NCBI GenBank assembly: GCA_950295325.1
Contig: OX485807.1
Location: 20,493,666 to 20,557,665, forward strand
Source of the DNA: Polytrichum commune
Taxonomy: Eukaryota > Streptophyta > Polytrichopsida > Polytrichales > Polytrichaceae
Length of the DNA: 64,000 bases
Direction of reading: 5' to 3'
Shown: one piece after another, positions 1 to 64,000 of the stretch
Layout: every line of letters starts with the position of its first letter
Position numbering within the stretch: position 1 is the first letter of the stretch
Position numbers and translations under genes: made by a program
The notes under the pieces: model-generated
The model's input: only the letters and a program-made list of their open reading frames with translations
The model's database searches: none
Told to the model about the DNA's origin: nothing

Positions 1-1
1 G

Positions 2-2127
2 CAGCGGAAACCATCACGAAAGGGAGCAGGGAGCACGGGCATGAAGAAACGAGTGGAACTGGACGCACAGGGACAACCTTTTGGCTCAATGAAGGCCGTA
101 CTTGCCAGCGATATCAAGAAGTATGCCAAGGATTTGGATCCCACGACGGGGTGGGAAGGCCAACCACGGCATGAGAGAAAGCGGTTATTCCGCCGCTTGT
201 ACATAGGTAAGCGTAGCACATGATTTATGCCAAAGTACTTGGGCTCATGTCTCTTTAAACATTAACGCTGGTCCTTCAGATCTGTGTCCAGACCGTCATC
301 GCTAGGAACATGTGCAGGGACACGAAGACGTCGCTTGGAACATCCACCGTGATGGCAATGCGTTTGTATTTTAATCCCTCTTTCTGCATGAGCAATCATT
401 GTTTCTAAGAATGAGATGTTGTTGGTATCCTTTGCACACCAGAATGGCAGCTGTGCGGGCATAGCGACAAAGTCTGCGAGAAGTGGATGCGGCCAATCAT
501 CACAAAGGTCCTCATCAACACTCGTTGGAGACTAAATCAGCTTATTGACAACAATGCCGCCAAACCAGCTGACGTGGATGCAGAGCACTGGAAGACACTA
601 GTATCTATGCGCGGTACCGAGGCCGCGCAGGTAAAGTCTGACCACATGCGAACTATCTCAAAAGGGAAAGGGTCGACCACAGCTCAGATGAAAGCAATTG
701 AAAGGGAAGCCGTGTCACGATTGGTAAGTAACCAGCGAGGTTTTGTTGAAGCAGATGTTGGTGTTGACATCAGTTGTGTCCGTATATGTAACCTCATCCA
801 TCAAGAACGACATCATTTTTTATGAGCTGCGTCTGACTCAACGTAGTGTTTGCTTGAAGTGGAAGATGTTCATTTAATTTTTGAATTCATTGGAGCATAC
901 ATTCATGTGAGGCTGGCTTTCTGGTGGCACTTGGTGCGTTCACATGTTCTAGTCAAGCCTTTTTTGTCACGTGTAATCGAAAATAAGGGTTGCGGTTTTT
1001 GCAGACGATGTTGAAAGGCCGGCCACCGTATGATGTTGAGGTCGACGCAGAAGTCGCCAAAGAATACCAACGCCTACAAGAGGAAAAACGCAGGGTGAAA
1101 CCAGATCATGGCCGCGAGATAGATGAGGTGCGCACTCGTGTGTCAGAGCTGGAGGGCAGCATCACACGCCTCGGGGAGAACGTGACGGCGTCCCATAAAC
1201 GCCTGGAGGATATGATGCAGTTGATTCTTCAGAATCAGGGCAAGAAGCACGTGAATGTAGGTGAGGACATTACAGAACCTTCGTCATCTGCGAAGATCCT
1301 GGATACATCTACTCTGACGTCCACCACGGCAGAGCCCACAACGTTGCCACATCATCCCGTCCCCGCCGCACTAGTGACCGCCTTGGCCACTGCGAACACG
1401 CGATTGGCGTCTGAGGTTCATGTTCCCTGTGACGTCGCCGAAGACGCTGCGACCGAGGCTGCCACAAACAACGAAGGAGTCCACAACAGCGCTGACACCG
1501 TTATAGCGTCCATCATTGAGGATATCCTAGACGAAGAGGGTAAAAAATCTATTGATCCACAAGCAACTGAGGACGTAGCAGAGCCCGAATCAGAGGATGT
1601 GCATATGTGTGCCGTGGAGGAGGTCAACGAAGGGCAGCCCGAGGTTGAGGGCATTGCGGATGTGCCCGAAGACATTGCCAACCCGGAGCAGGTAACATCG
1701 ACCAAGACCCTATGCTGAAATTCATACATGGCATTCTGTTAATAACGCTGGGCTAAGTCGTTCTTCATGTTGACATCCTCAATGATGTTCTGCGTGACAT
1801 ACACCTTGTCGGCAGGATATGTCTTTGGACATCTACTTTGACATAAAGACTTCCCACCCTTGCGGTTGCACATGGCAGGAGGATGTACAGGCAACTGAAG
1901 AGTCAGCTGGCAGACCTCGCCGCGTCGGGAGGAGCGCGGCTAAATCAGCAATGGTGAAATTCAATGCTCCAAAAGCGGTTGGTTTGCCTAAACCTCCCCA
2001 AATTCCTCCGAAGGTGAGGGAAACAGTGCATGTATGTCAATTTGGGTCGACTCCCTTTGCTTGTGGGAGCATCGACATGAACAAGTGCACATGCGCACAA
2101 TGTATGTATGGCACGTATATGGAATGA
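2..2127 (+). CDS. CACTA-associated TNPA-like accessory protein gene, 5' partial, four exons seen
   Basis: Four exons join in phase: ?-206 (donor GTAAGC), 443-723 (donor GTAAGT), 1005-1691 (acceptor TTTTTGCAG) and 1816-2127 with a stop at 2127, or a donor AAG/GTGAGG at 2014 leading further. The second exon has a WRLNQLI...HWKTLVSMRGTEAA block that resembles the region next to CACTA transposases in plants (Transposase_24-like), where a WRxxK helix is followed by a 'W..LV..W.S..A' motif. Exon 3 encodes a predicted coiled coil (heptads around DEVRTRVSELEGSITRLGEN) followed by an acidic, Thr/Glu-rich tail. Codon use is more GC-rich than the surroundings. The location next to the CACTA right end supports a role in binding element ends, but that is inferred from family knowledge. 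No transposase catalytic residues are visible here. Confidence 0.5.
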
Positions 2128-2905
2128 AACCCACTAATACATGTCATGGTGTATTGTGAATGGCGGTGGGATGTGGCAGGTAGGGGGTGGTACGAAACCG
2201 CAGCCGCAACGGAAGAAATGAGACATCGTCAGTAATGCCTATCGTGAAGTTTGGAGTGGCTCAAGCATGTTCTAGCCAGCCTTGCAGTACTACAATAGCC
2301 GTTGTAGACTTTGACATTGCAAACAAGCATTAAGTTTTGGTGGACTAGTTTCCGATATGTAATAGCGTCCGTGTGGTCGCAAAGTGTTTACTCAATCAAT
2401 ACAATGCTTTTTATGTTTTGCAACGCCTTGGTCTACAATATTTGTTCCTTGCGTCCTTTATGTCTGTTAGATGGCCATGTGCAACACGTGGCGTTGAGGC
2501 TGATTCATGTAGATGCCCTAAAAGATGACCCCCTCACAATTGGTAGATCTAATAGCCCTTAGACTCTGTGTCTGCATTGTCATTGAGTACTTCAGGCCAA
2601 CATCCACGCCAACTCAAGCCCATGTTGAAAACGATGTTCTCATGAATGGGATGGTGTCTCCAAGAATTCACCGTCACACATGCTATGTTTTTCCCACCAC
2701 ATCGTAAAAACATGTAATGTCCAACATGATGCCCTAGAAAACGTTCTTATGTCACATAGGCCGTCAAACATAACAATGCACAAAACCCAAAATCCTTCGA
2801 ATTGAATATCCGCGTCGACCAAGATGTCTCACATGACATTTCCCTGTCCCAGTGGACGTCTGCCAAACCGCGCACAAGACATTATAACTTCACAGAACAC
2901 AATGT

Positions 2906-3066
2906 CCACGTCAGCAATAACGAATGCCACGTCAGAATTTGGCGGTCCACATCATTTCCAAAGGTGGTCCACGTAACACCCCACGTTAGCGATAACGAAA
3001 GCCACGTCAGCAATTTGGCGGTCCACATAATTTCTAAAGGGGGTCCACATGACACCCCACGTCAGC
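2906..3066. repeat. CACTA subterminal direct repeats, 75-76 bp unit, about 2.2 copies
   Basis: Units start at 2906, 2981 and 3057, each with CCACGT(C/T)AGC. Within each unit are a second CCACGTCAG and a GGCGGTCCACAT motif, followed by (A/G)GTGGTCCACGT or a close variant. These repeated motifs near the element end are candidate binding sites for a TNPA-type protein. Confidence 0.8.
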
Positions 3067-3338
3067 AAGGGAACAAATGCAAAACTTGCCGTTGTGGTAG
3101 TGCCCGCTTAAAACTTGCCTGCGTGGAGGCCACATGCCCTCCACGTGCCCCTACGTCGGGAGCATGGAAGATGTCGTTTTATATGACGTCACATAAAAAC
3201 ATGTTGAAATTCGGCATGTTATCTATGTTTATTGGGCGTTTTTGCCATGTCCTTCATAACGGATTTTAGGTGACGTCTCAGAGGAGTACTTCCATGTCAA
3301 AGCGAACGTGATTTGCCATTTTTTTTGACGTCCAAAAA

Positions 3339-3358
3339 AACAACGTTTTCTTATAGTG
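3339..3358 (-). repeat. Terminal inverted repeat of the CACTA element (right end)
   Basis: The 20 bp read on the minus strand as CACTATAAGAAAACGTTGTT. This fixes the transposon boundary at 3358; the partner repeat is off the left side. Confidence 0.75.
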
Positions 3359-3365
3359 ACTTGAA

Positions 3366-3483
3366 GATCCATGACCACACTACATGATTTTGAAGGTGAT
3401 TTGGGACGGCCTTTGGACACATTCTTTTGGGCTCCCAGAATTTCATGGTCACGACTCTTGGCTCGTGTGTGAAGTGGCGCTTA
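3366..3483 (+). repeat. Dispersed repeat A, copy 1
   Basis: About 118 bp containing GACCACACTACATGATTTTG and GGGACGGCCTTTGGACAC are repeated at 53209-53333 in the same orientation with scattered mismatches. The CACTA element ends 8 bp upstream, so it may have inserted beside or into this repeat. No coding capacity is evident. Confidence 0.7.
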
Positions 3484-3817
3484 GTTTCCATGTAGGTTGC
3501 TTGTCCACCATATACTATATTTCCACAATCATTGCCACTTTAGGTAAGATTTCTTGCCTTTACTCCATGCGCAACCCTTTGAAGTCCTTATTGGGTGTTT
3601 GTATGAAGTTTGTAGACATTTGCGTGAAATTATTCATGCTTGTGGGTGCCTACATATTGCACTTGCAGATAGGTTGTGAGCCAAGAGGTGAGGATAATTG
3701 CTACCATTATATTGGGAGTGCAACCCATGGTAGAAGTCGATGAATTTGGGTGTTGTAATTTTAAAGCAATATCAAATCTTGGGTCATTTTCTAAGGGAGA
3801 ATCCTAAATCTAACACT

Positions 3818-4026
3818 AATGCCCACATAATGCCGAATTCTAATGTGAAATTGACATCCAATTAACGCCAACTCTAACGCCAAACTGATGCCCAAGTAAT
3901 GCTTGATTCTAGTTTTGAATTGATGCCCAAGTGATGTTGTATTCTAATGCCAAATCGATGCCCATGTAATATTGTATTGTAGTGCCAAAGCAATGCCCAA
4001 GTAATGCCAAACTCTAAGTTGAATTT
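3818..4026 (+). repeat. 35-bp tandem repeat, about six degenerate units
   Basis: Units begin near 3818, 3853, 3887, 3922, 3957 and 3992, each starting with (G/A)ATGCCCA(A/C/T) and containing TAATG..., ATTCTA and TGCCAAA-like parts. The period is 34-35 bp. Nothing suggests transcription. Confidence 0.75.
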
Positions 4027-4986
4027 GCATCCATGATGTGCTCACATGTAAGTTGTATGTGCACAAACAAATCAATTATGTGGAATTTGAGGAATTTTCA
4101 TGGTAATTTGCAATTGCAACCGATGAATTTGAGGCAAGAGCTGTAATTCTCAATCTTATGTTTGCAATTTGAAGGCTGTAATGGCAATTTAGAAATAGAC
4201 TCACTCAATCATGTCTTCACATTGCAATCTACCTCTACCACTTTTGTCTTTAAATTTGTGACTACAAATTGGAATTGTGGCTTTGTCTTGCGGCTTCTGA
4301 ATGCACTTGCATCTTGAGGATCTTGGATTGCCTAGGTTGAGCTTCATTGACATCTGGCAAAGTTGAATCAATTACATCCAAAATTTGAATTTGTTTGAGG
4401 GTTGTTGTGTTTGTGACTTAGAGTAAGTATCCATTTTGTAATTGATAAATTTTTTTGACAAGCTTGGATGATGTAATCAAATGTGATTGGGACTTTAGTA
4501 TTTGGTCAAGCAAACTCAAAATCATAATATGTAAAAGAAATATCATTATGAAATTAATTGTTCATGCTTGCCAACCATGTAACATTGAAAGTTAGGTGCA
4601 TTACATGAAGCTACATAACTTTTCATTGGTGTCAAGGGGTGGTGTGCTCTTTGCTCTTTCTATTTTGCAAAAATGCACATCGTTCAAAGGTGAGTGACCC
4701 TTACATACTTGCCTGTCATGCTTTAGGATTTCATGTTGCATAACATATCACAACCCGATTATACATAACATGTATATGACATTCCTCAAAATTGAATGCA
4801 CATGTGTTATTTGGTGACAAATTGATAACTCGTCACTTGGAGATGACTGTGAATATGAGGACTTGATATGCGAGACACAACCATTTCTCAGCATACATGC
4901 TGCCAAAATAACAACTGATTGAAAAACTCAATGTGGGTGGTGGTATTTGTGTGGGTGCTTGAGGTGCTCGTGGTTGTGGTCTAGGT
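4027..4986. other. No gene recognised
   Basis: AT-rich sequence without a convincing ORF, RNA gene or repeat structure. Confidence 0.5.
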
Positions 4987-5330
4987 GTGAGAGGTGGTAA
5001 AGCAAAGCCCCCTCTTGGGTCAAGAGGCCCTAGTTGGACTAAATTTGAGTATCTCCTTTGGATTAGGAGAAGTGAAGACATCACCATGATAGTCCTTGTG
5101 AGTTCTCAAGAGAAGTTTTCATTTTTATTTTTTTACTTGTTTGATTTTTATCAATGGAAAGGATGTCTAACGCAAAATACATATTAATTTGAATATTATT
5201 GTAGGTTTCATGCCTTGTGATCAAAATGCTTTTACAAACAAATGGTATGACTTGCTTAAGAACTACAAACATTTGAAAGGGAATTTGGGTTGTAGTGGTG
5301 TTGGTGAGTGGTGGGGTTAGTCCAAAGAGT
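4987..5330 (+). pseudogene. Trihelix / MYB-SANT-like DNA-binding domain fragment
   Basis: Two plus-strand pieces look like one domain. The first (4987-5107) reads through GPSWTKFEYLLWIRRSED, similar to the first helix of trihelix/SANT-like domains (Pro-x-Trp-[ST]-x-x-E-x-x-x-[LM]-[IL]). After a possible intron ending in ATTGTAG at about 5214, the second reads FTNKWYDLLKNYKHLKGN followed by SGVGEWW, matching the third helix pattern (C-x-x-K-W-x-x-L-x-x-[DN]-[YF]-K) and the Trp-rich tail. An in-frame stop follows the WWG. No flanking gene body was found, so it is most likely a decayed or transposon-borne copy. MYB-like proteins of Harbinger elements and plant GT factors are both possible sources. 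Confidence 0.45.
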
Positions 5331-6772
5331 AAAATAACCCAAGCAATGTATGTAGGTTGTGAACTTTGGGTGGGAAGAAGGGTGATATTCTCCACAACCA
5401 TGAACCTCCAAGATAGCGATAGGCGATTGTCAGTCGTCTCATTATGATTTGGATGAGCACCTTCATCTCTTCTTTGCGTAACTACATGTCCATCCACTGC
5501 TACGAACCTAGTGTGCAGAGTAAATTTGCCAAGTCAACCTCCAAGTTTTGTTCAAGGAGGCATTAATCTTTCTAGTCCTTCCACTCCCAAACATGGCATC
5601 ATTGGTTCAATGGGTCACAAGCACCGCCAATGTGCTGCACACGACCTAGTTGATTTTGAAGGACTCTAATCCATACTACTTGTCAATAGTGGAGATGTAA
5701 GAAAATGAGAGGAGAGTTCATCTTGTAACCATAGATGGTCTTGAGAAAGAGTATGAAACAAAAATTACATTCAAGGAGGCTAGTGACACCAGTTTATGGA
5801 GTGACAACTCTATGACCTCAAAGTACAAATTCTTGTCTTCATCACTCTTGTGGAATCCTTCCCATCCAATCATTGAAATGACATTGTTTTGTTTTCTTTC
5901 TTTTCCTACTTGAATTTCCCCTCATCGAATTTCCCATTTTTTGTAGAGTAGAGAGAACAATCTCAATACTTGATGATAATGTTGCAAGCATAAGTTTAAA
6001 CATTGGGGCATGCTATGTTTTGACACATGTGGTTGTAAAGAGGAATGCATGGAGCGGATGTATCTGCAAGCACGCCACATGCTATGGGCACATCAAAGGA
6101 AGGTGTTAATCCACTTGCAATGGTGAGGTATGTTGCTTTAGCTACAAGATGCCAAAGATTAGCTTACATGTGTGTTCCTTTCAGTTTGCAAATTGCTATC
6201 CACATGGCGTGTTGCAATTGGTATTGCCGCCACACTTGCTAGAGCAACATGTGCTATATTGCAAGAAGGTTATACCCCTAGCAAACCCCTACACATCCTG
6301 ATTTGCAACTTGTTTTAGGTAATACTCACAAGAAAATACCAATAATAGAATGATTTCGATTGAACATTAATATAAACAAAGTGCGTGTAGTAAAACACAC
6401 CTTACATTTCTCAAAGATTTGGAAATAACCAAACTACTTTGTATACAATTGGAACAAAAAGGTGATAGTTGAGTGCTTCAAACCACTGGAGTTGTCGAAG
6501 TGCCCCTAAATTCCAAACCCACAACATTGAACTCCTACTTCACATCGACTTCAAATAGTTGACATGCCGAAGTATTTACAAGTGGTATGCAAAGCTCCAA
6601 GAAATTTGCTAGCGGAGATGAAATGAGGTTTGTAGCGGTCACAATGAAAAAAATGCAAGGACTATTTTTGGTAATGCTCAACACACTCTTATTCTCTTAT
6701 AAACTATCATGAGATGATGATGTCTTTTTAGAATATACGACTTGCTGGGTATGACTTCACCTTTGGGCCCTG
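5331..6772. other. No gene recognised
   Basis: AT-rich sequence. Several short ORFs occur on both strands, none with recognisable motifs. The region separates the trihelix-like fragment from the minus-strand coding remnant. Confidence 0.4.
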
Positions 6773-8165
6773 CTAAACGCAACCTAGCAAATCCATCAAT
6801 TGTTTGGCAATTGTTCGTTTATCTATCACCATTGTTGAATAGACGTTGATTATTCTTAAACCTTCAAAATGATCAACATCTTTGACAAAATTCTTTTCTC
6901 CAATGTCCATTGCAAAACAAAGTCTAATTCCAATATCATGCCTTCTTTGTAATTCTTTTTGCAAACTTTTATTACTTGTTGCAGAAAATATGTCTTACAT
7001 ATGCAGATGTTCCTTTCATCACTTCTAACCAATTCTCATATCCTATGACATGCTTTTCAATAATTTTCTTCGATACCTCAAAGAATATACCAATATCAAT
7101 ACTTGAAACTTCATATTGAAGATCAATATTCTCGACTGTTTCACTCTAAGTAAAACATGTCTTTGTTTGTTTGTTTGTTTTTGGCTTTTGTTTAAAAAAC
7201 AAATTGGTTCTTGGTGCTTCATGACTATTGTACTTCTTTTTTACTCTTCCTCTTTTATTTCTCCTTCAACATGCCCTCATCCATCTGTCCAGATTGTATA
7301 TATGACATAGTATCCTTGTCCAAGTCATGTTGCATTTTTTTCAGGCAATATGTAAACTTATGAAGCTCTACAACTTCTCTTTGTGGGTTCATAGCCTTTG
7401 CTTGTTGTTTATTTGTGTCTAGTATATCCTTCACCCAGTAAATGTTTGTGACATAAGACATTTTGTGGGAAGGTCCATACTATTGTTCTTCAAGACGATG
7501 TTGTAGCTGAATCTGCGTGCTGCCTAGTTCTTCCATCAAATATTGTACTATTGATTCATAATAGCCCTTATCAGCATTCACGAAGTTATGAGTTCTTTCA
7601 TTTTTCTCACCATCTCTATCCTCTTCTCCATAAAGTCCACTCTCATGTTGAAGTGATATTGCATTTTCATCAGTCACATTGTTTGGCCCATTGATTATTG
7701 GACCTTCGAAGTTGACAAATGGATCTTGTTATCGTATATTGTTTTTTCAAATAATCTGCTTTTATTTTCTTGAAATATTCATAATTTTTTCAATTGTAAT
7801 GTCATGGTAGTAACATTGTGCATGTGATGAAGTTGATAAGGATATAATGCTCATGGTTTTATATCAAAATTTCTCTTAATGTAATCTTTCACATTTGCTT
7901 GAAGTTTTAATTTTTTTTCATGTTGATGTGTAAAAATCTACGCACCTCTGGTAAAATAGCATTAAATCATGATTCTCCAACAATTTCCATGTTCTCGTAG
8001 TGAGCAAGCCAATCAATGTCGTGCTTAAGATCTCGCAAATACAATTTTCTATATTTTCCATTATGATCATGGCTTTCCAACTAATTTTGAATTAAATATC
8101 TGGTCGTATGAAAGTGTGGGCATGCTTCCAAACTGAATCCATAATTATGATTAGTCATTCCCTAC
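6773..8165 (-). pseudogene. Decayed protein-coding region of unknown family
   Basis: On the minus strand, coding-like segments follow one another with a few stops and frameshifts. From 8160 down one frame gives MTNHNYGFSLEACPHFHTTR, then KYRKLYLRDLKHDIDWLAHY, interrupted only by single TAG and TGA codons. Further down are an acidic stretch (GEEDRDGEKNERTHNF, about 7655-7590), VKDILDTNKQQAKAMNPQRE (about 7430) and, at 6964-6773, LCFAMDIGEKNFVKDVDHFE ending at 6773. Residue composition is protein-like and lacks the Ser/Leu/Ile bias of random AT-rich ORFs. I do not recognise the family. A dead transposon gene is the simplest explanation given the setting, but no transposase motif was seen. Confidence 0.35.
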
Positions 8166-8899
8166 AAAAACATTGAATTTTATGTTTTGTTTTATGTTTT
8201 TGGATTTTAACCCATAATTCAACGCCAATTCTCATTATGGCTCAAAGATAGGGGACTCAATTCACATTCATAACATAACTTCATACATTGCAAAACAATT
8301 ACTACAATTTATGCTTTTTGATACAAATAACCCAAAGAACTTTCCTAAGTTTCTTTTAATAGCATATGCTGACATTTATGTACAACCCATACGGAGTTGT
8401 CCATATTGACCCCAAGTTGCACTTTTGTTGCCATCTCTTTATTAATTAAAAAAATATTTTTAGAAGCTCCCATATGACATCTCCTAATGTTTCATCATAA
8501 TAATACATCCTATATGTGGACATGAATAAATTATGTCTTGCGAAAATCAACACGTACATAAAATTTTCCACATGATTGTATTATAATATTTGATTTTATT
8601 TATCATGACATTAAAATATTGTTCTCAAACTACCTCACATGATTGTATATCAATTGATTATTTCCATTCCGCCAGTAGTTCTGCACTTACTGCGGCTGTA
8701 GGGGGATCCCATTGCACTTCTCTACTTTTCATATTATAAAAATATGTGAATCAAGTAGAAGGATCTATTGCCATCTTCCACAATGCATAAATTTCCACTC
8801 TTACCATGTTATTTTTCAAGTGCACAACACTACTTCCTTTGGAAAAGTGTGTTATTTCCATTCATCCACCAGAATCCACAATACGAGATATGAGTTATT

Positions 8900-9295
8900 C
8901 TTCATAATCCCATTCACTCCATTGCATCATACATGTATTCATTGCAATCCAGTGTCAAAAGATTTCAATATACACTACAAGGCCCTGGTAAAGCAAATTT
9001 CTCAAATGTGGGTCGCCATGTCCCAAAAGCACATGTGCAATAACATGGACAATAATAATGCCAAAATGATATTATGTTAACATTAGGCATACATGTACAC
9101 ACCAGTGAGTTGGACATCGAGGGGCAACCATGTCGTCGTGCAATGACTTCCACCAAACCACTCATCCTCCACTATTAAGAAGTTGGATTTTTAAGGCTTC
9201 CTTGAACTTCAATTTTTGGATAGAAAAGATGCAAAATTATCCCCATGACGTCTCAGATTAGAGTATGACCTAAACCATGCAGTAGACATAATTGG
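8900..9295 (+). repeat. Direct duplication, copy 1 (about 396 bp)
   Basis: The segment from CATTCACTCCATTGCATCAT to the ATTGG at 9295 recurs 600 bp downstream. Both copies keep CATGTCCCAAAAGCACAT and CCACCAAACCA(C/T)TCATCCT. About one base in ten differs, with small indels, so it is an old duplication. Confidence 0.8.
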
Positions 9296-9499
9296 AGAAG
9301 TATTGCTTACAACGTGACACAGTAGTTGTGATTGGAAACTCTAAATATGCACCCTTATAATACCCACAACACAACTTCAATTCATCCAGTGGTATAGTTA
9401 CACCAATTATGTTCCATATAATTATGCGACTGTAGCCGGTTCGCATTTGGTTGAAACAGAATCTTCATGCCCATTAGCTTTCGATTGATCATATGCATT

Positions 9500-9896
9500 C
9501 TTCACAATTCCATTCGCTTCATTGCATCATACATGAATTCATCGTAATCCAATCTTGAAGGAATTTAGTAAGCACTACAAGGCCCCGATGTAGCTAATTT
9601 TTCAAATGTGGGTTACCATGTCCCAAAAGCACATATGCAATAATATGGATGATGGTATTGCCAAAATGAATATTAAGTTGACATTAGGCATACATGTGCA
9701 CACCGGAGAGTTGGACAATGAGGGGCAAACATGCCATCGTGCAATGACTTCCACCAAACCATTCATCCTACACTATTGAGAATTTGGGTTTCTAGGGTTT
9801 TTTTGAACTTCAACTTTTAAGTAGAAGAGATTCAAAATTAACCCCATGACCTCTTAGATTAGAGTATGACCTAAACTTTGCAATAGGCACAATTGG
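9500..9896 (+). repeat. Direct duplication, copy 2
   Basis: Partner of 8900-9295, offset by 600 bp. The roughly 200 bp between the copies are not duplicated, so this is either two insertions of one element or a tandem duplication with a diverged spacer. Confidence 0.8.
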
Positions 9897-11730
9897 TGTT
9901 AGAGTTGTATGAGCACTCTAGATTACATAATTTAGATCATGTTGATTCATTTATTAAATGAAGAATGAAACATTGTTGACTTGGAGCAATGTTGATACAT
10001 GATTTGCTGCCCTAGCCCAACATATGGGAACTTGTCCAAGTCGGGAAATGAATCCCCACTTGGAGGCTCCAACCCAGATGGGGAACAAGCCACATTCCCA
10101 CATCTCCCATGTGGGGAAAGCCTCCAGGGCTCCTTGTGATTGGAGCTCAAACCTTGAAGCTTTCGATGGCACTTTCCGAGCTACCAAGAAATTGATCAAG
10201 ATCCTTGATGTAGGCCACTCAAGTGCAAGTAAAAATTAGTTGATCAGAAGTCTCAATGTAAACCACATCACTAAATTGACCAAATTTCAAGATTCAATGA
10301 CAACATCAAAGTGTCAAACACTACGCCAAATTTCAGGAGGCGCCTTAAGCACCCAAGAATCTATTTGCCTCAACATGGTATGACCAACCACTCAAATCTA
10401 TCAAGCACATCACCGGATTTGCCTAAATTGGTAGAGTAAGTAGTAGTGACAACCCTCTGATTTTGGGAGGTAGGTGTGTAGAATCAAGAGCAACTTCTGC
10501 CTCAGCGCGCACAACGTGGATTTTGGGAGGCACGTGTGCCTTGATCAAGATGACATACCTAGGATAATATTGGATTTCAAGAGTTGCTTGAGGTGCAAAC
10601 ATTGATGGCACCATGTTACGCATTGCGGATTTGTTGTGAATTTGCAAAGCAACAAAACTCACATGACTAGCAAAGCTTCCATGAAGGGTCTCTCAATTGG
10701 AGAGGGATGAGAGTTGATGAAATATTGGACATTAGAGGCCCTTGGCCATTTTGCAACAACTACTTTGTTAAGGGTGGAGCTAAGTTTTGCATGCTTTGCT
10801 CGTTGGATGTTGCATGCCTGGTGTTTTTGTGAATGGAAACTAATGGTGTGTTATTTTGATAGTGTCACCAAAATCCCCCTTTCTTGGATGGCAAAAAATC
10901 CAATGAACAAACCAACATGGTTATGGGACCCATCACATGTGCGAGAAGGGCCCTAAACATGACAACCTTGGTTTAAGAAAATATGAAGTTGTAAGATTTC
11001 GAATACATAGAAAGGCCTCCTTTAGACTAAAGCTTGATTTCAAACCTCAAACTTGCAAGTTTTGCGAGTTGATGCTTGGAATTGATGATGTTTCATCAAA
11101 AACTTCATCTATTGATAGATTGACCAATCATGAAGCTCTTACTAGTTTGACAAAGAGTAAAGTGGCCACACTCAAGGGTAGATATCAAGGGAGGCTTTGT
11201 ACAAAACAAAGGACAATCTATAATAAAATTTTCCAAACCGGAGGACTTCGACGTAATAGCATTGACTGCGTCAAGCCCCAATTTTTGTTGGTAGCAAGTT
11301 TCAAATTTTCCTACCGTCCATTGGACAAATGGGCCAAGCAAAATGTCTTTCAACTACATCTAATCAAATATCTTTGTTTGGTGAGTATCTCAAAGCGAGA
11401 GAATCTTTGCATACCCGATTCATTATTTGGATCAATAGCTTGAACCATGTTGTTACTAGGGTGGTTTTACCTAGAAGTAAAAGACTTTTGGATTGTATAT
11501 AGACCCAAAGTGTACCAAAACCAAAAATATCCTCGAATATCCATACCTTATTATTATTAAAAAATAATGAAATCCTCATTGTAGACACCCAAGCGGTATA
11601 AAAAGATGATACCAATCTAACATTGGGTGTCACTTTATATGCATTGGTGCAACGGGCCAAGATGGCGCTTGGACAACACATGTCGAAACTAGTTCATTAC
11701 AAGTTAAAGCATGCTTGGAAACCCATTGAC
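9897..11730. other. No supported gene; one 168-codon plus-strand ORF of unclear status
   Basis: An open frame at 10937-11443 (168 codons) has a mixed, protein-like composition (for example QTCKFCELMLGIDD) but no recognised domain, no clear splice context and no repeat partner. I do not call it a gene. A short near-duplicate motif, (C/G)(T/G)GATTTTGGGAGG(T/C)A, occurs at about 10459 and 10519. Confidence 0.35.
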
Positions 11731-12084
11731 TTAAGGTTTGTTTTTCATGTTCAATTTCTAATCATTAGATCTACACATCGGCACTTGTGTTGCATTAGCA
11801 AATCTACAATGAAGCATCATCAAATCTCGGATTGAAAATCAAATCTCTCTTGATTACTTATGATTTTCGGAAGCGAGTGGTTGTTGATTCCAAAACTAAA
11901 TACATAGGTACTCCCAATTGTGTTCGTTGTTGAGTGTTGGGTGTAAAATTTGAAGATATGGTCCAATATCTTTTAAACATGTGTCTTTATGGTGTTTGTT
12001 CATTAATCTTCACTTAACCAAACACCAAATTCTCAAATATAGGTGTCCAATTAAGAAAAGCAACCAAATACCACCCACATAGGA
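11731..12084 (+). mobile_element. MITE family M1, copy a
   Basis: About 350 bp aligned to the M1 copies at 15205, 32742, 37973 and 43484. Shared internal blocks are CTTGTGTTGCATTAGCAAAT, AATACATAGGT and AGGTGTCCAATTAAGAAAA. The right end reads ACCAAATACCACCCACATA; the left end is eroded. Non-coding and non-autonomous. Confidence 0.7.
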
Positions 12085-12529
12085 TATGTGACCATATTGT
12101 GGGCACCTCCAACTCCACATACAATTTTGGCCGTTGGATTGGATTCGGTGTCATCCCACTTGCAATCCCAAATAACGAAGATTGTCATTTTAAGTTATAG
12201 AATTGGAGGTGAGATGGAACAGACATAAAGAGATCAAAGTGAAGAATCTTTCACTTTAAATGATCATAGAGGTCCTTACATTTTTGGGAACTATGAAGCT
12301 TAACTTATAATGTTTATGATCTTTGAGCACATAATCCAATCTCCTTGTAACATATGTTTTTTTCTTGGTGTTTTTTTGTTGATTTCAAGAGATACTAAAA
12401 GATTGCTAATAATTAGAAGTATTTAGTTATCAATATCTACCCTAACACTCCAATTTATTTTAAGCATTTGTTACCACAACAACATAATACAAGAAAAATA
12501 TGCATAAACTGTGGTTGCCATAAAGGTGG

Positions 12530-12853
12530 ATATACAATGTTATAAGTTTTTGTGACACGATTTTGACCTTGTGATAAAAGACACATGTTCAAAAGAGATT
12601 GGACTACGTCTTCAATTTTTATTAATTGCTCCACACTCAATAGTCAACACAATTAGGACGACCTTATGTGTTCAAATAAAGCATCACCAAACATGCACTT
12701 CCGATGAACATAACTAAATCAAGATAAGTCTGACTTCTTTCTTTCGTTGATGCTTCATAACACGTTTGCTAATGCAACAAACACTTGAAGACATAAATAT
12801 CATCGATAGAGGATGAGAACGAGCATAACTAACCGAACAACACCCGCATACCT
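12530..12853 (-). mobile_element. MITE family M1, copy f (inverted, diverged)
   Basis: Reverse orientation copy. GATGCTTCATAACACGTTTG, TGCTAATGCAACA and CATGCACTTCCGA match the other minus copies, and the end ACCGAACAACACCCGCATACCT matches the terminal repeat. The left boundary is uncertain. Confidence 0.55.
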
Positions 12854-13260
12854 CCACACTTTAATAATAGCCCGGATACCTTATATCAAAAGGGGCAGAC
12901 AGGAGGGGGAGGCGATGAATGTACATACATACACATAAGCCCACATGAGCTATTGCAAGGACTCCAGATGATTCGGGAAGGCAAGGACATGCAAGGGTAG
13001 AGACCGACAATGAATTTCTGGGATCAGTCGCCCTTCAGGCTTTTTGCCTCTGCCTCTCTCCCCATTGTGGACCAATTTCTGCTCGTGCTGCAGCTGCACA
13101 GACAGGCCACTTGTTCTGTCTATTTGTTTCCACCTGCGTCGGCCCAGCACGTTTGGACCCCTCGCACTTGGGTTTTCATATGGACTTTTCGGCCACAGAC
13201 AACCTCCAAACAATTGTGGATTCTCTAATTGAGTTCATAAGATAATCCAGCCACAAGCAA

Positions 13261-13400
13261 CTTGAGAGCATTCTCGCATCGATCGAGCTCAAACTCTTGA
13301 GAGCATTCTCGCATCGATCGAGCTCAAACTCTTGAGAGCATTCTCGCATCAATCGAGCTCAAACTTTTGAGAGCATTCTTGCATCGATCGAGCTCAAACT
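13261..13400 (+). repeat. 35-bp tandem repeat, four units plus a partial fifth
   Basis: Units start at 13261, 13296, 13331 and 13366 and read CTTGAGAGCATTCTCGCATC followed by GATCGAGCTCAAACT, with only one to three differences between units. A truncated fifth unit starts at 13401. The high identity means recent expansion. Each unit carries GATCGAGCTC. Confidence 0.95.
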
Positions 13401-13429
13401 GTTGAGAGCTCGAGTCTTGAGTTTCAAGG

Positions 13430-14390
13430 AAGCAACGAGCCTTCTTACTTGGCATACAACGTTTAGATGGCGCCTTGATGGATCCCCGTGTGGAATGACT
13501 ATGGCCGATTCACAGTCTTGTTTGCCAAGCTTTTTGTCAAAATCGTAAACTACTTCGTGGAGGTAACTTAAGAATGGTTGAGAGTTTGCATTTGTTAATT
13601 GGGTTTTGTGGAGCTCCAAGCCGATGAGTGTACAAGCATTCTTTGGCTTGTCATGAATACTTCTTTGTGTACGTCTTCTTTATGCTCGAGAACAAGTTGA
13701 GAGCTCGAGGGAAGGAGGCTTCTCATCGGTAGGGAGCCTCTTATGCATTCTTGTTCACTCAAACCCACTTACACATGAGTTGTCAACATGAAAGCTTGGA
13801 CTTATGAGGCCTTGATGGATTCTACATGGAACGGCTACAATAAGCTCTCTGTCATTTTTGACAAGCTCTACATAGAAATTTTAAGCTACCTCTATAAGGT
13901 AGCTTAACGATTGTGGAGAGTCCAAGCTATTTATTTTGTGGACCCCAAGCCAATGGGATTTCAAGCATATTTTTTTTGACTTGTCCTGAATGCTTCTTTG
14001 TTTAGTAACATTCCCCCCATTGATGTCTCACTTTGAGGATAGCCACTTCATACTTGCTCAAACTAAGAAAAGCTTGAAACTGATCAAACTCTCCATAACT
14101 TGAGCCTTGGATGAAAGATTTCTCAACTCCAAGTATTGGACACCCAAAAACCACAGGTTCAAGCTGTCAACTTAACCTCTAGTGAGAAGAGGGCATTATT
14201 TGACAAACCAAATATGCTTGAGAGCCCATGGGCTTGGGACCCATGGAACTAGAGATCGAGCTCTCAATGGTTCATAACCTACCTTATAGAGGTAGCTTAG
14301 GAATTTGACAAAGAACTCTCACACAGGATCCATCAAGCGCCAACTAAGCGTATTAAGCCCTCAAGTAAAAAGGTCAAGCTCTCAAGTTCA
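13430..14390. repeat. Diverged repeat family rich in GAGCTC motifs, three copies, one inverted
   Basis: Copies at about 13430-13675 and 13790-14010 share CTTGATGGAT(T/C)C, a TTTTTGACAAGC-type stretch, AAGC(C/T)ATGGGATTTCAAGC-like text and TGAAT(A/G)CTTCTTTGT. A minus copy lies at about 14270-14390 (GGCGCTTGATGGATCCTGTG on the minus strand). A 23-bp palindrome, AAGCTACCT-CTATA-AGGTAGCTT, sits near 13882. Similar but weaker matches occur near 18590-18730. Confidence 0.6.
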
Positions 14391-15204
14391 GAATACTTGT
14401 GTAAAGTGGATTTGAATGAACACACATGCGTAAGAAGCTCCTTGCCAATGAGAGAACCTCTTTCTTTGAGCTCTCAACCCAAGCTCTACCATAAAGGGCC
14501 CTTAAGTAGGACACTATTTTGTCTAATTAGTGTGGGATATCAAAAGTACAATAATATCACATTAATCAATCACATCAAACTGTCACATTGAATTAATGCC
14601 AAGGAGCCATATTAGCGTTGCAATTTTCAATATTTTAGTTATATGTTGCGACACCTGCAAGTTTGCATGGGCATGTGTTCATTCAAGTTTAGTGAATTGA
14701 AATCAGCTAAATGTTGAGTTAGCACTAAGAAGATATCAAACTTTGAACTCTATGTATCACCACGGACATTGATTAGCTGCATTTCTAGATGTATGAGTTA
14801 CATGTTGTTATAACTTTTTACAGAAAGTATCTGTCTTTGATTACAACACCTATTGTCACATACCACTAAGATAAAGATGTCCAATTGAGAAGAGTGACCA
14901 CATAAGGTATGTGAGCTTATAACAAACTCCTATTCCACAAACATATGTGGTTGATGGATGATTTACAAATTGTCTCATGCGGTTAGCAATTGTGGATCAT
15001 GAATATTGTTGTTTCAATGACTATTAAGTTTGATATGCAATAGTTATAAGAGGTCACACTAAAGATTATGCTTTCTCTTTCAACGGTCACATAGGCCCTC
15101 TTAGTTGTGTTTAATATTGAATCCAGAATGATTAGCTCATAGTCTAATCCCATTGCAACATGTGTTTGAACCTAACTAAACACCTTGGCATATACCACTC
15201 AAAT
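14391..15204. other. No gene; fragments related to MITE family M1
   Basis: Around 14875-14910 and 15045-15190 are fragments such as ATGTCCAATTGAGAAGAGTG and ACATAAGGTATGTG, which match the M1 terminal region. They suggest older, fragmented M1 copies. Confidence 0.45.
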
Positions 15205-15525
15205 AAGGTATGTGGGTGTTATTTGGAGTTTTGTGTTATCCAACTTCTACAAATCAAATTTGCACATTGAAACTTGTGTTGCATTAGCAAATCTATGATG
15301 AAGCATATCCAAAAATCGAATTGAAAATCAAAATTCCTTTGATTTAGTTATGATTATCAAAATTGCACGTGTGCTAATTCTTTTAATGAATACCTAGGTC
15401 GCCCCAAATGTGTGTTCATTATTGCGTTGAGACTTGTTGATGTATTTTGAAGATGTAGTCTAATCTCTTTTGAACACATGTTTTGTTGGGTTTTGTTCTT
15501 AATTCTAACCTAACCACACATTGCT
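15205..15525 (+). mobile_element. MITE family M1, copy b (3' truncated)
   Basis: Starts with AAGGTATGTGGGTGTTATTT, contains TTGTGTTGCATTAGCAAATC and AATACCTAGGTC, and fades after AACCTAACCACACATTGC without a right terminal repeat. Confidence 0.75.
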
Positions 15526-16377
15526 CAAGGGTTGTTTACACTAGGGGTGTTGTGGTTGTGAATGTGGTTTTGGTTTGATTTCTTTGGAGGTTCTATTTTC
15601 ATGGAAAGACCATAATAAATGCTTACCTCCTTAACGACCACCAACCCCCCTACTCCGCGTGTGGTCAACCATCCTTGGGGTAGTTGTTCATGCTCATGTG
15701 GCATCAATATAGAGCTTCAAGGCCAAGGCCCAGAGAGAAAGTTGAGGATACCACCACTTTAACACTACAATCCAAAGCCAACAAGAATGATAATCACTTT
15801 GATTTCATTTTGAACGCAAGACCTAAACTGAAAAAAGATTACGATTTAGAAGACACACCTTACTACCATCAATGGAAATCACAACCGCAAGGATCCGAAC
15901 ATGACAAGTGTAAATGAAAAGAAAATGATAGTTGCTGTTAATTATGATGGTTAACCACAACCACAACCTTCTTTTTATTGTAAATGACCCTTCAAATACA
16001 AGTGTCCGATTAAGAGAAATAACAGAAAAGAAAAACTTGTTCCTCATATACATCTCCATAAGACTATGTAGTGTTCGATTAAGGCTCACTTACAATACTT
16101 ATTATCCTCCTCCTCCTAAACCCTAAACTAATTTTGGGTCAATGAATGGGGAGAATCAACCACTACACTGACAATCCCACTTAGCGTGTGTTACTCTTTG
16201 GAGGTACGCGATGCAATAAAGTCTTTATTCATGACTCCAATTTCTACTAACGAAAGTTCAATAGATTGTTCGGACATTATTAAACAAAACTGACTTTCCT
16301 TGGTAGAATATCACACACTCTCATTAGATAGTAATACGCACTACTTGGGATAATCAGTGTAGTTGTAGACGAGCGGC
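15526..16377. other. No gene recognised
   Basis: AT-rich; short overlapping ORFs only. Confidence 0.4.
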
Positions 16378-16533
16378 TTGAAATCCAAGACTTCAGGAGA
16401 GCCACCGATCATTCTAGAGGAATCTGGAGAACATACCTGAAACACTTATTAAAGAAAACCGGAATGATGTCAACATGTAACTGGTTGGACTCGGAAACAC
16501 ACCAGGATCTTGACCCATCATGCCCGAAAATCT
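16378..16533 (+). repeat. Dispersed repeat C, copy 1
   Basis: Contains GACTTCAGGAGAGCCACCGA, CTAGAGGAATCTGGAGAA and GATGTCAACATGTAACTGGT. It matches 53640-53790 in the same orientation and 43893-44046 in the opposite orientation. Confidence 0.7.
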
Positions 16534-19500
16534 CCATGCTCAAAAATCTCCATGCCCAGCGTTTTGACCCGTCATCCATGTGGCAAATGGACATGGGCAC
16601 TGTGTATATAGAGAGAGTGCGGGTGAAATGAGGAGCTCATCAGAGCTCTAAATAAATTCTGCCACTTCTGGGGATTGGCATGCAGATCAGATGCTGCGGC
16701 GGAGTCACGTACAATAAGTTCATAAATTCCCAAGTTGCTGGTGCTGCTGCTGCTTTGTCTCTCGGTCTTCAAATTTCCCCGTATTCATGATGCTTTTGCA
16801 GATCTTGTTGTGAGTTCGTAGTCAAGGGTGTGTAGAGGAGAAAGCGCGCGGCCCATTCAATGTGTCACTGAAGTGCTCCATCATGAACTTGGCAGTGAAA
16901 CTTGGCAGTGAATGCAGGCGCAAACCGGTGCAGATAAGTTAACGGAGGAGCAGCAGCAGCTGCGCGGCCGTACAATTCATTCCCATCAAGAGCTCCCTGT
17001 CAGTCGTTTTTACTCCCGCATATAATGTGTTGCTTAATAAACCTTCATGACATTCATTCTTGGGAGTTCTTAAGTTACTGGTTGTTTTTTTTTCGTGAAT
17101 TATGATGCATGGATATCAAGAAATCGTGAGGTGGGTTCATTTAAGGCAAATTATTGCGGACTCATTAAGTCGGGAGATTTGGGAGGATATCCCTGCTCTT
17201 TGTACGAGTAGAGTGGAGTAGTGCGGACCCTGGAGTAGTTTCAAGAATGCGTATGGGATACGTACGCTTCAGAATATTTCGTCAATGTACTTCATGAGAT
17301 TCTTCGCAGTTCTTATGGGTTACATGTATTGCGAATAATAGATGTATAAAGTAGGCATTCATCATGAAAACTGTTGCGCATTGATTAAAATGTGAGATTT
17401 GGGAGGAAGTTCTTGTTTTTTTTGATAAATATATATACACATGTGTTGGAGTAGGGTGGAGTAGGCATGTGTAAACTTCATAAGTTTAGGTACTCATCTT
17501 CTATGTATTTGTGTATAACTTGTGCAAAAGAAATTCAAACCTAAAAATGAACATTTTTTGGAGACGTGAAATTTTCTCAGATGAATATGACCCAAAAGAT
17601 GTTGATGGATTTCGTTGTGCAAATGAGCTCCAAAATTTGTTGATTGAACAATTTCTTCAAGTTTGAACATCCCACATCTTTTGGAAAAGCTTGTTGATTT
17701 GATTTATATATTTTTTATATCATATGCATATAGACTTCGAAATCACAACATGTTTTTATGAAGGACATACAACGCTTGATTGCATGAATCTTTTTAGTAT
17801 GTTTTCTTCCTTAGAGCTTGACTCGGAGGCCCATGGTATGCATTCTTTGTAAATCACTCCTATCACATGCCTTCACATGGTAAGAAACAACCCCTCTATA
17901 TGTGTACATGCAAAACCTAATTTTAAAATTCATGTGCACATGCATAATAAGCTTTTGAATTTTTTAATATAAATATACTTTTATTAATCTTTCATTTTTT
18001 TACATACCAAAAAATATGTAAACCATAGTAGTATTTTTGTTGCTTTGATTCCTTTTCAAGATACCCAATTTTAGAACTAATTAGAACAATTTGGAGCCCT
18101 TCTCAAAAGATCATCTCAACCTTGTTATCAGTTGTTCATGTCATTCCTTCCTTGTAAGTTCCCACACCTCTCTCAAATCCCTCAAAAGTGTATGGCAACA
18201 ATTTCGGGGGCTATGTGTGTAGTTACTCCAGAGTAGGAAATAGGACACATGCATACCATTGTTCGTATAAATTACGTAACCAAAATGATTATTGGACCAC
18301 ATCATTTCTCAAAAATATACATAATCAACATGTTCATCATATTCTTCTAGTTTCTTACCCCCCAATAATTTTTTTTTTCATTGTGCATGTTTCAAAAACA
18401 TAAAAATCACTCCCACATGCATTAATGATTTTTAACAAATATTTTGTGCATAATTACTTTTAAATCCTAGTTTTACGACAAGTTGTTGATCGAAATTGCT
18501 AAGCTACATTATGAAGGTTGCGATTCACGTAGGAATGTCAAGGGGAGGATGCCAAGAATGTGAGCTCTTGTTGTGTGGGCTTGAGGCGATGGGATTTCAA
18601 GTATCCTTTGTATGATAAAAACCTCCCATTAAACAGTGGGAAGTCACACTTGCTCAAAGTGTTGAGAGCCTAAGGATTAGTCAAGCTCTTGATAAGGATC
18701 AGTCAAGCACTTGATAGCTCTTGATAAATTGAGCTTAGGATCAAGTAAGCTTGTCTAATTTGAAAACCAACCTCCCAAAATTGCACTTTTGAGAACTCAA
18801 CTCGAGCTCATGTGTAAAAGGGGGCCTCAGTACAAGTGTCTTTCTTTGACACCTTTAAATTCTCTTCGGTCTAAGCTTGCCTTGGTGTGCATCTGGTCGT
18901 TGTATTTCTGTTTCATACTTAAGGAATAGTGACCTCAAAATGGACACCAACTATAAAGTGGTCAAAATCTCCTAATTTGCAACACTCCTCTTCATTTTGG
19001 AATGCAAACCTAGGAAGATTGCACATCGGAAACTATTTAAATCACGCGTTAGTTTCGGGTCACACACTTTTAGATGCGTGCACTCCAACACTCAAAGTTG
19101 TTATTGTTCGTACCTGAAGGCCCTCGTATGCATCTCACTATATAAGGTATGTGGGCCTTATATGATCATTCTTCTTAATCCGACATCTGTAATTCAGTGA
19201 TACAATATATGGCAATGCTTGTAATTAGAACAGACACCAAATACTAGACACATATCATGACGAGATCGGACTACGTGCTCATAATGCAAACACTAAAGTG
19301 AGATCGATAGTCAACTCACTTGGATAGGCCTATATATACGACCCGGTTAACTAAGGAAATAGAATCCTTGCTTGGACTTCTTCTAACTTTTGCCTCTGAA
19401 CTCCGATTCTGGAAATTGAAACGGCGATCTTCGTGATTCACAACTGTGGACCGGATCGCACGATTGCCAGTCCGATCCAATGGCCACAATCGTGTGCGGA

Positions 19501-19679
19501 GTGGCCACTACCTTATAGCTAGGGCTCACACACCCACCCATTTTTGTACGGGGTCGTTTCGGACTCTGATCCACAGTGGTGACGAGAGGCACCGTCAGTG
19601 CAGGAGAATTGGCTGGCTATGGTGGGAAGTACTGGCTCTTCCCAAGGCCCAACAGTGTTTGTAAGTTAGGCTTCAATCA
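16534..19679. other. No gene recognised
   Basis: Mostly AT-rich. Near 18590-18840 there is diverged similarity to the 13.4-14.4 kb repeat family (GAGGCGATGGGATTTCAAG and CACTTGCTCAAAGTGTTGAG). At 19143-19190 an M1-like terminus (AAGGTATGTGGGCCTTATAT) appears. No convincing coding exon. Confidence 0.4.
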
Positions 19680-20790
19680 AGCCCACCTCACAGACAGCCA
19701 TCTCAAACCCACCGACGAGGAGGATAACCCCCGGGGTGGCAACTAGTGGAAAACAATTTGTAACATATAATCCATCCATATTGTCCTTGTACATTCATAC
19801 CAAAGAACAATTTTACAGAACTTATAATGGAGTGATGTAGAGCACATTGAGACCGTTCATAATACGTAATAATTTTTTGATTTGAACATGTCTGTGTATC
19901 GTAATACATGAGTAATTTGAAAATAATGTGGGCTTCCTCTTGGACAGGGGGCTAGTCCATAATCTGGTCTTCATGATACTTAATTATAATTTATGTAGTC
20001 TACAAAATTTTGAAGATATGTAGATTATTTTGGCTTGTAAGCCCTAACCCTAACTCTCTTCCCGACTTCTCTCGGTGGCTTCTCTCCCGCTTCTCTTCTA
20101 AAACTCTTCAACCCCTCTTCGATAGTTGAAAGTTGTAGATTATTTGAAACATGATCTAGATTGTATGTACGATTATGTGTACATAATCGATGCCTTTGTG
20201 AAATTTTTGGACGAGCCCGCTATAGTTATCTGTTTGAGTTGCCACCCTGGGGGATAACCACTTCCCTCAAGCTTTAGTTACACAGTGCAAACACCATCCC
20301 TTCACGCATTGGTAATAGGTGCTATTGAGTTGTTGGATTTAACGCGTTTTAAGTTCTAGCTTGTTAGCAGTTGGAAGACGATTCTAACGCGCCAAAGTAT
20401 GTCTTATTTGAACTCTGCGTGCAAAAGTTGTGAGGATTCAAAGTGGTATTGGGAGATGGTCTAAACCCGCTCTAAAACCATAACATGCACTTGATGTTTA
20501 ATGATCCCACCTCACAGATAGCCATCTTAAGCCCACCGATGACGATGAGAGTATCACTTTTCTCAAGCTTTAATTACATGGTGTGAACACCACCCCTTCA
20601 AGCATTGATAATAGGTGCTATTTAGTGGTTAGATTTAACAAGTCTTGGAAGACGGTTCCAACGCACCAAAGTATGTCTTGTTTGAACTTTGCATGCAAAA
20701 GTTGTAAGGTTTCAAAGTGGTACTAGTAGATGGCCTAAACTTGGTCTAAGACCAAAACATGCACTTGATGTTTGAAGGTGGTGGACATTC
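19680..20790 (+). repeat. Tandem duplication, two units of about 280-300 bp, first one split by an insertion
   Basis: Unit 1 is 19680-19729 plus 20252-20503; unit 2 is about 20504-20790. Both read AGCCCACCTCACAGA(C/T)AGCC at the start, CTCAAGCTTTA(G/A)TTACA in the middle and AACATGCACTTGATGTTT at the end. Unit 2 is continuous where unit 1 is interrupted at 19730-20251. Confidence 0.85.
19730..20251. mobile_element. Non-autonomous DNA transposon, hAT-like, nested in a duplication
   Basis: The interruption is flanked by GGATAACC at 19722-19729 and again at 20252-20259, an apparent 8-bp target duplication. The ends are inverted: CCCGGGGTGGCAACT on the left and AGTTGCCACCCTGGG on the right, one mismatch. 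An 8-bp duplication and a terminus close to CAGGGTGGCAAC fit hAT elements. It has no coding capacity. The undisturbed unit 2 of the duplication gives the empty-site sequence. Confidence 0.75.
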
Positions 20791-23004
20791 TTAGATTTAT
20801 CATAATAATTTATAATTAGTTCTTGTGTAAGATTTTAGGGTGTTGGTTCTGGGTGGGGAGTTGATTGTAGCATCACTTATCTTACAAACCCAAAACTTTG
20901 GGTGTTTAAGAGTTAAGTAAGAGTGCATATAACAATGACATCACTACTAGGGAAACCAACACTTTGTGGATATTTATACGTGCGTTTTTTTTTTTTGGAA
21001 ATGAAATGTTGCGATTGTGTTTTGAGGAAGATCCTTAATCACTAGTATGGAGTCCAAAGGCAAGATGGGGGTTCCTAACTCTTTCAAACTCATGGGGTCA
21101 CATATCGTAGGAGCGAGGCTAAAAAATCATTAAAGCAACAATCTCTTTAAATACATATTGGATGAAAACAATTTGTGAGGATTATCTAAGTTATTTTTGA
21201 GAATTTCATCAAAAAAATTTCAAAAAATATATATTGAAGTAGGCGACGTCTTATAAGAATGATGGAGATAGCATGACATCACGCTTAGTTTGTTGCTCAT
21301 GGGTCCAAGGTCTAATCTTTCAAAAGTCCATTACTATGGCTCCAAGATTTGACAAATTTTGTGCAGAAAAAACAAATCAATTATAGGCAAACTAGAGTAT
21401 GACCGCAAGTTACACACTCCATGCTTAGAGTGGCCTTTGGGGTTCCTAACAAACCCGAATCCATTTGAATGATTGCCAAAAATAAATTTGCATTTATGAA
21501 GCAATGACGCCCATGTATTCATTCACGATTTAACAAGAACTCGACGTGAAGGGAAAATTTCCGGATTGAAAGGGGATCTCTCAAGACCAATTCACCCCCA
21601 AAACTATCAATGGGGGTTTTCAATATCACACTTTTAGGTACAAATCATCAAATTTTTACAAGACAATTTCAATTATGTAACAAATACACCGACCATTCAT
21701 AGTTGAAAATATCAGTTTTAAGCATTTGGGATTCATGTGCGGCATCTTTAGAAGATTGTAGTATTGCAACTTTTATTTCAAAAAAAAATTACATCATTTT
21801 GGAATTCATAAACCCTTTTTTTTTGGATTGGAAAGGTAATATCTTCCTCTAATGTTCCCTTAAAAAACGATAGGTCCCTTTTTCCCACAGCAAACCACCA
21901 CCCACATACTTGTCATGTTTCCCCGAAAAATGGTACATGTATGTGGAAAAAATCAAAAGTACTCCCCTTTTTCACATCCGTGCGGTTGCATCATACCGAG
22001 AACATTTCGATTTCTCTTAAGAAAACCCTAACGTGAGGGCTCTCCCATGGACCGTTTTGAATACGTCGCTCCCTTGATCATTTAGGTGTGACATGAGGCC
22101 ACTAGAAGCAGAGAAGAAGAAAAAAACAATCTCCTAAATCGGTTTAGGGTTTAGTTAACATGTGAACCATAGGGTGGGAGGGCCACTTGTAGTTAACTGC
22201 ACTTGAACCAACTTCTGGGGGTGGACTCTTCATACCATGTATGAACTGATGTGAGTGTAAGGAGGGGTATTATTTGAGGCATTAGGTTACATAGTATACA
22301 TAACATAGAGGTTTTATTTTTCTCTACTGTGTACATTTAAAAAATTTATTTAGGATGTTGAAGTAAAGGTAGGTGTACAAAGGGGGACTTTCCTTTGAGA
22401 GTGGGACCATGTGCGTGATTGACCCCTTCACAAAACCCATGTGTGTAGGATAATTTATGACAAAAACATATAATTATATAGATAAAGCATGTACATGAAA
22501 ACCATAGACTACATAATAGTCTCATGTATACAAGCATTATGAAATCCTAGAGTGAATTGCCTTAATTATGTATACAAAATATAAGCGATTGGGGGGAGAC
22601 ACAATTGTTGTGTATATGCTCATAAACTATTTTTTTGACGAAGTCGTTGGAGCATGACATGTGGGAATGACAAATATCACTTCATGGATGAAAATGTATG
22701 AATTGTTGGGGGGTACAACGTATGTATGAAGGAAATTAGCTCTTCTTCTGAGAAACCTTAGGGGAGCTTTAATGCACACTAACCTCTCCCCCTTAATTCA
22801 CATACTACTTTAAATTAATTATACAAAACTGGATGAAACAATAGCCATCACATATGTACACTTTGTAAGCCATATTCTTATTGAATACCTTTTCTATGCA
22901 CCCATGTAGTATTGTTTGGATTACATTAAGTGCCTTTCCCTGATACGGCCGTCAAGTAGGTTAGTCACTACAACACTTAAATGCTTGAGAAATAGAAGAA
23001 CAAA
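20791..23004. other. No gene recognised
   Basis: AT-rich intergenic DNA with poly-A/T runs and short ORFs only. Confidence 0.4.
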
Positions 23005-23229
23005 GTATTTGTGAAAACGTCACATGTGAATGTGACATTTGTTTTTCAAGGCCCACTCAGTTCCTAGTCTTATGCAATGCACTTGAACTTTGGGAAAAGG
23101 TGTAGTTGGCGTAAACTTGGGTAGTTGGCAAAAGCTGCCTCCAAAGACCAATTCAAGCCGGCTTTCCTTACATTCAAGAACACGACATATGTGACATTTT
23201 TACGTGCCATGTGACATTTTCACAATTAC
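23005..23229 (+). mobile_element. MITE family M2, copy 1
   Basis: A 225-bp element bounded by inverted repeats. The left end is GTATTTGTGAAAACGTCACA; the right end, read on the other strand, starts GTAATTGTGAAAATGTCACA. The core includes TGGCAAAAGCTGCCTCCAAA and GACCAATTCAAGCC. Two more copies lie within 4 kb. Confidence 0.8.
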
Positions 23230-24560
23230 CGTGCTGAAGGTAGACTAATTGTGTGATGAACAAATTATTCTACACATGATGCTATCATGATGCTAAGTGG
23301 CAAACAAGTTGTATTGTATTAACACTTTACAAATTAACGTAGTGGCACCTAATTCCGGCACTTTTGGCAAGTTTGGGCAGTTAGAGTGATCCAATAAATG
23401 TGTTGATTATCTTGTTGGATTAGGCCTTTAAAGTGAACTTGAAAGTTTCAAATTTTATAATACATGAATCAAATGTCAATTCCGTATAGAATTTCTAAGC
23501 CAAAATATTATGAAACTCATTGTGGTCATATAGGGACATGCATTTGTGCTACCCATCTAGATCATGCCTCCACCTTTTGCGTGGGATAAAGTGCTTCCTA
23601 AACCTCATGATTGAGAGAATATGGGACCACAAGAATATGACACCCTTGCCTATAAGGTCGCGTATACATAAAAGGTTAACGTGGATTAGCATATTGTCAC
23701 TTTAATTCAATGTGACAATGAAATGAAAGTGAATATTGCAATGAACTTGTGGTACACTAACATTTGTAGGGTGCTTTGAATGTTTATGTTTTTATATTAT
23801 TCAAAAAATTGTTGTTAAGGATGCAAGATTGGGATAGAATCTTTGAAGCCAACATAACCGATGGGCGTCAAAGTAGAGTGCATTGGCATTATAACACTAG
23901 CTCAACACTAGAGACATGCAAGGCAAGTCTGCCATGTGTGATATCACTAGTGAATTTCTTACTAACCCCAAAATCACAAGACGGACTAGCACACCCCCCC
24001 CCCTTTCCTTATGGAAAATTTCATGGGAGCACGGAAGTGGAGGAATAGGGGACAATGATATTTTAACTTCTTCCTATCATAGTTGTTGGTTGATGCGGAT
24101 AAAATTCTTGAAAATACAAATAATTGCTGAGGAATAGTCCGAGATGACCCCAAACTACGGATGACAGTGGAAAGGTACCCAAACCGAACAAAGTGGTTGG
24201 TGGTTCGATTCCTGACTATGAAATCATCTCTCTACTTGATGGGAAACTTGTCAGGTGGTCAAATGCATCTTGTGTTCCAAAAATAAAAAAGAGAAAAAGG
24301 GCGAGAAACATGGATTTCACCACTCCTAGGCAAAAACCATCACACACCAGTGACCACACCCTAGTGGAGATAGTGCGACAAATCATAAATTGCAACATTG
24401 TTGATTGCATGTTCATTCCATTTTTAAAAAAATTAAAAAAAATTAAAAAAATCAACTTCCTCTCAACTTCCTATGCTTATTTGATCGCATTTCCTTAGAC
24501 GCCCAAAACCTATTGCATACCTTTTTTGGTCACCAACATTAAGTGGAATATATCTACTAC
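23230..24560. other. No gene recognised
   Basis: No recognisable coding domain. A GGTTCGATTCC motif at about 24208 resembles a tRNA B box but no matching A box is present upstream. Confidence 0.4.
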
Positions 24561-24660
24561 ATTTTGTGGGGGGTTCATGAATCGAACTTCGGTGGATTTG
24601 AACTCGTGTCACTTGTGGTGGCATCTACAAAACTCAACCACTGAGACTGAAAGCTTGACA
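24561..24660 (-). repeat. tRNA-derived (SINE-like) head, degenerate
   Basis: On the minus strand, AGTCTCAGTGGTTGAG resembles a polymerase III A box and GAGTTCAAATCC a B box. The distance between them is the one found in a standard tRNA. The stems do not pair well, so this is not a working tRNA gene. It fits a tRNA-related SINE head or a decayed tRNA copy. Confidence 0.4.
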
Positions 24661-25276
24661 TTCCACCGAAAGATTTCAAGAGGGATTTGCAAACAAAATA
24701 GTCTCATTTGATGGACACAAACTCATTATGTTGGGTGTTTGTTACACTTTCAAGCAGACGAGGGCCTGCACCCAACATCTTCAATAAATGGAAATGGCAA
24801 TAATTTAGAATCATATACCAAGGGATAAATAATGTGGTTTGGTTCACCCCTTAAAGTATGAGAGCCTCGTACATGTATTAGTCCCATTAGGTTTTTGGCT
24901 TCCCGGACTTCAAAATCAATTCCATTTCAGTTCATTTCATTTCAATACATTGTAGTACATCTCTTCATTACAAACTCCAAATCTAAGATCATTGTAGATT
25001 GATAATCCTTTAAAAAGAGTCCGTTTTAGGTTCAAAAACCATACTTGAAATGTAACATTTACAATACATTTGCATGAGCTTAATTCTCCTTTAGCAAGTA
25101 TGTTAAAATTCAACTGCTTTTGAGACCTTTGAGAGGTATCACGTATTGGATGATTTGGATTGAAAGGAATGATCTTAACTTTAACAACTTTAGGTGGGAT
25201 GAAAAGAGGCTTTTGAAATTATATAGTAAGGACTTTTGGACTAAGCTTGCATTTCTTGGGAAAATATCTTGCATAT

Positions 25277-25497
25277 AATTTTCGTGAAAATGTCACAGCA
25301 TGTGACTTTTTTCAAGGCCGATTCGGTTTCTAGTCTTGTGAAGTGCACTTGAACTTTGAAAAATAAATTTAGTTGTCAAAACCTCAAGTATTTGGCAAAA
25401 CCTGCCTCCAAAGACCAATCTAAGCCGACATTTCTTGTATTTGATAAAACAACATATGTGATATTTTTATGTGCCATGTGATTTTTTCACAAATAAC
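25277..25497 (+). mobile_element. MITE family M2, copy 2
   Basis: About 221 bp aligned throughout to copy 1, including CTGCCTCCAAAGACCAAT. The terminal repeats carry several mismatches, so this copy is older or more damaged. Confidence 0.75.
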
Positions 25498-25565
25498 CAT
25501 GTTCTTGATAGAAGTTGATAATGCATGCGATTGCGATATAACCCTTGATAACTTCCACATGCTTT

Positions 25566-25584
25566 GGGGGGGAGGGGGGGGGGG
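25566..25584 (+). repeat. G-rich tract
   Basis: Runs of seven and eleven or more G separated by one A. A G-quadruplex could form; a second G tract is at 25846-25864. Confidence 0.8.
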
Positions 25585-25615
25585 TTTAACTTCATGTACT
25601 TTGATGGGTCATGTC

Positions 25616-25724
25616 CGAGGGGTTCCACTCTGAATGAAACTCTGAATGATGTGTGTGGTTGACTATGAATTAAAACCCCTTATATATGAGAGAATTTTAG
25701 AGGAAAAGGTACATGCTGCTAAAT

Positions 25725-25764
<40 letters not shown>

Positions 25765-25985
25765 ATCCAAGATTAAAAATGGGAAACTTTTGTTTGTTTT
25801 TTATTTGTTTTGGTTTGTTGTTGTTGTTGTTGTTGTTGTTTTTTTGGGGGTTGGGGGGGGGGGGTGACACCCTGGGGGTGGACTCTCCATTGGAAACCTA
25901 AATGATGTGCGTGGTTACTAAGACATTAAACCCCCTACATATGATAAGTTTGTAGAGAAAAACAAGTTATAGATACTAGAAAATG
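25616..25985 (+). repeat. Direct repeat pair around microsatellites
   Basis: Two copies of about 105-115 bp (25616-25728 and 25870-25985) share GAATGATGTG-like text, GTGGTT and TTAAACCCC plus TATATGA. Between them are a (CA)n tract at 25727-25761, a (GTT)n tract at 25816-25840 and a G tract at 25846-25864. Confidence 0.65.
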
Positions 25986-26439
25986 GACCATGTATTTATA
26001 CTAGGCTTTAAATTTAATGTGATAAATGCTTCCACTACATATACAAAATATAATTCATGAATTAAAGAGGCCTTTATTGCATATAAAATCTATTTTTACT
26101 TCCAATAAGGAAGTCATTGAACAAATTTTCATCCATAGCATGTACTTGTTGATTACATGAAACAAATTAAGATAAGAACGCAGTAACTTAGCCACAATTC
26201 GGAGAGAAAAACTCAATGCCCACTTGAGGGAGCTCATGAGCGCTCCAAGCACCTCCAATTTGTAATGCAAACCCTAACAAGAATGCACATGATAGTCATT
26301 GAGTACTACTACCATATGACAACAAAGGATGAAAATGTAAATTGGATGAAACTAACACATCTATTCTTAATTTCTTCTCTAAATCTTAAGGCCCCCATTT
26401 GTACATATTCCTTTACTTCAAATTTCTTAATAAAACATA

Positions 26440-26863
26440 GTATTCTTGGAAACGTCATATTCACATGTGATTTTTTTTCTTTCAAGGCCGACTTAGTTTC
26501 TAGTCTTGTGGAGTGCACTTCAACTTTGGAAAAAATTATATTTTGAGACTATATTTTTATGGACACCTATCATACAAGTTCCAAGAGTAAAGGAAACATA
26601 TTTTTACATTATGAATTTACATCATCAATGTTAAGTTTTGATTGCTTTGAAGAGTGTCTGAAGTAACAATGAAGAATATAACATTTATGATATAAAAAGA
26701 TGACTTCCCTCATTATCACTTGCACATACTAGCATTTTGTAAATACCTTCATATGTAGTTGGCAAAAGCTACCTCCAAAGACCAATTCAAGCCAACCCTC
26801 CTTGTATTCAAGAAAACATCATTTGTGAAATGTTTGCGTGCCATGTGACGTTTTCACGAATAC
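26440..26863 (+). mobile_element. MITE family M2, copy 3, with an internal insertion
   Basis: The left part (26440-26533) and right part (26753-26863) align to copies 1 and 2. About 220 unrelated AT-rich base pairs (26534-26752) interrupt it. The right terminus, read inward, is GTATTCGTGAAAACGTCACA, the best-preserved end in the family. Confidence 0.7.
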
Positions 26864-29380
26864 CATGTTATATCCATTTTGAATGTACACACTACAGAAA
26901 AATAATACCTCTCCCTTATGTATACTATGTATTCTCTCATACCTCAAATAATAACCCTTCTTACACCTACATTTGTTTGTATGTAGTATGCAGATTCCAC
27001 CCCCCCCGGGGTGGGGGTATCTATTTTTCTAGGTGGTATACATGGCAACCTTGATTTTATGTAAATTTCCAAGACTAGGTGTTTTTTGGGACTCTACCAA
27101 TATTTACAAATAGCTATTTGGTGTGGATTTTACTACAATTAATCCATACCCTATCAACCAATAATTCCATATCAAACCAATCCCCATATGCAAGGATAGG
27201 TTTCATTACATCCAACAGTTATTAGAAAATATTACCTTTATCGTAATTTTATGTAAGCTTGGATCATACTTTCGATGCAAAGTTGGAATTACTAACTAAC
27301 TTGTTAGTATATCCTTTGGATAGAAGCGGGTCCCCATTGCGCAGTGACACTAGTGTGGACTTGTTTATGGAAAGGCATGCATATTTCACAATTGACTTTA
27401 TGAACCTAGCACCCACTAGTATTGAGGCCACAGGGGCCCTTTGTATTTGTTCCTCATTTTCACATAACATGTGTGTTATTACATCATGAGTTTGTTATTA
27501 CATCTTTGTATCCAAAACATCCTCCACATCACAAATGTTGTCAAATAGACCACTCTCAAGATTATCATTAGAAGCACTTGTAGACATGTCGGTCCCAATT
27601 ATTGGTTGAAGAATATACAACCCTTCCCTCAACACTTTGTAATTGCCAACTTCTTGACCTACTAGAGGTTTACTTGGCACAAGCCATATGCTTGGGTTCA
27701 GCCTTCTATACATTCAGAAACTGGAATTTGTGGCGTTTGAAGATGTCAAAATCCTAACAATAACCCTCCCTTCATGGGGGTTGTTGATGAGAGTTATGCC
27801 AAATCTTGCCGCACTCTCAAGGGCCTCTCGAACTTGACAAAACAAAATCATGTACACAAAACATGTGTCTTCCCCTACAAACCCAACCCCTAAACTATCC
27901 AACTTGTATAGAGCAAATAACACCATCGAGAGCAACAACACACAAGGCACCCAATCAGACTTGTAACCCATCATCAAATATTCACCCATTCAATATTCAC
28001 CCATTGTAAAGAAAATGTCATCCACATATAATAACATGGAGTTCCCGGATTGGTTTTCATTTTTTTGCACATTTCTAACCCACGGTTCAACACTGCTACA
28101 ATCTACTAGGCGTTTCTCCTTATTTGAAGCCTTACATTATATATAACAATAGACCAAACATGTGTGGGAAGCCTGGTAGACCTACTTCTTTTATAGAGTA
28201 TACTTGACATGAATAAACGGCACCCTATCTTTTATCGCACCATGATTTCTAGTGCAACGGCCGTTTAACCCCCCTTGAGGTCAACTCTAGGATTTTTCTT
28301 CGCATAATAGGGCACCTAATGTGGGATCCAATTGGATTGGATCCGGAGTTGGCTCATCCAGTTAGCAAATGTGAACCACAAAGATTGTCATTTTAAGTTC
28401 CAAAATCAGAGTTCAGATGCAAAAGTAATGAGAGAGATCAAAATGAAGGGTCAAAATACATGTGTCCATTGAAGAAGAGTGGCCACGTAAGGCCCACAGG
28501 CCTTACCAGGTCTTGTTCTCATCTAAGAAAGTAGTCATGACTTCTGCATGTGTTGGCAATGTGTTCAGATAAATCTGATATTGTTAGTCCTCCAACACCC
28601 CCTCCGGCTGTAGATGTTTGTAATGCAAAAGAGAGAAACATTGAAATAAAGTTTTAAGTAGGAAGGTTTCCACATACCAAAACACCAAGTTACATTGTCG
28701 ATTTACAACCTCATGTGGAGAGCACATCATTTTTGGCGGCTCCACACAATTCAGGTGATGGACAAGAATCCTTGAAAGAAACTATGCATTGTTTCAAAAT
28801 CGTGAGTAAAACTAAACCCCCTTCCTATCTATCTAACTAACATTCCCTTGTTTTTAATCCATGTGGGGTGGACTAAATTCTTATGGTCCTTCCAAATCGT
28901 CAAGGTGGGATGGTACAGACTGATTTGAACCAACCATGATCATATCGACAGATTTACCTGATGAAACTAAACTTGAATGTGCTAGCTCTGAACTTTGGGC
29001 TAGAGATTGGAGCTAGACTCTAGAGACCCAGCTGGAACGCTAACTAGCTAGGTACTACTAACATAAAACCTCATCACCACACTAGCAGTTTACATCACTA
29101 TGAAGAAACTCCTTGGCTATTGATACAATACGTTTTGTCACCTCATGAGGGCCTGAACAAATGAAACCCCAGGTTGAATTCTTGCTTGCCTGGTGCATCT
29201 TGACTCCTTCCTCCGGGTCGTGTTGAAGAATTCGTGTGGGTCGGGGAAGGCACTCTACCTTATTGTAACTCTTCCATACAAAAGTCCAAGCATCTCACGA
29301 TGGAAGAATCCTAAATGATGTTCTGTAAGCTTTTGATACATAATTTTGATGAATAATTGTCGTCGTCGTCGTCGGCACGC
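26864..29380. other. No gene; 3' flank of the zinc-finger gene and M1 fragments
   Basis: M1-like fragments occur at about 28320-28505 (for example CATGTGTCCATTGAAGAAGA). The last few hundred bases before 29381 may hold the 3' UTR of the minus-strand zinc-finger gene. No clear polyadenylation signal was assigned. Confidence 0.4.
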
Positions 29381-32300
29381 TCAAGTGCGCATACTGCCTG
29401 GGTCTTCAATTAAAATCCGTACATACTTGCGGACGATCTCCTCTCCCTTGGGCCCTCGCCGCTTGTGGCATTGAAAGCAGTTGGTCCTATTGCAACCACC
29501 AACCCTAGATGAATGTCAGCAACCCTAAATGACATTAAATACCTAGAACGCTGTTAACTCTCACAGCAACGAGTTGTGTTCTTGGTCTCCGGAGGTCAAA
29601 ATATGACCAGAACAAGAACTGTGCCACAATGAAAACAAATTTATGGTCCCACAATATCATTTTACAGGGAGGTCGATGCGGATTGCATCAGTGCAAGTCA
29701 AACCAAAACTTTTGCAGCAGAAAATGTGCAATAATAACCGTGTGAGTTCAATCACAAGGTGTCAACCATCACCTCCATCATGTATGCTATTCACAAGTTG
29801 CCACCACTCCCCACTGCTGTCATCGATACTTCACAGCAGGTACATATCAGAATATAACAGTGTCATCAGGTGAAAGCATACTCAGTCAACAAATTCACGT
29901 ATTTTCGTATTCTAGATTCTTGTGGATGTGTGAGTCGTGTCAGAATACGAATAGACATTGCCAAACTTTCGTACACTGTCACATATCCGCGAGCAACTAA
30001 AATTGATACTAAGGCATGGTGTGCCCTCATGCGGCAACGGACTCATTTGAGGTATGACCACGGAGGATCGCCTCCATGCAATCTATATTCGTAGTGGAAA
30101 TTACCTCCCAGTTCTCTTTGCTCTGCCATTTTTTTCCTGTTATGTTTCTAGTACAACAAATGGACCACACTTTGTATGGTGTAGCAAGCTCACCGTCTTG
30201 GGAAATTCACATTTTTGCATTCTTCACATTCCCAATTGCCATTCACTCCAGGTTCTGGCCTCTGACCGCCTCCCATTGCTGTTGCATTTACTGCTGCTGG
30301 ATCCCCGTACTCCTAACAAACAATCATCTCTAACATAGTCAGTGAGCAGTAATACAATCATCTCTACATCTCATAAAAACAAAATCGATGACACCACTGT
30401 ACATTCAGGCCTGATTGGGCGACTCTACCTTAATTTAATTTTCATGTCATCTATAAAGAAGTTCCAACTAATCACACAATGACATGTGGCACTTTGTTTT
30501 CATAACAAATACTTAATTTACACCTAATGTGGCCCACAGGTAGGTTACACAGAAGTAGAGCCTTTTATCTGCGATGGGCTTGTACCCTCAGAAAGTCGCT
30601 GGGCCGATCTTTGAAGTCCTCGAAGCGTAAACCTGGGCGATTCATAATTCCTCGAGCCACCGGTGAACTCCCGACCGCACCAGGCGAGCTCCCCCGTGCT
30701 AAGTAGTTCCCTAGATTGTTATTGTGTGAGAGTCCAGAATTTATCGCAAGGCTGCCTAAGCCACCTGGTCCAGGACTTCCAACCCCTGAATTGCCACTTA
30801 TATGAGGTTGTGACAGCAGACTAACCCCGTTGAGCGGGGGGTTACTGAGGCCAAGCGAGTTCGCATTGGAGCTTAAACACGAGAGAGATGACTTGGCTAA
30901 ACTGCCAGATTCTCCAGTTTGCATTCTAGATTTCATGGTTTGTAGCCATAGGGCAGCCGAGGCCAAGCATTCACCGGCATCCCCAACTGGATCTGAAGAT
31001 GCTGCAAATGATGCGACCAGTTGCTCGGCTAATCGCTTACCCTCTGTTGCAGCACTGCAAACAGCAGCAAACACAATACATTCTGTCACTTTGGCGCATC
31101 ATATCATTTCTATTTTATTTTTGAAAGAGATGAAACATTTCATTTCATTGACCAAAAAACCATACCAGACAGACAGAGGGGTAACTCTCCGGGGTGCACA
31201 CGGCAGAACCCCACAACACCACAAGCCCAATAAGGGGGGGTGACCCCTCAGCATGATCAACTAAGCCAACAAACAGCAACTTGGCATTCCACGAGATAAT
31301 GGAGTTAAACAAGCCGTAGAGGAGATTGTTGCCTCCGAGCAATGTGTTGAAGTTGTCCATGAGGCACATCATAGCATTTTAAAGCATGTGTAAGGACGTT
31401 CTCTTTCAGTTCTAGCTTCAAGAATACATCCGAGACTCAAGGTCATAGATAACATGCATGAATGTCAAGCATACTTAAGTGGCAAGCTCTCAATAATCAA
31501 CACCTCGTTGTTATCTACAGTGTTGTCACTGAAACTTCTCCCATCTACCACATTCAACTTCAAAACCTTGCCAGAAATAATGCCACCAAGTGTATGCTCT
31601 CCAAGATGCTTATGTAGGGTGAACACTCAGTACACCACTTAAGAATGCTATAATTACTGAGCAGAGTAGAGCTCGTCAACCTATACAGGTGCCATACTTC
31701 TTCGACCAGAAGTCGGAGGAAATGTTGGAGGCAAATTCAAGAATCACAATCTTTAAACGGAGCTGTTTTGCCAGAAAACTATAAATATGTCCCAAAAATT
31801 GGCAAGACATCTGACTTCGCTCGGCATTACCAGATTAAATGTGTCAATCTAGTAACATTACATATGAATCTCCAAACTCTACCTTTTGTCAGGCACTTTA
31901 ATGGGCATCCAGTGTGTTCAAAAGGATACAGATCAGCAGTGTGGTAAATGCTCGTTGGTGTTAAGTTTGAGAACCAAGAACCTAGATAATAATATCACAT
32001 AGCAGAACTAGTAGTCCCCTCTACTGCTGCATTACAGTTACTCTGCCCTTGACTTGAGAGTACGTCCTGCCAGTGTGACATTTGACCTTCAATGAATGAA
32101 CCCTTGAATAAGGACATCCAGTTTCAGATTATCCATGTGGCACCTTAAATCATTTGATCTGTGAAAGGTGAAGGGCATATTGCTTTTCTTTGAGTTCGTG
32201 GAGAAGATTCAGGTTGCTTTATAACTTACACCAATAAACTTGACCACTGGAGGCTTACATCCTACCAACACTTAACAACTACGGCTTGCACACCTCATGT

Positions 32301-35300
32301 CAGTGACAGCAAGTGATATTGGGAGCAAATGTGAACCTTTTGTTAGTCTAAGACAGTAAGTCTTGAGTGGTTACTTTTTCCATATAACCCACTTCTCCTA
32401 GGAAATTCAACATGTCATAAGTACGAGATGAATAGCAAATCCAAATAAAGACCTAAATAATTTTCCTCACAGTTTTTGGATCTGAATCTCTTATACACTA
32501 TCAAAGTGAAGATTCTCTTCTTGAATGATCATATAGGTCCCCTGATTGTGTTGACTACTGAATTTAGAAAAGTCAGCAAAGTTTGAGCACGTAGTTCAAT
32601 CTCTTTAAACACATGGCTTTTGGGGGTCCATTCTTAGATCCACACCCAACCACCCACCACTCAAATATAGGTGTCTAATTAAGATAATTAATCAAATTAG
32701 GCATGTGTGAGACAATGTGACCTTATGTGTCGAAACTCTTCAGGTATGTGGGTGTTATTCGGTTACTTTTCATAATCGGACACCTAGATAGGATTGGTGT
32801 GTGCTTAAGTTACAATCAAAGAACAAACACTGTGAAGGCACATGTATAAAAAGAGGTTGGACTACGTCTTCCACTGCTTCAAACTCAACAGTGAACCTAA
32901 TTTGAAGGACCTATGTATTCAGTTAAGGAATCAAAAAACATGCACTTCCGAGAACAATAGGTAAACAGTGGGAGGTCTGATTTTTAATCCAATTTTTACT
33001 GATGCTTCATTGGAGATTCGCTGATGCAATAAAAGTTTCTTTGAGTAAATCTAATTTTTAGAAGTTAAAGAAAATAAAAAACAAACCAAATAACACCCAC
33101 ATACCTTATACCGAGCATCTCACCATTTTGCAGTAACATCTGGAAAATCTGACCTTTTCTTTCCTTTTCCTTTTCTTTTCTATTTTTCCCTCTAAAGGTT
33201 AATAAAGTGCAAGATGGATAAAACACCTGAGAGTGGATCGGCGGCCAGATACACCATCGCCGATCATATAGTGGGATGCAAACGATGGAAGCAGAGGTGT
33301 GTCATAAACTCCTACCATCCAAGGCTCCATGTCTCCTACAGTGACGTGGCTGGAACCAGGCGAAATGGACATTCCAGATTGTTGATTTTCGGCCCCAGCC
33401 ATCTGTACCATCATACTCCGGGGTAATATGCCACCCCGGTCCACCCCTGACACCTGCCATGAAGTTTGTGTGTTACTCATGGTGGATCGTCTCTTGTTTG
33501 TATAATCCTGAAACTTGAAGCAGAACCTGAGTGTGAAGTTCAAGGAACCCATCCATCCATCCATCCATCCATCCATGCCCACATACTTATCTCTTCCTTG
33601 ACAAGAAAGACCTAGGCTTGCACAGAACTTCTGCAGCCTCCGATCGTCTTCATATCTGGATTGCCTATATCCAACCTTTTCTCATACTTGCATGTGCTCC
33701 TAGAAGAATACTAATGACCCAGTAAAAGTTGGGAAAGATAGGTAGACTGTCTCACCAAATGTGGAGCTAACCCTGATGCAGGAGCCATATCTCGGGATAT
33801 CTTGATTGTGTCTATGTACGCCTTAACGACTGCATCTCCAAGTGGCCCTCTCCGCTTTCCGCACTTATTGCACTATTAAATGTTACCATGATAAGGTGGT
33901 CAGTGGTTAGTGACTGGGCATCGTCTCCAATACTTTGGCATGATTACAAGCAATGAACACAACTTAAACACATTCTCCTGCCAGATGTATGTATTCCAGT
34001 AAAAGACGCTACCAAGCCATTTCCAATTCGTAGAGCTCAAAATTTATAAACTTGAGGTTTCATCCACAATGGTCATTCATACAAAATTCACAATGCACAA
34101 CTTCACAAGGTCTACTAATCAATACTTTGGCATAACTACTTGCAATGAACATCACAAACTTAACCCCTTTTCCTGGCAGATGTATTTGTTCCAGGAGAAG
34201 ACACTACCAAGCCATTTCCAATCCATAGAGATCAAATTTTATAGCCTTGAGGTTGATCCAAAATGGTCATCCATACAGAATCCAAAATGCACAAGGTTCA
34301 ATAATCAATACATTGGAAAAATTACTTGCAATGAACATCACGAACATAATGCCTTTTTTTGGCAGATGTATGTGTTCCAGGAGAAGACGCTACCAAGCCA
34401 TTTCCAATTCATGGAGCTCAAATTCTATAAACTCGAGGTTGATCCGCAGTAGACATTCATTTAGAATTCACAATGCACAAGGTCTACTAATCAATACTTT
34501 GGCATGGTTAATTGCAATGATCACAAACTTCATGCCTTTTCCTGGCAGATGTATGTGTTCCAGGGAAAGCCACTACCTACTATAGAGCTCATAAACTTGA
34601 AGTTGATCCGCAATGGTCATCATTGGCACAGAAATTCACAATACACAACCGGTCTATGAATCTCATGATAACCCTCCCAAACCCTAAGAAGTTCTCCACC
34701 ACAAAGTCACATGAATTCTTCCACATAGGGAAGCAAATGAGGAGATGAAGGAAGAGAGGCATATCGCAATCGTTATGCTAGGGAAATGAACCATGAGGAA
34801 GACGAAAGAACGGAACGAACCTCGGTTCTGCGCGGATAGTTCACATTGGTGCAGGAAGGGTCATCACACACCCAGTTGCCATCCTCCAGTGGCCGTGGTT
34901 GCTTGGACCCTCGTTGCAACATCCCAGCTTCTCCATTGATCTGTTCCGGAAGGCCCTGCATTCTGCCAGCCATACACAACAAGTTCCCCTCTGTCAATCC
35001 GTCAACCACTTTGAAACCTTCAATCCACATACTTACATGCAGCACACCTTTCCTATTGATTTTCCAACCCATCCCTCTTTCGTTTTTTCTTTCTTTCTTT
35101 CTTTCGACTGCTGGGTTAGTCCTGTCAGAAAGCCCTGCACCGGACCGGACCTGACCTTTTGTGATGAGAGGCAGGCCCAGAAAATGTCACCAACTTAAGC
35201 TTACTTACCAAGAGAGATTTCCTTCCTTACCTTTTCTTCAAACGACAAGCCCGGAACTGCAGCATTTGGATGTCAAATGATTCGAATTCACGGGAATCCG

Positions 35301-38300
35301 GGTGCCAATCATGGCAAGCTTCAGAGTACACTGCTGCTTCAGGAGTTGGAAATTACAGACAAACGGAAAAGGGTGTTTAAAAAATAAAAATGTGGCTATT
35401 CCCCAAACATGGTGGATGGTAGTATTCTCATATATTCTCACGTTCCTCACACAACACAGCCATTTGGAACTTCTTCACAGCTAATTCGGAGCTACCAATT
35501 CACCATCTACATACATTTTTTATTGCAACTTAACATAGCTTCTTAACCCACGCTTACATGCCTCATTCTTTCATTCAGTCGTTCAGTTATTCATTCCTTC
35601 CTCCCTTCCTTCAGCCTCCACCACATCCACACACCACCCCCAATAATTCCACAATCCACAATCCGCACACCTCACAGCCCAATGGCACAGATTCATCTCC
35701 AAACTCATCTTCCTCACATGTGAATATGCTGGCAACCAAAACATGCAAACACAACATGTAATCCAAAACATGCAGTGGGGAGAAAGAAATTTTTGTGAGG
35801 CATCTGTCATTCACCGAGTGTTGAACACACTTAGGCTACATAAAATTTGGCAGAGCGAGTGTGGAAGTGGTTGTCGATGGTGATGCTGCTGCTGTGATGA
35901 TATCCATACCCATCATCCAACAAGGCTGTTTGGGGTGCGGTGAAGGACCGGTCGCAGCCAATTTGGCCCCCCAACCGATTCCATAAATGCCCGGAAGCCC
36001 TAAATTTGTGATGCGGGGATGGCACGAGATCATACCTGCTTCCCAATCCTGCCCAATCTCCGCCCCAACCCGTAATTGTGCGCAGGAAATGTGGTTACTA
36101 AGCTATGGTGGTTGAAGCTTCCCAGGGGAGGAGGAAAAGCGAAGCTGATCCACGACTGCCGTCACCGGCTATACCCGGTGTCCCCTCCTGACTACCGGCC
36201 CACCCCGTCGCCCTATCCTCTCTATCCTTCACTACAAACAAAAGGAATTACCTACCGGTCTGCCATGTGGTATTGCGTTCAAACCGTCTGGCTTATTATG
36301 TTGAAAAATAACTGGAATTAAGGTCCCCTATGATGTGTGCCTTATTTGGGTCACTCTTCTTAATTGGACACATGTATTTGACTGTTAAATAGGAGAGAGG
36401 GAATTATCCTCTACAAATGTGCCTCTCATTTATCCAACATAGAATGTCCTGAATTACACTAAACATTGTATTTAATGTCACTAATTCTCTTCGCCGTGTT
36501 CAATACTCGTCATAAACTGCCCATGTAGTGCCACCAACACTAATTGGAAACCCAACATTATTTCTTGTTCCATCAAACAATTTGGGCACTTTGGATACAA
36601 TGTTGAAATTATTGTCACCTACTAAGTGATTTTTTCATCCACATTTCAATCCTACATGACAATTCCTCATCACATTAATGTTAAGATGCAAAATATATCA
36701 AATTTTGTTTGAATTATTGGCACTTGGATGAAATAAAAGTAAGTTGGGATGATAGTGTTTGTAAATTTATTCATACAAAGTGTCATTACAAAAGTTACCA
36801 TACAGACATACAATACCATATTCAACACTAAATACAGTATTTAGTGTAGCATGTATCCAAGTCTCTAGAAATGCTTTTTTAGAGTTGAATCAAGACCAAA
36901 ATTAGCTTCAAAGACTCGAAATTAGTCTAGTCTAAGTTATTAGAGATGAATCAACTACAAATCTATTGGGGGTCAAAGTTTTAATCTTAGATGGATGAGA
37001 GGTACAGCCGTTTGAGATCCTTCCTTCTCCCAGTCTATGGCATGGTATGTAGGTAAGAATGGCCACCAAAACACATGCCAAGCTCCGATGAGATTGGACT
37101 CAGGTAAGTGGGCCCTAAATAGACACTTTTAGCTTTGCACCCACTTCTCGTAAGATGTGGAACATGCAATTCGTGCAAGATGACTAACACATCCAAATTG
37201 CGCATGTAGCCCGAGTCTTTGAGTTTCTCACATATATGGAGCTTGTATAGATGTTTGATTTCTTAACATTATCAAAATGAAGATTTTGGTTGGAAATACA
37301 TGTCCCCCCGACTACATCAACTAGTAACCACTAAGTCTACAATTGTTCATAAATGTCAAACACGTAGGATAATCTTTATTAGACAAATGTCATTTGGGTG
37401 TCCATTCTTAACGGTGTCCATTCTTAACAGAGTCCATCTTCTAGAAGGAAGTCATTAGCTTTACATTGCATCATGGTAAAACATGATCGATGTGAGGGAG
37501 AATGTTCTCTAATTCACATCAGTGGATGCAACACCCGATGTTTATTTTATTCCATCCTATCCCACACACCACTCATTACAAGTGTGCATTTGAAATAAAT
37601 AACCAAATTAGGCATGCTCATCTTGTGTGCTCAAATTATATCAACCCTTTCATACTCAATTATGAACATAAATGGGATGCCTATTAAACTACATGAACAC
37701 AACAACAAACCCAAATGAGAAAACATAAACATTGAGCTCAAAACTAATGGAGCCGAGATGAATATCTTTCGATTTCGCGAAGTGAAACTCGTAGAAGTTC
37801 TTGAACGGTTTTCTTTTAGACATGGACGCATGTGACTTTGATTTGAACACCTTGATATTGACTCAAGTGAATGAGTATTGGAGTTGGCTATCTTATTATA
37901 TTCCAACTTTGTTCATGGAATCCCATGGTAGAGGAAGTGGTTCAAAAAATTTAATACATATGACATGGTCTCAGGTAGATCAGTCTTAAGTGGCTCGTTT
38001 TCTCAAATCAGACCCCTAAATTTGATTGGTATGTGATTCAGTCAAGATTAAAGAGCCAACGTCACAAACACACATGTTTTAAAGAGATTGGACAACGACT
38101 TCAAATATTAATAACTACTCTACACTCACTAGTGAACCCAATTGGGAAGACCTATGTATCCAATCAAGGAATCAACAGACATGCATTTCCAATAACCATA
38201 CCTAAATGAAAGGAAGTCCGATTTTTAATCCGATTTTTAATCCGATTTTTGATCCGGTTTCTACGGACGTTTCATTATAGATTTGCTAATGCAACACGAG

Positions 38301-41300
38301 TTATGTTGCGTAAATCTAATCGATAGAAGTTGGAGAACATGAGAAATGAACCAAATAACACCCGGTTACCTTAGTTTTGGGCTTTAATGGTGGCTTAACG
38401 CCTTGGAAGTTGGCGACTGATGAGAGGGGGTTAAGAAGCACATGCAAGAGAGAGTGTGTGTCACGATTTGACTTGTAAAGAAGCGAGCCATAAATATCCG
38501 AAAGGTGTGACGGACACTAGAAGTTCATTTCAAGGAACACTCAGCTTTGGTCATGAGTTGGTTCTTGTAGTTTCCCATTGGTTACTTTTTTATAAAAAGT
38601 CAATAGCTTCCTTCCATTTTCCAATCCCATGAGGTTTCTAATGAGGACACCCCGTCATCGCTATGTCGATGAAACCACCGGTTGCTCATCCAAGTGGGAA
38701 CCACATCCAACAAGTTGCATGTGTTTTTTCATCCACGCAAAGAGCATTTCATTCATAACCGCTGATTTTTGTGCATGAATGCACGAATCATGACGAGCAA
38801 TCTTAGAGAATTCATCATCTAGGAAAATTTGTGGCAAGGAGGATGATAAAAACTGAAGGATTGAGAGATAATGTCCAAACTTTTTGTGTCATTCATTGAA
38901 GTTAACTAAGAATGATTGATGGATTGAATCTGATTGGGTTTGATTTCTTATCTTTATGGTAGAGGTAAATTAAGAACTTGCATGGTTGCTTGCAAAATTG
39001 GTGTCTCACAAAAATCGATATGTGATCTTAGTCGGTCCTCCAACAAACTTTGAGCGATTTCCCATGTAGGAAAATATGCAGTGAAGTGGCCAAAACCTAG
39101 AGGAATCGGAGAAAATTGTCCACAACTTCCATGTGTACTTCATTGAAGACTATTGAAGGTTTGATTGGGTTTTGAGGTAGATGGTTCTAAGACCAACACC
39201 CTAAATTCTTTAGACAATTAATAGATATTCGTTCTAAGGATGTCCACCACCTTAATATCAAGTTTCCATGTTGTTTTTGGGTCATCTACTAGTAAAACTC
39301 AAAATTCCTACTCCTTCGGTCGCAAAATGATTGTCCATGTTCCTAACTTTAACAAGATTAAGGCCCGCTGACCATTGACTGAGTAGTTGTAAGTATGATA
39401 CTTAAATTAGAAAACAACAACTACTCCATAACACCCCCTGAAGTTGCGGTGTCGAAAGACTTCTTGATGCTGAACGTTTGGTGCAAAAATATTTGACTTT
39501 CAACCTCAAGTTTCTAGCCGGGCAGATAAACCAGACAATCACTTTGGAACCAAAAAAAAGCTGGGAGATAGGACAATCGTTCTGAAACGGAGGAAGTATA
39601 ATTATACAAGTGAATCCAAATATAACATATTTTGGTGCATTGAAAACCCCATGTCAATTGCCAACTTTGAAAAACACTTAGATTTTGAATTCAATCATAT
39701 TATATCTATGCTCAACGCTTAAAGTGACGGTGTTATGATGAAGCATCCTTACATGATTAAACGCCCCACGAAAACAAACGGGCAGATGAAACCACCGCAC
39801 TCATGGACCGAATAACAAGAAACTCTTCACCGCTGCGGAGGAGTCAAATGTGAACACAAAAAACTTCCTGTTGACCGAGTGTGGTGCCATTGGGAAAAAA
39901 CCGGAGGTTAGTGATTTTAACGTTGGGAAATGGAGTGATTAAAACCCCTACACGCCCGGGAGAGGGAATCATCGTATACAAGAGCATACTTCTCATCCAT
40001 CCAACATGAAAATCGGGACCCCTATAGGTTTATTGCCGATTCATCGCAATGTATTTTGAATTGGATGGATCCATGGTTTTTTTGAAGTTGTTTCTCGTGC
40101 CGAATCGACTAGAAATAGTGAACTCGCGGCTGCATGCGTTATGGTTAAGGGTTTTATGTTGGATGAATGAGAGGTATGCTTGTATGCAAGAATTCTCCTC
40201 TCTCCCTAAACGCCTGAGGGTTTTGAACAATTACAAGATTTGGTATAACAAGTATGGCTCTCTCTATGAAAGATATTAACTTTACGAAGGCAAAGTTTTT
40301 TCATGAAGGAGCAGCGCATAAATCTATATATATGGTTGGTGCTTAGAGTGAAGCTTACTATATTTGTTTTGGTATTATAAAAGGGTTGTCATTCGAAAAT
40401 ATCTTGTAAATATAATTTAGACCTTCTTTAGTCATAATTTTGCTACGACTTGTCATGACAAGGATATGACTACAAATATGTGGCGTCCTTAACTTTGACA
40501 AGGCATTCAAAATAAACAATTGGTCTAATTATGGTGGACAGTAGGCTCAACTAAGCCTCAACCTTCACTCTACCCTACAAAATCAAATAAAAGATTCCAA
40601 CCACATCGGAGCTACCCTTGAAACCCCAACCAATTTGCAAAGGTGAAAGAGAGAGAGAAAAAATGGTCTCTTAGGTGCTTAGGGATTGAACGTCCAACAT
40701 CCAGTCTGAGACCACACGTCATGTACAACTATTTTTTTTTGGGTATACCGATATTTGTAATAGAATTCTAAGAATTCCTAGTTCATAAGATGTGTGCTTT
40801 GGCACTATTATGGTAATGCACTATATATTTAATATGGCGTGGCATTAAGTGTCATGTGTCACCTTCTCTAGCTGTCAACCAATGATCTCAAAACATCAAT
40901 ATAGATCAACAATGGATCACATGTTATAGTGTAGTGGCTTGAAGGGTATCACCTTTGTCCCAATTCCTAGGATAAGGGCAGATGTACCACTTTCATCAAT
41001 GATACCATCTACCACATTCCTAGATATTGGATCAACGAAGTAGGTTTTGGGTGCTTACTACAATCAATGGCAAAGCAACACATGTCTAATCCTAGATTTA
41101 GTGGTCAGACCATGACAAGGTCATCCATCGCCAATGATATTGTGCGCCCTCACATCCAATCAGGGTTTGACATGTCAACAAAATTGACAACTAGTAAGAG
41201 AAGTAATCATAATATTTTGGTAAGAGAAATTGAGTTAATTACCTGGAGAGGCGGGGCTGCTTGGGCAGGCGATTCGCATACTGGCCACCAGAATCGTCGC

Positions 41301-41316
41301 CACTGGCACCGTACAT
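29381..41316 (-). CDS. Protein with two RanBP2-type zinc fingers, seven exons
   Basis: Predicted exons, 5' to 3': 41316-41243, 34962-34821, 33872-33756, 33507-33227, 31054-30586, 30312-30194, 29486-29381. All junctions keep phase and total 1308 nt (435 aa). Finger 1 has W55, C57, C62, N66, C73, C76 (C-x4-C-x10-C-x2-C). Finger 2 has W388, C390, C393, N397, C404, C407 (C-x2-C-x10-C-x2-C). Each finger is followed by KRRGP-x-G and a short helix. The linker is Ser/Gly/Met-rich and likely disordered. RanBP2-type fingers with W and N at these places usually bind single-stranded RNA, so an RNA-related role is inferred. The first exon lies in a GC-rich island and its use rests on phase and the CAG/GTAATT donor alone. 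If a non-coding exon ending at 36036 (AAGCAG/GTATGA) is used instead, translation could start at the ATG at 34961. Without the 30586 donor, exon 5 reads to a stop at 30565 and yields a one-finger form. Confidence 0.72.
32742..33106 (-). mobile_element. MITE family M1, copy c, inside an intron of the zinc-finger gene
   Basis: The clearest M1 copy. It starts AGGTATGTGGGTGTTATTCG and ends ACCAAATAACACCCACATAC followed by CTT, an inverted repeat of about 22 bp. Length is about 365 bp and there is no ORF. It sits between the exons at 33227 and 31054. Confidence 0.85.
33930..34650 (+). repeat. Intronic tandem repeat, units of about 160-195 bp, four units
   Basis: Units break near 34068, 34264, 34451 and 34613. 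Each carries TTGCAATGA, a TGGCAGATGTATGTGTTCCA-type block, ACCAAGCCATTTCCAAT and GAGGTTGATCC. The array fills most of the intron between the exons at 34821 and 33872. The open frames in it at 34069-34585 are by-products of the repeat. Confidence 0.9.
37973..38372 (-). mobile_element. MITE family M1, copy d, inside the first intron of the zinc-finger gene
   Basis: Starts CAGGTAGATCAGTCTTAAGTGG and ends AACCAAATAACACCCGGTTACC. It has an internal triplication of CCGATTTTTAAT-type text at about 38218-38262. About 400 bp, no ORF. Confidence 0.7.
39311..39596. mobile_element. Stowaway-like MITE (Tc1/mariner type)
   Basis: The left end reads CTCCTTCGGTCGCAAAATGA and the right end, read inward, CTTCCTCCGTTTCAGAACGA; both continue into TTGTCC. 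This is the standard Stowaway terminus. TA dinucleotides flank both ends (39309-39310 and 39597-39598), as expected for TA target duplication. Length 286 bp. Confidence 0.85.
39958..40206. mobile_element. MITE with about 50-bp terminal inverted repeats
   Basis: The left arm begins GGGAGAGGGAATCATCGTAT and the right arm ends CAAGAATTCTCCTCTCTCCC; the arms pair over about 50 bp through a TTGGATG(A/G)ATGAGA(G/A)GTATGC block. Related single arms occur at about 36380-36430 and 44630-44690. Confidence 0.6.
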
Positions 41317-43316
41317 CTATGTCCTTCTTCCGCCCGAAATTCCCGCCCGAAAATCCTGCCCGGGATTCTCAGCCGCCCGCTCCCAAATTCGAGTCCCCTT
41401 GTGACAATACAAATAAACGACACCCCCAAATGTGCGAATTCAAATTGCGGTGTCGACAAGAAGAAAAAGAAGAAAAAGAAGGCATGGATCTCATCACTAA
41501 TCACTTAACCATATCCATCATAATAATCTCTAGCCTTCGCCTCACGTTTAGGCCTCATCTACTCATGTGTGTCAAATTCCAATCAAATAAAAATTGAATG
41601 TGCTTCAAATGGTGTCACAAATTGGACTAACCCACCCATACTGCATATAACATGCGTGGCCGGATTTGGAGGCGTTGTAATTGCAATCAACAACTTAACA
41701 TAACATTGGGAATCCGGTCTCTTTTTAAATTGGGAAATGAACCTTTTCTCATACTCATATGTGAATCCATGTTCATGTTAAAAAAAAACAAATCAAAATT
41801 CTAAAACGATTCTATCTTAACTATGGAAAAGGGACAAGAAAGACATTTCACGGAATTAAGGTTACGAACAACGGAAGCATGATACAAAGACGTGACCCAA
41901 GAGCTCCACAAAATGTGCTACTTTATTTCTTTTCCGCGCCGTCAAATTATCCACCTTCATAATATATGTAATCATCCTCCACCTAGGTCTTCTTCAAATG
42001 TCCACAAGTTATTGTGCACATCAATCTACCACCAAACACAAAAGATGTGCCTCCAATGGCATCAAATCCTACCTCATTTAGCAGCTTCAAATCAATGCAA
42101 CTCACATAACATTATTCAACAGAGTAAGGGGTCTGCCTACATCATCAGGCTGACATTGTAGCATGGAGTGCAAAAATCGGCAAGATGATGTGATTATCTT
42201 CTTAGGATTCCGTGGCCTACCCAACCGAAGGTTAACTACTGTTATGCAAGCTCTCCAAAGTTCTTTGACTTGTTCATCACACTTCCATTCATGTACATAT
42301 CTGACTGGAGTCAAAGTCCTCCATGCTTCTCTATTGATACCACGTTGTACATGAATCATAACCCTATTGAGTTGCATGAAGCAATCTTCACATCAAATAC
42401 TCGTCGAAACTATGCTATTTTTTTTGTTCAAGGCCGATTGGATATTAAAGAAGAAGAAGAAGTCTATTGTCTAGCATGTTGTAATGTCCGTGTGTAGGAT
42501 GTAGAATGGCTAGCCGACCTAGGGGAGAGAGGGATAACTACCTTGGTGGTTATTTCCTAGGCTAGAAGGTAGGGTAGGAGGATGAAAGGGGGCTAGGTCC
42601 GGCCTAGCTTGGGAGGTTATAGTGAGAGAGAAGAATATGAGGAAAGAGGTCAAGGCCGTAGGAGTGAGGCTAGTTCATTGCCGGGGGTGAAAAAATATTT
42701 ATTCAATTGGAAGAAATCGTTTCATGAGACTAAGAAATCAACAATTTTCAAGGGTTTCATCACAAGTTTAAAAGTGACTTGAAAACAAGCAATGTCTTAT
42801 GCATTTGACAAAGACAACACAACAATGCATTTGGTTTGTTATTCTTACATCAAAGGTTTAAATTCTCCAAGATTTCGCCCTCATGGCTTCCAAGATATTG
42901 CATGTTGCCAATTTATCATTTATTATCAATCACTCATGCACAAGGATCACTGCTACGATGAGCAACATTTGTAAGAAATTTTGAGAAGGTCATTATAGAA
43001 TATTTTATTTATATGATTTAAAACCACGCCATGACACTTTAACATACTTTTTTTTACTTTTTTTTTGATTTATTAATTAATGCATGTTATATATAGACAT
43101 CTACACGCTTAAGACGTTGTTGCAAACCTTTTATCTCAAAAGAATAAGATCCTTTTTATCTAAGCTTGGAATGCACACATCTAGCTCCACCAATTAAAGA
43201 TTGGAGAGTTATTGTGGTGGTGGCTTCATTGTGGACGTTAACTTTATCTAAGAAAGGAGGGGAAGAGAGGTCACAAGAGGGAGTGGAGCTCATGGGGGCC
43301 AATGGAGAGAGGTAAG
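41317..43316. other. Upstream region of the zinc-finger gene; no other gene supported
   Basis: 41317-41410 is GC-rich and would be the 5' leader of the zinc-finger gene. It is followed upstream by a pyrimidine-rich stretch on the minus strand (about 41460-41483). A minus-strand open frame at 42377-42102 (91 codons) has protein-like composition but no recognised domain. Confidence 0.4.
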
Positions 43317-43447
43317 CTTAGGGTTAGTTTCCATGTAGGCCACTTGCCCACCAAAATTTTACTGAAAATGTAGATGCTAAGATGTGGAATCTACATTTCC
43401 ACTAGAATCCGGTGGGCGAGTGGCCCTCAGAGGAAACTAACCCTTAG
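43317..43447. mobile_element. Foldback MITE, 131 bp
   Basis: Almost the whole element is an inverted repeat. The left arm starts CTTAGGGTTAGTTTCCATGT; the right arm, read inward, starts CTAAGGGTTAGTTTCCTCTG. Both continue through GGCCACT(T/C)GCCCACC to AAATGTAGAT. A half-copy of the left arm (CTTAGTTTCCATGTAGG) is present near 3480. Confidence 0.8.
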
Positions 43448-43483
43448 AGGAGCAACCAATGTCCAAGGAGATTTTTGGGCACA

Positions 43484-43863
43484 AGGTATGTGGGTGATAT
43501 TTCATTCCCTTTTCATGTTCTCCAACTTCTGCTGATTAGATTTACACAACTAAACTTGTGTTGCATTAGCAAATCTACGATGAAACGTATGCAAAATCGG
43601 ATAGAAAAACGGACCTCCCCTTATTTAGTTACGATTATTAGAACTGCATGTTTGTTGATTTCTTAAACGAATACATAGGTCCTCCCAATCGTGTTGACTA
43701 TTGAGTGCAAAACAATATTTACCATTCGAAAACGTATTCCAATCTTTTTGAAACATGTGTCTTTATGATGTTTACTCTTTGATTCTCACCGAACCACATA
43801 CCAATGAAATATAAGATAGGGATCCAATTAAGAAAAACGAACCACTTAAGACCCATCTACCTT
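43484..43863 (+). mobile_element. MITE family M1, copy e
   Basis: Full-length copy of about 380 bp from AAGGTATGTGGGTGATATTT to CTTAAGACCCATCTACCTT. It shares TTGTGTTGCATTAGCAAATC, GAATACATAGGTCCTCCCAA and CATGTGTCTTTATGATGTTT with copies a and b. It lies 36 bp from the foldback MITE. Confidence 0.8.
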
Positions 43864-43892
43864 ACGTCTTGTGATCTTTTCGGGGTTTTTCC

Positions 43893-44046
43893 TTTATAAA
43901 TTCCAGGCACATTCCATAGATTCCTCTAGAATGGTGAGTAATTTTCCTGAAGTCTTCCACTTCAACCGGTTATTTCTCAAACTTTACCGGTGCAGCCGTA
44001 ACTGGCGGCCGGTTCTCCCCGTTCATTGGGAGAAACTCCTAACTTA
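43893..44046 (-). repeat. Dispersed repeat C, copy 2 (inverted)
   Basis: On the minus strand it reads GGGGAGAACCGGCCGCCAGT, GAGAAATAACCGGTTGAAGT and CTAGAGGAATCTATGGAATG, matching 53577-53700. A TTTATAAAGG motif lies at its edge. Confidence 0.7.
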
Positions 44047-45394
44047 GAGTGGTTCGGACACTGCCACCTGGCAGCCAGGTAGGGGTCTGCCACAACTAGC
44101 CAATGGGGATCCACTCCACTTTTTTCACTTATTCCTAGGCACGTAAAAAGGTCATCGCCCTATAACAGCAACAACTTCCATGCCATGCCATGCCGGCCGT
44201 TATAGCCCGAGAACATTTAGGCTTTGCCGACGTCGGCTCCCGAGTATTGGAGGGTCGTAAAGGGCCACGAGAGTACGATGTATGTGGATTGGAGGCCCTT
44301 CTTTCCAAACAATTTGATGTCGGAAATAGTTTCCAAGACCCCGAATTAGTCTAGCACGAAGCATTCGGAATGATAGAAACTGAAATTGGGTTTTAAAGTC
44401 CAGAATGATAAAAGGTTTGTTGGACTAGACGTACATCGAGATGGTGGCAAAGAGATCGATTCTCTCGAGGAAAAGATTGGAGTGGTCTCAGTAAGATGTA
44501 GGCTATTATCAACTTGATGGTCCAATTGGAAGAAAGACTTGAGACTACTTAGAGTTGCGTTCTAAAATAGGGAAGGGAACTTGTCTCTAATGGAGTTGTA
44601 GAGGGGACAGCCCAACACAAAGTGTGCCTCATGGATGGATGAATGAGAGGTACGCTCTACAATAATATTCCCCTCTCACCCCTCACGTCGGGTTCTGGGC
44701 AGTTTGTTAACAAGAAAATTACATCTCATGTTTCAAAGGTCCACTTGACCATTGTCCGTGTCAACACATTAGTAAGCAACTACATGATGGTCTCCTTCCA
44801 AAGAAAGAGGCCGCGTTTTAAGTACTCTAAAAAAATATACAATTGTTTGTCGAAAAGCTCATTGTACACATCCTAAGTGCTCCCCAGAAACAGGGATATC
44901 CTAGAATTAAAGATAAATTATGCTCATGTGATATGTGGTCCCACAAAACACAGCCAACGAACTTTGTAATGTTAATTTTTTGCAAAGGTTCAAAAACTAG
45001 TTATTCACTTACCCACCCGTATGTGTGAGAACACAACAATGAGATTGTTGTGGAGACATTTTCGACACATGAACTTCTATGGTATGTATCACAAATTCAC
45101 TTCATTTCAATTTCAATCCTTTGTCCATTGGATGGTTGACATTTTGACGGAGCTATAAATTTGACTCAAATTGTCCAATAGGAACATGTTGACATTACTC
45201 AAGATTGGAGACAACTTGGACATTTCGGTCACTTAATTTGTGCACACATTGGTTTTTTTCAATTTAAAACATGGAGTATCATTTGGGGGAGGATGTAAGT
45301 TTCTCTCACAATTTTTTGCAGGCTTTTAGTATTTTCTCAACAAATGAATTATTGTCTTGCACTTGGAACATAGATGAAATCTTATCCTCTTATA
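44047..45394. other. No gene recognised
   Basis: Contains a single arm of the 39958-type MITE near 44630-44690. Otherwise AT-rich with short ORFs. Confidence 0.4.
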
Positions 45395-45395
45395 T

Positions 45396-46800
45396 ATGGA
45401 AGGGTTTGCACTCTCCATGGTATCATTGGAGAATGGGCAAAGAGTGTTAGATAGCTTGAATGATAGGTTATCAAATGTATGTAGGTATTGTGACATACAT
45501 GAAACACTAACAATCATTAATACGCTATATCCAAACGAACCCGCATACATATTTACCGACAGTCTCAATGTATTATACTTACTTAACACACAAATTAAAC
45601 ACCCCACACTTCACAATAGCCACCCCGACCAAATCACCCTCGTCACCATGGTACAACTACTTCAAAACCGGACACAACCAATCACACTATACAAAGTCAG
45701 AGCACACGTCAACATTTACGGCAACGAACAAGCAGACAAATTGGCAAAAGAAGGGCTAGAACTAGAGCACATAATTGCCATTCACCCACATGAGCATGCC
45801 CATGCTACCCCATACTACTACCAAAAGGACGTCTGGGCCTCAATGGAGGACGTCCCTAACAAAGGCCCCGTTAGATTCTTAGAAAAGCAAATAATAAAAT
45901 ATGATAGAGAAAATAACTTGGAAAACATGGCCACACAAACTCCTAACATGTACAAATGGACAGGGAACGCAGAAATAGACAAAGAATTATCTAATGAATT
46001 TTGGGAAAACCCAGAAATCTCAGATAAACAAAAATCATGCCTCATCAAATTCCGAACCGGAACTTATATGGGAAATGCTCGAAAACAACTGTTCTTCGGT
46101 AGACAAACATATCCATCTATCACATGCCCCATCTGCAATTCATACGAGCCGGATACATGGTTACATGTACTACTTACGTGTAAACAACAACATATACATT
46201 CACTCCACGTCAACAGACACAACAAAGCAGTATGGGAAATTAGGAAACTACTAATCTCATCCGAAAAATCCCGATGTTATATTCTCATGAATGCTGGCAC
46301 CTTCAATAACACACCCCAAGAAAACACTGTTCCCAATTGGCTACTCCCTTGCACATGCGGTACTCAAAGATGCCATTGTAACTCCAGATTTAGACCTGAC
46401 ATCCTTTGTGTTAGAGGATTACCATACCAAAACGACCCCCCCACAGACATAGACCCCAACCTCACCATACAATTCATCGAATTCACATATTGTAATGATA
46501 GATTCTCACCAGAAACACTCGAAGCAAAAAAATAACAAATATAGACCATTAATCGATAGTATCACTGCTAGAGGATGGAAAACCGACCCCCTTATTATAA
46601 TCACTGCAGGCGCCAGAGCCACTACCCACATTCCATCAATGAAGTCACTCGAAAATAAATTTAAAATACCTATGCCTACCATTAAAAATACCTTCAAAAA
46701 CATCAATACTATCGCTATAAAATATGCCATGTCTATCCTCCTCCACAAAAGAAGAATAGAAAACCACCAACCGCTACCCCAAACACTAGACCCCCCATAG
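45396..46800 (+). pseudogene. Non-LTR retrotransposon 3' coding region: RNase H, CCHC knuckle, PD-(D/E)XK-like endonuclease; frameshifted
   Basis: The first frame (45396-46535, 379 codons) has an RNase H core with D55 in FTDSLN and H104/D114 in AHVNIYGNEQAD. A knuckle C244-x2-C247-x9-H257-x4-C262 follows, then a Cys cluster (319, 321, 326, 328), then RPD (333-335) and E362 in FIEFTY and K378. The rest of the nuclease motif, NKYRPLI, is in another frame from about 46530 to 46800. The frames would meet if an A7 run at about 46523-46529 were one base shorter. The CCHC-RPD-E-K-KY order matches the restriction-like endonuclease of R2/NeSL/Dualen-type elements. Reverse transcriptase is missing, and similarity seems to begin only near 45495, so the copy is 5' truncated, which is common for non-LTR elements. 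A strong A/C bias on the plus strand marks the element from about 45500 to 46815. Confidence 0.7.
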
Positions 46801-47720
46801 ATAAAACCATTAAAACCAACCATTATGGTCCTTGTTACTGGTGACTAGTGACTATAGTGTCTACTCTCGAAAGGGAGGAGTAGATCTGTACTTCCATACC
46901 TTTGTCCTGAGGGCATCGGATTGGGGGTGGATCGAACAGACACTTAATTCACGTCGGTCTCCTCCGGAGACCGAAGTTTTTCTTCTTCTTCTTCTTCTTA
47001 GGTATTGTGAAGATGTTTATTCGAGCAACATTGCAACTAAGCAATGGTTAGACGAGCTTCTTCTTAAGTTTGTTGGTAAACACTTTGTTGGTTGATCCCT
47101 TTCACGTTCAATATTGGGGGCCAACATATGAGAGACTATATTTTTTTTGCTATCAAATATGCAAATTGGAATGTCGTTGTCATTTTATTTATCCCTTCTT
47201 TTTTTATGTTGCATGAGTGGATTTGTCACGGGTAGATCACTTAGTGCATTTTAAAAACGACGTGCGGCATAATATAGAGAGGATTAAAATCATTTGAAAT
47301 AAAAATTATAAAGGAATTCCAAATAAGGAAGGGGCCATTAAATGTAGACAATCCCATTATAAGTAAGTTAGATGAACATAAAACGTGGGCCATTATTTTT
47401 TTTTGTAAAATTAATATAGGGGCTGAAGATAAGGATCCTAGAAGGTATGTTTAGTATGATCTGTAAATGGGTTTAGGACTCACGGGGATGGACGACAATT
47501 GGGATTTCCGTCTGTCCAAAAATGGATGAAAAGGGAACGCGCCGTCGTTGGGGTCATCTTCCCCACGCCCGTTTGCAGATGGCTAGGGTTTCAATTTGCT
47601 TCGCGTTTTCGTCCATTGTGTTTTGGAGGTGCGTTTTCAGAGCTGGGTTTGGGTTTAGGTGCGTGCACACCTTGTTTGGTGTATTGATCTGCATCTACTG
47701 GGGCGGTTTACATTCGAATT
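46801..47720. other. No gene; possible retroelement 3' end and (TTC)n tract
   Basis: The A/C-rich composition fades by about 46820, so the retroelement 3' UTR is short. A (TTC)n tract lies at about 46978-46999. No clear target duplication was identified. Confidence 0.4.
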
Positions 47721-48092
47721 ATGGCAATCCAAATCAAGATGTGGACCATGGAGGGGGAATTTGTTGTGCCGCAGTATTTCAGCAAAGTCAAAGTATTGGA
47801 GGAGGAAACATACGCCTCCCTTAGGGTTCGTTTGGAGGAGAAATTTGCGTTGGAGTGGCCATTTCAGTTTTGGGACAATGAAAATAGGTGTAGAATCCGG
47901 CAAAAGATGGAGGGTTTGAACGATGTAGTAAGTGATGTGTATGTCCTGCCATTGCAATGTGAAGTCCAGGAGGCCCCTAAACGGCGTCGTCTTGATGATG
48001 GGACTCATGTAGTAGATCGTAGTCTCCAAGAAGTGGCCGATTTCCCGGAAATAGAAAACCCCAGCCGCACGTGGTGCACAAAAATGCCTTAG
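47721..48092 (+). CDS. Hypothetical 123-aa protein or gene fragment
   Basis: A 123-codon ORF starts at an ATG at 47721 and ends at 48092. Its composition is protein-like and its GC content is higher than that of its flanks. Residues 5-75 alternate hydrophobic strands with a central VRLEEKF helix; the MWTMEGEFVVP...VLEEETYASLRVRL pattern resembles a ubiquitin-like or PB1-like beta-grasp fold, which is only a structural guess. Residues 84-90 (EAPKRRR) are a possible nuclear signal. The ORF could be the first exon of a decayed longer gene. No homologue is recognised. Confidence 0.35.
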   Translation: MAIQIKMWTMEGEFVVPQYFSKVKVLEEETYASLRVRLEEKFALEWPFQFWDNENRCRIRQKMEGLNDVVSDVYVLPLQCEVQEAPKRRRLDDGTHVVDRSLQEVADFPEIENPSRTWCTKMP

Positions 48093-51000
48093 AGTGATCT
48101 ACCCGTGGGATTTGTTCAACTATCAGCCTCATTTAAATATTATTGAACATAAATCCAATGCGTATGAATTCCATGGGGAGGGTTTGTAGATTAAGTGTAC
48201 GTTAGTCTAAGAACAATAATATAAGATAGGACAATCTTCTCCTTCACACCAACATGTTCATGCAAAATTACAAACCACTTGTATCATGCTCAAATGAAAG
48301 TCAATTTTCAATTTTAATTAAATAGGCAGTCAACTCCCCCTCCTCAAATTCTAAGTTTTTTTCACTTAATGTGTGATTTGTCAACCACCAATTCACATAC
48401 TCAAGTGAATATCAAACACACATATTTGTGAATAGGGAAATTGTCGTGCACATTTACATGAAGAGTGCTTGAAACACCATGGGCACAAGGGGGACCCCGG
48501 AGTGACACCCAGAAGTTGTGGCGCCGTTGGTGAGAAGGCCCACGTGATCCTAATGTGGGTGAGGGCCCCGGGAGTTGGGAACGCCTCCCACCCATGGAGA
48601 CTAGGAGGCAGGAGGGTAAGGCCCTGAGCTATGAGTAGCTTATGGCGTGTGGATTTTAGAATGCTCAAGAACACATCAATTGGAGGTGTGAGCTAGGAGA
48701 TATGGCAATTTGAGTGGCTCCCAAGACTGACAAGGTTTGAACAGGCATAACTTCCTCAATACTTGCCTAAATGGGGCAATTGAGGAGTCCATTGGCATTT
48801 ACGTGAAGCGTAGATGATGATGGAATGGTTGCTTGTAACCATCAGATATCATACAAGGAAGTTATGTTGTTTTGAAGTTGTTGGGGGCTTCCAGCCCCAG
48901 CGGCTAAGGGAAAATGTCTATTTGGCCCGAACTACAAAAGGTTTCTTGACGGTGGGGTAGGGTCCTTGCCAAAAGTCCTAGGGGCTTATATGGGTGAGGT
49001 GGTGTGGCCGAACCCACGTGAGGCCGAACGGCACGGCCTTCATGGGCATTGGCCCAATGTGAGGGCATAGTTGCCTAGTATGGTTCGGGTTGTTGTAGTG
49101 TTGCTCCGGCAACGCGACAATCAACATAAGATTGGACTTTCATGAATGAAAGTCCACATCTAAGAATTGGTTACCGGTTAATGGGTGAGTCCGAGAGCAA
49201 AGTAGGAGGGTTGGTTCCCCTTTTTAAACTATAAGGTCCACGGTATGGAGAGCTAACCATTAGCATGGCAGAATGCAAAGGCTTAGCGCTCGTGACCCTC
49301 GTTAGAAATAAAAATGACCAAGTTAGTTAAGAGGTGCTAACGAGGGTTGCGATAGGAACAATTTATTTTTTGACCATTGAGTGCTTTTGGCGGCATGTCA
49401 TGTGGTAGACCAAGACCATGGTGGGCATGAAGGCTCTATCATACCAACCTAACCGACCCCACTTGTGTACGGACTCTCCACATTACAAACATTATGCCAC
49501 ACAAAAGTTCACTTATCACCAATTGCGCCGGGCTCTTATGTTGGATTCTTTGCATAAATTATTGCCTCCATGCCCGAAATCTTCGGCAATGACAACAAGT
49601 TTTGAACCATTCCACAACTCCACCTACATTGCGCCATACCTTTACCTTCGTCAACAACTAAGTGTGTTAAAAATGTCCCTTTATCAAGAACATCTGGGTT
49701 GCTACCTAGCCCATCACCTTCGGCAACCTTGGCTTGAAATTCAGTTGCTTCATCTTACCTTAAGCATTCAACTATCTTGTCTTATTTACTTAGTTTTGGC
49801 ACCTTTAAATAATGTCTTAGCATCTGTACATGTGCAGCCCACATGCTCAAATACCTACATTCTCAAACTAAGCTCTTGGAGCACTAGTGCGAGGGTGAGC
49901 AACTACCAAATGTGAGGGATTGCTCCATCTTAAACTTGCACCTCAAGTGCATGTGATGAAGGATTTAGATCATCTGCTCAAATTGTTCCCCTCCCACTAT
50001 GGCATTTTTGTTCTTGTAGTATGATATCCCATTGACACCCAAGTTTACCACTTGATCATTATTCCCACAAGTGTCAGTTCAGTCTTTAGATGCAATCACC
50101 CTGCTATGTGCTTCATGACAAATACACTTTACTAGGTTCTTGTAATAGCCATAGTTGATCCCAAACCACCTCTTCATCACTTGATGCCCTTCAACATTGT
50201 CATAGCAATGCTAAACCAACCCACATGCTTCTAGAACGCCGATTGCCCTAGCTTGCGGCAACTAAGCCGCTTACCACTAGCTCATCATCTTCTTTTATCC
50301 CTCAAGTTATGATAGAGTGTTGGAGGGTAACGTAGTCACAAGTTAGGATGAGTGCATGTACATGAATGAGAGGCTTGCATAGGACTTGTTTCAAGAGCGT
50401 TGAAGGTAATAGAGGTTAGTGCGAACAAGGGAGGGTAGTGAAGTCACAGAGTTGTGTCTTAGGACTTCCTCCACTCCTAAGGATAATGCAGCTAGTCCCA
50501 TGGGCATTTGGCCTACTTACCTACCTGGAATGGTAAGGGCATGTCCCAAACTCCTTGATGAGACATCCCAAGAGCCAAATTGAACTTCCATATTCCCTTG
50601 ATAGATTCCCAAACCAAGCTATCCAACTCAAACTCAACAAATATACTCCCCTTATGACCTAAACTCTTACTACCCATGTTTGGAAGGTTCAACCTCTCAT
50701 CAATCTAACTGTGGGACAAAGAGATGCAAAACCACTCTCATAACTTACCACAACTTTATGAGAAACATTGAAACTCTACAAGACAATTTCACACCACCAC
50801 AACACAACTACACACACCACGGCCCTTACCTCTTTCTCTGCCTTCAGCACAACAACACAAACCCTCCAAAAAGAAAAGCAAGATGTCGTGCGCTGATGAT
50901 AGAAAACATTTTGTAATGAAAATGTTAAAATTCAAATAATATATTGTAAAATCCAGTAAAGCCCAAACCAATATTTTTGTATCTCATGTAATACACGCTC

Positions 51001-53208
51001 CTCACTTGTAGGATCGAACATTAAAATCATCCAAATGAGTTGGCTTTCATTGCGTTTTATATTCATGTACACACTATATCATCATCTCCGGTAGGATTCA
51101 TATAAACTTCAAATAAAAATAGACGTGTTTACAATATTTATTGATTGAATAATTCAAGTGCATAATAAGATAAAATTCATCTTTGAATTGACAAATCACA
51201 TTAAATTTCATAGTTGTTGGGGACTTCACTCGCAGTGTTAAAATAATTGTCCGAAACTCATGTCTAATTAAATGTTGAATTCAAAATCTACTAAATCCAT
51301 CCTTCAATGCAACAATCATTAAATTGCTATGAAGGTGTTGCATCAAATGAGACAGTGTCTACCTTCCAAAGGACATATTAGAAAACACAAATGATTTAGG
51401 TTGGTAATCAATACTTATACTAATGTTTCTATCTAAATAATCAATCAGATTTGCTTCAAAAAGATTCATATATAGGTGTTACCATAACCAAAACATTAGA
51501 AATATCAAGATTTTTATATCGATGAAATATGCCAATTGGGTTATCATATTTATTACCTCAAAATTAAAATAGGATTCATAGAATATATAATAAGATTACA
51601 CGAGTGATGAGCTTTGTTTGTGGGTTCGGTAGTAGATGCGAGAATAAAGACTCTGGATGCCATAATCCCATTGCACTCAGACTAAATCTAAAGTCAGGGT
51701 AACTATCCACAACTCATTAGCTGAGTAATGTTATGATCGTTGTCCTGTAATTTCTTCTTGTATAATATCAGTTCCAATTATGCTACATTTCCCTCGATCA
51801 CAAGTCGCATTTAAAAAAAGATAACAAACTCAAAAATTACGATGCAAAAATAATGCATATTTCATATCTATATTGTGGGCCATCACAATGATCCTCTTTT
51901 TACTTCCACTTAATTACAAAATTTATGTAATAGGAGATGATTTAACTACTCGGGCTTTTTGCTTGAAATGAGCTTATACCCAGACAAGACATGGCATGTA
52001 GGTCATTCCGAATACTAGAGCTATTTGTAATGTTGCTCAAAGAGGGACGAAAGTGTGGGTTTGATCCTTCTTTGAGAATTCTTTTTTACTAAAAGCTCAT
52101 TAGCTTATCATGTATCAAAGGCAATTCTGAAAGTTGGGTGGAACTTTTGGGACTTCCTCTTTCTATCTCAAAATTTTTGATAGAATTTCAAGATTTAAAG
52201 TAGGGTATGCACATGGGACATGTTGTCCTAATTCTTGGATCAACTTACACAAGGCTAGCTTGGCCCAGTCATCCTAGTAGGACAAAATAGAAAGTCAGAT
52301 TTCAATAGTCCGACACCACTCTTTAAGCATTGAAAAAACTTGGGGTGACTTTGTGTTAATTCTCATAAACTCAGGATTTGCGACTAAACCCATGATTTCA
52401 TCCGATTTACTTTACAAATAACTATACTATCCTTGAAAAATCTTATTTAGATGCAGGAAGGATTTTCATACCAACATTGATGAACAAAAATTGATCAAGT
52501 TGTAGTGATTTCGATTGTTTGGCATTGCCAGTGGATACATTAGTAATGCCAATGTCTATAATTTCATATCTAAGACAAGACTTTTTTATAAGATAAAAAA
52601 ATTGGTCCAATTTAAAAAGAAACTATGAGAATCACCAACTTTATCCATGTATACAATATATCACATGTAAATTGAAAAAAAATCATAATTTTTTTTCACA
52701 CTTCGGGCGTATTGCATATTTCTTAAGAAATCAAATCACTAATCATAAATCATAAAATTCATTTTTTTTAAATCAAACTAGTTTTGACAATTTTAGCCAT
52801 GGGACACACTCCCCTCTAAGGGCCACTTCACACACGAGACTAAGGCCCATGACCATTGCACATCAAGCACTCTCATTGGTGGAAAAGGCGGAGCTGGTCC
52901 AAGTTCACTTCACACTATGCTTGAGAGACCAACGGAGCAAGTCAATGCAAGATGGATGTAAAGTATACATGGATTTCTACATGGCATCAAATGCATCATG
53001 TTTCATGGTCCCTTGGATTATTTTCAAAAACCACCTCTTGGGGGTAGGCCTAACACAAAACCATTGGGAGACCATCATGACACTCCAAAATCTCACAACC
53101 GTTGATTTATTCTATTTTATCATTTGTGAGGACCCCGCTTGAATAGAGATTCATGTAAACAACATTTGATTGAAGCCCCGGTCTCATATGACTTCACACT
53201 ACACTTGA
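48093..53208. other. Long stretch without a supported gene
   Basis: 48400-49420 is GC-richer than the rest and contains TGGCGCCGTTGG at 48519, which resembles the primer-binding site of some plant Ty3/gypsy elements, but no LTRs or pol were found. 50900-52800 is very AT-rich and featureless. An ORF at 52849-53142 (97 codons, including GVGLTQNHWETIMTLQNLTT) looks protein-like but is unidentified. Confidence 0.4.
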
Positions 53209-53333
53209 GGGCATGTAACCACACTACTTGATTTTGGAAGTGTGCTGGGACGGCCTTTGGACACTGTCTTTTGGGCTCTCACAATTTCATGGTCACAGCT
53301 CTTGGCTCATGTGTAAAGTTGCCCAAAGTCAAG
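53209..53333 (+). repeat. Dispersed repeat A, copy 2
   Basis: Matches 3366-3483 (AACCACACTACTTGATTTTG, GGACGGCCTTTGGACACTGT, TTTCATGGTCACAGCTCTTG). Confidence 0.7.
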
Positions 53334-53576
53334 TCTAGTGCTATGAATCAAAATAGAATTTAATCCTGTAGATCTCAAAATAAACAATGTGCTTTGAATT
53401 ACACCTGCCGATGTACGTTGGCACCAACACCGCCACCACTCAAAGGTGGCAACAACCGACATGGCTACTCATAGTGTAGTTTTCTAATATATGTGAATTA
53501 GCTTTTCGCTAATTTCCATCATTAATTACAAACTGGGTCATGGTGTTTTACAAGGCACCTTCATCCCTTCTTTGCA

Positions 53577-53790
53577 ACGATCGGGGAGAACCGGCAGTTA
53601 GCTACAAATGAACCGGTTGAGTTTGAGAAATAACCGGTTGAAGTTAAAGATTGCAGGAGAATTACCGATCGTTTTAGAGGAATCTATAGAATATGCCCCA
53701 ATTTAATAAAGGAAAACCAGAGGATGTCAACATGTAACCGGTTGGACTTTCAAACGCTAGGATCTCAACCGTTCATGCCCAAAAATCACC
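53577..53790 (+). repeat. Dispersed repeat C, copy 3 (longest)
   Basis: Covers the parts seen separately at 16378-16533 and 43893-44046: GGGGAGAACCGGCAGTTAGC, GAGAAATAACCGGTTGAAGT, TTTTAGAGGAATCTATAGAA and GATGTCAACATGTAACCGGT. Confidence 0.7.
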
Positions 53791-54269
53791 CCGATCACTG
53801 CTTCTTTGTCGTGTATCAAAGCGGCCATGACGATACCGGATGGGGGAAAAGAACCTCCATGCAATCTCCAGCGATGAAGATGCCGCATCAGAAGGTGTGC
53901 CAACAATCGCAAAACTTGTATCATATCTTTAAACTAAACAAAACAAAACAAAAAATTATATATATCCTTGCAAACAGTTTTTCAATGATCATTGGCTTAG
54001 CGAGATGAAGGAGTTGAACCAAGGTGGCCATGACATCCTCGCCGAAGTTGTTTTGTGGCTTCATTCATACATACATACATACACCATGCGATAGTTTTGC
54101 AATTTCCCGGTCTTTGACAGGACGAAGGATGTGGATGCCGGGTTGTCACTAATGCGTCCCAACTCTCGCGGAGCATCAGGGCCCAACAGCCTCCTCCACG
54201 AGGCGTCCAATATGTTTGTCTTGGCTTGATGTACCATACGCTAAGGTGAAGCAGAGACGAAGGGCCAGT

Positions 54270-54930
54270 GAGTGCCGATGCACGGAACTACTATTACAAC
54301 AAGACAGCACGAAGAGTCCGATACCCACTGATTTGCCATCTACTTGCGAATCTCTTTGTCCGATTTGTTAATCGTCATGACAGGTTTACGACGTGAGCAT
54401 TGATGTGGTGACTCCGGCGGTGCATGGAGCGACTTTCAACGGTCCAAGGTTTTTCACGTCATTATTTCTAAGTTCACATTGTTCACATTGCCGCTGCGCA
54501 AAACTACTATTACAACAAGATTGCGTGGAGAGTCCAGTACCCATTGATTTGCCACTCTACTTGGGAATCTCTTTGTCCGATTTGTTGATTGTCAAAATAG
54601 GTTTACGACATGAGCATTGATGTTTTGACTCCCGGTGGTGCATGGAGCGACTTCCAACGGTCCAAAGTTTTTCACATCCACATTTCTAAGTTCACATTGT
54701 TCACATTGCCAATGCGCGAAACTACTATTACAACAAGACAACGCGTAGAGTCCCGTACCCACTAATTTACCATCTATTTGCGAATGAAGCTCGTCTTCCA
54801 ATTTGGTTAATTGTCAGAACAGGTTTACGACGCGAGCATTGATGTTTTGACTCCGGCGGTGCATGCAGCAACTTTCAACGGTCCAAGGTTTTTCACATCC
54901 ACATTTCTGAGTTCACATTGTTTAATTTGC
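54270..54930 (+). repeat. Tandem repeat, 217-222 bp units, about three copies
   Basis: GGTTTACGAC marks unit starts at 54383, 54600 and 54822, with a partial unit before 54383. Shared blocks are GAGCATTGATGT, GGTGCATGGAGCGACTT, GTCCAA(G/A)GTTTTTCAC and ACTACTATTACAACAAGA. The ORFs inside are repeat by-products. Confidence 0.9.
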
Positions 54931-55289
54931 GCTGCAAAGCGAGGCGTTCAAGGAAATCCGCGCTTGCACATTCGGCACAATTAAAACACCCCCTTTGGGG
55001 TCTCGCACGTTACAAGTGGAACGGAAGCCACCGCTCATTCGTGATTTACAACCCGGAGATGAAGACGAGCAATTGGTATGAAAATGATCTATGAGCTTGG
55101 GAAAGTGAGGTCCCACGTTGTGAGGATTTCGCAACGTCTAGGAGGGGACAAGGAACTGGCATGCCAACTCGGTCTCAGAATATTGCAGGGAATAGGAGCA
55201 TGCGGTTTTTGACAGTTGGGTTTTTCTGGGTTTTTTTCTTTAAAAACTCAATCATCTGAGGTCGCAGAATATGGTTTTATTCGGTTTTA

Positions 55290-55494
55290 TTCAATTTTTT
55301 GCATTAAAATCAAAATCCAATGCATCAGCCGAAAAAAGTTGGGATTTTCCCACCCTTGATGATAATTGCTGGTTGGAATACACATGGCGGCAGCCGAAGT
55401 AAAACCATGGTTTTATTTGCAAAAATTAGGTTCTTTTGTATTAAAACCAAAAACCCAATGCATCGGACGGAAAAAGTTGGGTTTTTTCCACCCT
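55290..55494 (+). repeat. Direct repeat pair, 138-bp period
   Basis: AATGCATC(A/G)G followed by GGAAAAAGTTGGG(T/A)TTTT-like text and CCACCCTTG occurs at about 55319-55358 and 55457-55497. Confidence 0.7.
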
Positions 55495-55799
55495 TGGAAT
55501 ATTGTGCAAACCTCCATGGTTTACCTCGGTGCGACATCGAGGCCGTGGAAAACTCTTTGTCATCGGCTGATGAGTCTCATCCACCTCACCAAGCCAGTCC
55601 CAATTCGAACTTAACATGTTCACTTAGAAAAATGTTATATTCTGCACCTCAGAAGTGAGCTCCAATTTCTCTAAGAAAATGAGGCCGACACGTATCGAAT
55701 CCAAATGGGTGGCAATGGATGGCACATTTATACCCACATCTATACCACTACTTCAGTGAACGATAATGAACATGCTTTGGTTTCTCCAATATTTTGCTT

Positions 55800-55869
55800 G
55801 TGTTCTCAATGTTGGTGGTGGGGAATGATAGTCGAGCACCACGTTCCCCACCATCAACATTGTGAACAC
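55800..55869. other. Hairpin with 26-bp arms
   Basis: GTGTTCTCAATGTTGGTGGT continuing to GGGGAA pairs with TTCCCCACCATCAACATTGT continuing to GAACAC, with about two mismatches and an 18-nt loop. It may be a tiny foldback element or a small-RNA precursor; nothing in the sequence decides. Confidence 0.6.
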
Positions 55870-57374
55870 ATAATAAAGAAGAAAGTATGGATAGAATGTT
55901 AACAGCCTTTGGATGAAAAAATTTGGGTTCATCATAGCACCTTTTTGAGGGGGCAGCCCCAAAAGGAAGCAGGGGATACAAACCAACCATTCATGTGTGT
56001 AAAGTATCTCTTGCCCTAACTTGGAGGCGCTTTCCTAAATCAAGCTTCATCCAAACCTCTTAATGGACTCATCCAATATTTTTTAGTGTATGACTTTAGA
56101 GTAGAAGTGTCCGTAAGCAATCACTTAAGAGATTTTACACCAAGTCTGGAGAAGTATAAGGCAGTGTAATTTTTCCCCATGTAGGAAGAAAGAAATCAAG
56201 AGGATTGCAAACTCTTCAATAATGTTATTACTTAAATTGACATTACTTTGGAAAGCAAAAACTTTACCCAAACACATTACCAATATCTGCAATCTATCAC
56301 CACCACTCATTCCTCCTCACTTTAGCACTCAAAACCAAGACATGTATCATGGCAACATTGGTTCCAGCCTGATAGAGTTTAAAACCTGATTGAAATCGAG
56401 CCCCAGCCTGATCCAAATTACAACATTCTATAGATCGCCAATGGGTTCTGATCGGGAATAGACACATTTACTATACTTAGTTACACAAATTCCCTTCCAC
56501 ACATATGCCTTCATTTTTTGCCGCAATCAGTGTAGTTTACTTACTACCTATGCATTTCAAGCATCTTATCCTGCAGCCATCCTTTGAATACTAATCGATT
56601 CAACATATGGTTGATGAAATATACGAATAAGATTGGTTAATTTGTTCCAAATACTAAAGCCTCGCATGTAATACATGCAATTGCAGCTCCCAGACGGGTG
56701 TACTCAGAGTACAACTTCCATGTCGCACATCTGATGAGATGCTTTCAGTAACAAGGTCCAGAATCAAGAACTAGAATTATATATCACAGCACCATCCCAG
56801 AGACTTGTGTCTGAAAATGAGAAGGTGTTCAATGTATTGATGATGATTTCAAATTGTAAACTACTTGATTCAAAAACACAACTGCTTTTTAAGCATCTTC
56901 ATCCATCATCTGAGAGTGGATAATCATGTCTATTCAACCTACATCAGTTGATTAAACCACAACAAAGACAAACTTTGAGGTGGAAGTACTGATGTAAATA
57001 TTCCACAGATGGAGGCATCAATTTGATACCCAGGGAGAATCAGTGTAGCAGTCCACCAGCAACAATTTGCAACTTTCAACGACTTTTTTCTTGCCAAGGA
57101 CATGTACAACGAGTTGGTTGTACTAAATCGATTCACACCTAATTTGGAAGATTTGCTCAGGACTTTGATAAAGCCCACAGTAGACCTGGCCAAGCATTTG
57201 GAAAAACACGTGCTGCAACCTAATTTCAGAATGTAAAGAGCAAAATCAGTCCTTGAAACAAAACCCTCCGCCCTTCTAAAAGTCAGGCTCATTTATAAGG
57301 AATAGACTACAAAAACCTCTGCACTTCTAGTTAATAACTAGTGAATTAAAGTGGGATTTCACATGTGAGAGAGT
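55870..57374. other. No separate gene; 3' flank of ATP sulfurylase
   Basis: No exon was recognised. The part near 57300-57374 should contain the 3' UTR of the minus-strand ATP sulfurylase gene. Confidence 0.4.
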
Positions 57375-60300
57375 CTAAGCAGGTTGGAGTGGGCCTGCTT
57401 CTTTAGATTGCATGCCCTGATAGTAGTCCACTAGAACCTGCCAGCCTCCAGGGCACATGAATCCCTGAGGAGGAGAGACATTCTCCTTGGCAAAGTTGCG
57501 CATCTGTCATGACAATCAAATGCAAACTTCAGTTATGTCACATAAATCCATGTATAAAAGCACACTGCAAATGACATGATCAATATTCAGGATCTAATTC
57601 CAACATCCAAAGACAGTTGAGTTTTAGGGGTACCAACCTTAGTTCCAGATATAAACAAAAAGTCCTGTGCCCTAGATGGGTCGAAGAATGCCATTTGGCT
57701 CTTTGTCTTATCATATGCTGCCACCTGTTCAAAAAAGCAACATTTGTTATGTTAGATCAACATATTGCAGAACAAGGTTTTCTTCTTATTGGAGTTTTAG
57801 TGTATGGAGACTACTTACATGTACTAGAATAGGTCAGAGATACAAGTCTCATTTCTGTGACTGCACTTCTACCTAGTTTGCATTCCTATCTTTCAAAGTA
57901 ACACACAAATACTATCATTATATGAACATTCAGGAGATCATTTATATCTGTGATTAAAACTCCTGCATCGTACCCATTAGATGTGACAGTTAATTAGGAA
58001 GAATGGCAGAACTAACCACTCATTAGTATGTGATTAAATAAAATTGAAGAATGAGATGTTTCAAAAGTGACAAGCTAAGACACCAGATTTTAGATTTGAT
58101 TTACACCTTGTTTGAAGGTGATGTGAAAACTTTACATTGCCACGACTTCGCAGTTATTTTGAATTATAATCAGACTGCAAGTACCCTGAAGGGCAGAATG
58201 TTGAGTCGCTCGAGGCCAGGAGCCATGCTGAGCACCATCTTCCCGTGGTCTGGGTCATATAGGTCACGGCCTGCTGTGGGGTGACCCATGCCAGCAGGGT
58301 CCCTACCCACAATGTAAAAATCTGCACCTGCATTAATACGGGCCTTGGCATGCCATTGCACTTCTGTGGGTCCAGCATAATGCATGGGCGATGGGAAGAT
58401 TGCCACCACTGTTGTTGCTGGATCTAAGATGCCCTCTTCAAGCACCTGCACACCCAGTGTCTTTTCAGGAAAGTGACAGGAACAATTTGATGATCACATG
58501 TCACAAATATTTCTGACACCAGTTCTTTTTACACAACAGCAAACAGACATGAGTAGTGTATATTCTCGGGCAACACAAACATCTTCCCCTTCACCAACTA
58601 TATATTGAACTTTGTATAACTTGTCGACTTGCTCTACCAACAAAAATACTGAAGCATTAATGGCGAATTTTCATTATTCCTTTTATTGGAAGGAACAATT
58701 GATGGTCACATGTACAAATATTCTATCACGAGTGGTATTTACACAACAGCAAACAGACATGACCAATGTATATATTCTCGTTCAACACTAAACCTATCAC
58801 CAACTACATTCAACTATCCATGACTTGTCGACCTGCTCTACCAGCAACGGTACACAAAACTTTTGTTAGCAGACCTTACGTACACACTGATACTTCAATT
58901 AGGCAGTAATTAATGATGGTCACATGTACAGACATTTCTAGTGGTCTTTACACATCAACAAACAGACAAGAGTTACATATGTTCTCTTCCAACACGAAAC
59001 CTCTTCCCTATCACCAACTTGTATGACTTGTCTGCTTGCACATAATTTTATCGGTGACTGAACCTTCCATACATTGTAATACTTCAATCAAGTAGTAATT
59101 CTTGTTTAGGATCTATTGAGTAGATAATAAAGGTACGTTGAACCTTGTCCCCATTGCAAAGTACTCTTAACCTGCTCTAACCTGTCTGTTCTATATTTTA
59201 AAAAACAACCCCACCTTTAAGTTTTCATGTTTTGAAATTTTAAACAGAAACCACTGTGTTCACCGACCAATTGATTCACATATGCACAACCTGAGCTTTC
59301 TCTCAAGTAGAGTGGTGGTTTAGGAGGCAATTCCAAGAGCAGCATTTTTTATCAGATTTTAGATGCGCGTGGATGTACAGTGAAACATAACTTGCCTTGT
59401 CATGTTGTTTCATCCTCCATTCAAGAGGAACATCATCAGCCTTGGTGTAACCACCCAAAGGGTGCAATAGAAGGAGAGGGTTCTTGTAGCCCATCTCTAG
59501 CAGTCGGCGTCTTGTGTCAGTCATGAGCAATGCATGACCATTATGCACTGGGTTGCGCAGCTGGAATGCAAAGACAGCATCTGCCTGATCACATTCACGT
59601 CACACAAGACACAAATCAGGTTCTGAAACATTGAAAATGCAATTGATAAAAGTAAAATTCAACCTGGCTTGCTGACATCTGCCTTCCTACAAAATAACTT
59701 TAGATCAAATGTAAGAACAGTAATAAAAGAGTCTGTATGCCACTAGCATTCTGAATGCAACTGAAATTGTTACAGAAAGTGGGTTCAGTACAAGTGAGAG
59801 AAGCACTGACAGATTCATTAAAAGAAAAAGAAGTATTCTCAACCCTACATGATTCTATTACAGACATTAAAACCCATCCTCATATCAGAAGTGGAGATTC
59901 ACCTATTAAATACCATTGATCCAGTGACTGGCTTCACTTAAGTTGGTAAGTTAGAAAATCCAGTGAATTATTCAGCTACAACACTGCAATAACTGCAGAG
60001 AAATATCACCCCCACTTGTTTAAATATAAAATATAAAACATAAATCATGTTCATGGCTTGGTGCTTTTACCTCCCGTCGCTCAAACTCGGCACGGAGCTC
60101 CGCTGGTGATAACCTGTAATGATCCAATCCGTCATTGTATCTAATCCGGTCTAGAACCTCCAAGTCCCCACCAATGAGCCAGTCCCCAGTGTTTGCAATA
60201 GCTTCCTCCACATACGGTAGCCCAGGCGCTACAGTCCCCCAGGTGCGTGCAATTCGCTCTTCCTTATTGTGCTTGTAGATCTCAAAACTGCAGAGAAAGG

Positions 60301-61685
60301 GCCAAGATCTTATCAATATAAATCCTTCAACAAACTTGACCAAAATATAAGCCCTAGAAGTGGAATTCCTTGTGCATTACAGAAGTTCTCAGAAGAGAAC
60401 TCACAACCTCCACCAACATAACAAACAGAAGTTAGATCTCACACCATCATCCTTCACTAAACTGCTCCGTGGAGAATCACGTGAAAACCCTAAGCCCGAC
60501 AAAACCCCAGAAAACAGCCACCTTTGGCCAGAATTCTTTTCTATGGAATCAGCTCCATTGTCCACACAAAAAGTTGCACAAGTTATGTGCCTTTCGAAAC
60601 CCATCCTTAACGTCTAAACTTCAGATGCCTGCGGTAGGCCTATGATGCATTTTGTTGCGCAGAATGCATTTCAAGAATTGTAACCCTCCTTCCAAACTTT
60701 TGCAATCAGCTAGTATCTATCTATGTTAAACATTTGCACAGAGTTAACACCTTCGAAATCCATCCTCAACATTTCAAATTTCAGATGCCTGTGAATTTGT
60801 TGCAATGGATGCATTTCGAGGAGTGCAAGTCAAACCCTCCTTCCAGAGTTTTGCAATCAGCTAGAATCTATCTATGTTAAACAATTGCATAGTGTCACAC
60901 CTTTCGAAATCTCATCCTTAACATTTCAAAATTCAGATGCCTGTGATAGGCCTGTGATTTTGTTGCGGTGGATGCATTTCAAAAAGCGCAAGTCAACCCT
61001 CCTCCCAAATTTTTGCAATCAGCAAGAATCTATGTTGAATTTAGAGTACGAGCAAGGGGGTTCAAGTATAGAGTTCATCATCATCATACTTGCGAAGGAT
61101 GGCAACAAGGTCACCAGCAGGTCCTACAAGAGCAACAGAGGTAGCCCCAGACAACTGCTCCTTCTTCTCATCATCGATAGCCAACACAATGGGGATGGAC
61201 ATGTTGACAAGGCTGCCGTCCGGCATACGCAGGCAGTTGAAATGCAGTGCTTGCAGATACTCTTGCTGGCGCATGAATCCCTTGAGAGGAGATGCCCAGC
61301 CCTCTGCCACCACATGCACCCACTCCAAGTCCACCTTAGACAGAAGAATCTGGGGCAATGCCTCAGCCTCCGACCGCTTCGCATCCCTCTCCTGCTCCGA
61401 CACATGAAGGTCCACCAACACACCCCCATCAGGCGCTATGAGGCCCTTGCGTGTTGTTGCTGCTTCCATGGCTGTCGTCGTTGTAGCACATGCACAGATC
61501 GAAGTAGCTCTTCGTCTGCAGCTCGAAGGACCGCCGTCGGTAGCAGAGGTTGTCATCGTCGCCAACCGAAGTCCAAGGGGTCCGGTGAGCACGGCAGGAG
61601 TAGAACCGAGACGCTTGCTGGAGCCTGCAATGTTTCGCGTGGCTATGGAGGCCACGCTGGGAACCCTTGCCAACACTGCCTCCAT
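57375..61685 (-). CDS. APS: ATP sulfurylase (sulfate adenylyltransferase), plastid type, six exons
   Basis: Catalyses ATP + sulfate to APS + pyrophosphate, the first step of sulfate assimilation. Exons: 61685-61090, 60287-60071, 59584-59396, 58445-58185, 57724-57638, 57503-57375. They join in phase to 1479 nt (492 aa). The conserved core is complete: [13 protein letters not shown]-binding QLRNP (279-283) and HNGH (285-288), GRDPAG (381-386) and the C-terminal FMCPGGW. The first 85 or so residues are Ser/Thr/Ala/Arg-rich with few acids, as in a plastid transit peptide. There is no C-terminal APS kinase-like domain, as in plants. Four introns are GT-AG; the intron after residue 334 has the donor AAG/GCAAGT and an AG acceptor. 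Intron 1 (802 bp) and intron 3 (950 bp) carry tandem repeats. No frame damage was seen, so the gene looks functional. The start was chosen as the ATG giving the transit peptide. Confidence 0.96.
58480..59045 (+). repeat. Tandem repeat in ATP sulfurylase intron 3, about 212-bp period, three copies
   Basis: Copies start at about 58480, 58693 and 58910. Shared text: GATGGTCACATGTACA(A/G)A or a close variant, ACACAACAGCAAACAGACAT and GACTTGTCGAC(T/C)TGCTCTAC. Divergence increases toward the third copy. Confidence 0.85.
60590..61046 (+). repeat. Tandem repeat in ATP sulfurylase intron 1, 150-160 bp period, three copies
   Basis: Copies start at about 60592, 60751 and 60901. Each has TTCGAAA, TTCAGATGCCTG, TTTTGCAATCAGC and AGAATCTATC-like text. 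The array almost fills intron 1 and stops about 45 bp from the exon 1 donor. Confidence 0.9.
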
Positions 61686-63358
61686 GTCTTTCTCTCCCCC
61701 TCGTTCTCCCTCTCTAAGTCACTGCCTAGCCCTTTTCCTCTATTCCCCAGATGCACGGCTCCCACCGTGTCAGCAGTCAGACAGGGTTTAGGACACAATG
61801 ATGAGGATGATCTGTGACAAAGAAGAGGTCACAAGCATCGAAGGACTACTCCTCGTGTGAAATCAAAATTGAAAGAAAAGCACGACTTGAGTCGAAAACT
61901 TGGTGTATTAGAGTTTACCCTAACCCAAAGAAGCACAAACCCTCGTCTTTATTGAACCAGAGGGGCGCCGCTACAAGAGAAAATGCGGCGAGAGAGAGAG
62001 AGAGAGAGACGTTCGCAAAGTTTGTGTGTATCCCAGTCCCACCTCCAGGTTTCCTGAAAAACCTGGACGAGAGGGAACAACAGTAAGGAAGGAAAGTGAA
62101 CCTGCCCCTTCTGTTGCTTCCTTCACCCTGTTAGTCGATAGGTTCAAATTATGATAGATTCCGAGTCTCGACGCAGCTTCTGTTTCTGCTTCTGCTTCTA
62201 ACTTGGTTAATGTACGCACTTAAGTTACCACATGGCAAGCATGCAGAGATGGAGTTTGTGAGGTAATGAATTAGCTCCCCAAAATGAGAGTCCAATTGAA
62301 TTAACTGATAAGCACAGAAGCGACACTGATCCCGTACCTGTGATGCGTACATGCACACATCTATCTAGTAAGCCTCTGTTTGCGGATGTTAGCAGAGCGT
62401 CAGAGGGGGGAGGAGGGGGAGGAGGGGCCTACCATATTAAACATGAGGCAGCGAAGGAAGGGACCCAGCCCATCACCCCCAAAATAACAGACACAGAAAA
62501 GGCAGTCAGGTCAGCCACTGGATCATGCCATTCAAGGGATAGGTAATAGGTAATAGGTAATAGGTAGTAGGTAGTAGGTAGAGTACACAGTAGGTACTAT
62601 GGAATCTGGGAAATGGAATTTCTTGGGAACCGATGAATGTAGTAATAAGACGTTGCAACTTTCCATACTAGACCTACTGTGGGGTTGCTTTAGGTCAGAG
62701 GTTCAGGTGGATATTAAAGTCATAGCAACAAACAGTTCCACCATAGCCAACAGAACGAAGCATTCAGCACACAGCCGCATTGATGATGAGGAAAATGATT
62801 ACTAGAAAGCCAAAGCCACCTGCCCATTCGCTCGCACCCTAACCTGGCAATTGAGGACAAGGATCAAGGAGCTTAATCTGTCACCATTAACATCATATCC
62901 TTCATCCGTCATATCAGGTACCAAAATTGCCCTGAATGACCTCAAATGACCACCAACATATCAGACTGCAAAGATAGGCGAGTTCCATGACCCATTGCAT
63001 CTGAAATTGGTAATTCTAAGCACCATAATACATTAAAGTGAATAATCTGTAAAGCCTATGAATATCACTAAAAATCCATAATACAATAAAGCCCACAAAC
63101 AAGAATTAGTACGAGGCAAAAATGAACCCATAGGCATGCCCAAACTTGCTGCAAAGTTTCACTTTGAGATTCAGGTAGTCTCATCCCTTGTCTATGTGTT
63201 CAAATCACCTTTGTTGCTTTAATATCAACAGGTTACAAGACTCATCCCAGCTACTTGGTCAAAGTAGGTGGAATCTACACCATATCAGAGGTATACAAAA
63301 GCTGCTCAATAAGATTTAAACAAAATAGTATATCACAAAATTTGTCCAAGGTAGGTAA
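61686..63358. promoter_or_regulatory. Upstream region of ATP sulfurylase (and 3' flank of the next gene)
   Basis: A (GA)10-type tract at 61990-62009 reads as (TC)n on the transcribed strand, typical near plant start sites or 5' UTRs. Further up, a 7-bp microsatellite (AGGTAAT/AGGTAGT, about six units) lies at 62541-62582, and a G/A-rich GGGGGGAGGAGGGGGAGGAG tract at about 62405-62425. No TATA box or sulfur-response element could be assigned with confidence. Confidence 0.4.
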
Positions 63359-63958
63359 TCAGCGAATCCATGAATCCATAGTCCGTTGCCTTCCTTTGCC
63401 TCCTGACTTCTTTGACTTTGGACATACCCATTCTCCTGCATTTTGTTGCTCTGGTGTGCTTGGATTAACCGAGCCAGATAGTACTTCTGGGCAAGTGTTC
63501 CTCTCTAATGTACTCTGAGGCCAGAAGCTTTTCAAATCACTTGTGCGTAATCTTTTCGGCTTCTGTGCAGATGTAATTATGTCAACACGGTCTCCTGTGA
63601 GATCAATGCATTGAACATCTTGAGTTGCGTCCGGGCTTGATGGAATAGAAAGTGGAAGTGATGTACCTGTGCTCACTATTGGCATTCTATAGTTTTCTTT
63701 ATCATCAAATGTGGGCCTCTTTGCAAAGTCTCTCTGAGAACAAGCATTTTCAAGCATCTCCAAAACTACAGGTTGGTTTGATTTCTTTTTTGTCACATTG
63801 TACGAGCTAGTCTCTAAATGGGGAGATCGATTGGTGTTCTCGGAGAGAGCCTTCCTTTTCCTGTTTTCCCACCTGCGAATGATATCGTCTTCAGGTATTG
63901 AGTATGCCTCTGATAGTGCATCAGCCGGAGGTATTCTATCCACTGATTGCGAAGCAGT
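63359..63958 (-). CDS. Last exon of an unidentified, probably nuclear protein
   Basis: The exon begins after TTTTGTGCAG at 63959 and ends with TGA at 63359 (199 codons plus stop). The earlier exons lie beyond the right edge. The peptide is hydrophilic and likely disordered, with basic clusters (WENRKRKALSE, KPKRLRTSD) that look like nuclear signals and an IDLTGD stretch that resembles a SUMO-interacting motif. It ends in GKGRQRTMDSWIR, a weak PCNA-interaction-like motif (Q-x-x-M-x-x-W). This layout occurs in tails of replication or repair proteins such as CDT2-type WD40 proteins, but nothing here proves that. The family remains open. Confidence 0.6.
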   Translation of the reverse strand, partial: TASQSVDRIPPADALSEAYSIPEDDIIRRWENRKRKALSENTNRSPHLETSSYNVTKKKSNQPVVLEMLENACSQRDFAKRPTFDDKENYRMPIVSTGTSLPLSIPSSPDATQDVQCIDLTGDRVDIITSAQKPKRLRTSDLKSFWPQSTLERNTCPEVLSGSVNPSTPEQQNAGEWVCPKSKKSGGKGRQRTMDSWIR

Positions 63959-64000
63959 CTGCACAAAACAAACAAAGGAAGACATTTCAAAATACTGATA

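Follow-up and report, generated by a model that had tools for sequence, protein, structure and literature searches.

The stretch of DNA analysed here (the window: 64 000 nucleotides, G000:C5:20493666-20557665, part of a genome of 408 Mb in 64 contigs that was searched throughout) contains a short coding region in which an RNase H is followed by motifs otherwise familiar from the C-termini of R2-like retrotransposons, and the question that it raises is what kind of element could have left such a combination behind. The original prediction was of a retrotransposon tail joining RNase H to an R2-like restriction-like endonuclease (RLE), with the Dualen-like elements of green algae as a comparison and a new streptophyte clade as the other possibility. 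We consider it probable that a dual-endonuclease non-LTR retrotransposon of the Dualen/RandI kind, residing in a land-plant-like genome, left this tail behind, and the argument for this reading comes mostly from relatives of the window copy elsewhere in the same genome. The host is called land-plant-like on account of LEAFY-type matches at four places, at two of which the DNA-binding domain begins as in land plants; these mark a streptophyte genome, in all likelihood that of a land plant.

Table 1. Features of the window copy (window coordinates) and of ORF2 in an intact relative (residues in L009 numbering).
Feature	Position	Strand	Evidence or remark
5′ TSD copy TAGGTATTGTGA	45482..45493	+	target-site duplication (TSD)
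5′-truncated insertion, body plus tail	45494..46998	+	between the two TSD copies; blastn/tblastn homology from 45495
RNase H, C-terminal half	45495..45760	+	Pfam PF00075, E 4.8e-07, profile 59-140 of 141; L009 residue 2192 onward
CCHC motif CPIC...H....C	46125..46181	+	RHNK downstream, as in R2 tails
CxC...CHC cluster	46350..46379	+	four Cys invariant, 9/9 rows
Putative restriction-like endonuclease, first half	46392..46481	+	RPD 46392-46400, E 46479-46481; PD and E invariant, 9/9 rows; collinear with R2
Frame-breaking A-run	46526..46532	+	length compared with intact relatives
Putative restriction-like endonuclease, second half, shifted frame	46528..46797	+	K 46528-46530, ..KY to 46542, then C-terminus
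Structured 3′ UTR (predicted), covarying pairs, terminal hairpin at end	46856..46978	+	L001 positions 2979-3101
(TTC)n 3′ tail	46979..46998	+	
3′ TSD copy TAGGTATTGTGA	46999..47010	+	12 bp
ORF2: 2A-like motif GDIEPNPGP	L009 277-285		
ORF2: APE	L009 about 500-770		absent from whole-protein Pfam scan; matched when region scanned alone
ORF2: RT	L009 1121-1387		Pfam RVT_1, E 1.1e-29
ORF2: PCIF1_WW	L009 1871-1966		E 3.6e-10, 40.2 bits, cut-off 31.1
ORF2: RNase H	L009 2139-2279		Pfam RNase_H, E 7.3e-13

Judged from its sequence, the window copy (Table 1) is a fairly young, dead, 5′-truncated insertion. Over 1491 bases it is 98.5–98.7% identical to four (L002–L005) of the seven loci with which it was compared, the remaining ones being 92–93% (L006 and L008) and 81% (L010) identical. 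The claim that a single reading frame runs through all of its motifs held in part: the frame at 45378–46535 (+) carries the RNase H, of which only the C-terminal half is present, together with the CCHC motif, the CxC...CHC cluster, RPD and E, but K..KY sits in a second frame (46453–46800), the first one stopping at 46535. K..KY is out of frame because the A-run differs by one base in length from that of intact relatives. In tblastn, the two sides of this break align to the intact ORF2 of L009 over 345 residues at 85.5% identity (45495–46529) and 90 residues at 82.2% (46528–46797), which speaks against a chance resemblance.

Full-length relatives, which a translated search of the genome had been expected to bring up, were recovered: 107 places, the window included, were scored of 5089 first-look candidates, all 107 matched, and three (L009, L010 and L011) retain an intact, open ORF2 of 2625 aa. 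These three are pairwise 99.0–99.5% identical over about 9.3 kb. L010 is complete, with a length of about 11.96 kb and flanking 12-bp duplications (TCCATTCTTAAC), and L009 and L011 align to it over 12.0 and 10.7 kb, respectively; its ORF1 frame (747 aa), for which a Pfam scan gave no match, overlaps ORF2. Long open frames of 2663, 2919 and 2924 aa occur in other families, and the change of frame from ORF1 to ORF2 takes opposite signs in different families. A consistent −1 frameshift from ORF1 into ORF2 was dropped as a candidate for this reason. Close to the 5′ end of L009 and L010 (seen in L012 and L013) lie tandem repeats of 18/54 and about 48–56 bases, presumably recalling the promoter monomers of some LINEs. 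Upstream of L010, a related family has left a fragment in inverted orientation (L013, 4409–4530 and beyond; 607 bases, 78% identical), accompanied by a piece of 3′ UTR. Elsewhere, two loci 84 kb apart (L006 and L007; G000:C3:10658328 and C3:10742161) agree in score, in open frames and in the 3′ flank as printed, and for these reasons are likely a segmental duplication rather than two insertions.

Closer to the window copy, L002 is one of its two nearest loci (98.7% identical), and L065 extends it upstream on the same strand and at the expected distance, so the two are taken here as one insertion. L065 contributes a canonical 2A motif and an APE, with one stop, and a match to the PCIF1-like domain described below falls between the two parts (C3:15082766–15083029). 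Since this sibling carries an APE, the window's own subfamily presumably once had both nucleases. The element as a whole may also have been mobile until lately: 15 of 40 scored matches in a 3′ UTR search (1666 candidates) attain the highest score along all 231 bases, which together with the three open ORF2s suggests activity in the recent past.

The ORF2 of these copies is ordered as 2A-like motif, APE, RT, PCIF1-like domain, RNase H, CCHC motif and R2-type tail. The original prediction had singled out an N-terminal APE as the domain to look for in full-length relatives, and it is there: scanned alone, three of three APE regions hit both PF14529, with a best E of 6.1e-08, and PF03372, with a best E of 3.8e-07, the hits of L009 itself (1.9e-4 and 0.0034, respectively) being below the curated cut-offs, and an APE is likewise found in L002/L065. 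A profile of the three rows searched against the PDB gave a weak match to exonuclease III (E 0.006). Eight residues (A2 numbering: N13, E42, D169, N171, D228, S252, D253, H254), which we take to be the APE active site, are invariant in all three rows. At the other end of the protein, RNase H and the RPD/E/K tail do belong together, as had been proposed, occupying one 2625-aa frame in L009 and frames of the same length in L010 and L011. The RNase H itself has an invariant H (H2262) in the D-E-D-H-D set across the six rows of alignment A1.

Odon and colleagues are said to have described 2A sequences in APE-type non-LTR elements in 2013; the element studied here resembles these in having a 2A-like motif plus an APE and differs from them in its restriction-like tail. 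The 2A/StopGo core, given as (D/G/C/N)(V/I)ExNPGP in the excerpted text of PMC12846837, occurs in three of five copies (L009, L018 and L065), while L019 and L020, a near-identical pair from a family with a long open frame, read DIKPNPGP at this place, the E having changed to K.

The PCIF1-like domain and the 2A motif are additions that go beyond the reading of a Dualen-like tail. Searching the genome with PF12237 gave 697 candidates, from which 150 places were scored, all of these past the cut-off and the best at 55.6 bits. Twelve of these loci were examined, nine picked from the list plus the three best (L016 being the place of L018), and in all twelve, 11 of which are new places, RNase H and RLE follow the PCIF1-like domain, as seen in L015–L017 only for the part inside the locus. 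Solved PCIF1 (PDB 6irx) is a weak sequence match (E 0.02). The domain is like the PCIF1/CAPAM cap-adenosine methyltransferase in that it passes the PF12237 cut-off, but differs in its fusion into a retrotransposon protein and in lacking NPPF, which is absent from all eight aligned rows (seven distinct copies) and replaced by HPHN, HPPN or HPHT. Because disruption of NPPF lowers PCIF1 activity, according to the excerpted part of PMC6318281, cap methylation is unlikely; the domain probably does not methylate the cap, and may bind cap or RNA.

The C-terminal tail has the motif order CCHC, RHNK, CxC...CHC, (R/K)PD, E and K..KY. We aligned the nine copies with an open RLE frame (A6), leaving out L034, L036, L038 and L042 with their split RLE matches and L015–L017, which are cut by the locus end. 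P193, D194, E221, K237, K240, Y241 and the four cysteines of the cluster are invariant in nine of nine rows, which amounts to fewer than nine independent tests since some rows are close relatives. The cysteine cluster, which had been put forward as a lineage signature, can hence be called one within this genome. Neither a Pfam match nor a PDB sequence match was obtained for the RLE region. Compared by hhalign with three R2 tails, the profile is collinear over 137 columns with a score of 25.7 and an E of 0.0053 (for one comparison) at a probability of only 7%; one of 100 column shuffles exceeded this with 27.5 over 32 columns, and reversing the profile gave 15.2. An earlier run with five rows had given 23.3, with none of 30 shuffles higher (best 21.2). 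The second acidic residue lies outside the hhalign alignment and was matched to R2 by eye, and a single-sequence model of the window RLE, with the frame break bridged, has a pLDDT of 35 and was set aside. On the motif order and the weak-to-moderate profile match, the tail appears to be an R2-type restriction-like nuclease.

Five enzyme-like domains of ORF2 are under purifying selection. Between L009 and L019, dN/dS is 0.066 for the APE, 0.066 for the RT, 0.134 for the PCIF1-like domain, 0.050 for RNase H and 0.093 for the CCHC plus RLE region, low values from which we conclude that selection has maintained the PCIF1-like domain as well as both nuclease domains (dS against L018 and L022 is near or beyond saturation, and the corresponding ratios are approximate or absent). 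The N-terminal extension is under far weaker constraint than these domains, with a dN/dS of 0.511 for the stretch before the 2A motif.

The 3′ ends of the element are informative as well. In an alignment of 15 3′ UTRs from different copies and families, near-duplicates left out (A7), the common fold has 30 pairs, in 13 of which both partners change (a count reached by 2 of 500 shuffles), and its covariation score is 0.296 vs. 0.164 in shuffles (0 of 500 as high). Sliding the partners by 1–3 columns lowers the share of paired cells from 94% to at most 51%, a comparison biased towards the fold by the derivation of the structure from this very alignment; further pair types in the 3′ UTR were not above shuffles (164 of 500). 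The 3′ UTR is thus, by prediction from comparative folding, a covarying RNA structure. Behind it stand tails of (CTAT)n, (TTC)n and similar repeats. Insertion is dispersed: among 14 copies with top-scoring 3′ UTRs (two of which are L010 and L011), all 14 flanks differ. TSDs were sought at the seven copies with a 5′ end in hand or thought to be so, and five copies, a small sample, have them at 11–12 bp: TCCATTCTTAAC, TAGGTATTGTGA, TACTTGGTGTTA, TGATTAGTGCAT (plus an ambiguous GAT) and TGTCACCCACC, whose first T is possibly part of the tail. No TSD was found at L009 and L011 among these seven, and at six further loci, as at 13 of the 14 loci compared for their flanks, the 5′ side runs into the element. 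By eye, the base after the tail in the 3′ flanks (L043–L064) is often a G following T, possibly a weak nick preference.

Dispersed insertion bears on the strongest alternative, namely that the RLE has lost its cutting activity and now serves just to bind DNA or RNA, the APE making all of the cuts. Most RLE elements are target-specific, as stated in the excerpted text of PMC4640811, and the PD-(D/E)XK fold is only putative (probability 7%, pLDDT 35), so that this alternative has something to recommend it. Nonetheless, the putative catalytic residues are invariant in nine of nine rows and dN/dS over the region is 0.09, and we regard a tail that has ceased to cut as unlikely.

A second alternative takes the element for an ordinary RNase H-bearing plant L1 whose RPD/E/K residues form a chance pattern, as its APE domain and its land-plant-like genome might lead one to suppose. 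The RT phylogeny contradicts this. The tree has 11 rows (five from the element, two host L1s, PDB 8c8j, which we take to be human L1, and three R2s), with 8c8j and 8gh6 as long branches; the element forms its own branch (100/100) apart from both host L1s and 8c8j, the L1 rows stand together (99/97), and so do the R2 rows (94/93). Being unrooted and without Dualen rows, the tree speaks against L1 and says little more. In blastp the L009 RT has higher scores with the three R2s (125, 123 and 100 bits) than with L1 (86 bits to each host L1, 82 to 8c8j), and the nearest RT in the PDB is 9nl2 of the R2 group (E 3.6e-32); no relative turned up in two scans of viral_contigs and one of genome_contigs. 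Moreover, the PD/E/K/KY residues of the tail are invariant in nine of nine rows and under selection, and the RNase H has H in the D-E-D-H-D set, in six rows, rather than the R reported for the archaeal-type RNase H of plant L1 (PMC4640811, excerpt). Taken together, these observations make an ordinary plant L1 very improbable.

Plant-type L1 elements with long open frames are themselves present in this genome (L028, L029 and L030), and L028 has APE, RT and zf-RVT. The element shares with them the APE (L028) and the arrangement of two overlapping frames (L029), but its RT is on another branch and L028 has no RNase H match. With the R2 group (PDB 8gh6, 9nl2, 9nl3) it shares the C-terminal CCHC, RHNK, (R/K)PD and K..KY in the same order; it differs in having an APE, RNase H, ORF1 and the PCIF1-like domain, and in its dispersed insertion with 11–12 bp TSDs. 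Membership of R2 was rejected on the presence of the APE, the 14 of 14 differing 3′ flanks and the position of the RT outside the R2 branch. That fragments of two elements were joined here at random, as the two frames of the window copy might hint, is refuted by the intact copies, with both parts in one frame in L009, and by the one TSD pair in the window, and is given practically no weight.

The comparison that remains is with Dualen/RandI, the original description of which is reportedly that of Kojima and Fujiwara in 2005. In the excerpted literature, these elements combine an APE and a restriction-like endonuclease in one element (PMC3636483, PMC4640811), carry RNase H (PMC4640811) and occur in Chlamydomonas relatives (PMC8226300), and SINEs that share RandI tails carry (ATT)n and (CTTT)n as short 3′ repeats (PMC3747384). 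The element described here likewise has an APE and RLE motifs (the fold being putative), RNase H and a short-repeat tail, and the finding of the APE in three of three regions, of RNase H and of the RLE motif set in one ORF2 supports the Dualen-like reading with which the study began. It differs in that its host is land-plant-like, and in its PCIF1-like domain and 2A motif, which the excerpts of PMC3636483 and PMC4640811 do not mention for Dualen. Among the literature matches listed, we found neither a Dualen element reported from a land plant nor a retrotransposon reported to carry a PCIF1-like domain, which does not establish absence in print. Only part of the domain combination has been reported so far among these matches, in green algae.

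For a dual-endonuclease element of this kind, we propose the following course of events. ORF2 would be translated downstream of the overlapping ORF1, and the 2A motif would free the enzyme from the N-terminal stretch by skipping, as predicted from the motif. This route is less certain given the weak constraint before the 2A, the change of E to K in two of five copies and the varying sign of the frame change. The RT would then recognize the 3′ RNA structure and begin target-primed reverse transcription at a nick, slipping within the repeat tail, and RNase H would remove the RNA. The two nucleases may divide the two strand cuts between them, and the regular 11–12 bp stagger fits a fixed second cut. 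The PCIF1-like domain may hold the capped 5′ end of the RNA, and the window copy would be a dead, 5′-truncated product of such a target-primed insertion. Against this explanation we count the hhalign probability, the one shuffle in 100 that scored higher, the pLDDT of 35, the lack of Pfam and PDB matches to the RLE and the lack of TSDs at L009 and L011. A more speculative extension, which we advance tentatively and think rather doubtful, is that the captured PCIF1-like module is a non-catalytic reader of the element's own capped 5′ end, such that the 2A-released enzyme checks both ends of its RNA and cuts both strands with its two nucleases, the 11–12 bp TSDs being the mark of it.

From the position of Dualen it has been argued that APE elements originated when the restriction-like endonuclease was replaced (PMC4640811). 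A many-copy land-plant element that appears recently active, with open ORF2s and both nucleases under selection, would make it testable which nuclease cuts which strand. A cap-related module such as the PCIF1-like domain would come as a surprise in a retrotransposon. The 2A motif would be a naturally occurring example from a plant; among plant viruses, one survey reports no natural use of 2A (PMC12846837). Elsewhere in the window, a minus-strand frame at 61062–61718 matches PUA_2 (E 1e-31). By eye, this frame resembles an ATP sulfurylase.
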